DNA of 64,000 nucleotides from Vicingaceae bacterium. Its GTDB lineage: Bacteria > Bacteroidota > Bacteroidia > Flavobacteriales_E > Vicingaceae. Shown in pieces: positions 1 through 64,000 of this stretch. The notes under the pieces are model-generated. The model ran no database searches and had not been told where the DNA came from. It saw nothing but the letters and a program-made list of their open reading frames with translations. Position 1 is the stretch's first letter; each line of letters opens with the position of its first letter. The position numbers and the translations under genes are program-made. The stretch spans positions 682,001 through 746,000 of the forward strand of contig JAGYIE010000002.1 in NCBI GenBank assembly GCA_018402765.1, given 5' to 3'.

Positions 1-360
1 TTCTCCACCATCAGTTTCATCTTCTATTGTAAATGGAGGAGTTTTGGAAGCATTTAAAATAGTCATTGAATTTACTTCAATTTCTATTTCTCCTGTGCTC
101 ATATTTTTATTCTTGCTGCTTCTTTCAATTACTTTACCGGTGATAGAAATGACAAACTCACGACCTAGTTTTCTAGCCTTTTCGCAAAGTTCGGCATGTG
201 TTTCCATGTTGAAAACCAACTGTGTAATTCCATAGCGATCACGAAGATCGATAAATGTCATACCTCCTAAATCTCTTGATTTTTGTACCCACCCACAAAG
301 GGTTACATCTTTATCTAAGTCTGAAATGGTTAATTCTCCACAAGTATTTGATCGCAACAT
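1..360 (-). CDS. aspS: Aspartyl-tRNA synthetase, N-terminal part (cut by window edge)
   Basis: Reading the minus strand from the ATG at 360 gives 120 residues starting [17 protein letters not shown], followed by [20 protein letters not shown] and YGITQLVF. This is the OB-fold anticodon-binding domain of bacterial class II aspartyl-tRNA synthetase, which charges tRNA-Asp with aspartate in the cytoplasm. The frame is open to base 1, so the catalytic and GAD domains lie outside the window. The gene is divergent from tadA, with about 97 bases between the two starts, where a promoter for each can be seen. The start agrees with the usual bacterial N-terminus of the family. Confidence 0.95.
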
Positions 361-383
361 ATTCTTCAATATAATTTATGCTG

Positions 384-391
384 CGAAATTA
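384..391 (-). promoter_or_regulatory. Candidate -7 element for aspS
   Basis: On the minus strand these bases read TAATTTCG followed by CAGC, one base away from the Bacteroidota -7 consensus TAnnTTTG. The same TTCGCAGC string occurs in the rplM promoter. It lies about 24 bases before the aspS start. No clear TTG was seen at the -33 spacing. Confidence 0.4.
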
Positions 392-432
392 GTAAATCGG
401 CCTCTCTTTAACTACATAACACCTACTTTAAT

Positions 433-440
433 TAGCTTTG
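433..440 (+). promoter_or_regulatory. Candidate -7 element for tadA
   Basis: TAGCTTTG followed by C matches the Bacteroidota -7 consensus TAnnTTTG exactly, 17 bases before the ATG at 458. A start at or upstream of this element is therefore unlikely, which supports 458. No good -33 TTG was found at normal spacing. Confidence 0.5.
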
Positions 441-457
441 CTAAAAAGAATAAAAGC

Positions 458-907
458 ATGGAGCTAACGGTATTTTCAGACGAACGGTTTATGAAAGAAG
501 CCCTAAAAGAGGCAAATAAAGCATTTGAAGCCGATGAAGTACCTGTTGGAGCAGTGGTGGTCCATAAGAATACCATTATCGCAAGGGCGCATAATTATAC
601 AGAAGCGTTAAATGATGTAACAGCTCATGCAGAAATGCAAGCTTTTACGGCTGCTGCTGATTATTTAGGCGGAAAGTACTTAGATGAATGTACCTTGTAT
701 GTTACTCTAGAGCCTTGTGTTATGTGCGCCGGAGCTGCCTTTTGGACACAAATTGGCAAAGTAGTGTTCGGTGCAGCTGATGAACGACGGGGATATCAAG
801 CAGCAGCAGAGAAATCGATATTGCACCCAAAAACGGAAGTGGTTTCTGGTGTTATGGGAGCTGACTGTAGTTCGCTGATTCGTAATTTTTTTAGAAGTAA
901 GCGGTAA
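458..907 (+). CDS. tadA: tRNA-specific adenosine deaminase
   Basis: The 149-residue product has the zinc deaminase signature: H57-A-E59 in TAHAEMQAF and PC87VMC90AGA. These ligate zinc and activate water. TadA converts the wobble adenosine of tRNA-Arg(ACG) to inosine. Length and the PVGAVVV segment fit bacterial TadA better than a free cytidine or guanine deaminase. The frame is open back to 326, but that part overlaps the aspS start and lies upstream of a perfect -7 element at 433-440, so the ATG at 458 (MELTVFSDERFMKEAL) is chosen. The gene stands alone, with 426 non-coding bases after it. Confidence 0.92.
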   Translation: MELTVFSDERFMKEALKEANKAFEADEVPVGAVVVHKNTIIARAHNYTEALNDVTAHAEMQAFTAAADYLGGKYLDECTLYVTLEPCVMCAGAAFWTQIGKVVFGAADERRGYQAAAEKSILHPKTEVVSGVMGADCSSLIRNFFRSKR

Positions 908-1284
908 TGTTAATAGAGGAGAATTAATCTATTTTTCATTATTAAGTTTTAAAGATGGTCTATTTACTATATTAGTTAGAACTGTTAATTTCTAAATCTG
1001 GCCAAAAAAATTAGCCTACCCTTTTTGAAGACAACTCTCCCTTTAAACATTTATAGTTTAAGGTAGTTAATGTAAACATGAGTTTTTAGAGGAATAGAAT
1101 CCATTTAAAATGTATATTAAGTAAGTATTCGGAAATACAATCTAGCATTAAATCAGATGAGGGCCAGCTTTTAAATTCTAATATTATAGCTGTCTAAAAT
1201 CTCCAAAACTTCATTTTAACTTTTTATACCATATATAAGGTTCAGAACACTTCTCAAAAAAGGCTATTTTAAATCCTTTATTGG
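908..1284. other. Non-coding stretch between tadA and the bacilliredoxin gene
   Basis: AT-rich DNA with stops in all frames and no recognisable RNA gene, repeat or strong terminator. The only signal is the promoter-like element just downstream at 1285-1292. Confidence 0.5.
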
Positions 1285-1292
1285 TAATTTTG
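1285..1292 (+). promoter_or_regulatory. Candidate -7 element for the bacilliredoxin gene
   Basis: TAATTTTG is a perfect TAnnTTTG match, 41 bases before the ATG at 1334. The -33 region is not obvious. Confidence 0.45.
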
Positions 1293-1333
1293 TCCATCCA
1301 ATTAATACAATATAAATTCAAAAATATAGAACC

Positions 1334-1744
1334 ATGTATCCAGAAGAAATGGTAGCCCCAATGAAAGCTGAATTAACTTCAGTAGGGTTTAAAGAATTAT
1401 TAAATCCATCAGATGTAGATAATGCAATTAATGCAGAAGGTACTACATTAGTAATGATAAACTCTGTTTGTGGTTGTGCTGCAGCAAATGCTAGACCTGC
1501 TGTTAGAATGGCAGCAACAAATGCAAAAAGACCAAATCATTTAACAACAGTTTTTGCGGGTGTAGATGCCGATGCAGTAGCACAAGCCAGAAAACATATG
1601 TTGCCTTATCCTCCATCATCTCCATCAATTGCTTTATTTAAAGATGGCAAGTTGGTTCATTTCATCGAGCGTCATCACATTGAAGGACGACCTGCAGAGA
1701 TGATTGCAGAAAATTTAAACATGGCATTTAACGAATATTGTTAG
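1334..1744 (+). CDS. BrxA/BrxB family bacilliredoxin
   Basis: The 136-residue protein begins MYPEEMVAPMKAEL and carries C46-G-C48 in NSVCGCAAANARPAV, the signature of the YphP/YqiW (BrxA/BrxB, DUF1094) thioredoxin-fold family. The length matches the family. In Bacillus these proteins remove bacillithiol from oxidised protein thiols. Bacteroidota homologues probably act likewise in thiol redox repair in the cytoplasm, which is inferred. It is monocistronic, with a promoter element at 1285-1292 and the ribosomal protein promoter downstream. The vicinal CGC is intact, so the protein should be redox active. Confidence 0.9.
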   Translation: MYPEEMVAPMKAELTSVGFKELLNPSDVDNAINAEGTTLVMINSVCGCAAANARPAVRMAATNAKRPNHLTTVFAGVDADAVAQARKHMLPYPPSSPSIALFKDGKLVHFIERHHIEGRPAEMIAENLNMAFNEYC

Positions 1745-1769
1745 CAATAAATTTTCTTTTTTCGCAACC

Positions 1770-1790
1770 CCAACAAGCTATGCAAGTTGG
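1770..1790 (+). other. Small hairpin after the bacilliredoxin gene
   Basis: CCAAC at 1770-1774 pairs with GTTGG at 1786-1790, with a possible inner GC/GC pair. There is no T-tract, so it is not a convincing intrinsic terminator. It may only stabilise the mRNA end. Confidence 0.3.
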
Positions 1791-1841
1791 TGAGTACTGG
1801 CAAAATAAAATAATTCACAATTTATTTGTTAATAATGTTTG

Positions 1842-1869
1842 TTGAAGAAAAAAAATAGTTCTAACTTCG
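1842..1869 (+). promoter_or_regulatory. Promoter of the rplM-rpsI operon
   Basis: TTG at 1842-1844, a 17-base spacer, then TAACTTCG at 1862-1869. This fits the Bacteroidota -33/-7 pattern with one mismatch in the -7 box. It predicts a leader of about 45 bases before the GTG at 1922. Confidence 0.6.
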
Positions 1870-1921
1870 CAGCCCCTTTTGGGATAAGTGTGCTTAATAA
1901 ACAGTTAAAAGATAAATTAAG

Positions 1922-2377
1922 GTGAATACGCTAAGTTATAAAACAGTTTCAGCTAATAGTGCAACAGTAAACAAAGAATGGTTACTAGTTGATGCAGAGA
2001 ATGAAACATTGGGAAGATTAGCATCTAAGGTTGCTAAATTGATAAGAGGAAAACACAAAGTTAATTTTACTCCACACGTTGATTGTGGTGATAACGTAGT
2101 TGTTATCAACGCAGAGAAAATAAAACTGACTGGTAATAAAATGGACGAAAAAGTGTACATCACTTACAGTTTACACCCAGGTGGGCAAAAAGTAAGATCT
2201 GTTAGAGATATGTTAGTGAAAAAACCTGAGGCAGTTGTTGAAAACGCTGTTAGAGGTATGCTTCCTAAAAACAGATTGGGTAAAGCGTTGTTTGGTAATT
2301 TATCTGTTTTTGCAGGTACAGAGCACAACCACGAAGCTCAAAAGCCAAGAGAAATTAAATTGAACACAATTAAATAA
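1922..2377 (+). CDS. rplM: 50S ribosomal protein L13
   Basis: The 151-residue protein contains the L13 core: [51 protein letters not shown] and [16 protein letters not shown]13 binds 23S rRNA domain II early in large-subunit assembly. The start is GTG at 1922, and the N-terminus (M-N-T-L-S-Y-K-T) matches the extended form usual in Bacteroidota. rpsI follows after four bases, the widespread rplM-rpsI pair. The promoter at 1842-1869 gives a short leader with a possible CCCttttGGG hairpin; L13 autoregulation there cannot be judged by eye. Confidence 0.97.
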
Positions 2378-2381
2378 TCCT

Positions 2382-2768
2382 ATGGAAGTAGTAAATACAC
2401 TAGGTAGAAGAAAAAAATCAATCGCTAGAGTTTACCTTTCAGCAGGTAAAGGTGAGATTACTGTAAACGGTAAGGAAATGAAAGAATATTTTCCGACAAT
2501 TGGTTTGCAGTATCGTTTGTCACAAGCTTTTGCATTAACTGAAACATCAGGACAATATGATGTAAAAGTGAATGTTCAAGGCGGTGGTATCACTGGTCAA
2601 GCTGAAGCTATTCGTTTAGGTATCTCAAGAGCATTGGTTGAAATCAACGCCGAGCATAAGCCTGCCTTAAAAGCAGAAGGTTTAATGACAAGAGACCCAA
2701 GAATGGTAGAAAGAAAGAAGCCAGGTCAGAAAAAAGCAAGAAAGAAATTCCAATTCTCGAAACGTTAA
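2382..2768 (+). CDS. rpsI: 30S ribosomal protein S9
   Basis: The 128-residue protein starts [19 protein letters not shown] and ends with the basic tail [12 protein letters not shown]. The terminal Arg normally reaches the P-site tRNA anticodon in the decoding centre. [19 protein letters not shown] and [18 protein letters not shown] are the conserved S9 blocks, and the length is normal. It follows rplM by four bases in the same operon. No strong terminator follows; the next 140 bases contain the hairpin-rich leader of rpsB, so read-through into rpsB-tsf is possible. Confidence 0.97.
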
Positions 2769-2779
2769 TATTTCGTTTC

Positions 2780-2872
2780 ATGTTGGAGTTTTCAACATAT
2801 TCAATTCACCTTTAAAGAGGTGTTTAGTATCTAAATTGCAGAGACTGTTCCTCAGGGCGCTACTCTGCAATT
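2780..2872 (+). promoter_or_regulatory. Hairpin-rich 5' leader of rpsB (candidate ribosomal protein leader)
   Basis: Three hairpins lie in tandem: ATGTTG/CAACAT (2780-2785 with 2793-2798), CACCT/AGGTG (2807-2811 with 2818-2822), and a 10-bp stem AATTGCAGAG/CTCTGCAATT (2834-2843 with 2863-2872) closing a 19-base structured loop. None has a T-tract. Their position just before rpsB suggests feedback control by S2, as is known for E. coli rpsB-tsf; that role here is inferred. Confidence 0.5.
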
Positions 2873-2910
2873 GCTTTAAATGAATGTAAACACTATAAAA
2901 ATTTTAACAA

Positions 2911-3675
2911 ATGTCTAAGACAGATTACAAAGAATTATTAGAGGCAGGTGCACATTTCGGTCACCTTAAAAGAAAGTGGCATCCAAAAATGGCTCCGTAC
3001 ATTTTTATGGAGAAGAACGGAATCCACATTATCGATTTGAACAAAACGGTAGTAAAATTAGATGAAGCTACTGCTGCAATTAAACAAATCGCAAAATCAG
3101 GAAAGAAAATCCTTTTCGTAGCAACAAAAAAACAAGCAAAAGATACAGTAGCTGAGGCTGTAAAGCCAACAGGTATGCCTTACGTTACTGAAAGATGGCC
3201 TGGAGGTATGTTGACTAACTTCGCTACTATCCGTAAGGCAGTTCGAAAAATGTCTTCAATTGACAACATGATGAAAGACGGCACTTTTGATGTTTTATCA
3301 AAAAGAGAGCGTCTTCAAATTAGCCGTCAAAGAGCTAAATTAGAAAGAGATTTAGGTTCTATTTCTGATTTGAATAGATTGCCATCTGCTTTGTTTATCG
3401 TAGATATCAAAAAAGAACATATTGCAGTAGCAGAAGCTAGAAAATTAAATATTCCAACTTTCGCTATCGTTGATACCAACTCTAACCCTGGTTTAGTTGA
3501 TTTCCCAATCCCAGCAAACGATGATGCTTCTAAGTCTATTGGAAAAATCATGGAGTATGTTACTAAAGCAGTTAACGAAGGTTTAGCTGAGCGTAATGCT
3601 GATAAAGAGAAAACTAAGCCTAAGAAAGAAGTTGCTGCAGAAAAGGAAGCTGCTAAAGCTGAAGAAAAGAACTAA
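2911..3675 (+). CDS. rpsB: 30S ribosomal protein S2
   Basis: The 254-residue protein has the S2 core: LLEAGAHFGHLKRKWHPKM, YIFMEKNGIHIIDLNKTV, RWPGGMLTNFATIRKAV and LFIVDIKKEHIAVAEA. S2 joins the 30S subunit late, near the head-body junction. A lysine/glutamate/alanine-rich tail of roughly 25 residues (after NADKEKTKPKKE) extends the C-terminus, as is common in Bacteroidota. tsf follows after 33 bases, the conserved rpsB-tsf order. The preceding leader has three stacked hairpins that could mediate autoregulation. Confidence 0.97.
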   Translation: MSKTDYKELLEAGAHFGHLKRKWHPKMAPYIFMEKNGIHIIDLNKTVVKLDEATAAIKQIAKSGKKILFVATKKQAKDTVAEAVKPTGMPYVTERWPGGMLTNFATIRKAVRKMSSIDNMMKDGTFDVLSKRERLQISRQRAKLERDLGSISDLNRLPSALFIVDIKKEHIAVAEARKLNIPTFAIVDTNSNPGLVDFPIPANDDASKSIGKIMEYVTKAVNEGLAERNADKEKTKPKKEVAAEKEAAKAEEKN

Positions 3676-3708
3676 TAATAGAATAATAACTTAAAATATA
3701 TTATAACC

Positions 3709-4545
3709 ATGGCTACAATAACTGCTGCTGAGGTAAACGAACTAAGAAAGAAGACCGGTGCTGGAATGATGGACTGTAAAAAGGCATTAGTAGAGGCAAA
3801 CGGAGATTTCGAGCAAGCGATTGACTTATTGAGAAAAAAAGGTCAAAAAATAGCTGCAAACAGAGGCGATAGAGATGCTAAAGAAGGTTTAGTAATAGCT
3901 AAAGCAACTGCTGATAACAAGAAAGGTGTAATGGTTGTTGTTAACTGTGAAACTGATTTCGTTGCTAAAAATGATGATTTTGCAGCATTTGCAAATAACA
4001 TTTTAGACGCGGTTATCGAAAATAGTGCTGCAACTATAGAAGATGCAAAAGCATTGACTTATCCTGGTAGTACATTAACAATTGCTGATAGAATAATTGA
4101 GGAAGTTGGTAAGATTGGAGAAAAAATCGATTTATCAGCTGTTGAAATTATTGAAAGTGATCTTGTTGTTGCATACAACCACCCTGGTAACAGCCTTGCA
4201 TCTATGGTAGGCGTTTCTAAAGCGGGTGATGCTGAAGCAGAAGCTGCAAAGAATGTAGCAATGCAGGTAGCTGCTATGAATCCAATTGCATTGAATGATG
4301 AAGGTGTGGATTCAGAAACTATCGAAAGAGAATTGGAAATTGGTAGAGATCAAGCTCGTCAAGAAGGTAAGCCTGAGGCTATGATTGATAAAATTGCTCA
4401 AGGTAAATTGAGCAAATTCTACAAAGAAAATACATTGGTTAAGCAACAATTTATTAAAGACAATAGCCTAACTGTTGAAGCTTATTTAAAGAGCGTCAAC
4501 AAAGATTTAGTCGCTACTGGCTTTAAACGAATTTCGTTAAGCTAA
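3709..4545 (+). CDS. tsf: Elongation factor Ts
   Basis: The 278-residue protein opens with the UBA-like domain (EVNELRKKTGAGMMDCKKAL, residues 8-27) and has the TDFVAKN loop at residues 82-88, which enters EF-Tu and triggers GDP release. A second core repeat follows (VAMQVAAMNPIAL), and the C-terminal segment ends GFKRISLS. EF-Ts recycles EF-Tu-GDP to EF-Tu-GTP during translation. It is the last gene of the rpsB-tsf unit, closed 16 bases later by a perfect hairpin with a T-run. Confidence 0.97.
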   Translation: MATITAAEVNELRKKTGAGMMDCKKALVEANGDFEQAIDLLRKKGQKIAANRGDRDAKEGLVIAKATADNKKGVMVVVNCETDFVAKNDDFAAFANNILDAVIENSAATIEDAKALTYPGSTLTIADRIIEEVGKIGEKIDLSAVEIIESDLVVAYNHPGNSLASMVGVSKAGDAEAEAAKNVAMQVAAMNPIALNDEGVDSETIERELEIGRDQARQEGKPEAMIDKIAQGKLSKFYKENTLVKQQFIKDNSLTVEAYLKSVNKDLVATGFKRISLS

Positions 4546-4561
4546 TTGAAGTACAATTGTT

Positions 4562-4593
4562 AAAAGAGAGAAATTTATTTCTCTCTTTTTTTT
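4562..4593 (+). terminator. Intrinsic terminator of rpsB-tsf
   Basis: A perfect 13-bp stem (4562-4574 with 4577-4589, core AGAGAGAAAT/ATTTCTCTCT) runs into a tract of eight T ending at 4593. Confidence 0.9.
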
Positions 4594-4646
4594 GCTCAAA
4601 ACTCTGGTGGTTATAAGTGTATTGCTGATTTAATCTCTTAATTAGG

Positions 4647-4676
4647 TTTGATTAATGATGAGAAATACTACTTATG
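4647..4676 (+). promoter_or_regulatory. Candidate promoter of pyrH-frr
   Basis: TTTG at 4647-4650, an 18-base spacer, and TACTTATG at 4669-4676 (one mismatch to TAnnTTTG), about 38 bases before the pyrH ATG. A perfect TAAGTTTG at 4692-4699 lies nearer the start but has no -33 partner. Confidence 0.5.
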
Positions 4677-4714
4677 TTTTAACAGTATTATTAAGTTTGT
4701 AAAAAATTTATAAG

Positions 4715-5425
4715 ATGATTTATAAGAGAATTCTTCTAAAATTAAGTGGTGAGTCCCTAATGGGTAACAAGCAATTTGGTATAGACCACAATAGACTAGC
4801 ACAGTATGCAAAAGAAATTAAGGAATTGGTAACTTCAGGGGTAGAAGTTGCAATTGTTATAGGTGGTGGTAATATTTTTAGAGGAATTCAAGCTGCAGAA
4901 GGAGGTATGGACCGTGTTCAAGGTGATTATATGGGAATGTTAGCAACTGTAATTAATAGTATGGCTTTGCAATCAGCTTTAGAAGAAGCAGACGTATATA
5001 CTCGATTGTTGACTGCAATTAAAATGGAACAAATAGCTGAGCCATTTATTCGAAGAAGAGCAGTGCGTCACTTGGAAAAAGGACGAGTGGTTATTTTTGG
5101 AGCAGGTACTGGGAACCCATATTTTACAACTGATACTGCTGCTAGTTTAAGAGCTATAGAAATTGAAGCAGATGTTATTTTAAAAGGTACTCGGGTTGAT
5201 GGGATCTATGATTCTGATCCGGAGAAAAATCCAAATGCTGTTAAGTACGATAAAGTTTCTTTTAGTGAAGTATATGAAAAAGGGCTTAATATAATGGATA
5301 TGACTGCATTTACGTTGTGTAATGAAAACAAGCTGCCTATTATTGTATTTGATATGGATACGCCTGGAAATTTGAAAAAGGTATTAACAGGTCAAGAAAA
5401 AGTAGGTACATTAGTAGAGTTTTAG
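4715..5425 (+). CDS. pyrH: UMP kinase
   Basis: The 236-residue protein has the bacterial UMP kinase motifs: [14 protein letters not shown] at the N-terminus, [29 protein letters not shown] and [18 protein letters not shown]. It belongs to the amino-acid-kinase superfamily and phosphorylates UMP to UDP with ATP, the step into UTP/CTP synthesis. Family members are hexameric, with allosteric control by GTP and UTP. frr follows after 12 bases, the common pyrH-frr pair. The start is the ATG at 4715, after a terminator-bounded gap with its own promoter. Confidence 0.97.
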
Positions 5426-5437
5426 AATCAATTAATC

Positions 5438-6001
5438 ATGGAAGAAGAAATTGAATTAATATTAGAGAATGCAAAAGAGTTGATGCAGAAATCGTTGGCT
5501 CACTTAGAAGTTTCACTATTGAAGATTAGAGCTGGTAAGGCCACTCCTTCTATGTTAAGCAGTGTAATGGTAGATTATTATGGATCAATGACACCTTTAG
5601 CTCAAGTGGCTAATGTGAGCACGTTAGATGCTCGTACTTTAAATATTCAGCCCTGGGAGAAAGGAATGATTGAGCCAATAGAACGCGCAATCATCAACTC
5701 TAATTTAGGGTTGAATCCTCAAAATAATGGTACTAACATTATGATTAATGTACCTGTTTTAACAGAGGAGAGAAGACGTGATTTAGTAAAGCAAGCCAAA
5801 GCAGAAACTGAAGACGCTAAAGTAGGTGTTAGAAATGCAAGACGCGAAGCAAATGACGAATTCAAACGTTTGGAGAAAGAAGGTTTGGCTGAAGATGCGG
5901 TGAAAGGTTTAATTGATGAAGTTCAGCAATTGACTGATGCGACAAGTAAACGAATCGATGATTTCTTAGTTGCTAAGGAAAAGGATATTATGACGGTTTA
6001 G
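5438..6001 (+). CDS. frr: Ribosome recycling factor
   Basis: The 187-residue protein shows the RRF hallmark blocks KIRAGKATPSML, VMVDYYGSMTPLAQVANVST, IQPWEKGMIEPIERAI and PVLTEERRRDLVKQAKAETE. RRF, with EF-G, splits the post-termination 70S complex. Length is typical (about 185 residues: three-helix bundle plus small beta domain). It is co-transcribed with pyrH, and the unit ends at a strong hairpin 24 bases downstream. Confidence 0.97.
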   Translation: MEEEIELILENAKELMQKSLAHLEVSLLKIRAGKATPSMLSSVMVDYYGSMTPLAQVANVSTLDARTLNIQPWEKGMIEPIERAIINSNLGLNPQNNGTNIMINVPVLTEERRRDLVKQAKAETEDAKVGVRNARREANDEFKRLEKEGLAEDAVKGLIDEVQQLTDATSKRIDDFLVAKEKDIMTV

Positions 6002-6024
6002 AAACTGTTATAAATTTTATATTC

Positions 6025-6064
6025 AGCTCCAATTATTCTATTTTGTTATAATTGGAGCTTTTTT
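6025..6064 (+). terminator. Intrinsic terminator of pyrH-frr
   Basis: A perfect 12-bp stem AGCTCCAATTAT/ATAATTGGAGCT (6025-6036 with 6048-6059) is followed by a run of six T. Confidence 0.9.
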
Positions 6065-6077
6065 GATTGATTAAATT

Positions 6078-6623
6078 ATGAAATCTCCTTTCATCCTCCT
6101 CTTCCTTCCGCCTCAACAAATTGCCGATAGAATTCAGGAAATTAAATTGGCTATCAATGAAACTTACCCAACTATAAAGATAGCTTCATTGCCACCACAC
6201 ATTACTATTCTACCAAGCTTCAAAACCGATGAAATAGGAATTCATACGTTTGTTACGGAACTAGAAAGTTATTTGAAAGAACGGAAGTCAGCCTCCATCG
6301 AAATGGACACCAAAGATTTCATTTCATTGCCCAACACCAACCTTAGTATCGATATTGCAAAAAATGCAGCTTTTGAGGAATTAAGAAGAGTATTGAAATT
6401 ATGGTTGATTAGCCTTAAAATAACTCCTCAGAAGCGAGAAAAGCACTTTTACTCGCCTCACATTACCATCCGCAATAAATTCACGAGAAAGGCCCATTTT
6501 AAAGCGCTGTCTGCTCAATACGCAAAAGAGAAATTTCAGGCGAAAATGCCGCTGGAGGAGTTGGTTTTATTCGAACGGAAAGAAGGTGGTTGGGAAGAAC
6601 GAAAAAGATTTAGTTTAGTCTAG
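6078..6623 (+). CDS. 2H phosphoesterase (2'-5' RNA ligase-like) family protein
   Basis: The 181-residue protein has two H-x-T-x motifs, H41-I-T43 in LPPHITILPSF and H128-I-T130 in YSPHITIRNKF, with the internal repeat spacing of the 2H (LigT/CthA) phosphoesterase superfamily. Such enzymes open or hydrolyse 2',3'-cyclic phosphates or 2'-5' bonds in RNA or small nucleotides; the substrate cannot be predicted. It starts 14 bases after the pyrH-frr terminator. Its stop overlaps the stop of the convergent radical SAM gene within one CTAG (6620-6623). Confidence 0.8.
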   Translation: MKSPFILLFLPPQQIADRIQEIKLAINETYPTIKIASLPPHITILPSFKTDEIGIHTFVTELESYLKERKSASIEMDTKDFISLPNTNLSIDIAKNAAFEELRRVLKLWLISLKITPQKREKHFYSPHITIRNKFTRKAHFKALSAQYAKEKFQAKMPLEELVLFERKEGGWEERKRFSLV

Positions 6624-7645
6624 GAAGCCCAAACTTTGGTTCCTTCAGAGCAGTTTTTGCAGATGTCGATATTCTTTCTGCCATTCAACAATTGCCCTCT
6701 AAATTTTTGGTAAGCTTCTCCTTGCCAAATATTGTTAAAGCTCATGTCTTTCAATTCACCTAAACGATGGGTGGCATCTTTATCAAAACAGCAGGGTACT
6801 ACTTTTCCATCCCAAGTAATGACACATGAACTCCACATTTTCCAGCACTGGTCTTCCAAACTGTTTTTGATGCTATATTTTCCACTTGGATCTTTTTGGT
6901 AGCGAGAATATTTTTGCTGGTCAGGGATTAAGTCATTTCCGTTTTCGTAATCATATACTTGAGCGGTTTTAAGTTTTACAGAATCTACTCCTAATTCTTT
7001 ACCAAGTTTTTTTACTTCTTCAATTTGGTGTTCATTAGGCTTGACTACTAAAAATTGAAATAGCACATTTGGCGTGGAAGATTGTAATTTCTTTTTCCAT
7101 TTGATGATGTTCTTTGTTCCTTCAATTACTTTGCTCAAATCTCCATTTTTACGATAACTTTCATACACTTCCTGCGTAGTTCCATCAATGGAAATAATCA
7201 TTCGATCCAAGCCTGATTCTACCGTTTTACGAGCGTTTTCATCATTTAGAAAGTGTGCATTTGTAGAGGTCGCTGTATATATTTTTCGGTCAGAGGCATA
7301 CTTTACCATTTCCAAAAAAGAAGGATTAATGTAAGGTTCACCTTGGAAATAGAAAGTCAAATAAAGTAAGTCTTTTTCTAATTGATCAATAATGCTTTCG
7401 TAAAATTTGGGTTTTAAATTACCTGTAGGTCGAGTAAAGTATTTGAGTCCACTTGGGCATTCAGGGCAACCTAAATTACAAGCCGTCGTAGGTTCTATGG
7501 AAATGCTAATGGGCAGTCCTCTTTGTAGTGGTTGGCTCTTCCATTTACTCCAGAAGAAGCTACTCCATACCTTGGTTATATTTACCACTTTTCTTATACT
7601 TAGTTTAGAAACAAGATTGAAGGCGTCTTTGGTATCGATTAGCAT
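6620..7645 (-). CDS. Radical SAM/SPASM domain protein
   Basis: The 341-residue protein has the radical SAM cluster motif C56-x3-C60-x2-C63 (CNLGCPEC, residues 56-63) preceded by ISIEPTTACN, the FYFQGEPYINP strand and SIDGTTQEVYESYRK. A C-terminal SPASM-type region with CWKMWSSC, GKVVPCCFDKD and DICKNC should bind one or two auxiliary Fe-S clusters. SPASM proteins often modify peptides or act as anaerobic sulfatase-maturase-like enzymes. No precursor peptide or sulfatase lies nearby, so the substrate is unknown. The gene diverges from the DUF5686 gene (41-base gap) and is convergent with the 2H phosphoesterase, sharing CTAG. Confidence 0.87.
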   Translation of the reverse strand: MLIDTKDAFNLVSKLSIRKVVNITKVWSSFFWSKWKSQPLQRGLPISISIEPTTACNLGCPECPSGLKYFTRPTGNLKPKFYESIIDQLEKDLLYLTFYFQGEPYINPSFLEMVKYASDRKIYTATSTNAHFLNDENARKTVESGLDRMIISIDGTTQEVYESYRKNGDLSKVIEGTKNIIKWKKKLQSSTPNVLFQFLVVKPNEHQIEEVKKLGKELGVDSVKLKTAQVYDYENGNDLIPDQQKYSRYQKDPSGKYSIKNSLEDQCWKMWSSCVITWDGKVVPCCFDKDATHRLGELKDMSFNNIWQGEAYQKFRGQLLNGRKNIDICKNCSEGTKVWAS

Positions 7646-7686
7646 GCAACGAAGTTACACATTCAAAATATCACTATCTTTCATTT

Positions 7687-10119
7687 ATGAATACTAGATA
7701 CATTCCTTTTTTGCTATTAATTGTATTATCAATTAACTACGCTTATGGACAAACAGTAAGAATTTCAGGTCAAGTATTAGACGAACAGTCAAATAAACCA
7801 TTGGCTTTTGTAACTATTGGGATAGAAGGGACTAACAACGGCTTTAGTACCGATATTGATGGTCGATTTGATGCATCAGTTGAAACGCAGCATACAACTT
7901 TAATTTTTAGTTATATAGGTTACCGAAAAAGGAAAGTGTACATAGATGAGCTTATTGAGAATAGGATTGTCTTATTAAATCAAACTGGCATTGATATAAA
8001 TGAGGTAAAGGTTGTTCCGGGAATTAATCCTGCAGACTTGATTATGGAGAGAGTGATCAATAATCGTAAGGTCAATAACCCTGAAGAGGCAACTGAGTTT
8101 TCTTATGATTCATATAATAAGCTAGTTTTCACGGTAAATCCTGATAGTGTGTCTAAAGAAATCGAACTTCAAAAAGATTCCGTCAATAAAGATTCTTCCT
8201 TATTGGATGTTGCCGACTATATTTCTAAACAGCACCTTTTTATGATGGAGTCTGTAAGTCATCGGGATTACATTTCTCCAACAAAAGACAAAGAGTTGAT
8301 TTTGGCCAGTCGTGTGAGTGGATTGACATCACCGGAGTTTTCATTGATTGGAACGCAGTTGCAGTCGTTTTCTTTTTATAAAGATTATGTAGAATTGATG
8401 GATTATCGATTATTGAGTCCAATTTCTAAAGGGGCGACAAGACAGTATTTATTTATCTTAGAAGACAGTATTGTTGACAATGGCGAAAAATATTACATCA
8501 TCAGTTTTCAGCCAAAGAAAGGAAAGAATTTTGAAGCATTAAAGGGGCAGTTGTCTATTCATAAAGGCGATTATGCCATCAAAAGTGTCTCGGCTAGTCC
8601 TGCAGTTAAAGGTGGAGGAATTGAAATGAAGATTCAACAACTGTATGAAAAGGTAGATGGTCAGTGGTTTCCAATCCAGTTGAATAGCAATTTAACCTTC
8701 AATACATTGATAGTTGATCAATTTCCGCTATACGGTATTGGACGATCGTATTTAAAAAATATAAAATTGACTTCTTTGCGACCTAAAAATAAGTTTGATA
8801 ATGTGGTATTGGAGATGGATCGAAAGATTAAAAGCAATACAGATAGTTTATTGAATGCATACCGAATTGACACCCTTGATCTAAAAGAGAATCGAACGTA
8901 TGAGGTAATGGATTCCATCGGAAAAGAAGAGAAATTGGATGAAAAGCTTCGATTATTTAAAATCGCTACTAGAGGCTTTATTCCACTTGGCCCTATTAAT
9001 CTAGATTTATCAAAGCTTGGTGCTTTTAACAATTATGAAGGGTTGCGTTTAGGGTTAGGTGCACACACCAATGATCGAATTTCTGAGAAAGTATCATTAG
9101 GGGGTTACTTTGCCTATGGGTTTAAAGACAAAAACTGGAAGTATGGCGGGGATCTAAGTTATCGACCTTTCACTGAGAACGATTTTAAGTTTACTGCAAG
9201 TTACTCGAATGATGTATTAGAAAGAGGTGGTCTGCAACTTGATTTATTGACTCAATCGCCAATTTCAATCGCAAGCTACAGAGATTTATACATCTATCAA
9301 ATGGATTTTAGAGAACAGTTGAGATTTGAAACGCAGTTTAGTGCCTTTAAAAGTTGGAAGGTTAATCTTTTTGGACAGCAGAATTGGATTTCATCAGGAG
9401 ATAACTATCGGTTTAGCCAGTCAGTTAGTGAGTCAACTAGAATTGTATACAATCAGTTTCAGCAGACAGAAATAGGGATGGAAACTCGATTCGCTTACGG
9501 CGAAAAGTTTGCAGAATTATTCGGGATGAAAATATCTTCAGGTACTAAGTATCCTATAACTTACTTTAAATATACTAGAGGACTTTCGTCCAATGAGTCA
9601 GCTTTTGATTACAACAAATTCGATGCTCGAATTTCTAAGTTGTTTGTAATTAGGAATGCAGGGGAGCTTAATTTACAGTTGCTTGGTGGCTACATGGATG
9701 CCTCAGCTCCCTTATTGTTTAATTATACAGCTACAGGGATAAATAGAGGATTTCGACTATCAGTAGCCAGTACTTTTGAGACAGCACAGCCAAATGAGTT
9801 TTTTCATAACCGATTTGCAAGTGTTTTTATACGGCATAATTTTAAAAAGCTTTTATATAAAGGGGAAAAATTTCAACCAGAGTTTGTGCTTCATTCTGCT
9901 TATGGCATTGGTGATATGACCAATAGAGCGAACCATCAGAACATAGATTTTAAAGAAATGAATAGACTTTTTATGGAGTCAGGACTTATTGTAAACGACT
10001 TGTTTAAAATGCCTTTTCTTACTTATGGTGCAGGTATTTTTTATCGCTACGGACACTATGCTAATCCTAATGTATTAGATAACTTTTATATTAAACTAGC
10101 GATGCGGTTTGGGTTTTAG
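7687..10119 (+). CDS. DUF5686 outer-membrane protein with carboxypeptidase-like regulatory domain
   Basis: The 810-residue protein has a signal peptide (MNTRYIPFLLLIVLSINYAY, cleavage near GQ22), then a CarboxypepD_reg-like domain at about 23-110 (ISGQVLDEQSNKPLAFVTI, FSYIGYRKR). The remainder matches the DUF5686 family and ends in alternating aromatic strands finishing KLAMRFGF, a beta-barrel type C-terminus. It is probably an outer-membrane protein of unknown function. The arrangement resembles TonB-dependent receptors, but no plug domain or TonB box was recognised. It is monocistronic, with no terminator directly after it; a repeat-bearing non-coding region follows. Confidence 0.82.
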   Translation: MNTRYIPFLLLIVLSINYAYGQTVRISGQVLDEQSNKPLAFVTIGIEGTNNGFSTDIDGRFDASVETQHTTLIFSYIGYRKRKVYIDELIENRIVLLNQTGIDINEVKVVPGINPADLIMERVINNRKVNNPEEATEFSYDSYNKLVFTVNPDSVSKEIELQKDSVNKDSSLLDVADYISKQHLFMMESVSHRDYISPTKDKELILASRVSGLTSPEFSLIGTQLQSFSFYKDYVELMDYRLLSPISKGATRQYLFILEDSIVDNGEKYYIISFQPKKGKNFEALKGQLSIHKGDYAIKSVSASPAVKGGGIEMKIQQLYEKVDGQWFPIQLNSNLTFNTLIVDQFPLYGIGRSYLKNIKLTSLRPKNKFDNVVLEMDRKIKSNTDSLLNAYRIDTLDLKENRTYEVMDSIGKEEKLDEKLRLFKIATRGFIPLGPINLDLSKLGAFNNYEGLRLGLGAHTNDRISEKVSLGGYFAYGFKDKNWKYGGDLSYRPFTENDFKFTASYSNDVLERGGLQLDLLTQSPISIASYRDLYIYQMDFREQLRFETQFSAFKSWKVNLFGQQNWISSGDNYRFSQSVSESTRIVYNQFQQTEIGMETRFAYGEKFAELFGMKISSGTKYPITYFKYTRGLSSNESAFDYNKFDARISKLFVIRNAGELNLQLLGGYMDASAPLLFNYTATGINRGFRLSVASTFETAQPNEFFHNRFASVFIRHNFKKLLYKGEKFQPEFVLHSAYGIGDMTNRANHQNIDFKEMNRLFMESGLIVNDLFKMPFLTYGAGIFYRYGHYANPNVLDNFYIKLAMRFGF

Positions 10120-10189
10120 ACTAACGGATTTAAAGACTTTCTTTAGATTTAAAAAGCTTGATGATGCTATTTTAAAAGGGGATCGATAT

Positions 10190-10251
10190 AATTTCAAGAA
10201 TATCTCGATACAATCATGCCAAAGGCGTGATCATACGATGTTCTTGAAATT
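10190..10251. repeat. Long interrupted inverted repeat downstream of the DUF5686 gene
   Basis: AATTTCAAGAA (10190-10200) pairs with TTCTTGAAATT (10241-10251), and inside it ATCATGCC (10213-10220) pairs with GGCGTGAT (10224-10231, one G-U) around an AAA loop. The arms between are partly complementary. The whole could form an extended, nearly symmetric hairpin on either strand. Confidence 0.65.
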
Positions 10252-10276
10252 GGTATTTTTTAGTACCTCAAGTGAT

Positions 10277-10404
10277 TTAAAAGGCAACTCGATATACCAT
10301 AAGTAATTCGATTAGTTGCGTTTTAAACGAAATTGTACTGAGAGGCACTAATAGAGCACTCGATGACCTTTTTAAAATTGTATCAAGAGGCACTAAAGAA
10401 TAAT
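10277..10404. repeat. Dispersed intergenic repeat, copy 1
   Basis: Shares several blocks with 57511-57680: GGCAaCTCGATA, AAACGAAATT, GAGaGGcACTAA, CACTCGATGACCTTTT (10357-10372) and GTATCaAgaGGCACT. It lies in the non-coding gap between the DUF5686 gene and the DUF2723 terminator, with no open frame of note. Confidence 0.65.
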
Positions 10405-10483
10405 TAATATTTTCTAAAATATCATTTTAAAATATACACCGTACCTCGATACGTTGCTTCGGGTGTCATCCGGATTAATTGAC
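10405..10483. other. Non-coding remainder of the gap before the DUF2723 terminator
   Basis: AT-rich sequence with a further repeat-like word, CCTCGATACGTTGCTTCGGG at 10444-10463. No gene is visible. Confidence 0.4.
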
Positions 10484-10526
10484 AAAAAAAGTCCTCACCT
10501 ATACTATTACAGCTTGATGAGGACTT
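10484..10526 (-). terminator. Intrinsic terminator of the DUF2723 gene
   Basis: AAGTCCTCA (10489-10497) pairs with TGAGGACTT (10518-10526). On the minus strand the stem is followed by a T-run (plus-strand A-run 10484-10490), 23 bases after the stop of the DUF2723 gene. Confidence 0.85.
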
Positions 10527-10549
10527 GTTAATTTTACAAAATTGATAGC

Positions 10550-13500
10550 TTATCTATCTTGCTGTCTTATTCCTGTATTGAAATAAGGAGTTATCTTATT
10601 CTCAATTTCTTTTTGATATTCTGGGCTTTGAGGATACTGCTGACTAACCATTTGGTACAATCGCTGTAAGATACCCATTGCTTGCTGGCGATCGCTGTTA
10701 AATGATCGCTGTAAATCAGGGCTTAATGAATTATAATACGCTACATCTTTACTGAAAATGTCTACTAATCTAGCAGTAACAGCATTTGCTTTTTCAAATT
10801 CACCTACTTTGTAGTAGTTTTCTACTAAGAACATGGTAAATATGTCGTAAGGAACGTTCTTTTCAGGCATTACTTCAAATGCTCTATCCATTACCTCTTT
10901 TGCTTTATCATTATCTTTTTCTGCAATTAATTCAGAAGCCAATCGATTAAACAAAATCTTCAAACTCATGGTCATTCTTCGATTTGTTTCATCCATGTAG
11001 ATATCGTTTACATCCATACCACCCCATTGGAATTTCTCCATTACGTTGGTATATAAGATGTCGGTATCAATAAAACCGGGATTCCCATCGGAGCTTCTTT
11101 CTGCTTTAATCGGTACAAGCCTATAGGCCATTCCTTCTTGTCTGAAATAGTTCTCCAAGCCTATATAGCTATCAGGACCTGTCGTGCTTGCAAAGTAGAT
11201 TGGACGATCCCAACCGAAAGTCGCTAGCAAATCTAGAACAGCTAAATCATTTTTAAGAATATAACTACCTTTTATACTCCACTCAATGTAGTCAACCATT
11301 TTGTCTGCATCCTCAGGCTTGATAGTCCCATTTTTAACTAACTTATCCTTATCGACTTTTATTCTTAGACGTTTGGTAGGCACAAAGTCAATACTTTCTC
11401 CGCTACCTACTGGAACTTTAGTTTGTGGATTGTCAGATAAAACAAAGTCAATTACTTTTTCTATATCGGTGAATCCTGTTAGTTCTTTTCGATCTACTAC
11501 AGGCAAGTAATCATTAGTTCCTTGTCGATATCTCTTTTGTGGAATACTCAGAGGCAATGCATCAGAGTCGTATGCTTTACGTCTAACTTGCTCGATATAC
11601 CAATCTGTATTTAATAAGCTCAAGTTTACGACACGAACATCTGTTCTATATTCTTCTACTTCTTGAACATACCAAAGGGGGAAAGTGTCGTTGTCACCGT
11701 TAGTAAATAAAATTGCATTTGGTGCACATGAGTCAAGGTAATTTTTAGCAAAATCTCTACCTGTAAATCGGTCTGCTCTGGTGTGATCATCCCAATTTTC
11801 TGCAGCCATTATTCCAGGAACTAAGCCTAAGCAGACAACACTAGCAATAACAGCGCCTATTTTCATGTTGGTTTTCTTACTTATAAGGTCCGCTATAGCT
11901 ATCACTCCTAATCCTATCCATACTGCAAAGGCATAAAAGGAGGCTGCATAAGCGTAATCTCTTTCTCTTGGTTGCAATGGGTATTGGTTCAGATAAAGTA
12001 CAATGGCTAATCCTGTGAAGAAAAATAATAATAAGACAACAAAACCATTTTTTCTGTCAGATTTTATTTGAAATAAGAATCCAATCAATCCTAAAATTAG
12101 GGGCAGCATAAAATATTTGTTATTCGCATTATTTTCTGTGATAGATTCTGGCAAGAGATCTTGGTTGCCTAACCTAATTTCATCAATAAATTTTATTCCT
12201 GTTATCCAGTTTCCATCTCTTACATTTCCATGGCCTTGTACATCATTTTGTCTACCTGAGAAATTCCACATAAAGTATCTAAAATACATCCAATCCATTT
12301 GGTAACTTACTAAATAGCGCAAGTTTTCTCCCAATGTTGGTGTATTGATAATTGTTGGTTTACCACTATTGTCAACTGTTTGAATTGGCTTTCCTTTGAA
12401 TTTAGACCATCTTTTATATTGCTTAACTCTTGGAGCTTCTGTATTCCACATTCGTGGTAATAAGGTTTTAAATCTGGAATCGTATTGTGGCTCAGAATTC
12501 TTTTTATCATCAGAAATTACATATTGGCCTACTTCTTCGTCCTTAACAAATACAGGTTTGCCATCACCATAAGGATCTTGACGATCTAAAGGGGAGTTAA
12601 ATGAAGGACCATTAAAGAGCGGTCTATCTCCATATTGCTCACGATTTAAGTAAGAAAGAAGAGTAAATGCATTTTCAGGATTGTTTTCATCCATTGGAGG
12701 ATTTGCATTGGATCGAATTACAATGGCAGCAAAAGAAGAATACCCCAACACAATTACTGTAAAACACAAAATTGCTGTATTCCAAATTAGTTTACTCTGC
12801 TTTTGGGTGTAATGTAAGCCAAATACTACAAGACCGATCATAAGACCGATGTAGATAAAGAAACCCGTATTGAAAGGCATTCCCATTCCATTCGTAAAAA
12901 TTCTTTCAAATATGGTGGCTCCTTTTATTAATCCCGGGATAATTCCATATTGAACAAATCCTAAAATTAACACTGATATAACTGATGCTTTTATTATTCC
13001 GTTTCTAGAAACGTCGAACTTCTTAAAGTAATACACAAATACAATTGCAGGAATAGCCAGTAAGTTCAACAAGTGAACGCCAATTGACAATCCCATTAAA
13101 TAGGCTATTAGAACAATCCATCTCAAATGATGCTTCTCATTAGCGACACTTTCCCATTTAAGGATAGCCCAAAAAACAATTGCAGTAAACAAAGAAGACA
13201 TTGCATATACTTCTCCCTCAACCGCTGAAAACCAAAATGAATCACTAAAAGTATAAGCTAATGCACCTACTAGACCACTGCCCATAATGGCAAATATCTT
13301 CCCATCTGTAAGTTCTCCTGACTTTTCTGTAATCTTTTTAGCAAAGTAAGTAATGGTCCAAAAAAGGAAAAGAATTGTAAACGAGCTAGAGAGCCCTGAT
13401 TGTATATTAACCATCATAGCTGCGTTTTCTGGACCTGCGAAAAGCATAAAAAAGCGAGCAATCATTGAAAATAATGGTGCACCCGGAGGGTGTCCTACCT

Positions 13501-13639
13501 GTAATTTATAAGCAGTCGCAATAAATTCTCCACAGTCCCAAAAACTAGTGGTTGGCTCGATAGTCGATAAATAAACAATAGTAGCTATCAACCAAGCTCC
13601 CCAACCAAAAGTTAAATTTAACTTCTTAAACGTATCCAT
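10550..13639 (-). CDS. DUF2723 (TMEM260-like, GT117-type) membrane protein
   Basis: A 1029-residue polytopic protein. The N-terminal half has about a dozen hydrophobic helices and the family signature PTTSFWDCGEFIATAYKLQ with VGHPPGAPLFS (residues about 29-58), a GT-C-like acidic motif. The C-terminal half is soluble-like, with ILFTNGDNDTFPLWYVQEV, RVVNLSLLNTDWYIEQ, RPIYFASTTGP and a TPR-like tail. DUF2723 is related to human TMEM260, a protein O-mannosyltransferase (GT117), so a lipid-linked sugar to protein transfer outside the inner membrane is plausible. That is inference; the bacterial role is not established here. Monocistronic with a strong terminator. Confidence 0.85.
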   Translation of the reverse strand: MDTFKKLNLTFGWGAWLIATIVYLSTIEPTTSFWDCGEFIATAYKLQVGHPPGAPLFSMIARFFMLFAGPENAAMMVNIQSGLSSSFTILFLFWTITYFAKKITEKSGELTDGKIFAIMGSGLVGALAYTFSDSFWFSAVEGEVYAMSSLFTAIVFWAILKWESVANEKHHLRWIVLIAYLMGLSIGVHLLNLLAIPAIVFVYYFKKFDVSRNGIIKASVISVLILGFVQYGIIPGLIKGATIFERIFTNGMGMPFNTGFFIYIGLMIGLVVFGLHYTQKQSKLIWNTAILCFTVIVLGYSSFAAIVIRSNANPPMDENNPENAFTLLSYLNREQYGDRPLFNGPSFNSPLDRQDPYGDGKPVFVKDEEVGQYVISDDKKNSEPQYDSRFKTLLPRMWNTEAPRVKQYKRWSKFKGKPIQTVDNSGKPTIINTPTLGENLRYLVSYQMDWMYFRYFMWNFSGRQNDVQGHGNVRDGNWITGIKFIDEIRLGNQDLLPESITENNANNKYFMLPLILGLIGFLFQIKSDRKNGFVVLLLFFFTGLAIVLYLNQYPLQPRERDYAYAASFYAFAVWIGLGVIAIADLISKKTNMKIGAVIASVVCLGLVPGIMAAENWDDHTRADRFTGRDFAKNYLDSCAPNAILFTNGDNDTFPLWYVQEVEEYRTDVRVVNLSLLNTDWYIEQVRRKAYDSDALPLSIPQKRYRQGTNDYLPVVDRKELTGFTDIEKVIDFVLSDNPQTKVPVGSGESIDFVPTKRLRIKVDKDKLVKNGTIKPEDADKMVDYIEWSIKGSYILKNDLAVLDLLATFGWDRPIYFASTTGPDSYIGLENYFRQEGMAYRLVPIKAERSSDGNPGFIDTDILYTNVMEKFQWGGMDVNDIYMDETNRRMTMSLKILFNRLASELIAEKDNDKAKEVMDRAFEVMPEKNVPYDIFTMFLVENYYKVGEFEKANAVTARLVDIFSKDVAYYNSLSPDLQRSFNSDRQQAMGILQRLYQMVSQQYPQSPEYQKEIENKITPYFNTGIRQQDR

Positions 13640-13671
13640 ATAGATGTGATAAATATTAATTCAAACAAATG

Positions 13672-13679
13672 CGAATTTA
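13672..13679 (-). promoter_or_regulatory. Candidate -7 element for the DUF2723 gene
   Basis: Minus strand TAAATTCG followed by C, the TAnnTTCGC variant also seen before aspS and rplM, about 32 bases before the start at 13639. No clear -33 element. Confidence 0.35.
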
Positions 13680-13730
13680 AAGATATTTAGGGAATAGAAT
13701 AGAATACATACAAATTCTTCTAATTTTTAT

Positions 13731-13760
13731 TTTGTGAAATAGAAATAATTCCTAATTTTG
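13731..13760 (+). promoter_or_regulatory. Promoter of tRNA-Gln
   Basis: TTTG at 13731-13734, an 18-base spacer, and a perfect TAATTTTG at 13753-13760, 18 bases before the tRNA 5' end. One of the best Bacteroidota-type promoters in the window. Confidence 0.7.
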
Positions 13761-13778
13761 TCAACTCTTAATAAAGAC

Positions 13779-13851
13779 TGCCCGATGGTGTAACTGGCAA
13801 CACGTCGGTTTTTGGTACCGAAGAGTCTAGGTTCGAGCCCTAGTCGGGCAA
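13779..13851 (+). tRNA. tRNA-Gln (anticodon UUG)
   Basis: The acceptor stem TGCCCGA/TCGGGCA (13779-13785 with 13844-13850) with discriminator A at 13851 gives a 73-nt cloverleaf. The anticodon stem TCGGT/ACCGA encloses loop TTTTGGT, with anticodon TTG for CAA glutamine codons. The T-arm CTAGG-TTCGAGC-CCTAG is perfect. CCA is not encoded. Own promoter and terminator flank it. Confidence 0.97.
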
Positions 13852-13858
13852 CATATTT

Positions 13859-13889
13859 AACCTCTTAGTTTTTTACTAGGAGGTTTTTT
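13859..13889 (+). terminator. Intrinsic terminator of tRNA-Gln
   Basis: An 11-bp stem AACCTCTTAGT/ACTAGGAGGTT (13859-13869 with 13875-13885, one G-U) is followed by a T-run to 13889. Confidence 0.88.
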
Positions 13890-13960
13890 ATGTCGACTAA
13901 TTTATTGGAATGAACAGATTTTGTTTTTACTTATCCGAACAATATTTGTAACGAAAATAT

Positions 13961-14011
13961 AAAAAAAAGAGCATTAATTTTAATGTTTTTTTATTAATAG
14001 TGTAAATGCTC
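13961..14011 (-). terminator. Terminator-like hairpin without an assigned gene
   Basis: GAGCATT (13969-13975) pairs with AATGCTC (14005-14011). On the minus strand it is followed by eight T (plus-strand A-run 13961-13968). The loop is long and AT-rich. Confidence 0.45.
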
Positions 14012-14076
14012 AATTAACAAGTCTTACCAATTCATCTTAATCGTTCAGATATTCTATAAATCGCTCCCGAAATAAT

Positions 14077-14107
14077 TTCTGCTATTTTGATAGCAGAATC
14101 TTTTTTT
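14077..14107 (+). terminator. Strong terminator without an assigned gene
   Basis: A perfect 9-bp stem TTCTGCTAT/ATAGCAGAA (14077-14085 with 14090-14098), a TTTG loop, then TC and seven T. It lies about 190 bases after the tRNA-Gln terminator. Confidence 0.75.
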
Positions 14108-14546
14108 AATAATAAACAGGTCAAGATCTTTATTCGAATTAAAGCCTTTTTAAGTGGGTTGTTGTAATAAAATAATTTCTTTGGAATTATTTTTTCTAAG
14201 CGCTAAGGTTTTTTTGATATGAAATCTTCATTAACTAGATAGATTTCTGCCTTTTCATTGTCAGTAAAAACTCCTGTAAATGAAAGTAATATGAAATCTA
14301 TACTCTTCTAAAGTACATATTATTTTAGTATGACGTGTGAAATGCGACCATTGTTTGTATGCTTTATTTTTCAATTATTCATAATGGATTTGTTTTCAAG
14401 CAAAGCTGTAGTCAATGGTTTCTGTGAGATATTTCTTTTCGATGAATACAAATAAATCACAGCTAAATACATTTAAATATGTTTTAATTGGGTGTTAGTT
14501 CGGGTTAAATGTGATTGGATGGGCTTTAAAAATTGCGAATAAAGAT

Positions 14547-14554
14547 TAGATTTG
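14547..14554 (+). promoter_or_regulatory. Candidate -7 element for the sensor kinase
   Basis: TAGATTTG followed by C is a perfect TAnnTTTG match, but it ends only 7 bases before the ATG at 14562, implying an almost leaderless transcript. There is no good -33 element. Confidence 0.4.
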
Positions 14555-14561
14555 CCTGACA

Positions 14562-17495
14562 ATGCGACATATATACCTCACTTTTATTTTTCTAATTTTC
14601 TTCTATTGTGCAATAAATCCAATTGCTGCTCAGCAATTATCAATAAATAAGTTATCTGAAAATGTTGATGAGTTAGATTTTGTATATGATATGATGACCA
14701 ATGATCATGGAGAACTATTGTTAGCAACAGATCATTCATTATATAACTTTAATGGATTTTCATTTAATAAAATTGACCTTGAGCATGCGTCAAGTGCACC
14801 TTTTGTAACAACCATTGAACAAGGAGAATCATCTCAGCTTATTGGCCATTACAAAGGTCTTATTTCCCATATAAATTCAACTTCAGCCGTCTCAATCAAT
14901 ATAAAGGCTAAAATTGTTGGTATTGTTGCATCAGGTAATTTGCATTATGTCTTTAGCCAAGATGGTAAATGTTTAGTTCTTGATGAAAATTATGAGCTTT
15001 TTCAAACAGTTGCGCTTCAAGATCATCTTACAGTTTATGAGGTTATTTTTGTAAATAACAAATTGTATATAGGAACTTCTAACGGGTTATTTATATATTC
15101 AATAAGCGAATTTGATGGATTAAAACTTCTTAAAAGCGTCTTCACAGAAAAGAAAATTGAATCGATTGCTGTTTCTGCTAATCGACTGTTAGCTGTAGTT
15201 GACAATCAGGTCATTTCTGTATCTAGGTCTGATTGGTCTCTAAACGCAGTCAAACTATCAGCAGTACAAGGTAAAATTAAGTCAATAGTCTGTAGTGATT
15301 ATCGACTAGTTGTTGGCACAAATATAGGGGTTTATGATTATTTTCTAAAAGAGAATGAGGCATATATTTCAGGATTCAAAGCAGAGTACTCATCAAATGC
15401 TTTCCCAATAACTAAACTTTATTTGAGTCAGGACGGGACTATTTATGTTGGAACCTATGGACTAGGACTTTGGGCAATTCCATCACCTACCTATTATTTT
15501 ATTCCAAACGAGCAGATTAATAATCGAAAAGTTAGCGCCATTGGATTGTTTGAAGAGCATACATTTGTAATAGGGGGACAATTAGGATTAAGTTTTTATT
15601 TTAACGGAGATTTAATAAATGAGTCATTCCCATCATCATATCTATTGAATAATAAGAGGATAAATGTAATTAGGCCTCATCCAGAAGGCTTAGTGATGGG
15701 GACAGAGTCTGATGGCATTTGGCTCTTGGATTCAACCAAGCAATTACGACAATTGGTTTCCTCAATTCTTTCTATTGAAGATATCGCGAGTGATGAACAT
15801 GGTAACCTCTGGATAAGCACCAGTTTTGAAGGATTATATACACTTGTAAACGGAGTTGTTAGGCATTTTTCAAAACAGAGTACTTTTAGTAGAAATGATC
15901 TCTCTAAACTAAATCTTCATGGAGATAAACTATGGTTTATAAATGGTGACGATGGCTTGGGATATGTTAACTTAATTGACAGCCAATTAGTCATTCCATC
16001 AAATTTACCACCTGTTAAAGTTATAGATTTCGCAGTTGATAAGAATGGTTATGTTTGGGCAGCTACGCAAGGTGATGGGATAATGTATTATACCAATGAC
16101 AACTATTCATTCATAGACTTATCAGAAGTTATGGGCAATAATTTTACGAACACCTTGGTAATGGATAAAGCCCATAATATTTGGGTTTCAAGTCAAAATA
16201 CGCTTCTTAAATGGAATAACAAGAATAAAGTTAGAGCTACCAATGTAGGTTTATATTTCGAAACTACATTTAGAGAACGAGCTAATTTCTATTTAGAAAA
16301 TGGAAACTGGATTTATTATGGAACTGAAGAAGGATTAGTTTATTTTAATGTGAATCAATATTTTACTGCATTTCCCTCTGATTTTATTTATTCTATAAAC
16401 GATGGACAATCTAGAGGTCAAGGAGATTCCATACCTCTTTCATACACAGATAAATTTGAAATTAGCTTCCATTTCAATGATTTGGTTAGAAATCCATTTT
16501 TAAACTTTTTTTATAGAGTGAATGAAGATCTTGATAAGTGGGTTCCTATTGACGGCAATAGTTTCGTATTAAATAGTCTAGGCTATGGAAGAGTTAAGGT
16601 GGAAATTAAAGCTATCTCTAAAAGTGGTGTAGTATATGGTGTAAATCATTTTTATCTGGATATTAATAAACCATTTTGGCTGCAATTATGGTTTTATGTC
16701 TTGGTTTTTATTGGAATAGGGATAGGGATTTACTTTTACATACAGCTTAAGACTAAACAGCTACGGAATAGGAATATTGAGTTGAAGAAGTTGGTTGCTC
16801 TTCGAACGAAAGAGATTACTCAAAAAAATAAGAAACTTGAACAGTTTGCTTACGCAGTTTCACATGATTTAAAGAATCCGGTTATCAATATTATAGGGTT
16901 AGTAGAGATTCTTGAGCAGATGAATGTGATCAAAGAAGATCATCCAAAACAAGTATTTGAAATGCTAGGTACTTCTTCCCGTCAGTTGGATCGTTTAGTG
17001 AAGGGACTAGTCGAGTTATTAAAAGTTAAAAGAGAAGAACAAAATAGTACAGAAAACTCAATTGATGAAATCTTTAAACAAGTTAAACAAGCAATTTCTT
17101 TACAGATAACTAAAAGTAATGCAGAAATTACTGAGGATTTTTCACAAGTAAGTTTTATTCGATTTAATCACTCATACTTATATAGTATAGTATATAATTT
17201 AACTTCTAATGCAGTTAAATACAGAGATCCTAGCCGTCCTCTTAAAATAACAGTAAGTACATTTAATGAGAATGAATATGTTGTTTTTCAAATTCAAGAT
17301 AATGGGTTAGGTATGGATTTAAATCATTCAGATGGTCAATTATTTAAAATGTTTCATCGATTTCATGATCATGTCGAAGGCACAGGAGTAGGGCTTCATA
17401 TGATTAATGAGATGGTGGAAAGTTCTGGAGGATTTATTAATGTAGAAAGTAAAGTAGGGGAGGGGTCTCTTTTTAAAATATACTTAAAAGTATAA
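14562..17495 (+). CDS. Propeller-type sensor histidine kinase (Reg_prop/Y_Y_Y/HisKA/HATPase)
   Basis: The 977-residue protein has a signal peptide (to about AAQ24), a large periplasmic propeller-like region (25-600) with ligand_beta-type repeats such as GNLWISTSFEGLYTL and GYVWAATQGDGIMYY, and a Y_Y_Y-like domain (about 620-700). One membrane helix lies near 705-727, followed by a coiled linker and a kinase core: H-box AYAVSHDLKNPV with H768, N-box NLTSNAVKYRD with N883, G boxes DNGLGMD and GTGVGLHMI. It should sense an extracellular cue and autophosphorylate in the cytoplasm. It lacks the fused receiver and AraC domains of the classic Bacteroides hybrid regulators. The convergent operon abutting its stop encodes a receiver, an Hpt and a LytTR regulator, likely partners. 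Confidence 0.9.
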   Translation: MRHIYLTFIFLIFFYCAINPIAAQQLSINKLSENVDELDFVYDMMTNDHGELLLATDHSLYNFNGFSFNKIDLEHASSAPFVTTIEQGESSQLIGHYKGLISHINSTSAVSINIKAKIVGIVASGNLHYVFSQDGKCLVLDENYELFQTVALQDHLTVYEVIFVNNKLYIGTSNGLFIYSISEFDGLKLLKSVFTEKKIESIAVSANRLLAVVDNQVISVSRSDWSLNAVKLSAVQGKIKSIVCSDYRLVVGTNIGVYDYFLKENEAYISGFKAEYSSNAFPITKLYLSQDGTIYVGTYGLGLWAIPSPTYYFIPNEQINNRKVSAIGLFEEHTFVIGGQLGLSFYFNGDLINESFPSSYLLNNKRINVIRPHPEGLVMGTESDGIWLLDSTKQLRQLVSSILSIEDIASDEHGNLWISTSFEGLYTLVNGVVRHFSKQSTFSRNDLSKLNLHGDKLWFINGDDGLGYVNLIDSQLVIPSNLPPVKVIDFAVDKNGYVWAATQGDGIMYYTNDNYSFIDLSEVMGNNFTNTLVMDKAHNIWVSSQNTLLKWNNKNKVRATNVGLYFETTFRERANFYLENGNWIYYGTEEGLVYFNVNQYFTAFPSDFIYSINDGQSRGQGDSIPLSYTDKFEISFHFNDLVRNPFLNFFYRVNEDLDKWVPIDGNSFVLNSLGYGRVKVEIKAISKSGVVYGVNHFYLDINKPFWLQLWFYVLVFIGIGIGIYFYIQLKTKQLRNRNIELKKLVALRTKEITQKNKKLEQFAYAVSHDLKNPVINIIGLVEILEQMNVIKEDHPKQVFEMLGTSSRQLDRLVKGLVELLKVKREEQNSTENSIDEIFKQVKQAISLQITKSNAEITEDFSQVSFIRFNHSYLYSIVYNLTSNAVKYRDPSRPLKITVSTFNENEYVVFQIQDNGLGMDLNHSDGQLFKMFHRFHDHVEGTGVGLHMINEMVESSGGFINVESKVGEGSLFKIYLKV

Positions 17496-17828
17496 TTAAT
17501 GAATTAGATTGTTCGTATAAATGTGATCTTTTACTTCTTTAAAAGCAGTTACTAACTTGTCTAGCGAGTTATTTTGTAATTTTTTAGGATTCGATTTAAT
17601 GATTACTTCCAATTCTTCTGCTATTTGGGCTACTTTAATGGCACCTATGGTTTTGGAAGATCCGGTTAATTTATGCGCTTTTTTGCCTGCTAGAATAAAA
17701 TCTTCATCGTTTATTGCCTTTACAAGCTCATCCAAATCAAATTTTCCATCAGATAAGTAAATCGATAATATTTGGCTAACAAGCTCTTTGTTAAATTCTT
17801 TTAGGTTGTATAAATCTAAAACTAGCAA
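17496..17828 (-). CDS. Stand-alone Hpt (histidine phosphotransfer) protein
   Basis: The 110-residue protein is an Hpt helical bundle. The signature AGKKAHKLTGSSKTIGA contains the phospho-accepting H52, and helices before and after are amphipathic. Hpt proteins shuttle phosphate between receiver domains. It is the last gene of a minus-strand trio (LytTR regulator, receiver, Hpt, with gaps of 7 and 17 bases), and its stop directly abuts the stop of the facing sensor kinase. The gene order suggests a multistep phosphorelay. Partner specificity is inferred, not shown. Confidence 0.88.
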   Translation of the reverse strand: MLVLDLYNLKEFNKELVSQILSIYLSDGKFDLDELVKAINDEDFILAGKKAHKLTGSSKTIGAIKVAQIAEELEVIIKSNPKKLQNNSLDKLVTAFKEVKDHIYTNNLIH

Positions 17829-17845
17829 ATCAAATCTATTAAATA

Positions 17846-18250
17846 TTAGTAGCTAAAATGCTTTTCTAATAGCAGTAAAAATTTTTCTTTGGTAACGGGC
17901 TTACTAAAATGGTCATGAACTTTAAGTATTTTAGCTATTTCAGAAGCAGGTTGTTTCGTATTCTCGGCAATTAGAGCTACTATTTTGGCTGTTTTTGCTT
18001 GATCTTCTAATTGGTTATAAAGTTGCATAAATCTATAACCATCCATAATCGGCATATTGAGGTCTAAGAAAATAAGGTCTATAGAAGACTTCTTTTCTGA
18101 ACTACCATCAGTAAAAAAAGTGAGTGCATCCTGACCATTTTTAAATGTTATTATCTCCTCACAAACTTCCATTGTCTCAATTAAATTTTTATTGAGAAAA
18201 TTTGTCACCATATCATCATCAATAAGTACCACACAGTTTAGTTTTTTCAT
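17846..18250 (-). CDS. Single-domain response regulator (receiver), atypical
   Basis: The 134-residue CheY-like receiver has no output domain. The acidic pocket D11-D12-D13, the phospho-acceptor D63 in FLDLNMPIMDG and K117 in FSKPV are present. The usual Thr/Ser at the end of strand beta-4 is Ile94 (IVALIAEN), although this residue normally couples phosphorylation to conformational change. Lying between the LytTR regulator and Hpt genes, it may act as an intermediate or phosphate sink. A 7-base gap to the upstream LytTR gene indicates co-transcription. Confidence 0.87.
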   Translation of the reverse strand: MKKLNCVVLIDDDMVTNFLNKNLIETMEVCEEIITFKNGQDALTFFTDGSSEKKSSIDLIFLDLNMPIMDGYRFMQLYNQLEDQAKTAKIVALIAENTKQPASEIAKILKVHDHFSKPVTKEKFLLLLEKHFSY

Positions 18251-18257
18251 ACTTCCT

Positions 18258-18950
18258 TTACAGTAAATTAATTCTCTCGTATAGGTCTTTTTTGTTTGAT
18301 CTGCTAACCGGGAATGTCTTATTCTTTATAATAACTATGTTTTCTTCTATCTTCTCAATTTTATTCAAATTAACTATAAATGAGCGATGTATTCTACAGA
18401 AATTAGCTAAAGATAGCTTTTCTTCTACTTTTTTCATGGTGATGTTAACCACGTACTTTTTTTCATCAGTATGAATTGTTACATAATCGCCTAATGATTC
18501 AATCCAATTGATAGCATCGATATCTAATTTCACAAACGCGGAATCTGACTTTACGAAAATGCTTTTTGTTGAGTTGTCTAAGTTTGATTTAGCTCTTTGG
18601 TTTTTTGCTTCTTTTACTTTATTTATTGATTTTAGTAAACGTTCTAATGTTATAGGCTTTAGTAAATAATCTGTTGCTGAGGTTTCATAAGCTTTTAATG
18701 CATAGCTCTCCCTTGAACTGATGAATATAATAAAAGGATTATCACTTAGTGTTTCAAGAAACTCAAAGCCTGTCATTTCGGGCATTTCTATATCTAAAAA
18801 AATAATGTCTATTTCATTATGATTTATACACTTAAGTGCCTCGCTTACTTTTTCGCATGAGGCCACTAACTCTAATGTTCCAGTTTGTTTGATTATTTCC
18901 TCCAGAGCAATTCTTGATACATTATCATCATCTAAGATTAGACATTTCAT
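18258..18950 (-). CDS. LytTR-family response regulator
   Basis: The 230-residue protein has an N-terminal receiver (D7-D9, D53 in IIFLDIEMPEMTGF, S78-S79, K98 in DYLLKPI) and a C-terminal LytTR DNA-binding domain from about 130 (INWIESLGDYVTIHT, FCRIHRSFIVNLNKI, FPVSRSNKKDLYERI). LytTR regulators bind short direct repeats to control envelope or secreted factors. It is the first gene of the minus-strand trio with the receiver and Hpt. A minus-strand TAATTTTG at 19026-19019 lies about 70 bases upstream and could be its promoter. Target genes are unknown. Confidence 0.92.
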   Translation of the reverse strand: MKCLILDDDNVSRIALEEIIKQTGTLELVASCEKVSEALKCINHNEIDIIFLDIEMPEMTGFEFLETLSDNPFIIFISSRESYALKAYETSATDYLLKPITLERLLKSINKVKEAKNQRAKSNLDNSTKSIFVKSDSAFVKLDIDAINWIESLGDYVTIHTDEKKYVVNITMKKVEEKLSLANFCRIHRSFIVNLNKIEKIEENIVIIKNKTFPVSRSNKKDLYERINLL

Positions 18951-19040
18951 AAAATTATTTTTAGTTTAAAATCGCAAATAATTATGTAATTTTCAAATAC
19001 AATCTCAATTTTTTTTGGCAAAATTAAACCAATATTCCAA

Positions 19041-19763
19041 ATGAAAAAATTTTCACTTTATCTTTTATTCACATTGCTTACAAGTTTACTATACACCAAT
19101 TCAATCAAAGCTGTTGATAATAATTTACTAACAACTTTACTAAAGAAGCATGTTCGTTCAAATGGCCTTGTAGACTATAAAGGAATAAAAGCAGATGAGG
19201 TTTTGCTCAACAAATATATAGATGAATTAAACAAGAATTACCCTAAGGATAACTGGACTAAAAATGAAAAATTATCCTATTGGATTAATGTTTATAATGC
19301 ATTTACATTGAAGTTAGTAATTGATAACTATCCCGTAAAGACTATTTTAGAAATTAACGAAGGCAAGCCGTGGGATCTTTCTTTTATTAGAATTGGAGAC
19401 AATTCTTTTTCTTTGAATCAAGTGGAAAATGATATTTTGAGAAAGGACTTTAACGAACCTAGAATTCATTTTGCTATTAATTGTGCCTCTATTTCTTGTC
19501 CTAATATATTAAATAGGGCTTATGAGCCTGCTATATTAAATGATCAATTAGAGCTAGTAACCAAAGCATTTATTAATGATCAGAATCGCAATACAATTAC
19601 AAGCGCTAGTATACAGATTTCTAAAATTTTTGACTGGTTTAGAAACGATTTTGAGCAAGCTGGAGGGGTTATCTCTTTCTTAAATAAGTATAGCAAGTTT
19701 AAAATACAGACAACCCCTAATATTCTTTACAAAGATTATAACTGGAATTTAAATCAGCTATGA
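19041..19763 (+). CDS. DUF547 domain exported protein
   Basis: The 240-residue protein has a signal peptide (MKKFSLYLLFTLLTSLLYTN, to about KA24) and the DUF547 core: NGLVDYKGIK, LSYWINVYNAFTLKLVIDNY, IHFAINCASISCPNIL with conserved cysteines, and a DWFRNDFEQAGG block. The biochemical role of DUF547 is unknown; a papain-like fold with Cys/His has been discussed for related families. It overlaps the next gene by four bases (ATGA), so it is translationally coupled to the TIGR04282-type transferase. This pairing is known from arsenosugar-type (rSAM/selenodomain-associated) clusters. Confidence 0.88.
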   Translation: MKKFSLYLLFTLLTSLLYTNSIKAVDNNLLTTLLKKHVRSNGLVDYKGIKADEVLLNKYIDELNKNYPKDNWTKNEKLSYWINVYNAFTLKLVIDNYPVKTILEINEGKPWDLSFIRIGDNSFSLNQVENDILRKDFNEPRIHFAINCASISCPNILNRAYEPAILNDQLELVTKAFINDQNRNTITSASIQISKIFDWFRNDFEQAGGVISFLNKYSKFKIQTTPNILYKDYNWNLNQL

Positions 19764-20383
19764 GTAAAAGCATTCTTATTTTTATAAGAAATCCTGAATT
19801 AGGTAAAGTAAAGACTAGGTTAGCAAAATCTATTGGCAATCAGAAAGCTTTATTTGTTTATGAGCGACTATTAGAACAAACTAGAGAAACTGTTTTAAAA
19901 GTCAACGCAACAAGACTTTTATTCTATTCTGATTATATTTCTAACTCGGATAGATGGAATGAAAATGATTTTATAAAGTATTTACAAGTTTCAGGAAATT
20001 TAGGTCATAGAATGCAAGAAGCTTTTGAAAAAGCTTTTCAAAAAGGAAGTCATAAGGTAATTATAATCGGTAGTGATTGCTATGACTTATTAGAGGAGAC
20101 AATTAATTCAGCATTTAATATGTTAGAAAGCTCCGACGCCGTCATAGGGCCAGCCAATGATGGAGGTTATTATCTTTTAGGGATGAATTCTTATACTCCC
20201 GAAGTTTTTAGAGATATAAATTGGAGTACCTCATCTGTTTTTAATGAAACAGTTTCAAAATTTAAATGGTTAAATAAAACGATCAGCATTTTGCCTGAGT
20301 TAATTGATATAGATGAATTGTCTGATCTAGAAGCATCAACTTTTAATCAGTCTTTACTTCAGGACGCAAATTCAACACTTTAA
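19760..20383 (+). CDS. TIGR04282 (DUF2064) family glycosyltransferase-like protein
   Basis: The 207-residue protein has a nucleotidyl/glycosyltransferase A-like fold: SILIFIRNPELGKVKTRLAK at the N-terminus, VIIIGSDCYDLLEE, and AVIGPANDGGYYLLGM. This is the TIGR04282/DUF2064 family, named in databases as an rSAM/selenodomain-associated or arsenosugar biosynthesis transferase. It overlaps the DUF547 gene and is followed 42 bases later by a PNP-family gene. No arsM or arsS methyl or radical SAM partner is present in the window, so the pathway assignment is provisional. Confidence 0.85.
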   Translation: MSKSILIFIRNPELGKVKTRLAKSIGNQKALFVYERLLEQTRETVLKVNATRLLFYSDYISNSDRWNENDFIKYLQVSGNLGHRMQEAFEKAFQKGSHKVIIIGSDCYDLLEETINSAFNMLESSDAVIGPANDGGYYLLGMNSYTPEVFRDINWSTSSVFNETVSKFKWLNKTISILPELIDIDELSDLEASTFNQSLLQDANSTL

Positions 20384-20389
20384 TTGTGC

Positions 20390-20397
20390 TAACTTTG
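20390..20397 (+). promoter_or_regulatory. Candidate -7 element for the PNP gene
   Basis: TAACTTTG followed by C is a perfect TAnnTTTG match just after the transferase stop, 28 bases before the ATG at 20426. No clear -33 TTG. Confidence 0.5.
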
Positions 20398-20425
20398 CGT
20401 TTTATAATTGAAAAAACAAACTATT

Positions 20426-21241
20426 ATGACGATTGAGCAAATTAAAGAGGCAGCTGAATATATTAAAAGTCAGGGGGTTGATTCTCCAAATTTTGGAATT
20501 GTGCTAGGTACAGGTTTAGGTAACTTAGTCACTAAAATTGAGAAAATTACAGAAATAGATTATGCTAATATTCCTCACTTTCCTGTTTCAACAGTTGAGT
20601 CACATCATGGTAAATTAATTTATGGGACAGTAGAAGGCAAAAAGGTACTGGCTATGCAAGGTCGTTTTCATTATTATGAAGGGTATACCATGCAACAGAT
20701 TACCTTTCCTATAAGAGTGATGAAATTATTGAATATTCAAAAATTATTGATTTCGAATGCAGCAGGAACAGTTAATTCTGAATTTAAAAAGGGATCATTA
20801 ATGCTGATTGATGACCATATTAATATGCTGCCTGCAAATCCATTAACAGGAAAAAATCTTGACGAAATGGGGCCACGTTTCCCTGATATGAGTCAACCAT
20901 ACGATGCAGAAATGAATCAGCAGCTTGAGCGTATTGCTGCTGATCTAGGTATAGTTTTACATAAAGGCGTTTATACTCCTGTAGCAGGTCCAAATCTAGA
21001 AACAAGGGCAGAGTATCGTTTTTTACGTATTATTGGTACTGATGCTGTAGGAATGTCAACCGTTCCTGAGGTTATTGTTGCTAATCATATAGGACTTCCT
21101 TGTGTTGCTATTTCAGTGTTGACAGATGAGTGCGATCCGGATAACTTAAAGCCTGTTTCTATAGCAGAAATATTAGAAATTGCGGGGAGAGCAGAAAAAG
21201 ATCTTACTAAATTATACGTTGAACTAATTAAAAAGAGCTAG
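20426..21241 (+). CDS. Purine nucleoside phosphorylase (PNP/MTAP family)
   Basis: The 271-residue protein is a trimeric-type PNP: GIVLGTGLG phosphate loop (from residue 24), VESHHGK, MQGRFHYYEGY, ISNAAG, GPNLETRAEYR with the ribose/base Glu, and VGMSTVPEVIVANH. It cleaves purine nucleosides with phosphate. At the position aligned to human PNP Asn243 it has Asp (SVLTDECDPDN), as in MTA phosphorylases, which suggests use of 6-aminopurine nucleosides; this is inference. A TTG at 20408 is in frame, but the ATG at 20426 is preferred. Its stop overlaps that of the convergent GH113-like gene within CTAG (21238-21241). Confidence 0.9.
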   Translation: MTIEQIKEAAEYIKSQGVDSPNFGIVLGTGLGNLVTKIEKITEIDYANIPHFPVSTVESHHGKLIYGTVEGKKVLAMQGRFHYYEGYTMQQITFPIRVMKLLNIQKLLISNAAGTVNSEFKKGSLMLIDDHINMLPANPLTGKNLDEMGPRFPDMSQPYDAEMNQQLERIAADLGIVLHKGVYTPVAGPNLETRAEYRFLRIIGTDAVGMSTVPEVIVANHIGLPCVAISVLTDECDPDNLKPVSIAEILEIAGRAEKDLTKLYVELIKKS

Positions 21242-22260
21242 TTACTACCTGAAGTGGTATAATGCTTTTGAATAGTTTGTAAAGCCGGTTTGTTTTGAGG
21301 TGTATACCCAATATCCTTAATCCCTCCGGCTTTTTTATTTTCAGAGAACCATTTCCACAAATAACCTCCTTTAATAAAATCTTCGTTCCAGAACGTATTA
21401 AAAAAAGCATCTAGTCCAACTTGCTGATTAATCATGTTGACTTCGTATTGGCTTGCAGATTCCCAAGGCTTAGCCAAGCTGTAATCCATACTTCTATATC
21501 CAAATTCAGTAAATAGAATAGATTTGCCATACTCTTTGGAAAAGTTTTGTAAACTATTTTTGATTGGTTTCCATGATTTTTGAATTTTCATTTTGTTAGG
21601 TAACTTATCATCAGCCAAAGGGAAGTATGCGTCTATGCCAATGTAATCTAGTTTGTTCCAGAACGGTACTTTCTCGTAATCATCCCAATTTGCGGCGTAA
21701 GTTAACTCTCCATGGTAAATAGTTCTTATTGTATCAATTAATTCGCTCCAATATTGTGGTCGATTTTCGATAAATCGACCGAGCTCTGTTCCGATACAAA
21801 AAGTTTCTACCTCTTCAGACTCGGCAATCAATGCAAAAGATAAAATATAATCCCTGTAAGAGTTTTCAAATACTTGCCAGTTTTCATGACTTCCGAAGTA
21901 AAAGTTGCCAGTATATTCTCCATTCATTAACCACAGCTGTGGTTTCAATAATAGTTTTAAATTTTCTTTTTTTGCAAGCTTAATACAAGTAGAAACTCCA
22001 TCGATTTGCTCTCCCCACCACTGGTTTTTATGGTTAAATATTACTTCGAGGTCATTATCTCCATAAGTAAATGCAAATGGAATTATTGCCAAGGCGTTAC
22101 ACTTAGTTTCTTGCTTAATATTTTTAAAAGGGACATCACCAATTTCATTAACTGGAGCAACGAAGCTTATTCCGTTATCTTTAACTTTAGAAGGTTCTTG
22201 AATTACGGCACATGAAAAAAGTGAGATAATCCCTACAGTAAATAGTAACTTTATCTCCAT
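21238..22260 (-). CDS. GH113-like glycoside hydrolase lipoprotein
   Basis: The 340-residue lipoprotein has a lipobox (ISLFSC, Cys about 17), then a TIM-barrel of the GH113/GTA-like type: WWGEQIDGVSTCIKLAKKEN, KLLLKPQLWLMNGEYTG, FCIGTELGRF with a catalytic-type Glu, YIGIDAYFPL, and ILFTEFGYRS with the second Glu. GH113 members are endo-beta-mannanases, and the two Glu residues at beta-4 and beta-7 look conserved. It is probably anchored in a membrane facing the periplasm or surface. Substrate is not certain. Single gene, divergent from the CsgG-like gene. Confidence 0.83.
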   Translation of the reverse strand: MEIKLLFTVGIISLFSCAVIQEPSKVKDNGISFVAPVNEIGDVPFKNIKQETKCNALAIIPFAFTYGDNDLEVIFNHKNQWWGEQIDGVSTCIKLAKKENLKLLLKPQLWLMNGEYTGNFYFGSHENWQVFENSYRDYILSFALIAESEEVETFCIGTELGRFIENRPQYWSELIDTIRTIYHGELTYAANWDDYEKVPFWNKLDYIGIDAYFPLADDKLPNKMKIQKSWKPIKNSLQNFSKEYGKSILFTEFGYRSMDYSLAKPWESASQYEVNMINQQVGLDAFFNTFWNEDFIKGGYLWKWFSENKKAGGIKDIGYTPQNKPALQTIQKHYTTSGSN

Positions 22261-22349
22261 TTTTTAAATGTAATAATTATTGGCGCATTTCTTCAAATGA
22301 AATGCTTGGCACAATTTTTATATAATTGCAAATAAATTGAATTAATAAT

Positions 22350-23729
22350 ATGTTCAAAAATACACTATCCCTCTTATTTTTTACATTATTCATATTGCTT
22401 CAAAGCTGCAGTGGAACAAAAAAGTATGCAAAGCAAGCGCTTTATTTTGAAGCAGCTGGCATGTATCAGGATGCTGCTAAAAACTTTTTAGAGGCATTGC
22501 GCAGAGACCCAAATAATATTGAAGCTAGAATTGGATTAAAAAGTAATGGAAGAAAGGTTTTTCAGGATTACTTAGATGACTTTTTTGTTGCAAAGGCAAC
22601 AGGGGAAAACAAGAAAGCTGTTTATGCATACCTAGATGCTCAAAAATATGCAGAAACTTTAGATAAATATAATATAGAGGTAGACGAACCTTCATATATA
22701 AAAAATGATTTCGAACTATTGAAACAAAATTATCTTGAAAATCAGTACAATGAAGGCAAAATGTTAATGGGGCAAGAAAAGTACGAAGCTGCAGAAAAAT
22801 TATTTGCTGAAATAACTAGTTTAGAACCTGCATATAAGGATGTAGATAATCTTAAGCTAATAGCTTATCTCGAGCCTTATTACAAACAAGCTTTAGAGGC
22901 GTATTCAAATGAGCGTTATGTCAAGGCGTATTATCTAATGGATAATATTATTGCTCAAGATCCAAATTATAAGGATGTTAAAAGTATGCGAGAAGATTGT
23001 TTGGAATTTGGACTTTTTACTATTGCTATTCTTGGAATTGATAATGTGACAGGAGACAATGTGATTGGACATAAAATTCAAGCTACTTTGTTAACTGAAT
23101 TAACTAAAAATACCAATCCATTCATCAAGATTATTGATCGGGAAAACATGGAAAGTATTCTTGAGCAGCAAAGATTAAATTTATCAGGAGCAATTGATGA
23201 GAACACTGCTGCTGAAGTGGGAGAATTGCTGGGTGCAAAGGCTGTAGTGTCAGGTAGAATAATAGAGCGACAAATGACAACAGGCAAGACAACAACATTT
23301 AACAGGAATGGTTATCAAGCATATTCTGTTAAACAGTTTAATAAGGCCACTCAGAAAGAAGAGTTTGTTACCAAATATAAAAAGGTTGGATATAAAGAGT
23401 ATTATCAAATGAACGAGGTAAAGTTATCGTATCAACTGCAAGTTACATCTTTAGAAACAGGTGAAATTATTTTTTCTAGAGTATTTGATCAAGATAAAAA
23501 TGATGCGATGCATTTTGCTATTTATGATGGAGATAGTCGTTATTTGTATCCCGAAAGCAAAGGGAATGTATCTTTAATTCAAAATGAAAAGCGAAACTTA
23601 GATCGATTGCTCAATTCACCAAGAGAATTAAAATCAAGCACGGAGTTAATGAATGATTTGTTGAAAAGTTCTGCAAGTTATTTTTCTAGCGATATTATGA
23701 GAACAGTAAACGCATATATTAATAAATGA
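22350..23729 (+). CDS. TPR/CsgG-like lipoprotein
   Basis: The 459-residue lipoprotein has a lipobox (ILLQSC, Cys about 20), TPR-like repeats at about 28-210 (AGMYQDAAKNFLEALRRDPN, EKYEAAEKLFAEITSLEPAY, ERYVKAYYLMDNIIAQDPNY) and a CsgG/FlgO-like domain from about 225 (FTIAILGIDNVTG, LLTELTKNTNPFIKIIDREN, GELLGAKAVVSGRI). CsgG-like proteins form or support outer-membrane assemblies. It overlaps the next gene by four bases (ATGA), and a third lipoprotein follows, forming a coupled set. TATAATTG at 22321-22328 is a weak -7 candidate. Confidence 0.82.
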   Translation: MFKNTLSLLFFTLFILLQSCSGTKKYAKQALYFEAAGMYQDAAKNFLEALRRDPNNIEARIGLKSNGRKVFQDYLDDFFVAKATGENKKAVYAYLDAQKYAETLDKYNIEVDEPSYIKNDFELLKQNYLENQYNEGKMLMGQEKYEAAEKLFAEITSLEPAYKDVDNLKLIAYLEPYYKQALEAYSNERYVKAYYLMDNIIAQDPNYKDVKSMREDCLEFGLFTIAILGIDNVTGDNVIGHKIQATLLTELTKNTNPFIKIIDRENMESILEQQRLNLSGAIDENTAAEVGELLGAKAVVSGRIIERQMTTGKTTTFNRNGYQAYSVKQFNKATQKEEFVTKYKKVGYKEYYQMNEVKLSYQLQVTSLETGEIIFSRVFDQDKNDAMHFAIYDGDSRYLYPESKGNVSLIQNEKRNLDRLLNSPRELKSSTELMNDLLKSSASYFSSDIMRTVNAYINK

Positions 23730-25099
23730 AAAATAGCATAATTGGATTTTTAGGCTTGATACTTCTCTTTGGTTGTAAACCGAAAGAAGTTACTCGGTCT
23801 ATTTCGGAGGAGCCAAAGCCATATTGGGTAGAGAACAGACCAATAAATAGTTTAGATTACATTGGTATTGGAGTTGCAAAAAAAGGACCTGGTGTAAATT
23901 TTATTGAATCAGCAAAAAATAATGCCTTAAGTGACTTATCTTCCGAAATAAAGGTCAATCTGGAATCAAATACTGTTTATTATCAAACAGAGAGAGGAGG
24001 TATTGTAAATGAAGATTTTAGATCGACTATAACAACCTCTGCTGCAGCGGATATTGAAGGGTACGAAATGATAGGTTCTTGGCAGAATGAGCAAGAATAT
24101 TGGGTGTATTATAAATTATCTAAAGCAGATTACTTAAGACGAGTAGATGAAAAAAGGCTAAATGCTAGAAAAGCAAGTTTAGAGCATTTGTCTAACGCTA
24201 AGTTAAGTCAGCAGAAGGGAGATTTTAAGCTAGCTATTCAGCATTATTTTGATTCATTCTCTGCAATTCAAGCTTATCCTTCAAGTTCAATAGAAGTAAC
24301 AGAAAATGGAACGCTTACTTTTTTAGACAATCTAATTTACAGTAATATTCAACAGTTATTTTCTGCTATTGAGTTTGGTCAGAACAAGGAGAAATCAGTT
24401 TTAGATTTTAATAACAGATTCAGTAACCATGAATATATTTTAATTTCTTACAATGGAAAAGAAATCAAGGAAATTCCATTAATTCATCGATTTTATAATC
24501 AGTATGGGCCTGTAAAACAATCTATTTTTTCTAATGAAAATGGGATTCTTGATGTTTATGTTAAGGCTACAAGCCTGCATCCCAGCAGAGTCAAGAATGA
24601 TATTTATTTAGATTTAGATCAGCTGATTGGTAATAGATCAGATGCAGCCTTCATTAAGCAAAAGGTTGCTAAACTCGTGTCCCCAAGATATACGTTAGAG
24701 GCTGAGGTGGTGCCGCCAAAGTTGTTTGTTAATAGCCATGAATATTCTTTTGGAAAATCAAATAATAAAGAGATTTTAAAAAGTACTCTAATAAGTGAAT
24801 TGATAAAGGAGGGAATTCTAATTGTTGATACCTACCAAAAAGCAGATCTTATTGCTGAATTAAAATCAGACACCAAACTACAAAGTGAGGATGCTAATTT
24901 TACAGCAGTAGAATTGAGTTATTCCATACAAATTACAGAGAAGGAAAGTAAAAAAACAGTTTTATCTTTAGTAGAAGGCCCCTTAAAAGGGGTAAGTTTG
25001 GATGAGGAAAGAGCTGCTGTAAAAGCATACGAAAAAGCTGATGGACAGCTAAAAAGAGTAAGTTTGGTAAAAATAAAGTCCGCAATATTGGATTTTTGA
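23726..25099 (+). CDS. LPP20-domain lipoprotein
   Basis: The 457-residue lipoprotein has a lipobox (LILLFGC, Cys16) and an N-terminal LPP20-type domain: PYWVENRPINSLDYIGIGVA and FIESAKNNALSDLSSEIKV at about 30-85. A longer C-terminal region includes a TPR-like stretch (AKLSQQKGDFKLAIQHYFDS) and a second alpha/beta part ending AVKAYEKADGQLKRVSLVKI. It is coupled to the CsgG-like gene. The LPP20/CsgG association recalls the FlgO-FlgP-FlgT lipoproteins of Vibrio, but no flagellar genes are here. Function unknown. Confidence 0.78.
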   Translation: MKNSIIGFLGLILLFGCKPKEVTRSISEEPKPYWVENRPINSLDYIGIGVAKKGPGVNFIESAKNNALSDLSSEIKVNLESNTVYYQTERGGIVNEDFRSTITTSAAADIEGYEMIGSWQNEQEYWVYYKLSKADYLRRVDEKRLNARKASLEHLSNAKLSQQKGDFKLAIQHYFDSFSAIQAYPSSSIEVTENGTLTFLDNLIYSNIQQLFSAIEFGQNKEKSVLDFNNRFSNHEYILISYNGKEIKEIPLIHRFYNQYGPVKQSIFSNENGILDVYVKATSLHPSRVKNDIYLDLDQLIGNRSDAAFIKQKVAKLVSPRYTLEAEVVPPKLFVNSHEYSFGKSNNKEILKSTLISELIKEGILIVDTYQKADLIAELKSDTKLQSEDANFTAVELSYSIQITEKESKKTVLSLVEGPLKGVSLDEERAAVKAYEKADGQLKRVSLVKIKSAILDF

Positions 25100-25165
25100 A
25101 ATATATCTTACAACTTTGGCACAGTTTCTGAAAAGAATCAATAAACGATTAAAATCTATAATATC

Positions 25166-25756
25166 ATGAAAGTTAAATTAAGAAAAGTAGGAGTAATGGC
25201 GATTACGGCATTAGCCTTGATGGCAAGTGTAACAGCTTGTAAGAGTAAAAATAAAGTGGCTGAACGTGAGCGACCTGCAGATGAAGTTTTAGTAAATGTG
25301 TACTGTTCAGGGTCTGACTACTTTAGTAATAATAAGTTTTTTAGAGCGAATGCAGTTGGCGAAAGTATGGACCAGTCTACTTCTAAAAAGAAAGCAATGA
25401 GTAATGCTAAGGCCGATTTAGCTTCTGCTATTCAAACTACAATCAAAGGAACAATTGATAATTACGTAAACTCTAGAGAGGTAAACAATGTAGAAGAGTT
25501 AGCTGAGCGATTTGAAGGATTAACTAGAGAGGTAATTAATCAGGAATTAATCGGAACAAAAACAATCTGCGAAAAAGTAACAAAAACATCAACAGGTAAC
25601 TATAAAACATATATCGCAATCGAGCTTTCAGGAGATGAAATGGTAGGCAAGATGAATGAAAGGTTAGCAAAGGATGATATGCTAAAAGTTGATTATGATT
25701 ACGAGAAGTTTAAGGATACTTTCGAAGAAGAAATGAAGAAATTAGAAAACAGATAA
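25166..25756 (+). CDS. LPP20-like lipoprotein
   Basis: The 196-residue lipoprotein (lipobox ASVTAC, Cys25) has a KKKAMSNAKADLASAIQTTI segment typical of the LPP20 family, a predicted helical middle (NNVEELAERFEGLTREVINQ) and the strand block YKTYIAIELSGDEMVGKMNE. It lies 66 bases after the longer LPP20 protein, with a weak CAACTTTG box between, and ends at a strong terminator. The three lipoproteins are probably one functional unit at the outer membrane. Exact role unknown. Confidence 0.8.
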   Translation: MKVKLRKVGVMAITALALMASVTACKSKNKVAERERPADEVLVNVYCSGSDYFSNNKFFRANAVGESMDQSTSKKKAMSNAKADLASAIQTTIKGTIDNYVNSREVNNVEELAERFEGLTREVINQELIGTKTICEKVTKTSTGNYKTYIAIELSGDEMVGKMNERLAKDDMLKVDYDYEKFKDTFEEEMKKLENR

Positions 25757-25776
25757 TTGAAGTAAATTTGGAAACT

Positions 25777-25811
25777 AAGGGAAGCGGATTAAAATACGCT
25801 TCCCTTTTTTT
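25777..25811 (+). terminator. Intrinsic terminator of the lipoprotein trio
   Basis: A 10-bp stem AAGGGAAGCG/CGCTTCCCTT (25777-25786 with 25797-25806) with T-run to 25811. Confidence 0.9.
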
Positions 25812-25929
25812 GTTGATTTTATTATATTCAATACCAGTTCATGGTGGTTATATTATAATTAACGATATTTGTTCAACTTTTAAAAAAAATCAGAGGGAGC
25901 TCCTTTTTTAATCGCTTAAGACAAATCCT

Positions 25930-28320
25930 ATGTGGGCCAAATTTGCCGGGCATATCCTGCGTAAACGTTATTATATTATAGCAATATTAGTTGCTATTAC
26001 TACTGTTATGGGCTTCTTCGCTCGTAACGTAAAGATGTCTTATGAAATGGCTCAGATGCTGCCTGATACAGATAGCACATTCCTAGATTTTGAACGGTTC
26101 AAAAAGCAATTTGGTCAAGAAGGTAGTGTGCTGGTTATTGGAATGCAAGAAAAGTCGCTATTTGAATTGGAAAACTTTAATAAGTGGTTTGATTTAAGTG
26201 CTAATCTTAAACAGGTAGAGGGTATAGATGAAATACTTTCTATTCCATCTATCGTTAATCTCAAAAAGAATAGCGAAGAGAAAAAATTCATTCCTACACG
26301 TATATTTGAACAAAAGCCATCTTCTCAATTAGAATTGGATAGTTTAATGAAAGTCGTTTATGGGTTACCATTTTATAGTGGATACCTGTTTAATAACAGT
26401 GATGACTTTACACTTATGGCTCTAACCTTGGATCGTAAGTACCTTGATTCTAAAGATAGGAGGCCATTAATGGATAGCGTCTATTCCCTTATACACACAT
26501 TTGAAGCTGAAACGGGCCTTAAGGTGAGATCGTCAGGGTTGCCATACATTCGCTCAAACAATACCACAAAGATAAGTGCCGAGATTAAGCTATTTATAGT
26601 TCTCGCAATAGTAGTAACCTCCATAATCCTATTGCTCTTTTTTAGGTCGTTTAAGGCAATGTTTCTGTCTATGCTAATCGTTATGATTGGTGTGATTTGG
26701 GCCGTTGGATTTTTGGGCATTTTTGGATTTGAAATTAGTATTCTTACAGCATTAATACCGCCACTAATTATTGTAATTGGGATACCCAACTGTATTTTTA
26801 TTCTTAATAAATACCATCACGAGTATAGTATCCATAGTAATCAGATGAAGGCGTTAAATCGTGTGATTCATAAAATTGGAAATGCCATTTTTCTAACAAA
26901 TACTACAACAGGTCTAGGGTTTGCAACTTTTATTTTTACTCAGAGTGCTATATTAGTCGAGTTTGGGATTGTGGCCTCATTGGGAATTTTTTCAGTTTTC
27001 TTACTATCCATTACTTTAATGCCAATTATGCAAAGCTTTATGCGTCCTCCTGGAGAAAGGCATATAAAGCATCTTGAAAGAAAATGGGTATTCTTGGTAG
27101 TTAAGCAATTAGAAAACATTGTTGTGAATTATCGGAAAATCGTTTATTTCGTAACAGTTTCCATTTTAATAGTTTCAGTTTTTGGAATCACTAAAATTCA
27201 AGTAACAGGAAATATTGCAGACGACTTGCCTCGATATGATCCAGTCTATTTGGATTTAAAATTCTTTGAAAGCGAAGTAAATGGAGTTTTACCCTTGGAG
27301 GTTACAATTGATACAAAAAAAAAGAATGGGGTTTTTAAGCTAGCGAATTTAAAAAAAATTGATAGGCTTCAAGATTTACTAGGCGAATATCCTGAATTTT
27401 CAAAAGCTTTGTCTATAGTGGAAGGTTTGAAATTTGCTAAACAAGCTTTTTATGGCGGAGACCCCTCAAAATACAGTTTATTTAATAGCCAAGAGCAAGC
27501 TTTTATAGCCCCATATTTTAGAGGGGCAGATGAAACTAGTCGAGAATTATTGAAATCATATGTAGATACGAATAATCAAATAACAAGGATTACGGCTCAA
27601 GTTGCTGATGTGGGTACCAATCGCATGGAAACGATAATGAGTGATCTAAAGCCGCGAATAGATTCTATATTTAACCCCGATAAGTATGATGTATCATTAA
27701 CAGGCACTAGTATTGTATGGTTAAAAGGCACCGAATACCTTGTAAAAAACTTATTTATTAGTTTAGGTATTGCTATTTTATTAATAGCTTTTATAATGTC
27801 TATCCTTTTTTTATCTGTTCGAATGGTGTTTATGAGTTTGGTCCCTAATTTATTGCCTCTTCTTACAACTGCGGCAATTATGGGTTACTTTGGTATCTCC
27901 ATTAAGCCATCAACCATTCTTATTTTCAGTATTGCTTTTGGTATCTCTGTTGATGATACCATTCACTTTTTAGCTAAATACCGGCAAGAACTTAAATCTC
28001 ATTCGTGGAACATTAAAGAGGCTGCTCTATTGGCATTGAGAGAAACTGGAGTGAGTATGATTTATACTTCCATCGTACTATTTTTCGGGTTTGGTGTTTT
28101 TGCTGCATCTGAATTTGGAGGAACTGTCGCTTTGGGCTTATTGGTTTCGATTACTTTGCTTGTTGCAATGTGTTCTAATCTTTTACTGCTTCCTTCGCTT
28201 ATTCTTAGCTTAGATAAACGAATAACTACCAAAGCATTCGAAAAAGAATCGCTAATAGAGTTGATTGACGAGGAAGAAGATATTAATTTAGATGAGTTAG
28301 AAATTAACTCCTATAAATAG
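25930..28320 (+). CDS. RND superfamily (MMPL-type) exporter
   Basis: The 796-residue protein has twelve probable membrane helices in two sets of six, each set following a periplasmic loop. Features are [20 protein letters not shown] at the N-terminus, [20 protein letters not shown] in the first sterol-sensing-like half, and [20 protein letters not shown] in the second, with the conserved Asp pair. It belongs to the COG1033/MMPL RND exporters, which move lipids or hydrophobic molecules using the proton gradient. It heads a tight operon with rfbA, an SDR and a polyprenyl synthase (gaps 5, 5 and 0 bases). Cargo is unknown. Confidence 0.9.
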
Positions 28321-28325
28321 CAACT

Positions 28326-29189
28326 ATGAAAGGAATTATATTAGCAGGAGGTTCTGGAACGCGACTTCATCCTTTAACCTTAGCAGTTAGTAAGCAGTTG
28401 ATGCCAGTGTACGATAAGCCAATGATTTATTATCCACTTTCTACATTAATGAGTGCTGGAATTAGTGAAATTCTAATCATTACAACACCTCATGATAGCG
28501 ATAGCTTTAGAAAATTATTAGGAGATGGTTCACAGTTTGGCTGTAATTTCGAATTCGCTATACAAGAAATTCCGAATGGCTTGGCTCAAGCCTTTGTGAT
28601 TGGAGAATCTTTTATAGGGAATGATAGTGTAGCGTTAGTATTAGGAGATAATATTTTTTATGGAACGGGTTTAGAAGAGAACCTTCAGCAACACTTAAAT
28701 CCTGAGGGTGGAGTAGTTTTTGCTTATCATGTTTCTGATCCTGAACGCTACGGAGTTGTAGAGTTTGATAAAAATAAAAATGCTTTGTCAATTGAAGAAA
28801 AACCTGAAATTCCTAAATCTAATTATGCGGTTCCAGGTTTATATTTTTATGATAACTCTGTAATTGAAATCGCGAAGGGGTTGAAGCCTAGCGCTAGAGG
28901 AGAATATGAAATCACTGATGTAAATAAGGTGTATTTGCAACACAAGAAATTAAAAGTGGCTATTCTTGATAGAGGAACAGCATGGTTAGATACAGGTACA
29001 TTTGACTCATTAATGCAAGCAGCACAGTTTGTTGAGGTAATTGAGCAACGTCAAGGGCTGAAGGTTGGATGTTTAGAAGAAATAGCTTTTAGAATGGGTT
29101 ATATAACACAAGAGCAATTATATAAATTAGCAGATCCACTTGTAAAAAGTGGATATGGCAAGTACTTGCTTAATTTGACAAAAGATTAG
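28326..29189 (+). CDS. rfbA: Glucose-1-phosphate thymidylyltransferase
   Basis: The 287-residue protein begins [20 protein letters not shown], continues [20 protein letters not shown], and has [12 protein letters not shown] and [16 protein letters not shown]. These are RmlA motifs: the pyrophosphorylase G-G-S-G-T-R loop, the K of SKQL and the D of GDN. It makes dTDP-glucose from dTTP and glucose-1-phosphate, the first step to dTDP-sugars such as rhamnose. rmlB, C and D are not in the window; the next gene is another sugar-nucleotide SDR. Length is normal. Confidence 0.95.
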
Positions 29190-29194
29190 CAAAT

Positions 29195-30130
29195 ATGGAT
29201 AGACAGCATATTTTAATTACGGGAGGAGCTGGCTTTGTTGCAAGTGCATTGGCTGAAAAGTTAGCAGTTGATGAAAATAACCTTATTGTAATTGTTGACA
29301 ATCTTTTAACAGGAGATGTAAAGCGAATTCCTCTGAGAGAAAATGTACGTTTTATAAAAGCAGATGTTAATAGATTAGAAGATATTTCGGGTGTTTTTTA
29401 TGCTTTTTCATTTAAATATGTGTTTCATTATGCTGCAGTTGTTGGAGTTAAAAGGACTATAGATAATCCTGTAATAGTTTTAGATGATATTACAGGTATC
29501 AAAAATATTTTAAGCCTTTGCAAAAATACAGGGGTTAAAAGAGTTTTCTTTTCTTCTTCTTCTGAGGTTTATGGAGAGCCAGTAGAAATGCCGCAAAATG
29601 AGCATACAACACCTCTAAATTCTCGTTTGCCTTATGCCATAGTAAAGAATGTAGGTGAAGCTTTCTTAAAGTCATACAAAAAGGAATACGACCTAGATTA
29701 TACGATATTCCGTTTTTTTAATACTTATGGCCCTAAACAAAGTAAAGACTTTGTGATTAGCAAGTTTGTGGCTAAAGCACTTAAAGGTGAAGACATAACT
29801 ATATTTGGAGACGGTTCCCAAACGCGAACATTTTGTTATATAGAAGATAATATTCAAGCTTGTTATAACGCTTTCGCCAATAATGAAGTTATGAATGATG
29901 TAATAAATATTGGCAATGATAATGAGATGACTGTTTTAGATTTGGCAAAAACAATCATTCGCTTATCTGGTTCTACTTCTAAAATTGTTCATTTACCACC
30001 TTTAGAGGAAGGCGATATGAGTAGACGGAATCCAGATATTTCAAAAATGAAAAAGGTGCTAGGAAGAGAATTGACTGATATAGAAACAGGATTGTCCAAC
30101 GTAATTAATAACCCAACATTTATTCTCTAG
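29195..30130 (+). CDS. NAD-dependent sugar-nucleotide epimerase/dehydratase (extended SDR)
   Basis: The 311-residue extended SDR has an N-terminal Rossmann motif ILITGGAGFVASALA, in which the third glycine of GxxGxxG is Ala16, then FFSSSSEVYGE with the catalytic Ser and the active-site pair in LPYAIVKNVGEAF (YxxxK). FFNTYGPKQSKDFVISKFV and SQTRTFCYIEDNIQACYNAF resemble UDP-glucuronate decarboxylase and dTDP-glucose 4,6-dehydratase relatives. It sits between rfbA and the polyprenyl synthase, so it probably acts on a nucleotide sugar. The exact reaction cannot be assigned. Confidence 0.87.
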   Translation: MDRQHILITGGAGFVASALAEKLAVDENNLIVIVDNLLTGDVKRIPLRENVRFIKADVNRLEDISGVFYAFSFKYVFHYAAVVGVKRTIDNPVIVLDDITGIKNILSLCKNTGVKRVFFSSSSEVYGEPVEMPQNEHTTPLNSRLPYAIVKNVGEAFLKSYKKEYDLDYTIFRFFNTYGPKQSKDFVISKFVAKALKGEDITIFGDGSQTRTFCYIEDNIQACYNAFANNEVMNDVINIGNDNEMTVLDLAKTIIRLSGSTSKIVHLPPLEEGDMSRRNPDISKMKKVLGRELTDIETGLSNVINNPTFIL

Positions 30131-31105
30131 ATGCTTTCTTTTAAACAAGCCTTTAAAGAGGTTGAAGCTTACATTTCGGCCACCGATTTTAGTGGGAATC
30201 CCTCAGAATTATACGATCCGATTACTTATAGTATGAATTTAGGAGGAAAGCGATTAAGACCTGCTTTACTTTTAATGTCTGCAGATTTGTTTGGTGCGCC
30301 AAAAGAATCAGCCCTTAATGCTGCTATGGGGATAGAGGTGTTTCATAATTTCACCCTTGTTCATGATGACATTATGGATGAGGCACCACTTCGAAGAGGT
30401 AAGGGCACGGTTTATAAAAAATGGAATAGGGATATTGCAATACTTTCAGGTGATGTAATGTTTGTAAAGGCAATTGATTTTTTCTTAAAACTTGCTCCTG
30501 CGCAGCAATTGGCAGATGTTCTCAAAGTGTTCAATAAAACCGCGGCTGAAGTTTGTAATGGTCAACAGATGGATATGAATTTTGAGACTGCAGAGTCGGT
30601 TTCTATACAAGATTACTTGTATATGATTGAATTAAAAACAGCCGTTCTTCTAGCAGCAGCATTGAAGATAGGTGCAATGATAGGAGGTGCCTCTTTAGAT
30701 GATGCAAATCATATTTATGAATTTGGCAAAAATATTGGCATTGCATTTCAGCTTCAAGACGACTTTCTTGATGCATACGCAAATCCGGACACTTTTGGGA
30801 AAATAGTTGGAGGTGATATTATAGCGAACAAAAAGACTTATTTGCTGCTTGAAGCTTTTAATCTAGCTAACGATAATCAACGACTTGAATTGAATCATTG
30901 TATTAACGGAAATTTTAGCGATGAAGAAAAGGTTACTCGTGTAAAATCCATTTATAATGAGTTACATATTCCTGAATTAAGTCAGCTAAAAATGGAAATG
31001 TATTTTGATCAAGGGATGGATTCATTAGAAAAAATAGGCATTTCAAAAGCGTTGAAACAGCCCCTTATTGATATTGCTGAGCAGCTTATGTTCAGAGATA
31101 TTTAA
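30131..31105 (+). CDS. Polyprenyl (isoprenyl) diphosphate synthase
   Basis: The 324-residue protein has both aspartate-rich motifs of trans-prenyltransferases: DD79-IMD83 in LVHDDIMDEAPLRRG and DD210-FLD214 in LQDDFLDAY, with GGKRLRPAL and NGQQMDMNFE. It condenses IPP with allylic diphosphates to make farnesyl or geranylgeranyl diphosphate; product length cannot be set from sequence. Its ATG follows the SDR stop with no gap. It is the last gene of the exporter-rfbA-SDR operon, with the convergent TIGR01777 gene only five bases away. Confidence 0.92.
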   Translation: MLSFKQAFKEVEAYISATDFSGNPSELYDPITYSMNLGGKRLRPALLLMSADLFGAPKESALNAAMGIEVFHNFTLVHDDIMDEAPLRRGKGTVYKKWNRDIAILSGDVMFVKAIDFFLKLAPAQQLADVLKVFNKTAAEVCNGQQMDMNFETAESVSIQDYLYMIELKTAVLLAAALKIGAMIGGASLDDANHIYEFGKNIGIAFQLQDDFLDAYANPDTFGKIVGGDIIANKKTYLLLEAFNLANDNQRLELNHCINGNFSDEEKVTRVKSIYNELHIPELSQLKMEMYFDQGMDSLEKIGISKALKQPLIDIAEQLMFRDI

Positions 31106-31110
31106 AATAA

Positions 31111-32019
31111 TTAGCTCTTATATAAATCTTTTAAAGCCTCTCTAAGAGTTGCAAATTCAAATTTGAAGCCTGCATTTTTAATTTTTTGATTCGAAATTTT
31201 ATTACCCTTTAATACCATCATAGCTCTTTCGCCAAGGATTATCTTCATCACAAAGTCAGGTACATTTGGAAGGAGTAGTGGCTTTTTTAAGACTTTAGCT
31301 ACATCTTTAGTAAATTCTGCATTTGTTCTATGCTCATCTGCTGATGAATTATGTGGGCCTGACAGCTGGTTCTCCATTTGGAAAATAAACTGGTTACTTA
31401 CATCTCGAATGTGAACCCAAGGAATATATTGATTGCCGCTGCCAAGTGGAGCACCTGCGTATAGTTTGATTGGTCGAGCCAATTCCTTTAGAGCACCACC
31501 TTTTGTTGATAGCACAATACCAATTCTAACAGCTGAGGTAGGTATCTTTAACTCATTAAATCGAAAAACCGCTTTTTCCCATAGGATGCATGTTCTTGCA
31601 AGAAAATCTGCCCCAGGCTGATCCGCTTCTGTAAAGGTATGGTCCGAGGGGGTGAAACCATAATAACCAACCGCTGATGCAGAAACAATTGATTTAAATT
31701 TTGTTTTGTTATTCTTAACTATTTCAAAAAGAAAATTAAGGGAGTCCACACGGCTATTAATAATCTCTTTTTTTCGTTCTTCTGTCCACTTTTTATCTGC
31801 TATGCCTGCCCCAACTAGGTTGATCAAATAATCGTACTTTACGACCTTCTCAACATCGATGGTCTTATTTTTTAAGTTCCAAACAATGGTTTCTACGCTT
31901 TTATCGCTTGACTTACTTCTACTTATGTGTCCTACTTTATAGCCTTTTTCGATTAGTAAATCAGTTAATACATTGCCTACTAATCCACTTCCACCACTTA
32001 TTAAAACTGACTCTTGCAT
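31111..32019 (-). CDS. TIGR01777 family epimerase (YfcH-like)
   Basis: The 302-residue SDR has SVLISGGSGLVGNVLTDLLI at the N-terminus, WTEERKKEIINSRVDS, VSASAVGYYGF, IPWVHIRDV and the C-terminal DUF1731-like block ERAMMVLKGNKISNQKIKNA, which together define TIGR01777/YfcH. These bind a nicotinamide dinucleotide; the substrate is unknown. The gene is convergent with the polyprenyl synthase and divergent from the unknown gene at 32089. Confidence 0.9.
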   Translation of the reverse strand: MQESVLISGGSGLVGNVLTDLLIEKGYKVGHISRSKSSDKSVETIVWNLKNKTIDVEKVVKYDYLINLVGAGIADKKWTEERKKEIINSRVDSLNFLFEIVKNNKTKFKSIVSASAVGYYGFTPSDHTFTEADQPGADFLARTCILWEKAVFRFNELKIPTSAVRIGIVLSTKGGALKELARPIKLYAGAPLGSGNQYIPWVHIRDVSNQFIFQMENQLSGPHNSSADEHRTNAEFTKDVAKVLKKPLLLPNVPDFVMKIILGERAMMVLKGNKISNQKIKNAGFKFEFATLREALKDLYKS

Positions 32020-32025
32020 AGCTTG

Positions 32026-32053
32026 TTGTTTTGGTTAAAAACAGTCATCTTTG
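32026..32053 (+). promoter_or_regulatory. Candidate promoter of the 121-residue unknown gene
   Basis: TTG at 32026-32028, a 17-base spacer and CATCTTTG at 32046-32053 (one mismatch to TAnnTTTG), 35 bases before the ATG at 32089. It supports that start over an in-frame codon at 32014. Confidence 0.4.
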
Positions 32054-32088
32054 TTCTATGTTCAAAAGTACCTAATCATCCAATTGAT

Positions 32089-32454
32089 ATGCTTCCAAAT
32101 ATTCAAAATATAGCTCAATATGCAAATGACCAAGAATTTTTGCAGCAAGCATATTTTCAAATTCAAAAGGATACTTGCCGAACAGGGATAGAGTTAACAG
32201 AGCCATTTGAGTCGGAATGGACAATTACCAATCTAATTGACTACTTAAAGCCGACTGTAAATCGACTATTCGAGTGCAATTCAGATAAAATATTTGCACT
32301 GTTTTATACAATTGACATTCCTGAAAAAGCAATTAGAGCTGCTTTAAATAGCAATAGCCCCTTTGGACTGTCGCATGAGGTGACAAAACTCATCATCGAA
32401 CGTGAGTTGTTAAAAGTGCTTACAAAAGCATATTTTCGAGATCAATTCAAATAG
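32089..32454 (+). CDS. Uncharacterised 121-residue protein
   Basis: Not recognised. From the ATG at 32089 the product is small, soluble and probably alpha-helical (MLPNIQNIAQYANDQEFLQQ, FQIQKDTCRTGIEL, NLIDYLKPTVNRLFE, VTKLIIERELLKVLTKAYFR), without signal peptide or membrane helices. An upstream in-frame start at 32014 overlaps the TIGR01777 start and lies before the promoter-like element, so it is not preferred. It is followed by the sucA promoter, so it is probably transcribed alone. Confidence 0.7.
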   Translation: MLPNIQNIAQYANDQEFLQQAYFQIQKDTCRTGIELTEPFESEWTITNLIDYLKPTVNRLFECNSDKIFALFYTIDIPEKAIRAALNSNSPFGLSHEVTKLIIERELLKVLTKAYFRDQFK

Positions 32455-32492
32455 TTAATTTTTGGATGATTTAGAATTTGAATATACCCATG

Positions 32493-32519
32493 TTGGTACT
32501 TAATATTTCTTTAATTTTG
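32493..32519 (+). promoter_or_regulatory. Promoter of sucA-sucB
   Basis: TTG at 32493-32495, a 16-base spacer and a perfect TAATTTTG at 32512-32519, 26 bases before the sucA ATG. Confidence 0.6.
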
Positions 32520-32545
32520 GGGCATTCATCATTGTAAAAAGTATA

Positions 32546-35263
32546 ATGGATAAATTTTCTTATCTAAGTAATGCAGACGTAACTGCAATTGATTCTATTT
32601 ATCAACAATACCAAAAAGATCCAGAGTCTGTTGACGAGGGATGGAGTAAGTTTTTCGACGGATTTGAGTTTGCACGAAAAAATTACGAAGAGGATGTAAA
32701 CTCTTCTGGTAGCTCCTTAAACTTTGATAAAGAGTTTAAAGTTGTAAATCTTATAAATGCCTATCGTTCAAGAGGGCACTTGTTTACAAAAACGAATCCT
32801 GTTCGTGAGCGTCGAAAGTATTCCCCTACTTTAGCCATTGAAAACTTTGGTTTAGCTCAAGAAGATTTAAGTAAAGTCTTTCAAGCTGGTGAGGATTTAG
32901 GTTTAAAGGGAGCAACTCTACAGCAAATTATTGACTTTCTTACAGAGACTTACTGTCATTCAATAGGGGTGGAGTATATGTATATTCGTAAGCCAGACAA
33001 AGTTGATTGGTTAAAGAATAAAATGGAAGGGGTTAAAAATACTGGAACATTTTCGAATGATGAAAAGAAACATATACTTCATAAACTGAATCAAGCAGTT
33101 GTTTTTGAACAGTTTTTACACAAGAAGTTCGTTGGCCAAAAACGATTTTCACTTGAAGGTGGAGAATCATTGATTCCTGCGCTTGATGCAGCTATTGAGT
33201 TAGGCGCTAAAGAAGGCATTGAAGAGTTTGTCGTGGGTATGGCCCATAGGGGTAGATTAAATGTTTTAGCAAATATTTTCAACAAAACATATAAAGATAT
33301 CTTTTCTGAATTTGAAGGGAAAGAGTACGAGGACAATTTATTTGATGGTGATGTTAAGTACCATTTAGGCTATTCTTGTGATATTAAGACAGACTCTGGT
33401 AAAGATGTAAAGCTTACACTTTCTCCTAATCCTTCTCATTTAGAGGCTGTTGGGCCTGTTGTTGCAGGTATTGCTCGTTCAAAAGTGGACCAGTATTTAA
33501 AGGATAACCAAAAAATTGTTCCGATTATTATTCATGGGGATGCATCAATTGCAGGTCAAGGAGTAGTTTATGAACTAATACAAATGGCTTCTCTAGATGG
33601 ATATAAAAATGGCGGTACCATTCATATTGTAATCAACAATCAGATTGGGTTTACCACAAATTATTTAGATGCTCGTTCTAGTACATACTGTACTGATGTT
33701 GGTAAGGTTACTTTATCGCCAATTTTTCATGTTAATGGAGATGATCCTGAAGCTGTTGTGTATACGATTAAATTGGCATTAGAATTTAGACAGAAATATA
33801 AGAAAGATGTGTTTATAGACTTATTGTGCTATCGTAAATATGGCCATAATGAAGGTGATGAACCACGTTTTACACAACCTTTACTTTATAAGGCCATCTC
33901 AAAACATAAAAACCCTAGAGAGATTTATTTAGATAAATTAATTAATCAAGAAGTTTTAGATAAAGAGACTGCTAAGCTGATGGAGACGAAGTTTAACGAT
34001 ATGCTCCAAGACCGGTTGGCAGAAGCAAAGCAAATAGAAAAGGCAGTAATCGCACCGTTTTTGGCTGAAACGTGGAAAGATCTTAGAGAATCTACAGATG
34101 CTGATATGGAGGCTTCTGCAGATACTACTTTTGATAAGAAAGCCTTGATTGAAGTTGGAAAAAGTATTAGTACACTTCCTGATGAAAAAAACTTCTTTAA
34201 AAAGTCAGAGAAGCTTTTTGCAGAGCGCCTAAAAATGATCGAATCCGAAAAGATAGATTGGGGTATGGCTGAATTGTTAAGTTATGCCACGCTTATGACA
34301 GATGGGTTCCCTGTTCGTATGACCGGTCAAGATGTAGAAAGAGGTACTTTTTCTCATAGGCATGCAGTGCTAAAAGTAGAAGACTCTGAAGAAGAATATA
34401 TCCCTTTGAATCATATTGATGGGACAAAAGAAAAACTAGAAATATACAATTCTCTTTTATCTGAGTACGCAGTACTTGGTTTTGAGTATGGGTATGCGAT
34501 GGCTACTCCATTCGGCTTAACCATTTGGGAGGCTCAGTTTGGAGATTTTAATAATGGAGCACAAATTATCATTGATCAATTTTTGAGCAGTGCTGAAGAT
34601 AAGTGGAAATCACAAAATGGACTAGTTATGCTACTTCCGCATGGCTATGAAGGACAAGGTGCTGAGCATTCAAGTGCTCGATTAGAGCGTTTCTTGACAC
34701 TGTGTGCAGATTATAATATGCAAGTGGCGAACTGCACCACTCCTGCTAACTTTTTCCATATTATAAGACGTCAGTTAAAAAGAGAGTTTAGAAAACCTCT
34801 AGTAATGATGACGCCGAAAAGTTTATTGCGTCACCCAAGATGTATTTCACAATTGGACGAGTTGGCAAATGGAAGATTCCAAGAAGTAATTGATGATGAT
34901 CTTGTAAACGCAAAAGATGTTGATAAGGTAGTTTTTTGTTCTGGAAAGTTGTATTACGAACTACTTGAGCGACAAGAAGAGGATGACGCAAAGAATGTTG
35001 CTTTAGTAAGACTAGAGCAATTTTATCCTTTTCCTAAAACTCAAGTTAACGAGCTTATTAATAAATACAACAAGGCTAAGCAAATTATTTGGGCACAAGA
35101 AGAACCTGAAAATATGGGAGGTTGGGCATTTGTTTTAAGACATTTTGAAGGAGTAAAACTTCGATTAATTTCAAGGAGGGCTAGTGCTAGTCCGGCATCA
35201 GGTTCATCAAAGGTTTTTGCGAAAAGACAAGCTGTAATAATCAACGAAGTATTTGAAAAATAG
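32546..35263 (+). CDS. sucA: 2-oxoglutarate dehydrogenase E1 component
   Basis: The 905-residue thiamine-diphosphate enzyme contains E1o landmarks: the N-terminal segment SYLSNADVTAIDSIYQQYQK, FVVGMAHRGRLNVLANIF, IHGDASIAGQGVVYE, VINNQIGFTTN, YRKYGHNEGDEPRFTQP and VERGTFSHRHAVL. It decarboxylates 2-oxoglutarate and transfers the succinyl group to the lipoyl arm of E2 in the TCA cycle. Length is normal. sucB follows after 35 bases, and the pair ends at a bidirectional terminator. E3 (lpd) is not in the window. Confidence 0.97.
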   Translation: MDKFSYLSNADVTAIDSIYQQYQKDPESVDEGWSKFFDGFEFARKNYEEDVNSSGSSLNFDKEFKVVNLINAYRSRGHLFTKTNPVRERRKYSPTLAIENFGLAQEDLSKVFQAGEDLGLKGATLQQIIDFLTETYCHSIGVEYMYIRKPDKVDWLKNKMEGVKNTGTFSNDEKKHILHKLNQAVVFEQFLHKKFVGQKRFSLEGGESLIPALDAAIELGAKEGIEEFVVGMAHRGRLNVLANIFNKTYKDIFSEFEGKEYEDNLFDGDVKYHLGYSCDIKTDSGKDVKLTLSPNPSHLEAVGPVVAGIARSKVDQYLKDNQKIVPIIIHGDASIAGQGVVYELIQMASLDGYKNGGTIHIVINNQIGFTTNYLDARSSTYCTDVGKVTLSPIFHVNGDDPEAVVYTIKLALEFRQKYKKDVFIDLLCYRKYGHNEGDEPRFTQPLLYKAISKHKNPREIYLDKLINQEVLDKETAKLMETKFNDMLQDRLAEAKQIEKAVIAPFLAETWKDLRESTDADMEASADTTFDKKALIEVGKSISTLPDEKNFFKKSEKLFAERLKMIESEKIDWGMAELLSYATLMTDGFPVRMTGQDVERGTFSHRHAVLKVEDSEEEYIPLNHIDGTKEKLEIYNSLLSEYAVLGFEYGYAMATPFGLTIWEAQFGDFNNGAQIIIDQFLSSAEDKWKSQNGLVMLLPHGYEGQGAEHSSARLERFLTLCADYNMQVANCTTPANFFHIIRRQLKREFRKPLVMMTPKSLLRHPRCISQLDELANGRFQEVIDDDLVNAKDVDKVVFCSGKLYYELLERQEEDDAKNVALVRLEQFYPFPKTQVNELINKYNKAKQIIWAQEEPENMGGWAFVLRHFEGVKLRLISRRASASPASGSSKVFAKRQAVIINEVFEK

Positions 35264-35298
35264 GTTATAGAAAATAAAAATTATCATAGTTAGAAATT

Positions 35299-36543
35299 AT
35301 GGCATACGAAGTAAAAGTTCCCTCTCCAGGAGAGTCAATTTCAGAAGTTGAAATAGCAACATGGGTTGTTTCAGAAGGAGATTATGTAGAAAAAGATGAT
35401 GTAATTGCTGAGGTTGATTCAGATAAAGCAACATTGGAGCTAACGGCTCCTGAAGCAGGGGTAATTACATTCAAAGCAGAGGAAGGCGATACAGTTGCAG
35501 TTGGCGATGTAGTTGCAGAAATAGATACAGATGCAGCAGCTCCTGAAAAGAAGGAAAAAGCGCCTGCTAAAGAGGAAAATAAAGAAACTCCAAAAGCTGA
35601 TGCTGCATCTTCTCCAAAGAAAGAAGAAGCTAAAACCTCAAGCCACGCAGAAGGACATCCTTCTCCATCAGCTAGAAAAGTAATGAGCGATAATGGTGTT
35701 CCTCCAAATAAAGTTACAGGAACAGGCAAAGGAGGTAGAATAACTAAACAAGATGTCGTTAACGCGATGGCTGCAGGAATATCTGCTGATTCAGCTCAAG
35801 GATGGGGTGGAACTCGTGATAAGCGAAGTGAAAAAATGAGTACACTTCGTCGGAAAATTGCTGAACGCTTAGTGTCTGTTAAAAATGAAACGGCTATGCT
35901 AACTACCTTTAATGAGGTAGATATGAAGCCAATTATGGATTTACGTTCAAGATATAAAGATAAATTTAGAGAGGTAAAAGAAGTTAACTTAGGCTTTATG
36001 TCATTCTTTACTAAGGCGGTAACTGAGGCATTAAATCATTATCCTGCTGTTAATGCGATGATCGATGGTAAAGAAGTAGTTTTCCACGATTATGCAGACA
36101 TTGGTATTGCGGTAAGCAGCCCAAAAGGTCTTATGGTTCCTGTAGTTAGAAATGCTGAGCAAATGAGCCTAGCAGAAATTGAGGCTGAAATTAAGCGACT
36201 TGCGATTAAAGCTAGAGATGGTAAAATTTCTATAGACGAAATGACAGGAGGAACATTTACTATTACTAATGGAGGAGTATTTGGTTCTATGATGAGTACA
36301 CCAATTATTAATCCTCCTCAAAGTGCTATATTAGGAATGCATAACATTATTGATCGTCCTGTGGCAATTGATGGGAAGGTAGAAATCCGCCCAATGATGT
36401 ATTTAGCGCTTTCTTACGACCATAGAATTATTGATGGTAAGGAATCTGTTAGCTTCTTAGTGAAAGTTAAGGAAATGATAGAGAATCCAACCAAAATGAT
36501 ATTTGGAGGGAAAGACCCTGAAGAAATTTTACTGGGACTATAG
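35299..36543 (+). CDS. sucB: 2-oxoglutarate dehydrogenase E2 (dihydrolipoyl succinyltransferase)
   Basis: The 414-residue protein has a lipoyl domain with K43 in [11 protein letters not shown], an acidic/alanine linker at about 78-120, the E1/E3-binding domain ([27 protein letters not shown]) and a C-terminal acyltransferase domain with H375 and D379 in [12 protein letters not shown]. It accepts succinyl on lipoate and passes it to CoA. The short E2o-type architecture with one lipoyl domain and the neighbour sucA fix the identity against the pyruvate E2. Confidence 0.96.
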
Positions 36544-36553
36544 AATATGAATT

Positions 36554-36585
36554 TAAAAAAAGGGCTGACTATTCAGCCTTTTTTT
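36554..36585. terminator. Bidirectional terminator between sucB and nhaA
   Basis: GGCTGA (36563-36568) pairs with TCAGCC (36573-36578), extended by A-run/T-run pairs. A-tract before and T-tract after let it work for sucB on the plus strand and nhaA on the minus strand. Confidence 0.85.
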
Positions 36586-37912
36586 ATGCTCTTGATGAAA
36601 ATTTCAAGACTAAATACCCTGCTAATCCAGAAATTATTGAGGCCACTAAGATGGCCATTTTTGCCTGCTCTTTTACAATAGGATCGGTAAAGGCCAATTC
36701 GGATATAAATATAGACATTGTAAAACCAATTCCTGCCATTAGGCCTATTCCAATCATTTGTACCCATGACGTATTAGGTGGTAGAAAGGAAATCTTTAGT
36801 TTGACTAGTATATATGATAGTAAAACTATTCCTAAACTTTTACCTAGTATTAAACCTAATCCAATTCCTAAAGAAACGTCACTAAATAGTGAATAAATAA
36901 TTTCTGAATTGATTACGATTCCTGCGTTACTAAGGGCAAAAAGGGGTAAAATTAAGTATGCTACAATTGGATTTAGAGCATGTTCCATCTTTTGTAACGG
37001 TGTTTCTGCCATTGCCCTAGTTACTTTCATTTGCTCTAATATATCTTGTTGTTCTTCAGTTATAAAAGAGCTGTCGGTTCGTTTTGCATGCTCAAATTTA
37101 TCGATAAGAAAGTTTAATTTCTTTAGGAAAAAGCGCTCATCAATTTTTACTCTTGCAGGTATTGCAGCAGCTATTAATACACCTGCGAGCGTTGCATGAA
37201 CCCCTGAAAGTAAAAATGCGATCCACAATCCACAGGCTCCAATTAATATATAGAAACCACTTTTTCTTACACCTATTAAATTCCCAATAACTAATATTAG
37301 GAAAAAGATACCTCCCCATTCAAGAAAATTTATATAAAGATTTTCAGTGTAAAAGAATGCGATAACCAACACAGCTCCTAAATCATCTACAATTGCTAAT
37401 GCAGTTAAAAACACTTTTAGAGCCAATGGTATTCGCTTTCCTAGAAGACTTAAAACACCGAGAGAGAAAGCAATGTCTGTGGCCATTGGAATTCCCCATC
37501 CGGATTCACTAGGTGTTCCGTTGTTAAATGCTAAATAAACAATAGCTGGGAAAACCATTCCACCTATAGCTGCTGCAATTGGGAGAGATGCTTTTTTAAG
37601 TGATGATAAATCGCCAGCCATTATCTCTCTTTTTATTTCAAGTCCAATTGTAAAAAAGAAAATAGTCATCAGTCCATCGTTGATCCAATAATGCAAGGAC
37701 TTTTCTATGGAAAAGCTACCAACACTAAATCCAATAACGTTTTCCCATAAGTGATGATAACTTTCAGCATCAATTAAGTTAACCCAAATTAATGCAATTA
37801 TAACAGCTACAAAAAGTAAAATTCCTGAAGAGGCCTTGTTTTTTAACAAGTTATCTACTGGCTTCAAAAGAACGTCTAGTGGTGTTTTGTGATTGGGTTT
37901 GAGAAAATTCAC
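36584..37912 (-). CDS. nhaA: Na+/H+ antiporter NhaA
   Basis: The 442-residue protein has about twelve membrane helices and NhaA signatures: FFTIGLEIKREIMAGDLSSL, GWGIPMATDIAFSLGVLSLL, ALAIVDDLGAVLVIAFFY with the ion-binding Asp pair, and IGLMAGIGFTMSIFISELAF near the C-terminus. It exchanges Na+ for H+ at the inner membrane for pH and sodium homeostasis, fitting a saline habitat. The start is GTG at 37912. An insert between helices (FLIDKFEHAKRTDSSFITEE) is longer than in E. coli NhaA. It shares a terminator with convergent sucB. Confidence 0.95.
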   Translation of the reverse strand: MNFLKPNHKTPLDVLLKPVDNLLKNKASSGILLFVAVIIALIWVNLIDAESYHHLWENVIGFSVGSFSIEKSLHYWINDGLMTIFFFTIGLEIKREIMAGDLSSLKKASLPIAAAIGGMVFPAIVYLAFNNGTPSESGWGIPMATDIAFSLGVLSLLGKRIPLALKVFLTALAIVDDLGAVLVIAFFYTENLYINFLEWGGIFFLILVIGNLIGVRKSGFYILIGACGLWIAFLLSGVHATLAGVLIAAAIPARVKIDERFFLKKLNFLIDKFEHAKRTDSSFITEEQQDILEQMKVTRAMAETPLQKMEHALNPIVAYLILPLFALSNAGIVINSEIIYSLFSDVSLGIGLGLILGKSLGIVLLSYILVKLKISFLPPNTSWVQMIGIGLMAGIGFTMSIFISELAFTDPIVKEQAKMAILVASIISGLAGYLVLKFSSRA

Positions 37913-38044
37913 GTGGTTAATTTTACTTTAACTTCACAAAGAATATTCCCTTGATTTAATTGTTTGATATTTAAATTTTTACAATGGTTAGTTAATTTTC
38001 ATTGTAGAGACTTCTATACAGATTGTATAAAATCTTCAAAAGGA

Positions 38045-39403
38045 TTAGTCAATTACGAGTTTACGCGTACTGTATCCTTCATTGGTGTGAGTACGAAGAA
38101 ATAATACTCCTTTGTAATCATTTATAACTATTGGATTATCATACGTATGAACTCCTTTTGGTCGAGAGCCACCGTCGGTAATAGCTAATCTTCTTCCTGT
38201 TACATCTAGAAGTTCGAACAATATATTAGTGTTATTTTCTAACTCAAATGTTACTTTATAGTCTTGGTTATGTATTGGATTAGGGTAGACTTTTAATGAA
38301 GATTCTAAAAGGCTGTTTTTATCTACAGATGAGTTCAAGGTAGCATAAATATGGTCTACATAGGTGCTATCATCCGAGCCATTCGTATTACTTACAAAGA
38401 ACTGAAGAGTATAAAACCCTACTGCATCAAATGTTAATTCAGGTCTAGGAGAGAATCTAGATGAATTATTAACGAAGGTCACTGTGTTAGGAGAAAATTG
38501 AAATTCGCACGCTGTTCTACCTTCATCTATGGTTTGACTAACGATTTGAACAGTATCTTTATTGATAACTGGATTGGTGGAACTGATCGTAAATTCTGCT
38601 TTTGGTCCAAAATCATTTGATACATTTCGTTTAGAATCTCTATAAAGTAGAGTAGTAGGCACGAAATCTCCATTGATTAATGTTCCGTTTACTTGCATTA
38701 CAGGAAATCGCTCACCATTTGCTAACCATTTATATTCTCGTATTATACTTCTAAATCCAACATTTTGACCCGCAGCACTTACTGAATCTCTAGACACTAA
38801 ATCAGTACGAACCCTCAAACAGTTGTAAGTTCCGTTAGGAGTTACAATTGTTCCAAAGCCATCAACTATATTTTTTCTATATCCTTCTGAATGGAAAGAC
38901 CCAAAAATTGAAATATCAGCAGTTAATTTAAACGTTGAGCTATCAATATCTCCATAATCTAACGGAAACTGATACAGTTCATCAGGATCAGAGAATGTAT
39001 TCGCAATATTTAAAATGTAGTTTGCCCCTAATCCATTCCTTAAAAAACTATTGGAGGAATTTGAAAAGAATTCATAAACATTAGTCACAACATTTCCTTG
39101 TAGTTCAAGCGAATCAGCTGTTTTTCTTCCGAAAGCAGATGGGCTACTAAATGTTGAACCATAGGGCGTTTGAGATCCTGCAACGTATCGAGCTACCCCT
39201 TGTTTTTCTGCGGTTACGTGAGAAAAGTCCCATGCACTATTTGCGCCGCTTATATTAAAGTTTACAATACCTAATGAATCTATAAGGGCTGCGCTATATC
39301 TCAGCGTATCTCCTTTTATTGGCATATCAGCACTTGTAATTGTAATTTGTGCAGATAAATTAATAGCGAATATAGTTAGTGCAAAAAGGGCTAAACGTTT
39401 CAT
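38045..39403 (-). CDS. T9SS type A sorting domain-containing secreted protein
   Basis: From the ATG at 39403 the product is 452 residues: a signal peptide (MKRLALFALTIFAINLSAQ), an unidentified all-beta body, a PKD-like segment (PELTFDAVGFYTLQFFVSN) and a C-terminal type A sorting domain: SLKVYPNPIHNQDYKVTF, LFELLDVTGRRLAI and GVLFLRTHTNEGYSTRKLVI. Such domains direct export through the type IX system and surface attachment. A TTG four codons upstream is in frame but less likely. Function of the body is unknown. The sorting domain is intact, unlike the remnants near 56-57 kb. Confidence 0.88.
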   Translation of the reverse strand: MKRLALFALTIFAINLSAQITITSADMPIKGDTLRYSAALIDSLGIVNFNISGANSAWDFSHVTAEKQGVARYVAGSQTPYGSTFSSPSAFGRKTADSLELQGNVVTNVYEFFSNSSNSFLRNGLGANYILNIANTFSDPDELYQFPLDYGDIDSSTFKLTADISIFGSFHSEGYRKNIVDGFGTIVTPNGTYNCLRVRTDLVSRDSVSAAGQNVGFRSIIREYKWLANGERFPVMQVNGTLINGDFVPTTLLYRDSKRNVSNDFGPKAEFTISSTNPVINKDTVQIVSQTIDEGRTACEFQFSPNTVTFVNNSSRFSPRPELTFDAVGFYTLQFFVSNTNGSDDSTYVDHIYATLNSSVDKNSLLESSLKVYPNPIHNQDYKVTFELENNTNILFELLDVTGRRLAITDGGSRPKGVHTYDNPIVINDYKGVLFLRTHTNEGYSTRKLVID

Positions 39404-39449
39404 AATTGTCAAATTTTAACGAAGATACTAAATTCTTATGACGAACGAA

Positions 39450-40085
39450 TTAGCCATTAATTGCCTCAACCTCCTTTACTTCGGGTAGCATATCCATTAA
39501 TAAATTTTGAATTCCTGATTTAAGTGTCATCGTAGAAGATGGGCATCCGCTGCAAGCTCCTTTTAATACTACGCTAACTACACCTTCTTTAAATGAATGA
39601 AAATGGATAGCTCCACCGTCACTCTCCACAGCAGGTCTTATGTACTCATCTAAAATATCTGCTATTCTTCCTTCAATTGCAGTAAGGTCTTCTCTTCTTG
39701 GAACAGGCACAGAGCTTTGTGGGTCTTTTTTTGTCTCCTCTGTTTTACCCGTATTCATCGCTTTTATCTTTTCTGCATCTACTATTTTGGCGCCTTCTGC
39801 ATTTAGGAAGTCGGCGATAAATGTTTTTAATTCTAAAATTACATCATCCCACTCTAGTATGTCTAATTTTCTTATGCTTACAAAGTTGCTAGCTATAAAG
39901 ACACCGGTCACAAAAGGGAAGGTAAATAATTCCGCTGCTAAATCTGAAACGGTTGCCTCCTGTGCATTATTAAACTCATACACTTCACCATCAATGATTA
40001 AGTATCTGTTTGATACAAATTTGAGTGTTGATGGGTTTGGAGTGCTTTCTGCGTATATACTATGTGGTGCTAATTTAGTTTCCAT
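39450..40085 (-). CDS. NifU/Nfu-like Fe-S scaffold protein
   Basis: The 211-residue protein has an N-terminal Nfu_N domain (IYAESTPNPSTLKFVSNRYL, LFTFPFVTGVFIASNFVSI) and a C-terminal NifU domain with C178 and C181 in GACSGCPSSTMTLKSGI. It carries and delivers Fe-S clusters to apoproteins. The linker region (about 110-130) is polar. It is divergent from the gamma carbonic anhydrase gene and downstream of its own -7 box at 40102-40109. Confidence 0.9.
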   Translation of the reverse strand: METKLAPHSIYAESTPNPSTLKFVSNRYLIIDGEVYEFNNAQEATVSDLAAELFTFPFVTGVFIASNFVSIRKLDILEWDDVILELKTFIADFLNAEGAKIVDAEKIKAMNTGKTEETKKDPQSSVPVPRREDLTAIEGRIADILDEYIRPAVESDGGAIHFHSFKEGVVSVVLKGACSGCPSSTMTLKSGIQNLLMDMLPEVKEVEAING

Positions 40086-40101
40086 GGATTATAATTTTTT
40101 A

Positions 40102-40109
40102 CAAAGGTA
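40102..40109 (-). promoter_or_regulatory. Candidate -7 element for the NifU-like gene
   Basis: Minus strand TACCTTTG is a perfect TAnnTTTG match, about 17 bases before the start at 40085. No clear -33 TTG. Confidence 0.45.
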
Positions 40110-40162
40110 TTAAGAAATGTATTGCTTTCTTTGTAAAGTTTGAATTGAAAATTTGACAGATT

Positions 40163-40675
40163 ATGGCATTAATTAGAGAGGTGCTTGGGAAAGCTCCTGT
40201 AATAGGAAAGGATTGTTTTATTGCTGAAAATTCAACAATTGTTGGAGATGTGACTATGGGAGATCAATGCAGCGTTTGGTTTAGTGCAGTAGTTCGAGGC
40301 GATGTTAACTTCATCAAAATGGGTAATCGCGTGAATATTCAAGATGGGGCAGTGATTCATTGTACCTATGAGAAGGCTGCTACCATTATTGGGAATAATG
40401 TCTCGATTGGTCACAATGCATTGGTTCATGGATGTATTATTCATGATAATGTGCTAATTGGAATGGGATCAATTGTGATGGATAATTGTATAGTAGAAGG
40501 CAACTCTATTATTGCTGCTGGTGCAGTTCTACTAGAGGGAACGCATGTGAAAGCAGGAAGTGTTTATGCAGGAGTTCCCGCCAAATTGGTAAAACAGGCT
40601 GATCAAAGTTTAATTGAAGATGAGATAAATCGAATTTCAGATAATTACATTAAATATTCTTCTTGGTTTAAATAG
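40163..40675 (+). CDS. Gamma carbonic anhydrase family protein
   Basis: The 170-residue left-handed beta-helix protein has hexapeptide repeats and the three metal-binding histidines H66 (VIHCTYEK), H84 and H89 (IGHNALVHGC), at the spacing of gamma-class carbonic anhydrases, with R45-G-D47 and Q60. Proteins of this PaaY/YrdA size may hydrate CO2 or hydrolyse thioesters. Activity is not proven by sequence. It abuts the stop of the convergent murI gene. Confidence 0.9.
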   Translation: MALIREVLGKAPVIGKDCFIAENSTIVGDVTMGDQCSVWFSAVVRGDVNFIKMGNRVNIQDGAVIHCTYEKAATIIGNNVSIGHNALVHGCIIHDNVLIGMGSIVMDNCIVEGNSIIAAGAVLLEGTHVKAGSVYAGVPAKLVKQADQSLIEDEINRISDNYIKYSSWFK

Positions 40676-41503
40676 CTACCAAATGGAAGCTTTCTCTAAA
40701 GTAATCTTTTCCGGAAAAAAGTGTCTAGCACTTTTTTCAAATGAACTAGTGTAATCTGAAATGAAAAATTGATGTTTTGGTTTATTTTTTTTGTTTAATA
40801 GACCCTGAATCTCTAGTTGCGCCTTTACGTAATTACCAACAATATCAGCTGAGTCTACTACCGTAACTTTACCTTTATAGAATAAATTAATTTCATCTTT
40901 TATAAGTGGATAGTGCGTACAGGCCAAAATAATCGAATTAATATCCTTCAGCTTATTATCAGTTAGATATGATTCTAAAACGGTCTTAGAAATTTTATCA
41001 TTAATAAATCCTTCTTCAATCATTGGGGCTAGAAGGGGCGTTGCCATAGATGAAACTTCTAGGTCATCATTTAACTCTTTGAGTTTTTTTCGATAGATAC
41101 CTGACTTAATAGTTCCTTTGGTGCCTATTATACCGATATGATCGTTCTGTTTTGCCTCTTTATGTACTTTCTCTACAACGGGGTCAATCACATTAATTAG
41201 AATCGCATTGTTTTGAGTAACCTTTAAAACATCCTTATAGGCAATTGAAGATGCTGTATTACAAGCAATAACTATTACTTTACATTTTTTCTCTAAAAGA
41301 AATTTGGCAATTTCTGTGCTGTAATGCTTTATTGAATATGGTGCTTTATCACCGTAGGGTAAATGAGCAGTATCACCGAAGTATATGATTTCTTCATTTG
41401 GCAGATGCTTTTTAATCGCATTTGCAACAGTTAAACCCCCAATACCGGAATCAAATATTCCTATTGGTTGATCAGCTTTTAATGTATATTTTGTTGTTCT
41501 CAA
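40676..41503 (-). CDS. murI: Glutamate racemase (TTG start)
   Basis: The protein has the racemase motifs PIGIFDSGIGGLTVANAIKK, YFGDTAHLPYGDKAPYSI, VIACNTASSIAY with the catalytic Cys, and ILACTHYPLIKDEI with the second Cys. It makes D-glutamate for peptidoglycan. The first in-frame ATG (41524) lies in the loop-side arm of an intrinsic terminator (41507-41536), and its codons for Cys-Leu-Phe-Phe are the terminator stem end and T-run. The next in-frame start is TTG at 41503, giving 275 residues with about 14 residues before PIGIFDSG, closer to family length. The start is inferred. Confidence 0.9.
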   Translation of the reverse strand: MRTTKYTLKADQPIGIFDSGIGGLTVANAIKKHLPNEEIIYFGDTAHLPYGDKAPYSIKHYSTEIAKFLLEKKCKVIVIACNTASSIAYKDVLKVTQNNAILINVIDPVVEKVHKEAKQNDHIGIIGTKGTIKSGIYRKKLKELNDDLEVSSMATPLLAPMIEEGFINDKISKTVLESYLTDNKLKDINSIILACTHYPLIKDEINLFYKGKVTVVDSADIVGNYVKAQLEIQGLLNKKNKPKHQFFISDYTSSFEKSARHFFPEKITLEKASIW

Positions 41504-41506
41504 TTT

Positions 41507-41536
41507 AAAAAAAAGGCAGTTCATAATGAACTGCCT
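41507..41536 (-). terminator. Intrinsic terminator between ompH and murI
   Basis: On the minus strand a 9-bp stem (AGGCAGTTC/GAACTGCCT, 41514-41522 with 41528-41536, loop of five) is followed by eight T (plus-strand A-run 41507-41514). It lies 14 bases after the ompH stop and spans the first possible murI ATG. Confidence 0.88.
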
Positions 41537-41549
41537 AAGTTAAATTTTT

Positions 41550-42053
41550 TTATATCAATCCAAGCTTTTTCTTCACTTTACTCATGATATCTTCCGAATC
41601 CTTTGCATACAATAAGATGCCTGCACTAGAGTCAAAAATATAAGTATACTGGCCCTCTTTAGCTACCTCCTCTATTGCTACTTTTACTTTTGTGATAATT
41701 GGCTCAAGTAATTCGTTTTCTTTTTTAGCTAAATCTTCTTCAGCGCCTGCTCTAAACTCTTGAATTCTTGACTCCATATCGCGAATCTCATTTTCTTTCG
41801 CTTTTTTAATAGGCTCAGACATGTTTGCTTGATTTGCTTGGTAGTCTCCGTATTTTGCTTGTAACTCTTTAGACATTTTTTGTAGCTGCTCTTCTAATTG
41901 AGTAGTGTATGCTTGAAAGTCTTTTTCTGCTTGCACTTTTTCAGGCATAATAGACAGTATTTCGTTCGAGTTTACGTGTCCTAACTTTTGAGCAAAACTA
42001 ATTGTTGAAGTAGTTAATATAGCTATTACTGTGAATAATTTAATAAGTTTCAT
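41550..42053 (-). CDS. OmpH/Skp-family periplasmic chaperone
   Basis: The 167-residue protein has a signal peptide (to about SFAQ22), then KLGHVNSNEILSIMPE and a long charged coiled coil (about 40-125) before a strand segment YTYIFDSSAGILLYAKDSED. This is the Skp/OmpH architecture: trimeric periplasmic chaperones that carry outer-membrane proteins to BamA. It is the second of two tandem paralogues downstream of bamA, and a strong terminator follows directly. Confidence 0.9.
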   Translation of the reverse strand: MKLIKLFTVIAILTTSTISFAQKLGHVNSNEILSIMPEKVQAEKDFQAYTTQLEEQLQKMSKELQAKYGDYQANQANMSEPIKKAKENEIRDMESRIQEFRAGAEEDLAKKENELLEPIITKVKVAIEEVAKEGQYTYIFDSSAGILLYAKDSEDIMSKVKKKLGLI

Positions 42054-42093
42054 GTTACAGAATATTTGAAGTGTTTACTAATTTGATTATTTA

Positions 42094-42624
42094 TTATTTA
42101 GTTGTTGGTGAGTAACCTAGTCTCTTGATTACGTCATCGCTTTTATCGTATCTAGGGTTGGTATAGATTAATGTTAATGCGCTAGCTTTATCAAAGATGA
42201 TAGCATATTGTTCCATAGAAGAAATTTCTTTGATGGCTTTATAGATTTCGTCTTGAATTGGTTTAATCAATTCTTGACGTTTACTAAACAACTCTCCATC
42301 AACTCCAAACTTTGATTTTTGAAAATCTTTTGCCGCTTGCTCAGCTTTGATAATTTCCTCCCTTCGTTTATTTTTCAATTCCTCAGTAAGAAGAATTTCT
42401 TCAGCTTGATAATCTTTGTACATTTTATCTATGTCAGAATACTTTCTTTCAATTTGCTGCTGCCATTGCTTAGATAAATTATCTAGTTCATTTTGCGCGG
42501 TCTTGTATTCTGGAATGTTTTTTAAAATATATTCGGTATCTATGTAGGCAAACTTTTGTGCAAAGGTTCCTGTTATACTTAATGTTGCAAGCGCAAATAA
42601 TACAATTAATTTTTTCATTTTCAA
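42094..42624 (-). CDS. OmpH/Skp-family periplasmic chaperone
   Basis: The 176-residue protein has a signal peptide (to about TFAQ23), then KFAYIDTEYILKNIPEYKTA, a coiled coil, and EQYAIIFDKASALTLIYTNP, clearly paralogous to the neighbour at 41550. It lies 51 bases downstream of bamA with the same orientation. Tandem ompH genes behind bamA are a common Bacteroidota arrangement, consistent with delivery of barrel proteins to the BAM complex. Confidence 0.9.
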   Translation of the reverse strand: MKMKKLIVLFALATLSITGTFAQKFAYIDTEYILKNIPEYKTAQNELDNLSKQWQQQIERKYSDIDKMYKDYQAEEILLTEELKNKRREEIIKAEQAAKDFQKSKFGVDGELFSKRQELIKPIQDEIYKAIKEISSMEQYAIIFDKASALTLIYTNPRYDKSDDVIKRLGYSPTTK

Positions 42625-42675
42625 TTTAATTTTGGTTCGACTAAAAATTAAAAGGTGTGCGAATTTAGTTTTTTT

Positions 42676-45192
42676 CTACCACCCATTTAAGCTACCACCA
42701 ATTGTAAAGTGAATTTCTGTTCTTTTGTTCGGATCCGATACTCCAGGAATGTCATCAAATCGATAACCCCAATCAAGTCCTAATAATCCAAACATTGGCA
42801 TAAAAATTCTTACTCCTACTCCTGCCGCTCTCCTTACTTCGAAAGGCTTAAAGTCGCTAAAGGTAGCCCATGAATTTCCTGCTTCTGCAAAAGCTAGGCC
42901 ATAAATTGTTGCTTGAGGATTCAAGGATACAGGATACCTTAGTTCCATAGTGTATTTACTCACTACTGATGCTCCTGTATTTGGCGATAAGTCACCGTTT
43001 CCATAACCTCTTAATGCAATAATCTCTCTACCATCTAATGCAAATCCACTCAATCCATCACCCCCTAAATAAAATCGTTCAAATGGAGACTGTCCTAGCT
43101 CTCTATCGTATAACCCTAAAAAGCCAAATCCCATTTTAGCATTCAATACTAAATCGCCCAGTATACTTGTAAACCAGGAGGTATTGAATTTCCATTTGTG
43201 GTATTCTATAAATTTGTACCGTTCTTGTGCGGGCATTGATTCGTAATCTCTTTCTCCTGCAAATACTGAATACGGAGGTGTAAATTGCAAGCTTAAAGAT
43301 GTTTGTGATCCTGAACGAGGATAGATAGGAGCATCTATAGAGTTTCTTGAAAGAACAGATTTAAAGCTTAAGTTATTTGCAAAACCATTTGAAAAGACAA
43401 AACTGGTTGAATAGTTATCTAATGTATAATACTGATAAGATACTTCATTGTATAGTGTAAAGAAATCATCAGGAACTTCCAATCTTCTTCCTAGCCCTAC
43501 TGATGCACCAGTAATGTATATGGCCTGTCGGTTTGGATTTTTCACATCGCTACCATCAATTGTTACCCTTTTTTCTTCTCCATTTGATTGAACAGAGTGA
43601 AACATGCTTACAGAAAGTGAGTTTGGTTTTCTTCCACCTAACCATGGTTCTGTAAATGATGCATTATAGGATTGAAAAAACCGTCCATTAGATTGAGCTC
43701 TGAGACTTAACTTTTGGCCATCGCCTGCAGGTAATGGTTGCCATGCGCCTTTTTTAAAGAAGTTTCGGGCTGAAAAGTTATTAAATGATACTCCAAGGCT
43801 TCCCACTACTCTGTTTCCGCCCCAACCTCCAGACAATTCAATCTGATCTGACGGTCGTTCTTCAACGACATATTCAATATCAACGGTTCCATTTTCTTGA
43901 TTTGGAATTGGGTTTACCCCAATTGTTTCTTGGTTGAAATAGCCCAATTGAGCTAATTCTCTATTTGTACGAATAATATCAGCTCTGCTAAACAATTCAC
44001 CTGGACGAGTTCTAATTTCTCTTAAAATGACATGATCATTCGTTTTTGTATTTCCTTTGATAGTAATTTTATTTACTGTGGCTTGTTTTCCTTCTCTTAA
44101 CCTTATTTCATAATCAATTGAATCATTTCTTACGCCTGTTTCCACTACATCAGGTTGAAAAAACAAATACCCTTGATCTAAGTACAAGGAGCTAATATCT
44201 CTTCCATTGGGATCCATAAATAAACGTTGATCCATGAGTTCTTGGTTAAACGTCTCTCCTTTATCGATGTTAAGTATTTTATCTAAATCTTCATTGGTAT
44301 ATTTCGTATTTCCGACCCATTTGATGTCACCAAAGTAATATTGTTTTCCTTCTTCTATTTTTAGAACTAAACCAATGTTTTTATGATCTATTCTATAAGT
44401 AGAATCGCCTATTATTTTAGCATCTCTATACCCAAGTGCATTATATTTTGCAATGATGGCTTGTTTATCTTTCTTAAAAGCTGGTTTAACTAATTTGGAT
44501 GTTTTGAATAGATTATAAAACTTTTTCTCTTTGGTGTCCTTCATTGTGCGCTTAATCTTTTGATCAGTTAGCGCTTTATTTCCCTTAATTGTTAAATTTT
44601 GAATCTTTACTCGTTCCCCTTTATCTACTGCAATAGTTAAAATTACACTATTGAATATTAAGGTATCAGTAGATTCAATTAATTTTACAGATGCATTTAA
44701 ATATCCTTTATCGGTGTAGTATTTTTGAACTTTATATCGTGTAGTTTCTATTAAATTTTCTGTTATCAATTTACCTCTTACAAGTTGAATTTCTTCTCTT
44801 AAGGTTTCTTGTTTGCTTTTCTTAACCCCTGTAAATCTAAATTTTGATAACCTTGGACGTTCTTTGATATAAATATCCAAGAATATCTTATCTCCAATTA
44901 TCTCTGTGGCCGAAATTTCGATATCAGTAAATAGATCTTGCTTCCAAAGGTTGGTAATTGCTCTAGTAATATCATCACTTGGAATTTTTATTTCTTTTCC
45001 AATCTCTAAACCTGAGATGGCTCTAAGTGCATTGTTATCAAAACTTTTTACTCCAGACACGGTTACTCCACCTATAGTGTAAGTTCTTGGTGATGAGTAG
45101 TCTATTTCTTCTAGTCCTGGGTTAGTAGAGATTTGACTGAACACTGAGGTACTAGCCAGTATTAAAGCGATTATAAAGAAATAATACTTCAT
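42676..45192 (-). CDS. bamA: Outer-membrane protein assembly factor BamA
   Basis: The 838-residue protein has a signal peptide, five POTRA domains (about 35-450; YTIGGVTVSGVKSFDNNALR, GERVKIQNLTIKGNKALTDQ, VNKITIKGNTKTNDHVILRE) and a C-terminal D15 barrel with the loop-6 motif RGYGNGDL and strands such as YRFDDIPG near the end. BamA folds and inserts beta-barrel proteins. It overlaps uppS by four bases and is followed by two ompH chaperone genes, so assembly factors are co-produced. Confidence 0.96.
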   Translation of the reverse strand: MKYYFFIIALILASTSVFSQISTNPGLEEIDYSSPRTYTIGGVTVSGVKSFDNNALRAISGLEIGKEIKIPSDDITRAITNLWKQDLFTDIEISATEIIGDKIFLDIYIKERPRLSKFRFTGVKKSKQETLREEIQLVRGKLITENLIETTRYKVQKYYTDKGYLNASVKLIESTDTLIFNSVILTIAVDKGERVKIQNLTIKGNKALTDQKIKRTMKDTKEKKFYNLFKTSKLVKPAFKKDKQAIIAKYNALGYRDAKIIGDSTYRIDHKNIGLVLKIEEGKQYYFGDIKWVGNTKYTNEDLDKILNIDKGETFNQELMDQRLFMDPNGRDISSLYLDQGYLFFQPDVVETGVRNDSIDYEIRLREGKQATVNKITIKGNTKTNDHVILREIRTRPGELFSRADIIRTNRELAQLGYFNQETIGVNPIPNQENGTVDIEYVVEERPSDQIELSGGWGGNRVVGSLGVSFNNFSARNFFKKGAWQPLPAGDGQKLSLRAQSNGRFFQSYNASFTEPWLGGRKPNSLSVSMFHSVQSNGEEKRVTIDGSDVKNPNRQAIYITGASVGLGRRLEVPDDFFTLYNEVSYQYYTLDNYSTSFVFSNGFANNLSFKSVLSRNSIDAPIYPRSGSQTSLSLQFTPPYSVFAGERDYESMPAQERYKFIEYHKWKFNTSWFTSILGDLVLNAKMGFGFLGLYDRELGQSPFERFYLGGDGLSGFALDGREIIALRGYGNGDLSPNTGASVVSKYTMELRYPVSLNPQATIYGLAFAEAGNSWATFSDFKPFEVRRAAGVGVRIFMPMFGLLGLDWGYRFDDIPGVSDPNKRTEIHFTIGGSLNGW

Positions 45193-45935
45193 GAGTTATT
45201 GTCCGTTTCTAATTGTTCGCTAATCTTTCCAAACCTTCTTTCACGGTTTTGATAGCTTATTATGGCCTCCTCTAGATCATTCTTTCTAAAGTCAGGCCAA
45301 AGCGTTGGGGTAAAGTATAACTCTGAATAAGCGATTTGCCAAAGTAAAAAGTTACTAATTCTGCATTCACCACTTGTTCTGATGAGTAATTCTGGATCAG
45401 GGAATTTAGCAGTACAAAGATGCTTCTGAATGGTATCTTCTGTAATATCGGCTAGTTGTATTTCATTATCTTGTATTTTTTTAGCTATTAGCTTTGTAGC
45501 TTCTGTTATTTCCCATTTTGCACTATAGGATAATGCTAAAATTAAATTCAGTCCTGTATTTTTTGCTGTTGATGCAATTGCATTTTCTAATTCTTTGGTG
45601 CAATTAATTGGTAAGTTGTCAAGATTACCAATAGCATGTAAACGGATGTTGTTCTTATTTAATGTCTTTGTCTCTTTGCTTATTGTTAAAACAAGCAATG
45701 TCATAAGCGCTGTTATCTCGGCCTTTGGTCTATTCCAGTTTTCGGTAGAAAAAGCATAAAGCGTAAGGTATTCAATACCTATTTCCGCTGCCGATTCAGT
45801 AATAGCTCTAACAGATTCAACTCCATTCTTGTGCCCAAATACTCTAGCTTTACCCTTATTTTTGGCCCATCGCCCATTGCCATCCATGATGACAGCAATG
45901 TGTTTTGGAAGTCGATTCTTATCTAGTTTGCTCAT
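45189..45935 (-). CDS. uppS: Isoprenyl transferase (undecaprenyl diphosphate synthase)
   Basis: The 248-residue protein begins MSKLDKNRLPKHIAVIMDGN with catalytic D18, then GRWAKNKG, the GVESVRAI block, YLTLYAFSTENWNRPKAEI and the C-terminal DPELLIRTSGECRISNFLLW. It is a cis-prenyltransferase making undecaprenyl diphosphate, the lipid carrier for peptidoglycan and O-antigen. It overlaps bamA by four bases (ATGA) and is downstream of the two DUF6089 genes. Confidence 0.97.
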   Translation of the reverse strand: MSKLDKNRLPKHIAVIMDGNGRWAKNKGKARVFGHKNGVESVRAITESAAEIGIEYLTLYAFSTENWNRPKAEITALMTLLVLTISKETKTLNKNNIRLHAIGNLDNLPINCTKELENAIASTAKNTGLNLILALSYSAKWEITEATKLIAKKIQDNEIQLADITEDTIQKHLCTAKFPDPELLIRTSGECRISNFLLWQIAYSELYFTPTLWPDFRKNDLEEAIISYQNRERRFGKISEQLETDNNS

Positions 45936-45985
45936 TAAAATTTCTACTAAAAAATGCCTGCAAATATCTTATTAATAGTTGGCAT

Positions 45986-46690
45986 TTAAAAATTAGATGG
46001 ACAGCTGTTCTTTTTGGTTAACCTATAGTTTAAAGAAACGCCTATTAAAGAATACCAATCATTATCATAATCTTTTCCATTCTCGTATAAAAGACGTTCT
46101 AAGTTGGTGTTAGGTAAGCCGTCTAAATTATCTTTTCCTGTCTTTCTAAATCCCCATTCTGCAGACAAACCAAGTCTTTTAAGCAGATTAACTTTTACAC
46201 CAATACCAAATGGCAATGCTAGCGCCCATGTATTATCCTCATCACTTGATGATCGAATAAATTCCTCGTCTTGTATAGTGGTTGGGTTATATCTAAAAGC
46301 CGATAATCCAACAAATATGAATGGAGAAAATCCTCGAGATTGTTCACCGATCTCATATTCCATAAAATTGAATTCGATTTGTCCTGAAATCTCTAACAAG
46401 TTTGATTCAAAAGATGCCTTTCGCATTTGACCGAAGACTAGGTCTGCTATCTCGTCATTACCTTTTATCTCGGTTAATAGAACAGAACCTTTAAGCGCAT
46501 ATCTGGGATTAAGGTTGTATCTAAAAACACCTCCTATTGCTAACGAGCCAGATTCATTACTAAATTGATTTGTTGGATTAAGCTCACCATTATAATTTCC
46601 TTTACCTACGAAGAGGCCCAATTCGGTAATTTTTTGAGAAAAGAGTAAGCCACTCGCTAGAATAAGAATTGCGCTAATAATATGTTTCAT
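45986..46690 (-). CDS. DUF6089 outer-membrane protein, PorG-like
   Basis: The 234-residue protein has a signal peptide (MKHIISAILILASGLLFSQ) and an eight-stranded barrel-like pattern: ELGLFVGKGNYNGELNP, GGVFRYNLNPRYALKGSVLL, FIFVGLSAFRYNPTT and WYSLIGVSLNYRLT at the C-terminus. It fits DUF6089, the family of the T9SS protein PorG, and its place just upstream of uppS-bamA-ompH matches the porG neighbourhood in Porphyromonas. PorG links the PorK/N ring to the outer membrane. The assignment is by family and synteny, so the symbol is left empty. Confidence 0.75.
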   Translation of the reverse strand: MKHIISAILILASGLLFSQKITELGLFVGKGNYNGELNPTNQFSNESGSLAIGGVFRYNLNPRYALKGSVLLTEIKGNDEIADLVFGQMRKASFESNLLEISGQIEFNFMEYEIGEQSRGFSPFIFVGLSAFRYNPTTIQDEEFIRSSSDEDNTWALALPFGIGVKVNLLKRLGLSAEWGFRKTGKDNLDGLPNTNLERLLYENGKDYDNDWYSLIGVSLNYRLTKKNSCPSNF

Positions 46691-46743
46691 GCGATAAAGT
46701 TCGGAAATTGTATTAACGTAACGAAAGATGAAATAGTATGATT

Positions 46744-47634
46744 TTAAAATTTTTGCCTACTTCTTTTTCTAGCAAGTAACTTTTTTGTAATCGTTATTGT
46801 TCCTGTCATAAACGAGTCATTGTGCTTTGAGTCTCCACGTATTTGACCTTCAACTCCGTTGCCATCAACTCCACTGGATATCAGTGGCGCTATTGATTGG
46901 TTACCTCCATTAGCATCAATAATTTTTTGTGTGTCATAAAAATCACCTCCTACGTCATCAATATAATCTGAGAAGGTAATTCTGTGAGCAAATTCAAACC
47001 CTATTGTCCAATATCTGTCAATAGATTTGGCTATACCAAAACCTAAAGGTATAGTAAAGGTTGTTCTTTTGTACTTATCTTTTTGACCAGGCAATCCTTG
47101 TCCTTCAGTTCCTAATGGTTGCAGTGCAATCCAATTTCCATTAGCCAATTGACCTTTTGGATTAAAGTACATAAAGCCAACACCTCCTAATAAGTAAAGG
47201 TCCATTTTTAAGCTTTTATTCCCTCTTACGCCTCTCAATCGAAGAGTGCCATTTCTTGAGTTCTGAAATATATAAAATTCGCCCATTAAGGAGGCCTCCC
47301 AAAATTGAGATCTAAAAGCTAAGTCTCTTTGATTTCTAAATGGTTCTTTCGTGTATTTATCATCACCTTTTAGGACTCCCCAAGTGATATTTGTTCTTGC
47401 AGTTACACTTTTTGTTAATTGGTATTTGAATCCCACATTTATGGTCATTCGTGTAGCAGCAAAATTTATGTCAGTAAAATCATTTCTTCCTATGTCATTG
47501 CCACCTCCAAGGTCACCTAAAAAATTGGTTACACCAATACCTCCGGTAATTTGTTTTCTATACCTTTTCCAAATCTGGGCATTTGCTAAAGAAGGCAAGA
47601 AAACTACTAATAGTATAAATCCGAAATTTTTCAT
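46744..47634 (-). CDS. DUF6089-like outer-membrane beta-barrel protein
   Basis: From the ATG at 47634 the product is 296 residues: signal peptide MKNFGFILLVVFLPSLANAQ, then GGIGVTNFLGDLGGGND, YLLGGVGFMYFNPKG, LQPLGTEGQGLPG, FTIPLGFGIAKS and FEFAHRITFSDYIDDVGGDF. These loops, notably W-I-A-L-Q-P-L-G-T-E-G-Q-G, fit the DUF6089/PorG-type barrels. An in-frame codon at 47703 is upstream of a -7 element at 47671-47678, so the later start is preferred. It is a second, longer paralogue beside the PorG-like gene. Confidence 0.75.
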   Translation of the reverse strand: MKNFGFILLVVFLPSLANAQIWKRYRKQITGGIGVTNFLGDLGGGNDIGRNDFTDINFAATRMTINVGFKYQLTKSVTARTNITWGVLKGDDKYTKEPFRNQRDLAFRSQFWEASLMGEFYIFQNSRNGTLRLRGVRGNKSLKMDLYLLGGVGFMYFNPKGQLANGNWIALQPLGTEGQGLPGQKDKYKRTTFTIPLGFGIAKSIDRYWTIGFEFAHRITFSDYIDDVGGDFYDTQKIIDANGGNQSIAPLISSGVDGNGVEGQIRGDSKHNDSFMTGTITITKKLLARKRSRQKF

Positions 47635-47670
47635 AACATGTATTGGTCTACAAATATAGAAAATAGAATA

Positions 47671-47678
47671 CAAAGGTA
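47671..47678 (-). promoter_or_regulatory. Candidate -7 element for the second DUF6089 gene
   Basis: Minus strand TACCTTTG is a perfect consensus match, 37 bases before the ATG at 47634. A second match, TATATTTG, lies nearer at 47651-47658. Both exclude a start at 47703. Confidence 0.45.
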
Positions 47679-47714
47679 AACTACTTTTTTCGACTAATGA
47701 CATGAAAATGATGA

Positions 47715-48593
47715 TTATTTATTTCTTCTGTCTAATCCCCAATTTAACTTGTTTCTAAGACTAGAAATAAACGTCTGGTTTGGAAGTTGAATTAATGCTA
47801 TATCAAAGTTTGCTTTTCTAACGGTAATTTTTTCATCAGAGGTTATTTTTCTAGACCTAGAGTCTAACGCAAGAAGGCTTTGTTTTGCTCTACTTTCGAT
47901 TTGAAACTCTAAAACGGATGTGTCGGCAATTACAATAGGTCGAACATTTAGGTTGTGCGGAGCTATGGGTGTTAATGTAAAGTTTCCCGTTCTGGGCATC
48001 ATTATTGGTCCTCCACAACTTAGTGAGTATGCGGTTGACCCAGTTGCAGTTGATACAATTAATCCATCAGCCCAATAAGAATTTAAGTAGTCCCCATCTA
48101 TATAGGTATTGATGGTTATCATGCTTGATGAATCTCTTTTCAGAATACTAAGCTCGTTTAGACCAAAATTTAGTGAACCAAAGATGGAATTAGTTGTATC
48201 TACTTGCAATAAAGTTCTTTTGTCGATATTAAAAGTGCCTTCACTTAGGCATTTGATAGCATACTCGACCTCCTCCGTTGGTGTGTTTGATAAAAATCCT
48301 AAACGGCCTGTATTGATTCCAAGAATAGGAATTTTTGAATTTTTAACAATGGTTACTGCATCCAAAATTGTCCCATCTCCTCCAATAGAAATCAAAAAGT
48401 TAGTATTATGATCCAATGTTTCTTCATTAAAAGTTTCTAATGAATTAACGTTACAGACAATCGCATTTATGTCCTCTAAAAGTGGAGCGTAAATAGAAAT
48501 TTCAGTAGCGATTTCATTTAGGGCAGAAAATAATTTCGCTATTTGAGCACTGTTGTGTTTCTCTATTTGACGTCCATATATTGCTATTTTCAT
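47715..48593 (-). CDS. nadK: NAD kinase
   Basis: The 292-residue protein has the GGDG motif at residues 71-74 (LISIGGDGTILDAV), LGINTGRLGFLSN, NELSILKRDSSSMI and the nucleotide loop STATGSTAYSLSCGGPI. It phosphorylates NAD to NADP. It is inside the minus-strand envelope block, after the BamA/TamA-like gene (six-base gap). Association with these envelope genes is a recurrent Bacteroidota arrangement rather than a functional necessity. Confidence 0.95.
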   Translation of the reverse strand: MKIAIYGRQIEKHNSAQIAKLFSALNEIATEISIYAPLLEDINAIVCNVNSLETFNEETLDHNTNFLISIGGDGTILDAVTIVKNSKIPILGINTGRLGFLSNTPTEEVEYAIKCLSEGTFNIDKRTLLQVDTTNSIFGSLNFGLNELSILKRDSSSMITINTYIDGDYLNSYWADGLIVSTATGSTAYSLSCGGPIMMPRTGNFTLTPIAPHNLNVRPIVIADTSVLEFQIESRAKQSLLALDSRSRKITSDEKITVRKANFDIALIQLPNQTFISSLRNKLNWGLDRRNK

Positions 48594-48599
48594 ATTCGT

Positions 48600-50030
48600 T
48601 TAAATTGGAGCTACAAAGTGAATAAATAAACCTGACTCTCCCAACTTATTGAAGGAATATTCTGTTCTGAGTACCATGTCGTAATACGTTACAAAATCTA
48701 AAGATACGCCTGTCCCAAAAAGAAGGGAATTGGCTAAATTATTATTGGAATAACCTTGATCGTCATTAACGTATCCAAAGTCTGTAAAAATGCTAGAATA
48801 AATTGCAAAGTGCATTCGATTAAATTTTTCCGTTGGCACCAAAGGCACTTTATATATTCTTGGGCGCAATAGGTTATATCTAAATTGAAGTTTTGTTATG
48901 CCAATGTCTTGACCATCTATCACATAATATTCGTAACCTCTTATGCCTCCTCGATAGCCAGTGCCATTTTCTAAAAAATATGGAGTGTCGTCATTTAAAG
49001 AGAAAACCACACTTGCGGAACCTGCAATGGAAAATCGGTTACCTAACTTCTTGTATTTTCTAAACTGAAGAGTGGTGTTAATAAAGTTTGGAGAGTGCTT
49101 GAATATTCCTAATCCAACTTTTTGAACGTTTGCTGAAAGCAGATGTCCTTTTAATGGATAATTTTTGGAATCTCTTTGATCTCTTAAAAAGGAATACGAA
49201 AGTGATAGATATTCATTTCTTGTTTTTTGGTCAGTTAAGTAATTTGGGTTCAAACTAAAAATTATATCACTTACTTTTACATTATTGTAATTTAATGTGA
49301 TCGCATGTCTATTGAAAATTGCTTTTCGATAGTTTAGGCTAATTCCTGCAGCAGAGTTTTGATAAACATATTCATCTTCATCTCTATATTCTAGGCGTTT
49401 GTTTTCGAGGCTATTGTAGGGAATTTCTCTTCGCCTTAGGTAGCTTCCCGCAAGGCTAAGGCCTAGCGTTCTACTTTTGTTTATGTATGGTATAGCATAG
49501 GATAGTCTTATTCGTTCTCTGTAACCTAGCTGAAATGTAAGTCGCATCGTTTCGTCGCGTCCTCCAATATTTTTTGCAGTAAAGAATGCACCGTAATTTA
49601 GTCTATTCCAATCGATATCTTCGAGCCAAGTGTTAATGTTATTATCATCTATTTCAAAAATAGGAACAGGGAAAAAGTACCACCTTTCTGTTATTAGAAT
49701 ATAGACGATGATTGAATTTCCATCGGCTACAAGATTTATTTTTGCATAATGAAATAGTTGGGTGTTGAGAATATTCTTTCTCGATTGTTCCAGCTCTTCA
49801 GACAGTCTTTTACCCAAAAGTGTATCTCCCTCCTTGGGTGTTATTTCTCTGTATATGATGTAATCTTGAGTTTTCTTGTTGCCTATGAGTATAATCTCTT
49901 TGATAATATACTGTTGTGCAGAATCTAAGCTGACAGAGTTAGCTGATATTTCATCTAATTCACTAGCCTGACTATATGCGAATAGGACTGTGACTAAAGC
50001 GATAAAAAAAAGTAAAATCTTTTTTATCAT
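48600..50030 (-). CDS. BamA/TamA-like (POTRA plus D15 barrel) outer-membrane protein
   Basis: The 476-residue protein has a signal peptide (to about YSQ21), one recognisable POTRA domain (YIIKEIILIGNKKTQDYIIY, NILNTQLFHYAKINLV, about 40-120) and an Omp85-type barrel with GRDETMRLTFQLGYRERIRL, GTGYRGGIRGYEYYVIDGQD as loop-6-like motif, and a C-terminal strand ending GLFIHFVAPI. It is shorter than BamA, with far fewer POTRA domains. It may assist insertion of particular proteins or lipids. It abuts the CBS gene with no gap. Confidence 0.82.
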   Translation of the reverse strand: MIKKILLFFIALVTVLFAYSQASELDEISANSVSLDSAQQYIIKEIILIGNKKTQDYIIYREITPKEGDTLLGKRLSEELEQSRKNILNTQLFHYAKINLVADGNSIIVYILITERWYFFPVPIFEIDDNNINTWLEDIDWNRLNYGAFFTAKNIGGRDETMRLTFQLGYRERIRLSYAIPYINKSRTLGLSLAGSYLRRREIPYNSLENKRLEYRDEDEYVYQNSAAGISLNYRKAIFNRHAITLNYNNVKVSDIIFSLNPNYLTDQKTRNEYLSLSYSFLRDQRDSKNYPLKGHLLSANVQKVGLGIFKHSPNFINTTLQFRKYKKLGNRFSIAGSASVVFSLNDDTPYFLENGTGYRGGIRGYEYYVIDGQDIGITKLQFRYNLLRPRIYKVPLVPTEKFNRMHFAIYSSIFTDFGYVNDDQGYSNNNLANSLLFGTGVSLDFVTYYDMVLRTEYSFNKLGESGLFIHFVAPI

Positions 50031-50693
50031 CTAAATGTTTAGATAGTGTATAAATGCATCATATCGCTGTTTAAGGTCATTTTCTGAGCCACTTTTATCA
50101 AATGACGCAATTATGGTGTATTCGTACCTATAAAAGGTTTGAAGTATTGCACTTAGATTATCTTTATTCGTTTTAATTGTTACCTTAATTTTTGTAGAGT
50201 CAGGTTTACTTTTGATATAGCTACTTAAAATTTTTCCACCATTACCTTCAATTATATTGGCTATTTCTACTAAAGAATAGTCATTAATATTCATCTCTAG
50301 CTCTATTATTCCTCCTGGCTCTTTAAATGCAGAGATGGACGAAATATTCTTGATTAAATCCTTTTGACTAATCATTCCTAGGTAATTGTCATTATTATCT
50401 AAGACAGCCACTACACTTAAGCCATGCTCGCTCATGGTAGTAATTACGGTATAAATATGATTGTGGCCATACACAAACGGTCTGTCAAGAGGGATAGTAA
50501 TCTCACTTAGTGGCAATGAAGGGTTATTAAAATCGAGTAAATCATTCTCTGAAATTAGTCCAATGTACTTATTTTGATTAACAATTGGTAATTCATATAC
50601 TTTGAACTCTTCCATCCAAGCGATTGCCTTTACCCCTTTGTCGGAAATTTTTAGTGACGGAATATCATCTGTAATTACTTCAAATGCTAGCAT
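50031..50693 (-). CDS. CBS-domain protein with ACT-like C-terminus
   Basis: The 220-residue protein has two CBS motifs (about 1-60, with YELPIVNQNKYIGLISENDL, and 65-130, with LSVVAVLDNNDNYLGMISQK). A C-terminal alpha/beta part (IIELEMNINDYSLVEIANII, TKIKVTIKTNKDNLSAIL) resembles an ACT domain. CBS pairs bind adenosine nucleotides and act as energy sensors. It is the first gene of the minus-strand run and its stop abuts the BamA/TamA-like start. Its partner is unknown. Confidence 0.82.
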   Translation of the reverse strand: MLAFEVITDDIPSLKISDKGVKAIAWMEEFKVYELPIVNQNKYIGLISENDLLDFNNPSLPLSEITIPLDRPFVYGHNHIYTVITTMSEHGLSVVAVLDNNDNYLGMISQKDLIKNISSISAFKEPGGIIELEMNINDYSLVEIANIIEGNGGKILSSYIKSKPDSTKIKVTIKTNKDNLSAILQTFYRYEYTIIASFDKSGSENDLKQRYDAFIHYLNI

Positions 50694-50741
50694 AATTTAA
50701 ATTCAGTTGTACTTTAGACGGAAAGGTAACATTTTAACCCT

Positions 50742-50749
50742 TAATTTTG
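50742..50749 (+). promoter_or_regulatory. Candidate -7 element for pdxJ
   Basis: A perfect TAATTTTG, 33 bases before the ATG at 50782. It supports this start over an in-frame TTG at 50707. Confidence 0.45.
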
Positions 50750-50781
50750 ATTCCAAATTAATACAATATTACTATTATTCC

Positions 50782-51513
50782 ATGACCCGATTAAGTGTAA
50801 ATGTTAATAAAATAGCGACTCTTAGGAATGCAAGAGGTGGCGATGTACCCAACTTGGTTCAAGTAGCGATGGATTGCGAGAAATTTGGTGCACAGGGAAT
50901 TACTGTACATCCTCGTCCTGATCAACGTCATATTAGATACGATGATATACCTAAGCTAAGAAAGATAGTAACTACAGAATTTAATATTGAAGGCTATCCT
51001 ACGTCCGCATTTATAGATTTAGTGCTAAAAAATAAGCCTGAGCAAGTTACCTTAGTTCCTGACCCGCCGGACGTATTGACCTCAAGTGCAGGATGGAACA
51101 CTCAAAAGGAAGGCGATTTCTTGAGAGAAGTAATTACTGAATTTAAGAACAATGGAATTCGCACAAGTATTTTTGTGGATACAGGGATTATAAATATTGA
51201 GCACGCTGCAACTACATTTACGGACTGCATAGAATTGTATACAGGCCCATTTGCTAAGCAATATCCCAATAATCCAAATGCTGCAATTGCTCCTTATATA
51301 AAAGCTGCTGCTGTGGCCAATGAATTAGGATTGGGCATAAATGCGGGACACGATTTGGATACGAATAACCTTCATTTCTTTAGAGCAAATATCGAAGGCT
51401 TGTTAGAGGTTTCTATCGGACACGCATTGATTGCAGATGCGCTTTATTTTGGATTAGAAAAAACGATACAGAATTATTTGGCGGAATTAAATTTTTCTAA
51501 TCAAGATATTTAA
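50782..51513 (+). CDS. pdxJ: Pyridoxine 5'-phosphate synthase
   Basis: The 243-residue protein starts [20 protein letters not shown] and shows [63 protein letters not shown] and the C-terminal [12 protein letters not shown], all PdxJ motifs of its TIM barrel. It joins 1-deoxy-xylulose-5-phosphate and 3-amino-2-oxopropyl phosphate to give PNP for vitamin B6. The in-frame region before 50782 lacks PdxJ homology. The alpha/beta hydrolase gene starts one base after its stop. Confidence 0.95.
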
Positions 51514-51514
51514 T

Positions 51515-52282
51515 ATGGAATTGAATTATAAAAAGCTTGGCGACCAAGGGCAACCGTTGATTATTCTGCACGGACTTTTTGGTTCTCTTGATAATTGGAT
51601 GACTTTGGGAAAAGAACTTTCAGAATCCTATCAAGTATGGTTGGTAGATAATAGAAATCATGGACAGTCCCCGCAGAGTTCTGAGTTTAATTACCCTATA
51701 ATGGCTGAAGATTTAAAGGAGTTTATAGAAACACATCAAATAAATCAACCTGTAGTTATAGGACATAGCATGGGTGGAAAAGTAGCGATGCATTTTGCTT
51801 CTTTTTATCCATCATTATTAAAAAAGCTAATAGTAGTGGATATAGCTCCTGTTAATTACCCCGTTCATCATGCACAAATTTTATCAGCTATGCGAGATGT
51901 TGATTTTTCAATAGTTAATCGTAGAGGTGAGATAGACAAAATATTGGCTGAGAAAATCGAAGAGGAGGGTGTCCGTCAATTCTTGCTGAAAAATTTATAT
52001 TGGAAAACGAAAGAGGAATTGGATTGGCGATTTAATTTCAAAATATTGGATGAAACAATAGAAGAAATTAGTGCAGGAATGCATCTTACTGATCCATACA
52101 TGGGAGATACGCTCTTTGTTGCAGGAGGAAAATCAGATTACATTACAGAACAGTATTATAACAAGATATTTCAATGCTTTCCGCATTCAACGATTAAGTC
52201 TATTGCTCATGCTGGGCATTGGATTCACGCTGATGCGCCTAATGAGTTCTTAACTTTCGTTAAAGATTTTATTCACAAATAG
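51515..52282 (+). CDS. Alpha/beta hydrolase (YbfF-like)
   Basis: The 255-residue protein has the hydrolase fold with oxyanion-hole segment IILHGLFGSLDNWMTLG, the YbfF-type WLVDNRNHGQSP, nucleophile S85 in VIGHSMGGKVAMHF, and the catalytic His in HAGHWIHADAP. These esterases often act on short acyl-CoA or ester substrates. The substrate is not predictable. It is coupled with pdxJ (one-base gap), as often seen in Bacteroidota. Confidence 0.88.
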   Translation: MELNYKKLGDQGQPLIILHGLFGSLDNWMTLGKELSESYQVWLVDNRNHGQSPQSSEFNYPIMAEDLKEFIETHQINQPVVIGHSMGGKVAMHFASFYPSLLKKLIVVDIAPVNYPVHHAQILSAMRDVDFSIVNRRGEIDKILAEKIEEEGVRQFLLKNLYWKTKEELDWRFNFKILDETIEEISAGMHLTDPYMGDTLFVAGGKSDYITEQYYNKIFQCFPHSTIKSIAHAGHWIHADAPNEFLTFVKDFIHK

Positions 52283-52312
52283 CTAATCTAAGAAAGTCAA
52301 GGGATTAATTAT

Positions 52313-52320
52313 TATTTTTG
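52313..52320 (+). promoter_or_regulatory. Candidate -7 element for the mannosyltransferase-pyrC unit
   Basis: A perfect TATTTTTG, 25 bases before the start at 52346. No -33 TTG at normal spacing. Confidence 0.4.
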
Positions 52321-52345
52321 GTACCAAACAAACAAAAAGGAACTA

Positions 52346-53083
52346 ATGTCAGATAGTTTAGTAGTTATTCCTACTTATAATGAGAAAGAGAACATCGAGC
52401 GCATAATCCGTAAGGTGTTTTCGCTACCTAAACAATTTGATTTGCTTATAGTAGATGACGGCTCTCCTGATGGAACTGCAGCTATTGTAAAAAAACTACA
52501 GCAAGAATTCGCTAATCGATTACATATTGAAGAGAGAACAGGTAAGTTAGGATTAGGTACTGCATATATTCATTCATTTCATTGGGCACTAAAGAGATCG
52601 TACGATTTCGTTTTTGAGATGGATGCTGATTTTTCTCATAATCCTGAAGATCTAGTTAATCTTTATAATTGTGCAATTGAGCAAGAGGCTGATTTGGTTA
52701 TTGGTAGTCGCTATGTAAAGGGCGTAAATGTAGTGAATTGGCCAATTGGAAGAGTTTTAATGTCTTATTATGCCTCTGTATATGTGAGGACGGTTACAGG
52801 CATGCCTATTCACGACTCAACAGCCGGCTTTGTTTGTTATCGAAGGAAAGTGTTAGAAACAATCGGAATTGACAATATTTCCTTTAAAGGATATGCTTTT
52901 CAGATTGAAATGAAATTTAAAACGTGGAAACACGGGTTTAAAATTCAAGAATTTCCTATCATATTTACCGATAGAAGGGAAGGTAATTCAAAAATGAGTG
53001 GTGGAATCTTTAAAGAGGCGCTAATTGGTGTTATGAGTATGAAAATTAAAAGTTGGTTCACCACCTATAAAAAAGTAAACTAA
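52346..53083 (+). CDS. Polyprenol monophosphomannose synthase (Dpm1-like GT2)
   Basis: The 245-residue GT2 protein has SLVVIPTYNEKENIERIIRK, LLIVDDGSPDGTA, a DxD-type metal site in EMDADFSHNPED, and STAGFVCYRRKVLETIG with FPIIFTDRREGNSKMS. These are features of bacterial dolichol-phosphate-mannose-type synthases, which make a polyprenyl-phosphate mannose donor. It has no membrane domain, so it would act on a membrane lipid at the cytoplasmic face. pyrC overlaps its stop by one base. The lipid-linked sugar could feed a DUF2723-type transferase; this link is inference. Confidence 0.87.
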   Translation: MSDSLVVIPTYNEKENIERIIRKVFSLPKQFDLLIVDDGSPDGTAAIVKKLQQEFANRLHIEERTGKLGLGTAYIHSFHWALKRSYDFVFEMDADFSHNPEDLVNLYNCAIEQEADLVIGSRYVKGVNVVNWPIGRVLMSYYASVYVRTVTGMPIHDSTAGFVCYRRKVLETIGIDNISFKGYAFQIEMKFKTWKHGFKIQEFPIIFTDRREGNSKMSGGIFKEALIGVMSMKIKSWFTTYKKVN

Positions 53084-54423
53084 TGACTCATAAGATTCTA
53101 ATTAAGAATGCTACCATCGTAAATGAAGGGAAACAGTTTATTGGTAACGTTTTAATCGAAGATCAAAAAATAAAAGAAATTTCTACTTCTCCAATTTTAG
53201 TGGATGTGGATAAAGTAATCGATGCAACTTCTAAACTATTAATTCCAGGTTTGATTGATGATCAAGTTCATTTTAGAGAGCCTGGATTAACTCATAAAGC
53301 AGAAATAAAGACAGAAACCATAGCAGCTGTAGCAGGTGGGATTACTACATTTATGGAAATGCCTAATACCGTTCCAAATGTTTTAACACAAGAATTGCTT
53401 CAGGATAAATATGATATCGCTGCAGCAAATTCAATAGCGAATTACTCATTTTTTATGGGTGCCTCTAATGATAATTTGGATGAGGTTTTAAAAACCAATC
53501 CTAAGACGGTTTGTGGTGTGAAGGTGTTTATGGGTTCTTCCACTGGCAATATGCTCGTGGACAATAAGAAAGTATTAGAAGGATTATTTAAGGAATGCGA
53601 AATGCTTATCGCAACGCATTGTGAGGATGAAGAAACTATTCGTGCGAATACTGCAAAATATAAAGCAGAATTGGGCGAAGATATCCCTATGCGGATGCAT
53701 CCAGTTATCCGAAATGAAGAGGCATGCTATAAATCATCTTCAATGGCGGTAGAGCTCGCAACAAAATACAATACGCGCTTACATATTTTGCATATTTCTA
53801 CTGCTAAAGAAACTCGCTTGTTTAGAAATGATATTCCCATGCTTGAGAAAAGAATTACTGCAGAAGCTTGTATTCATCACTTGTGGTTTTCTGATGCGGA
53901 TTATGATACTTTTGGTTCTCGAATTAAGTGGAATCCTGCTGTAAAGTCTGCAGAAGACAGAGAAGGCATTTGGAAAGCAGTTAATGATAACAGAATTGAT
54001 GTGATTGCAACAGATCACGCTCCGCACACGATAGAAGAGAAAGCGGGCACCTATTTTAATGCCCCATCTGGAGGTCCATTGGTACAGCATGCCTTAGTTG
54101 CCATGCTTGAAATGCATAAAAAAGGAAGAATTTCGTTAGAAAATTTAGTCCATAAAATGTGTCACGCTCCTGCTGAATTATTTCAGGTGGGCAAAAGAGG
54201 GTTTATAAGAGAAGGATATTTTGCCGATTTAGTATTGGTGGACTTAAATCAGCCGTGGACTGTTTCTCCTAATAATATTTTGAGTAAATGCAAATGGTCT
54301 CCGTTTGAAGGGCATACTTTTGAAGCTAAAGTAGACTATACTTTTGTAAATGGCGCTATTGCCTATCATAACGATGCGGTAAACGATTCAATTCGCGGGC
54401 AGCGTATTACTTTCGATCGATGA
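53083..54423 (+). CDS. pyrC: Dihydroorotase
   Basis: The 446-residue amidohydrolase has IPGLIDDQVHFREPGLTHKA, TTFMEMPNTVPN, KVFMGSSTGNMLV, LHILHISTAKET, DVIATDHAPHTIEE and the C-terminal FADLVLVDLNQPW. It cyclises carbamoyl aspartate in pyrimidine synthesis. The N-terminal metal motif usually reads D-x-H-x-H, but here the first His is Gln (Gln61, then His63). This looks like a lineage variant rather than damage, because the rest is conserved. It overlaps the upstream and downstream genes (TAATG and ATGA), so translation is coupled. Confidence 0.93.
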   Translation: MTHKILIKNATIVNEGKQFIGNVLIEDQKIKEISTSPILVDVDKVIDATSKLLIPGLIDDQVHFREPGLTHKAEIKTETIAAVAGGITTFMEMPNTVPNVLTQELLQDKYDIAAANSIANYSFFMGASNDNLDEVLKTNPKTVCGVKVFMGSSTGNMLVDNKKVLEGLFKECEMLIATHCEDEETIRANTAKYKAELGEDIPMRMHPVIRNEEACYKSSSMAVELATKYNTRLHILHISTAKETRLFRNDIPMLEKRITAEACIHHLWFSDADYDTFGSRIKWNPAVKSAEDREGIWKAVNDNRIDVIATDHAPHTIEEKAGTYFNAPSGGPLVQHALVAMLEMHKKGRISLENLVHKMCHAPAELFQVGKRGFIREGYFADLVLVDLNQPWTVSPNNILSKCKWSPFEGHTFEAKVDYTFVNGAIAYHNDAVNDSIRGQRITFDR

Positions 54424-54824
54424 AAAAAATATTGCTTTTAGTTTCCATTGCTTTTCTCTTTTCATGTGAAGAAGAGTTAAAAAAACCTGATATAGTGCTC
54501 GAACAAGAAAAAATGGTTGATGTGATGACTGATGTTCAAATCGCAGAATCGTATATTAAATTAAAGTTTGCACTAAGAAACGATACCATCACAATTACAG
54601 ATAGTGTTTATGCTGCACTATACCGCAAGCACGAAATAACATCAGCTGTTTACGATATGAGCTTTCAGTTTTATGCAAAGCATCCTGATCTTTTACAAGA
54701 GATTTACGAAAAAGCCATTAATAATTTAGGGACAATTGAAGCATTTAATGAGTCCACTAAAAAACAAAGTCAACCAGCTAAAGTGGAACCACCTACTAAC
54801 CTAGTGGTGTCGGAGGAAGGTTGA
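54420..54824 (+). CDS. DUF4296 lipoprotein
   Basis: The 134-residue lipoprotein has a lipobox (AFLFSC, Cys16) followed by EEELKKPDIVLEQEKMVDVM, DVQIAESYIKLKFA and YRKHEITSAVYDMSFQFY, typical of DUF4296. Function is unknown. It starts within the last codons of pyrC (ATGA), a repeated association in Bacteroidota. Its C-terminal 24 bases overlap the convergent SDR gene. Confidence 0.85.
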   Translation: MKKILLLVSIAFLFSCEEELKKPDIVLEQEKMVDVMTDVQIAESYIKLKFALRNDTITITDSVYAALYRKHEITSAVYDMSFQFYAKHPDLLQEIYEKAINNLGTIEAFNESTKKQSQPAKVEPPTNLVVSEEG

Positions 54825-55805
54825 TCCGGTCTGTTTTATTGCCTCAAAAATATTCTGGTATTGGTGGTTTAGCTGAACTATCGATTTAGAATTATCATAG
54901 CTTTTATTGCTGTAAGCGGCCTCTAGCGTATCTTTAGTAAGTACCGATTTTTTGTTGCTTAAAGCAGACGTAAGCTGCTCAAAAAATAACACAACTTTAC
55001 CTTGCCATTTCAGAGCCTTTTTCGACGGGCTATTCACATTTATTGATTCAGCTATGGCCTCAAATAATCTTCTGAAACTTAAATTTTCCCCATTTGCTAT
55101 AAATCGTTGGTTAACTATATCGCTATGGAGTAGCTTAATTGCTAGACTTGCCACATCTTCAACCCCTACAAATCCGTTGCTTCCACTTGTGTAATAATTT
55201 AATCCTTCTTTAATTCGTCTAAATAGAGCAGGACTACCTTCTTTCCAATCGCCAGGGCCAATAATAGTTGAAGGATTTAATATAGCAACATCCATCCCCT
55301 CAGCAGAGGCTCGCCACACTTCATTTTCAGCATAATGCTTGCTAATAGAATATGTTGAAGTGGTTTCAGTCTTTTCCCAATTGTCATCTTCGGTAATAAG
55401 TTCTTTGTGCTTATTCTCACCAAGAGCAGCAACGGAGCTAATGAAAACAATTTTCTTGATTTTAGAACATAAAGCGGCATTTACTAAATTAGCTGTGCCT
55501 TGTATGTTTATTTTTTTTAATAACTTTTTTTCTTTAGAATCAAAAGAAACAAGACCTGCAGCGTGAATAATTGACTCTGCTCCTACAAGCGCATCATCTA
55601 AAGAAAAAATATCCAAGATATCAGCTTTTACCCATTCGATTTTATTGAAATCAGCCTCTCTACCATAAAAACCAAAGATTGTTTTTGTCTTTTGTAAGCT
55701 TTGCTCATTTCGGTAGATTGCTTTGATAAATCCGGATGACTCACCTATAAGCTTTAAAAGAATATGCGCACCTACTAAACCGCTTCCGCCTGTAACTAAA
55801 ACCAT
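54801..55805 (-). CDS. NAD-dependent epimerase/reductase (extended SDR)
   Basis: The 334-residue SDR starts MVLVTGGSGLVGAHILLKLI with the complete GxxGxxG motif, and has IIHAAGLVSFDSKEKKLLKK, IVFISSVAALGE, a STYSISKHYAENEVW active-site YxxxK and AILNPSTIIGPGDWKEGS. It resembles dihydroflavonol-reductase-like proteins near pyrC in other Bacteroidota. Substrate is unknown. Convergent with the DUF4296 gene. Confidence 0.87.
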   Translation of the reverse strand: MVLVTGGSGLVGAHILLKLIGESSGFIKAIYRNEQSLQKTKTIFGFYGREADFNKIEWVKADILDIFSLDDALVGAESIIHAAGLVSFDSKEKKLLKKINIQGTANLVNAALCSKIKKIVFISSVAALGENKHKELITEDDNWEKTETTSTYSISKHYAENEVWRASAEGMDVAILNPSTIIGPGDWKEGSPALFRRIKEGLNYYTSGSNGFVGVEDVASLAIKLLHSDIVNQRFIANGENLSFRRLFEAIAESINVNSPSKKALKWQGKVVLFFEQLTSALSNKKSVLTKDTLEAAYSNKSYDNSKSIVQLNHQYQNIFEAIKQTGSTFLRHH

Positions 55806-55933
55806 GTGGTAAAAATACTTAATAAAAAGGTTACATAGTTGTATAGATAATTAGAGTAATCAATAGTTTAAATCAGGAATTATGTTTTATGCTTTTTGAT
55901 TTATTTACAGATTATTTAATATTCTTATCTTAG
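55806..55933. other. Non-coding stretch before the T9SS remnants
   Basis: AT-rich, with stops in all frames. No promoter or RNA signal was recognised. It precedes a frame encoding a T9SS sorting-domain fragment. Confidence 0.4.
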
Positions 55934-56101
55934 TTAGAAGCTTTTGCCGATTCAACCGTCATTAAATCATGTATCTACGACATGTATTTTCAGTTGGTAA
56001 AAACAGTAATTTTACCCAATTATACTGGTGAATACCGTTTTGAATCTGAGGGGTTCAGAAGTGGTGTTTATTTAGTGGTCTTAGAAACACCTAGCAACTG
56101 A
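55934..56101 (+). pseudogene. Orphan T9SS C-terminal sorting domain remnant
   Basis: One frame, opened by a stop at 55931-55933 and closed by TGA at 56099-56101, encodes about 55 residues that include STVIKSCIYDMYFQLVK, TVILPNYTGEYRFES and EGFRSGVYLVVLETPSN. This is the classic pattern of the last strands of a type A sorting domain (I-Y-D-x-x-G-x-x-V, then S-G-V-Y-L-V). No cargo body, start or signal peptide precedes it, so it is read as the surviving 3' end of a lost secreted-protein gene. Identification is by motif only. Confidence 0.6.
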
Positions 56102-56139
56102 ATTAGTAAACCATTAATCATCACTAAACCCTAATACTT

Positions 56140-57493
56140 ATGCGACCAACAATAGTAATATTCAGTATTTTTTCTCTTTTTCTTATTAACCAATCGTTTG
56201 CACAAGGCGGCTGGCAATGGGCCGCCTCTCACGGAGGTGATGTAAGTTCTACTACAGAAGTAGTAAAGCATTTACAAACGGACCGATTTAATTGGGTTTT
56301 TATCTAGCCACCTAACAAGACCGGCCTACACGTTTAATCAAATTTTAATGCCAATAGATTCATTAGGTACGTTTATTGCCAAATTAGATTCAGGTGGAAT
56401 TTTACAATGGCATAGAACAATGGGGTTCTATACCATCAGAAATATAAAGGCAAATACAGGTGGAGCAGTATTATTTTTAAAAGACAATAAATCGTTAGTA
56501 TTCCTTAATGTTGACCGTCGTAAAGTAATTTTTAATTCGGCTATATTTGAGGAAGGTTGGCATGCAGTAGAGCTAGATTTAAATGGAATCTACCTTTTTA
56601 AAACGAAGTTTCCATTCATCGATTACCAAAGGAGTCCTGCTACATGTAAAACCGCAAACGACAAACAAGGCAACTACTACTTCCATGGTCAGTTTCCGGG
56701 TGATACGCTGTTTTTAGTGAATGATACATTGGTGAGAAATAGTCAAAATTTAGCAAATGGACTTGTTTTAGCAATAGATTCATTAGGCAATTATAAATGG
56801 AGTTTTATAAGTCAGAATAATTATGATCCATTTACAGATGGAGTTATTGCAGGTGATACTATTCTTATCTCTTCTCAGGTGTCAATATCTAATGTAGATA
56901 CTGTAAAATTTGGATGCAGTAATTATGAACCAAATAGTCAGTTTGGCCAAGAAAGTATTCTATTATACCTCAATCCAAATAACGCTAATGTAATTGGCTT
57001 AAAGCATAGCAATGGTAAAAACAATAGCTCTTCTAGTAGTTATGGTATTGCAGCTAATTAAGACTTTATGGCTATCAGTGGTAAGTTTGATCACAAAATG
57101 ACCTTTGTAGATTCTAGTATTTACGTAGCCGGCTTCTTCAATGATACCCTCTTTGTGCAAGGTGATACTTTAATAGCCGGTGGTAGCAATGATGTGTTTT
57201 TAGTCCGCTATGATTTACTGTGTGATAAAGGAATTACTGTTGGCATAAAAGAGAACAGTAACTTCATTAAAGCAGAGAATGGAGTATTGGTGTAGCCAAA
57301 CCCACCAAATGGGTTTACTAACCTTATCGGTAAGCCAGTAAATAATACGGCTATGCTTATTGATGTCAGTGGTAAAGTATTGAAAAAAATCGCACTAGAT
57401 GTGAATGCTATTCAGCAGCCCATTGATATGCAAGAAGCAAAAAGTGGTGTTTATTTTTTAACCATTATTGGAAATAAAGGTAAACAGGTTTAA
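56140..57493 (+). pseudogene. Broken T9SS cargo protein gene
   Basis: It starts with a signal peptide at 56140 (MRPTIVIFSIFSLFLINQSF, then AQGGWQWAASHGGD) and shifts frame near 56295-56304, where one extra T in a T5 run would explain the stop at 56307. It continues in the second frame (HLTRPAYTFNQILMPIDSLG; repeated LxSLGxYKW-type strands). Two in-frame stops follow: TAA at 57059 after GIAAN, and TAG at 57293, where GVLV-stop-PNPPNGF stands for the sorting motif VYPNP. The tail (LIDVSGKVLKKIALD, SGVYFLTIIGNKGKQV) is a type A sorting domain ending TAA at 57493. About 450 codons with three lesions. Confidence 0.82.
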
Positions 57494-57510
57494 AATTAAT
57501 GAGAGAGTAA

Positions 57511-57680
57511 TTTTAAAACGGCATCTCGATACAACCCAAGAATTACCCTGAGTGGGTTTTAGTGCCTTTTGGTAAAATTTCGTTTTTAACGAAATTACTC
57601 GAGGTACTAAAAACTGTATCGAAGGGCACTTCTTGGATCACTCGATGACCTTTTAAAAATGAAACCAAAGGCAGTAAAAA
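57511..57680. repeat. Dispersed intergenic repeat, copy 2
   Basis: Contains GGCAtCTCGATA, a 9-bp hairpin AATTTCGTT/AACGAAATT, CGAGGTACTAA, GTATCGAAGGGCACT and CACTCGATGACCTTTT (57639-57654), matching blocks of the copy at 10277-10404 in the same orientation. It lies in the gap after the broken T9SS gene and before tyrS. Confidence 0.65.
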
Positions 57681-57765
57681 ATACTTCGACTACTTTTGCG
57701 ATCGTATTGAGACCACAGTTAAAACACCTCTTTCCTTTATGCTGTCATTTTTATTCTTGAAAAGC

Positions 57766-57773
57766 TATCTTTG
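57766..57773 (+). promoter_or_regulatory. Candidate -7 element for tyrS
   Basis: A perfect TATCTTTG followed by C, 19 bases before the ATG at 57793. No -33 TTG at normal spacing. Confidence 0.5.
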
Positions 57774-57792
57774 CAAAAATTATTGATTGCAT

Positions 57793-59082
57793 ATGAATTT
57801 TGTTAAAGAATTAGAATGGAGAGAAATGCTGCATAGCAGTATGCCTGGAGTAGAAGAGCATTTATTAGAAGGAATGAGATGTGCTTACGTGGGAATTGAT
57901 CCTACGGCTGATTCATTACACATAGGTCATTTAGTGGGCGTAATGATGCTCAAGCATTTTCAATCGGCAGGACACCGTCCTATGGCGTTGATTGGTGGTG
58001 CTACAGGAATGATTGGAGACCCATCAGGAAAATCTAAAGAACGAAATTTATTAGACGAAGAAGCCCTTCGTCACAACCAAGAATGCATTAAAAAGCAATT
58101 ATCAAAATTTTTAGACTTTGATACAAAAGCAGAGAACGGGGCTTTGATAGTCAATAATTACGACTGGATGAAAGACTTTTCTTTCTTAGACTTTATTCGA
58201 GATGTTGGAAAGCACATTACTGTAAATTACATGATGGCGAAAGATTCTGTAAAAAAAAGATTGACTTCTGACGATTCTGAAGGTATGTCGTTTACAGAAT
58301 TTACGTATCAATTGGTACAAGGATATGATTTCTTGCATTTATTTCAGCAAAATGACTGCACCTTACAGATGGGTGGCTCTGACCAGTGGGGCAATATCAC
58401 TACCGGAACGGAGATGATTAGAAGAATTGGCAATGGGAAAGCTTTTGCGATTACTTGTCCGCTAATTACTAAAGCCGATGGAGGGAAATTTGGTAAAACT
58501 GAGAGCGGTAACGTTTGGTTAGATCCTGAAAAGACATCCCCTTATTCTTTTTATCAGTTTTGGATGAATGTTTCTGACGAAGACGCAGCCAAGTATTTGA
58601 AGATTTTTACGTTGTTTACGCAGTCAGAAATTCGATCAATGATTACTAAGCATTCCGAGGCTCCACACTTGCGGTTGTTGCAATCGGCTTTGGCAAAAGA
58701 TATAACTATTCGAGTGCATTCCGAAGAAGATTATACAAATGCTTTAGCCGCATCAGATATCTTATTTGGAAAATCAACTACAGATGACTTAAAAAAGTTA
58801 TCAGAAAGAGATTTCTTAGCTATTTTCGATGGGGTACCGCAGGGAGCAGTAAATAAAGAATTACTAAAAAATGGTTTAAATATTGTTGAGTTATCTGCAG
58901 TGGAAACGGACTTATTTTCATCTAACGGTGAGGCAAGAAGAATGTTGAAGAGCAATGCTGTTAGTTTAAATAAGGAAAAGGTTTCTGAATCTAAAATAGT
59001 TAATTTGGATGATTTGTTATTTGATAAATATTTAATTCTTCAAAAAGGAAAGAAGAATTATTACCTCGTTATGTTTAGCTAG
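57793..59082 (+). CDS. tyrS: Tyrosyl-tRNA synthetase
   Basis: The protein from the ATG at 57793 is 429 residues, class [21 protein letters not shown] with HIGH at 43-46, [56 protein letters not shown] as the KMSKS-type loop, and a C-terminal S4-like RNA-binding part ([20 protein letters not shown]). It charges tRNA-Tyr. A TTG two codons earlier is in frame but not preferred. The next gene starts at the base after its stop. Confidence 0.96.
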
Positions 59083-59814
59083 ATGAATGGTATATTAACT
59101 GCATTTTTTCTGTTATTATCATTAGTTCTTTCTGCTCAGCAACCTCCCACCAAAGTTATGGTTTGTTTGTATGAGCGAATTGACTTTAATACAGATTTTC
59201 CTTTAGCTGAGATTGGAAATATTAATACTATTAGTGAGTTGGAGGTGTATGACTCTTTAACTTCTTTGTTGAGTATTGTTTTGGAAAGATATAGAAGCAC
59301 GAGCATTGTTTTTGACGTATTAACCCCTGAGCAGAGTTATTATTTTACCAAAAGAGCTACAAAATCTGATTTGGATAATCCGTCGCACTATGGTATAGAC
59401 TTATCATCGATTAACAATCGGGAGTATGCGTTATTTATGAATCAGCACAATGCAGATTATGTGCTATTTATTAATTACTATTCGATAAAAAAGTATCGGA
59501 TTCCTGAGGCTGATATGGAAGCATTCAAGCGAGTGGTTTCACCTGATGAGTTGTATCTTATAGAGGAAGTTGCTAAAAAAAGACCCATTTATTCTGAGCA
59601 TCTTATTGATTTTGACATTTATGATCAATATAAGAACCGATTTTTAAGCAAAGGGAGATATGTTATACCAATAGTGAGATATAACCCTAGAACTCTTGGA
59701 AAGAAAGGATTAGATTTTGAAACTATTGAAAAGACGTATGGTCAATTAGTCAATAAGTTGTATACTGAATTGGCAAAGGAAATTCAAAATAAAGAACAAC
59801 AAGAAAATCATTGA
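59083..59814 (+). CDS. Secreted protein of unknown function
   Basis: Not recognised. The 243-residue product has a signal peptide (MNGILTAFFLLLSLVLSAQ), then KVMVCLYERIDFNTDFPLAE, helices (ISELEVYDSLTSLLSIVLER) and a repeated aromatic strand pattern (ADYVLFINYYSIKKYRI, YDQYKNRFLSKGRYVIPIVR). No lipobox or sorting domain. Its ATG follows the tyrS stop directly, suggesting co-transcription, and its 3' end overlaps the convergent LuxE-like gene by seven bases. Confidence 0.7.
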   Translation: MNGILTAFFLLLSLVLSAQQPPTKVMVCLYERIDFNTDFPLAEIGNINTISELEVYDSLTSLLSIVLERYRSTSIVFDVLTPEQSYYFTKRATKSDLDNPSHYGIDLSSINNREYALFMNQHNADYVLFINYYSIKKYRIPEADMEAFKRVVSPDELYLIEEVAKKRPIYSEHLIDFDIYDQYKNRFLSKGRYVIPIVRYNPRTLGKKGLDFETIEKTYGQLVNKLYTELAKEIQNKEQQENH

Positions 59815-60782
59815 ATCAATAAATTACATCCTCTAACATCACTAAGGTCAAATCTACCCAATACCTCAAACGTATTGTCGGAGTGCTTTTTGCCTAGGTC
59901 TTGTGTTTCAATAAATGAACAAGAATGTAAGTTTGCCAAATCAATTACATTAATTCCACCTGTTTTTTCTAGTTCTTCAAAAGAAAATGGATCATTATGA
60001 CTCCGTATTGCTACATTCATCCAAGGAGGGCAGTGAAATCTTTCGTTGCCTAAAGAGTAGGCTTGTGAAAGCAATTCAGTCATTCCATATTCTGAGTGGA
60101 TGTGTTCGCTAGAAAGTTTGTTTACTAAAATTTGATGCAGTTCGGAACGAATCATTTCCTGCTTTCTGCCTTTCATTCCTCCGGTTTCAATTAGGATTAC
60201 CTCCGAAAAGTCAAATTGATGTTGTTCTGCTAAATCTAGGAGAGCAAAAGAGACACCAAATAAAACGACCTTTTCTTTTTGTTTTAAGGCCGCAGAAATG
60301 TTTTTTAAAAGCTCTTCTGTGTTGTATAAATAAAATCCGCTAGATGGTTTACCATGTTCAATAAAGTAGTTTACCATATAAATTAGGGAAGACCCTTCAC
60401 GTTCTAAATAGGAAGGCAAAAGAGCAAAAAAGGAATAGTCACTTATGGCTCCATAGAATTGTTCAAAGCATTTGGTGAAACTATGTTTATAAAGGTTCTC
60501 ATCTTTTACATAGTGAGTTGAGGTTTGATCTCCTGAGGTTCCGCTACTTGTAAATGCTACATCATACATTTCTCCATCTAATATTTTATGTTGTTTAAAT
60601 AACGAGATAGGCAGAAATGGTATATCATTTATAGACTGCACGTTTTTAGAATTACGGTTTAGTAAATCACAATATCGACGATAGATGGGAATGGTTTTGT
60701 ACTGATAATTAAAAACGCGTAGTACTATTTCCTCAAAATTAGATGGAGTGACGTTAAAAATATCATTAACTAGTGGATGCAA
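59808..60782 (-). CDS. LuxE/acyl-protein synthetase-like (adenylate-forming) protein
   Basis: The 324-residue protein has the adenylate-forming P-loop-like motif AFTSSGTSGDQTSTHY, FLPISLFKQHKILDG, an EVILIETGGMKGRKQEMIRS segment, HSEYGMTELLSQAYSLG and the FEVLGRFDLSDVRGCN tail, typical of the LuxE/PaaK-like family. LuxE activates fatty acids to acyl-AMP and then acyl-protein. No luxC/D or acyl carrier gene is nearby, so the acyl substrate is unknown. Single minus-strand gene. Confidence 0.82.
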   Translation of the reverse strand: MHPLVNDIFNVTPSNFEEIVLRVFNYQYKTIPIYRRYCDLLNRNSKNVQSINDIPFLPISLFKQHKILDGEMYDVAFTSSGTSGDQTSTHYVKDENLYKHSFTKCFEQFYGAISDYSFFALLPSYLEREGSSLIYMVNYFIEHGKPSSGFYLYNTEELLKNISAALKQKEKVVLFGVSFALLDLAEQHQFDFSEVILIETGGMKGRKQEMIRSELHQILVNKLSSEHIHSEYGMTELLSQAYSLGNERFHCPPWMNVAIRSHNDPFSFEELEKTGGINVIDLANLHSCSFIETQDLGKKHSDNTFEVLGRFDLSDVRGCNLLIQ

Positions 60783-60953
60783 AATTGTAATAATTTATTG
60801 AGCGATAAATTTACCAATGATTACTAGTTTAAATTACTAATTTTATACCACCTTTAATTGATTGGAAAATTAGTTTAAAAAGGTCTAGTAGAAATAAAAC
60901 ATACAAACTTACTGTGAAAATAATTTGATTGAAGTTAAAACGATTAAGGTCAT

Positions 60954-61412
60954 ATGAAAAAAGTGTTTTTTATTGCTGCTTTTGTACTTGTTGTGATTGG
61001 ATGTAGAAAGGAAGAATCTTTCCCGGATGAACCGGTTATAGAAACAGTATCCTTTAGAATATCTGGAGATACGTTAGCCCAATGGGTGTTTTCTTTTACA
61101 GATGGCGATGGAAATCTTGGTTCTGATAACGATGCAGACACCAATTATTTTCAATCACTTTACTTATCTTCTCCTGCTATTGATACCAGCTACCAATTAG
61201 GTGCTGAGCGGATTCCAAAAGTAAATACTTCAGGAATTACGAAAGGAATCGAGGGAGAAATTACTAAGTTTATTGAATTAGATTTATTCTTATTTGCTCC
61301 AACCGATACAGTTTATTTTACAGCCAAAGTTGTTGATCAAGCAGGAAATGAAAGTAATGAAATACGAACTCCTCGCTTTACACTAACTCCTACGATAGTA
61401 TATCAGGATTAA
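60954..61412 (+). CDS. Lipoprotein with acidic DGDGNLG motif
   Basis: The 152-residue lipoprotein has a lipobox (LVVIGC, Cys17), then FRISGDTLAQWVFSFTDGDG with NLGSDNDADTNY, a calcium-binding-like acidic loop common in small Bacteroidota surface lipoproteins, and beta strands to the end (VYFTAKVVDQAGNESNEIRT). Function unknown. It is convergent with the Na/Pi cotransporter gene (four-base gap). Confidence 0.75.
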   Translation: MKKVFFIAAFVLVVIGCRKEESFPDEPVIETVSFRISGDTLAQWVFSFTDGDGNLGSDNDADTNYFQSLYLSSPAIDTSYQLGAERIPKVNTSGITKGIEGEITKFIELDLFLFAPTDTVYFTAKVVDQAGNESNEIRTPRFTLTPTIVYQD

Positions 61413-61416
61413 GGAG

Positions 61417-63117
61417 TTATATTTCTCCGTTTACTGCTTCGCTTACATTGATTATATGATCTCCAATGCGTTCTACAGATGAAAATAAATCATTGTAGAT
61501 AATTCCACTTGAAAAGGTGTATTCTCCTTGCTCGATGCTAACTAAATGCTCTTTTCTAAATTTATTTCGCATTTTGTTAATTTCTTTTTCCAATTCATTT
61601 GCTTTAGTCATGTCCACATTTTCGTAGTCATTTTCTAGATTAACTATCATGTGGCTGATAGCACTATCAACCTTTAAGAACATCTCTTGCAAATTTTTTC
61701 TTTGCTCTGGGGTAAACCATATTTTCTTATCCGATTTACGCTCAATTGCTTTAGACATCTGATAACACACGTCTCCAATCCGCTCTAGGTCATTTATAAT
61801 AGACAGCATACTTCGGATTCTTTCAGAAGCAGAAGTGTTTAATTCGCCCTCTGACACTTTAGCTAAATAGTTAGAAACTTCAGACTCTATTCGGTCAGTT
61901 ATTTCTTCGTACTTTCTAATTCTTGCAAGTAATTTTTTAAACAACTTCGGATCTGTTTCTACTAAAAGCTTTGGTACAAAACCAACCATTTTCTTGGTTA
62001 GCCTACCGAATTTTGTAATCTCTTTTTTAGCCTCTAAAATTGCTGCTTCTGTTGTGAGCATCATACCCGTACCAATGTATTCAAGATGAAATTCTTCATC
62101 CATATCTCCTTTAGAAGGGACCATTTTAGTAACTATTCTAGCAATCATTGGCACAAAACCAACCATCAATAAGGTATTGATAATATTGAACACGGTATGA
62201 AATAGAGAAAGTTGAAGTTCTTCCTGACTTCCACTAATGTCTGGTACTATTGACGTTAATCCTTCTTGAAAAGGAATCCACAGCCATTTAATCAAATTAA
62301 TAAAAAATGGGAAGGTAAGGGTCATCCAAATTACACCAACAACATTAAATATTAGGTGTGCTCTTGCAGCTCTCTTTGCATGAACATTAGCTACAATAGC
62401 GGCTAAGTTCGCAGTTATTGTTGTTCCTATGTTTTCACCCAACACCATGGCAGCAGCTATTTCAAAGGTGATTACGTCAGTATATAGTAGTGTAAGCGTT
62501 AGCGCCATTGCTGCAGAAGAGGACTGTATAATTATCGTAATTAGGGTTCCAACGAGTATAAAAAGAATTGTAGAAAGAATTCCATAGTCTGTAAATGTTG
62601 CTAAAAAGGTAAGAGCCTCAGGATTTTGATTCAAATCTGGAACAGCACTTTTTAACGCATCTAACCCTAAAAACAATAATGCAAATCCAATTAATACCTC
62701 TGCAAAAGATTTTAAAGTGCCTCTTTTGGCAAACATCATAGGAAAGCCTACGGCTATTATTGGTAAGGCAAATGAGGAGATTTTAATTTTGAATCCGAAG
62801 AATGAAATGAGCCAGGCCGTTACTGTAGTACCAATGTTTGCACCCATAATTACTCCAATCGACTCTACTAAGCTTAATAGTCCTGCATTTGCAAAACTAA
62901 CCACCATAACGGTAGTTGCTGAGGATGACTGAATTAATAAGGTAATCAAAAAGCCGGTAAAAACTCCAAGTACCCTATTTCTTGTCATGCTACTCAGAAT
63001 CTGACGGAGCTTGTTGCCTGCTGCTTTTTGTATTCCCTCTGACATTATCTTCATTCCAAAGATGAAAAATCCTAATGCTCCTAACAAGTTCAACGATTCT
63101 AATAATCCAAACTCCAT
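61417..63117 (-). CDS. Na/Pi cotransporter family protein (NptA-like with PhoU domain)
   Basis: The 566-residue protein has two inverted-repeat membrane halves, each with the family QSSSA motif (LIQSSSATTVMVVSFANAGL and IIQSSSAAMALTLTLLYTD), and GMKIMSEGIQKAAGNKLRQI. A C-terminal PhoU-like helical domain starts at about 340 (GTGMMLTTEAAILEAKKEIT, NDLERIGDVCYQMSKAIERK, SSVERIGDHIINVSEAV). Such proteins import phosphate with sodium, or may act as regulated Pi exporters. Single gene. Confidence 0.93.
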   Translation of the reverse strand: MEFGLLESLNLLGALGFFIFGMKIMSEGIQKAAGNKLRQILSSMTRNRVLGVFTGFLITLLIQSSSATTVMVVSFANAGLLSLVESIGVIMGANIGTTVTAWLISFFGFKIKISSFALPIIAVGFPMMFAKRGTLKSFAEVLIGFALLFLGLDALKSAVPDLNQNPEALTFLATFTDYGILSTILFILVGTLITIIIQSSSAAMALTLTLLYTDVITFEIAAAMVLGENIGTTITANLAAIVANVHAKRAARAHLIFNVVGVIWMTLTFPFFINLIKWLWIPFQEGLTSIVPDISGSQEELQLSLFHTVFNIINTLLMVGFVPMIARIVTKMVPSKGDMDEEFHLEYIGTGMMLTTEAAILEAKKEITKFGRLTKKMVGFVPKLLVETDPKLFKKLLARIRKYEEITDRIESEVSNYLAKVSEGELNTSASERIRSMLSIINDLERIGDVCYQMSKAIERKSDKKIWFTPEQRKNLQEMFLKVDSAISHMIVNLENDYENVDMTKANELEKEINKMRNKFRKEHLVSIEQGEYTFSSGIIYNDLFSSVERIGDHIINVSEAVNGEI

Positions 63118-63379
63118 ATCAAGGTATTTTATAAATAATTATTTTATAGGCAATTAATTGCTTTTTAAAGAGGGGTTAAATTTTATCCAAAGAGAATATG
63201 TTTTTATAGGTTGTATGTTAATTTAATATTAAGAAATCTAGGAAAATCAGCACGAAATCATCCTATTTATTCTTCAACTTTAATAGAGAGATGTGAATGT
63301 TTTTGTAAAATAACAATTCGTTAATACCAATTTTCAGATTAGATAAAACTGTATTAACGATAACTACCGTCCCTTAATT

Positions 63380-63387
63380 TATGTTTG
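63380..63387 (+). promoter_or_regulatory. Candidate -7 element for the response-regulator gene
   Basis: A perfect TATGTTTG, 10 bases before the ATG at 63398, implying a very short leader. No -33 TTG at normal spacing. Confidence 0.4.
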
Positions 63388-63397
63388 TGATTGGTTT

Positions 63398-64000
63398 ATG
63401 AATGAATCTGTAAACATATTTATAGTAAAAAGTTTTTTACAAGCTACACCGTTTTTTGAGCAAGCTTTCGAAAAGGATGGCTTTATTGTTGAAACAATAA
63501 CAGCTTATGATTCCTTAGTTGATAAAGCTATCTTAGTTAAACCTGAACTTATCTTTATACCTGTAGAGTTAGAAAAAGGAGACGGGATAGAACTGTGCTA
63601 TGAGATCAAGAACAATCCGAAACTTAAGGGAGTCTTTGTAATTTTATATTCTAAACGCAAAGAGGATTATACTCAAATTGCAGGATTTGATTCAGGGGCC
63701 GACGATTATCTGGTCAGTCCAATACAAGCGAGAGTGTTGTCTAGTAAAATTAAGGCTTTACTCAAAAGAAAGCGTATTAATTTCAATCAGGATACTAAGA
63801 ATAAAAATTTGATTTACAATGATATTGTTGTTGATAAAGAGCGGTATCTTATTATCCAAAATGGGACAGAATTTTATTTGCCTAAGAAGGAGTTTGAACT
63901 TCTTTGTTTACTTCTTTCCAAGCCACAAAAGGTTTTTTCAAGACAAGAGATTAAACAGGCCGTTTGGGGTGGAAATAGGGTAGTTCAAGGCAGAACAATC
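63398..64000 (+). CDS. OmpR-type response regulator with degenerate receiver (cut by window edge)
   Basis: The ATG at 63398 opens 201 codons to the window end. An N-terminal CheY-like receiver (about 1-120; FIVKSFLQATPFFEQAFE, GVFVILYSKRKEDYTQIA, GADDYLVSPIQARVL) is followed by an OmpR/PhoB winged helix (FYLPKKEFELLCLLLSKPQK, VFSRQEIKQAVWG). The usual D-D pocket after strand 1 is replaced (FIVKS), the phospho-Asp position of L-L-D-x-x-L-P is Pro in LIFIPVELEKGDG, and the K of K-P is Ser. So it probably works without phosphorylation. Target and partner are unknown, and the C-terminus lies outside the window. Confidence 0.85.
   Translation, partial: MNESVNIFIVKSFLQATPFFEQAFEKDGFIVETITAYDSLVDKAILVKPELIFIPVELEKGDGIELCYEIKNNPKLKGVFVILYSKRKEDYTQIAGFDSGADDYLVSPIQARVLSSKIKALLKRKRINFNQDTKNKNLIYNDIVVDKERYLIIQNGTEFYLPKKEFELLCLLLSKPQKVFSRQEIKQAVWGGNRVVQGRTI

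Follow-up and report, generated by a model that had tools for sequence, protein, structure and literature searches.

In Porphyromonas gingivalis, surface proteins, several of which carry sorting domains of the type IX secretion system (T9SS), vary through domain rearrangement and through the exchange of alleles between strains, and the resulting variants form a mosaic unrelated to the strain phylogeny (PMC5266723). The locus analysed here is similar in that T9SS surface proteins would vary by exchange; however, in P. gingivalis the exchange takes place between the alleles of strains (PMC5266723), whereas here it would have occurred between paralogs inside one genome, one of them a pseudogene. 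The vls system of Borrelia (PMC11499132) also combines intact and non-functional copies that share high-identity blocks around diverged blocks. Our locus differs from it in having neither a cassette array nor fixed borders, and its broken copy is a nearly full gene with a start codon. Of two features of silent-cassette systems, mosaic blocks between a silent copy and a copy presumed to be expressed are present, whereas a promoterless cassette array with common borders beside one expression site is not. The stops, the loss of frame, a deletion between direct repeats and the presence of an intact paralog elsewhere are shared with ordinary bacterial pseudogenes formed by segmental duplication, from which the copy differs by its mosaic divergence from the paralog. 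Literature searches on type IX secretion and gene conversion (subscription journals mostly lay outside their coverage) returned nothing on mosaic T9SS paralogs in one genome, and those on type IX secretion, pseudogenes and sorting domains returned only a Chryseobacterium genome paper and none on mosaic paralogs.

The analysed stretch of DNA (64 kb, hereafter the window) belongs to contig C9 of a genome of 3.10 Mb (G000; 16 contigs, 99.8% complete). The broken gene lies on the plus strand between a divergent NAD-dependent epimerase-like gene (54801–55805, minus strand) and tyrS, encoding tyrosyl-tRNA synthetase (57787–59082, plus strand), which form the left and right borders of the insertion site. 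A same-genome protein search revealed an intact paralog at G000:C9:444519–446279, 294 kb from the window copy; it encodes 586 aa with the motif VYPNPSNGF and a full C-terminus, so the dead copy is not the only such gene of its species. Protein similarity between the two copies (448 and 247 bits) excludes a chance match. The cargo copy starts with ATG at 56140, and its 5′ part (56140–56284) comprises the start codon, a putative Sec signal peptide MRPTIVIFSIFSLFLINQSFAQ, judged by inspection at the N-terminus, and the first ~48 codons. The propeller body follows in a second frame (56288–57058), as recognized by alignment to the paralog and by the family-profile match described below, and the type A T9SS sorting domain (Por_Secre_tail) occupies 57281–57493. 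Similarity to the paralog locus ends at L011:10288, which places the right end of the duplicated segment at 57518. An intergenic dispersed repeat (57512–57660) stands immediately 3′ of the segment and has 75% identity over 146 bases to G000:C11:85206–85374; a ~34-base part of it is repeated several times in a stretch of about 500 bases, G000:C1:960034–960536. This repeat may have been involved in the insertion of the segment.

The assignment to T9SS cargo is based on several matches. When the stop was replaced by X, the window tail matched TIGR04183 with 33.4 bits (cut-off 23; E 6e-11), rising to 42.1 bits with the last frame read as in the paralog, and it also matched PF18962. The intact paralog matched PF18962 with 40.9 bits (cut-off 27), and this sorting domain was its only Pfam match. 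The translocon component SprA, the component that we searched for, is encoded in the genome (2638 bits, cut-off 200). The family profile matched the CylK propeller over four stretches (E 2.6e-29), and one relative (L075) matched the SBBP repeat PF06739. A structure model of low confidence (pLDDT 59) had CylK as its best fold match and lends weak support to a propeller. These matches indicate that the cargo body is a beta-propeller of SBBP type. Among T9SS cargo with type A C-terminal domains (TIGR04183, PF18962) and SBBP-type bodies, a signal peptide, all-beta repeats and a YPNP-type end are common to the paralog and the relatives; the window copy differs in being broken. The original prediction, which had read a signal peptide, an all-beta body and a type A sorting domain from the letters alone and had called the locus an inactivated T9SS cargo gene, is supported on both points, given the sorting-domain match and the lesions relative to the intact paralog. 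A second T9SS cargo-like gene of the window (38045–39412, minus strand) is intact and has VYPNP near its C-terminus.

At the DNA level, the window copy and the paralog aligned in three collinear blocks (55938–56287, 56286–57106, and 57091–57518). Between the first two blocks the diagonal jumps by 230 bp, corresponding to a frame-shifting deletion of this size at 56284–56288. The frameshift had been attributed to the T-run at 56295–56304; however, the DNA of this run can be aligned to the paralog without a single indel (GGGTTTTTATC versus GGCTTCTTATC), and the frame loss is due to the 230-bp deletion, the main disabling lesion as judged from the alignment. What looked like a homopolymer slip was revealed as a deletion only by the intact paralog, which illustrates how a reading of a single sequence can misjudge lesions. 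The shift between the second and third blocks is 156 bp (52 codons) and remains in frame. At its junction (57092–57107) stands one 16-bp sequence of which the paralog has two copies (L011:9704–9719 and 9860–9875; 15/16 identical), the sequence signature of a deletion between direct repeats. Relative to the paralog, about 128 codons are missing.

Both predicted in-frame stops are present, TAA at 57059–57061 (GCT in the paralog of the same genome, AAA in the G001 relative) and TAG at 57293–57295. The latter stands at the Tyr codon of VYPNP in the first part of the sorting domain, as had been proposed; the paralog has TAC and the relatives TAT at this codon. The 230-bp deletion and the TAA both lie upstream of the TAG, and either of them alone would already have removed the export tag. 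In addition, one base is absent at 57489/57490, and this creates the TAA at 57491–57493 at which the gene had been thought to end; the domain stops early and its last residues are lost. Together with the 156-bp deletion and the truncated tail upstream of the gene, this lesion contradicts the statement that all other homology was intact. By comparison with an intact homolog, these lesions disable the window copy: its full protein cannot be made, and the locus is a real pseudogene; as such it is of an ordinary, known kind.

The gene preceding the intact paralog encodes a 1876-aa PKD-domain T9SS protein with its own sorting domain (L011:2884–8514), and its stop lies 5 bp ahead of the intact cargo ATG; the two genes likely form one operon. 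The end of this giant gene has a counterpart in the window, where 55938–56287 has 90% DNA identity to L011:8318–8667. A 5′-truncated stump of the giant's C-terminal sorting domain (55938–56134, plus strand) retains about 66 in-frame codons, ends at the giant's own stop at 56132 and contains an extra in-frame TGA at 56099–56101. Since the giant's tail is present ahead of the cargo ATG, the whole segment (55938–57518) was copied, not the gene alone. In G001 and G002, which belong to the same genus, and in G016, the epimerase gene and tyrS are adjacent and the site is empty; the empty sites of G001 and G002 have 70–74% DNA identity on both sides, the matches being separated by 58 and 195 bp. We compared 54 further genomes that carry the pair, among them a record of G001 itself (L082): their spacers have a median length of 112 bp, and 51 of them do not exceed 379 bp, compared with 1987 bp here. 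The divergent pair (54801–59082) with a short spacer is kept across Flavobacteriia and Bacteroidales. From these comparisons, the insertion most likely belongs to the lineage of this species. The named genomes and spacer lengths were obtained with tyrS as the query; a scan of the named genomes with the cargo protein as the query found no relative, and a plasmid search gave no match.

The dN/dS of the reading frames, a check that had been suggested, was 0.13 for the flanks of the window copy against the paralog and 0.135 for the middle block. A ratio near 1, which would indicate the relaxed constraint of a pseudogene, was not observed; the value of 0.13 is expected if the inactivation was recent, and it therefore dates the loss and does not undo the pseudogene status. 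When changes were polarised with G001, an outgroup close to synonymous saturation (dS about 2.5), 15 of the 44 changes on the window branch were nonsynonymous, compared with 78% expected under neutrality (p 5e-10), and the neutral share of this branch was at most about 0.15. The constraint on the window and paralog branches was alike (0.146 versus 0.125). The stump of the giant's tail, a short stretch, looks neutral in comparison (pN 0.115, pS 0.136, pN/pS about 0.85), and it differs from the cargo flanks in a Fisher test (p 0.002), although the tail of the giant may evolve fast for reasons of its own. The constrained window branch and the neutral-looking stump beside it support an inactivation that was recent relative to the divergence of the window copy. 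Recent decay, as originally predicted, is consistent with these values, namely the dN/dS of 0.13 and the small neutral share. High homology in the flanks is unusable as a clock, since the two copies are mosaics in which gene conversion has probably overwritten some parts. The number of stops was also considered as a clock and rejected: neutral simulations yield 0.3–4 stops for 10–110 substitutions, so two stops give no date for the event.

Divergence between the two copies is distributed unevenly. Identity is mostly 83–97% in the flanks and 55–70% in a block of ~110 codons (56736–57064, plus strand), which contains the TAA and appears to be anciently diverged. The dS is 0.23 in the 5′ block, 2.39 in this middle block (about tenfold the 5′ value) and 0.58 in the other flank. 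In a segment test, the window–paralog pair reached z 12.4, a value attained in 0 of 500 permutations, none of which exceeded 6.0. Other pairs within genomes behaved similarly, with z 8.1–12.0 for three G001 pairs and 11.4 for the G016 pair (0/500 permutations each), whereas between-species pairs (window–G001, paralog–G001, paralog–G016) had z 4.1–4.5, values that 18 to 63 of the 500 permutations also reached. Quartet sites group the window copy with the paralog in the flanks (35/1/6, 20/1/0, 18/1/0, and 25/2/1) and are evenly split, in a star-like manner, in the middle block (11/9/10). The tracts end at different places in different pairs, a pattern that favours general homologous recombination over fixed cassettes. 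The two copies of G000 lie in the interior of a 994-kb contig; those of G001 and G016 abut contig ends or N gaps, and chimeric assembly could account for part of their mosaicism.

We consider it likely that the locus is a duplicated segment whose long-constrained cargo copy was later broken and whose outer parts were exchanged by gene conversion. The end of the giant PKD T9SS gene and the entire downstream cargo gene would have been duplicated into the epimerase–tyrS spacer in this lineage, where the stump of the giant would have been dead at once and then drifted. Through most of its history the cargo copy would have been kept by purifying selection, and it was presumably expressed and exported before its death. 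Two deletions, two stop codons and one 1-bp deletion would later have broken it, the original locus remaining intact throughout. The outer parts of both copies would have been exchanged by homologous recombination, leaving these parts mostly 85–95% identical and an inner block as different as between species. The order of these events is our reconstruction.

Gene conversion among paralogs best explains the mosaic as it appears in the alignments, and we prefer it to an import of alleles from other strains. Such an import is possible: it would yield an identical mosaic pattern, and this genome has no third copy left as a source of the diverged block. That the inner block is merely a fast-evolving region of the protein, diverged without recombination, is very improbable. 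Between the two copies dN does peak there, but its synonymous divergence is also raised (roughly ten times that of the 5′ block), and the between-species pairs, which serve as controls in the segment test, show no such peak, on which ground this explanation was rejected. Still less credible is an intact gene disrupted by errors of sequencing or assembly; a single-base deletion among the lesions is of the kind that they produce, whereas the 230-bp and 156-bp deletions, the two stops and about 10% divergence across the flanks are not, the frames of the remaining long genes in the window are intact, and the genome is nearly complete. As the sole cause, assembly error was rejected because large deletions are not readily produced in that way.

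If the segment had lost its promoter on relocation, the copy would never have worked in the spacer. The region between 55801 and 56150 has no TAnnTTTG motif, and the intact cargo gene, with its ATG directly behind the giant's stop, probably shares a transcript with the giant. This course of events is nevertheless unlikely given the contrast in constraint between the cargo copy and the stump that moved with it, and given the match between the window and paralog branches; it could hold if the constrained divergence preceded the move. A further alternative is that the broken copy is maintained as a reservoir of sequence variants from which the expressed gene is rewritten, as happens with vls and pilin genes. 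The mosaic identity between the broken copy and the intact, presumably expressed one would agree with this, as would the equal pattern among paralogs of two other species and the low dN/dS of the diverged block. We regard it as improbable, since the borders differ by pair with no cassette array seen, this genome has a single broken copy, and most copies elsewhere are gene-like with a start and a sorting domain.

The cargo family is patchy: of the 46 genomes in its bacterial family, 6 carry the gene, with at least three copies in G001 and two in G016, mostly at contig ends or N gaps. The G001 copies (C11:1–2478, the end of C17, the start of C15, and the end of C19; L044–L047) consist of conserved and variable blocks, and nearly every one of them coincides with a break in the assembly, which points to repeats left unjoined. 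Two homologs from other genera are also broken: G022:C2:227587–229312 (L050) by two TAA and a frame change, and G058:C23:21634–23400 (L076) by one TAG in its N-terminal part. With the copy described here, these broken members indicate that decay in this family has occurred repeatedly. That this multi-copy T9SS propeller family keeps diversifying through gene conversion between its dispersed and tandem copies, with broken copies donating old variants, is an idea to which we give little credence. The family is mosaic within genomes in three species and broken in three, and its history deserves strain-level sequencing. Gene conversion among paralogs may thereby be tested as a source of surface variation in the T9SS cargo of environmental Bacteroidota.
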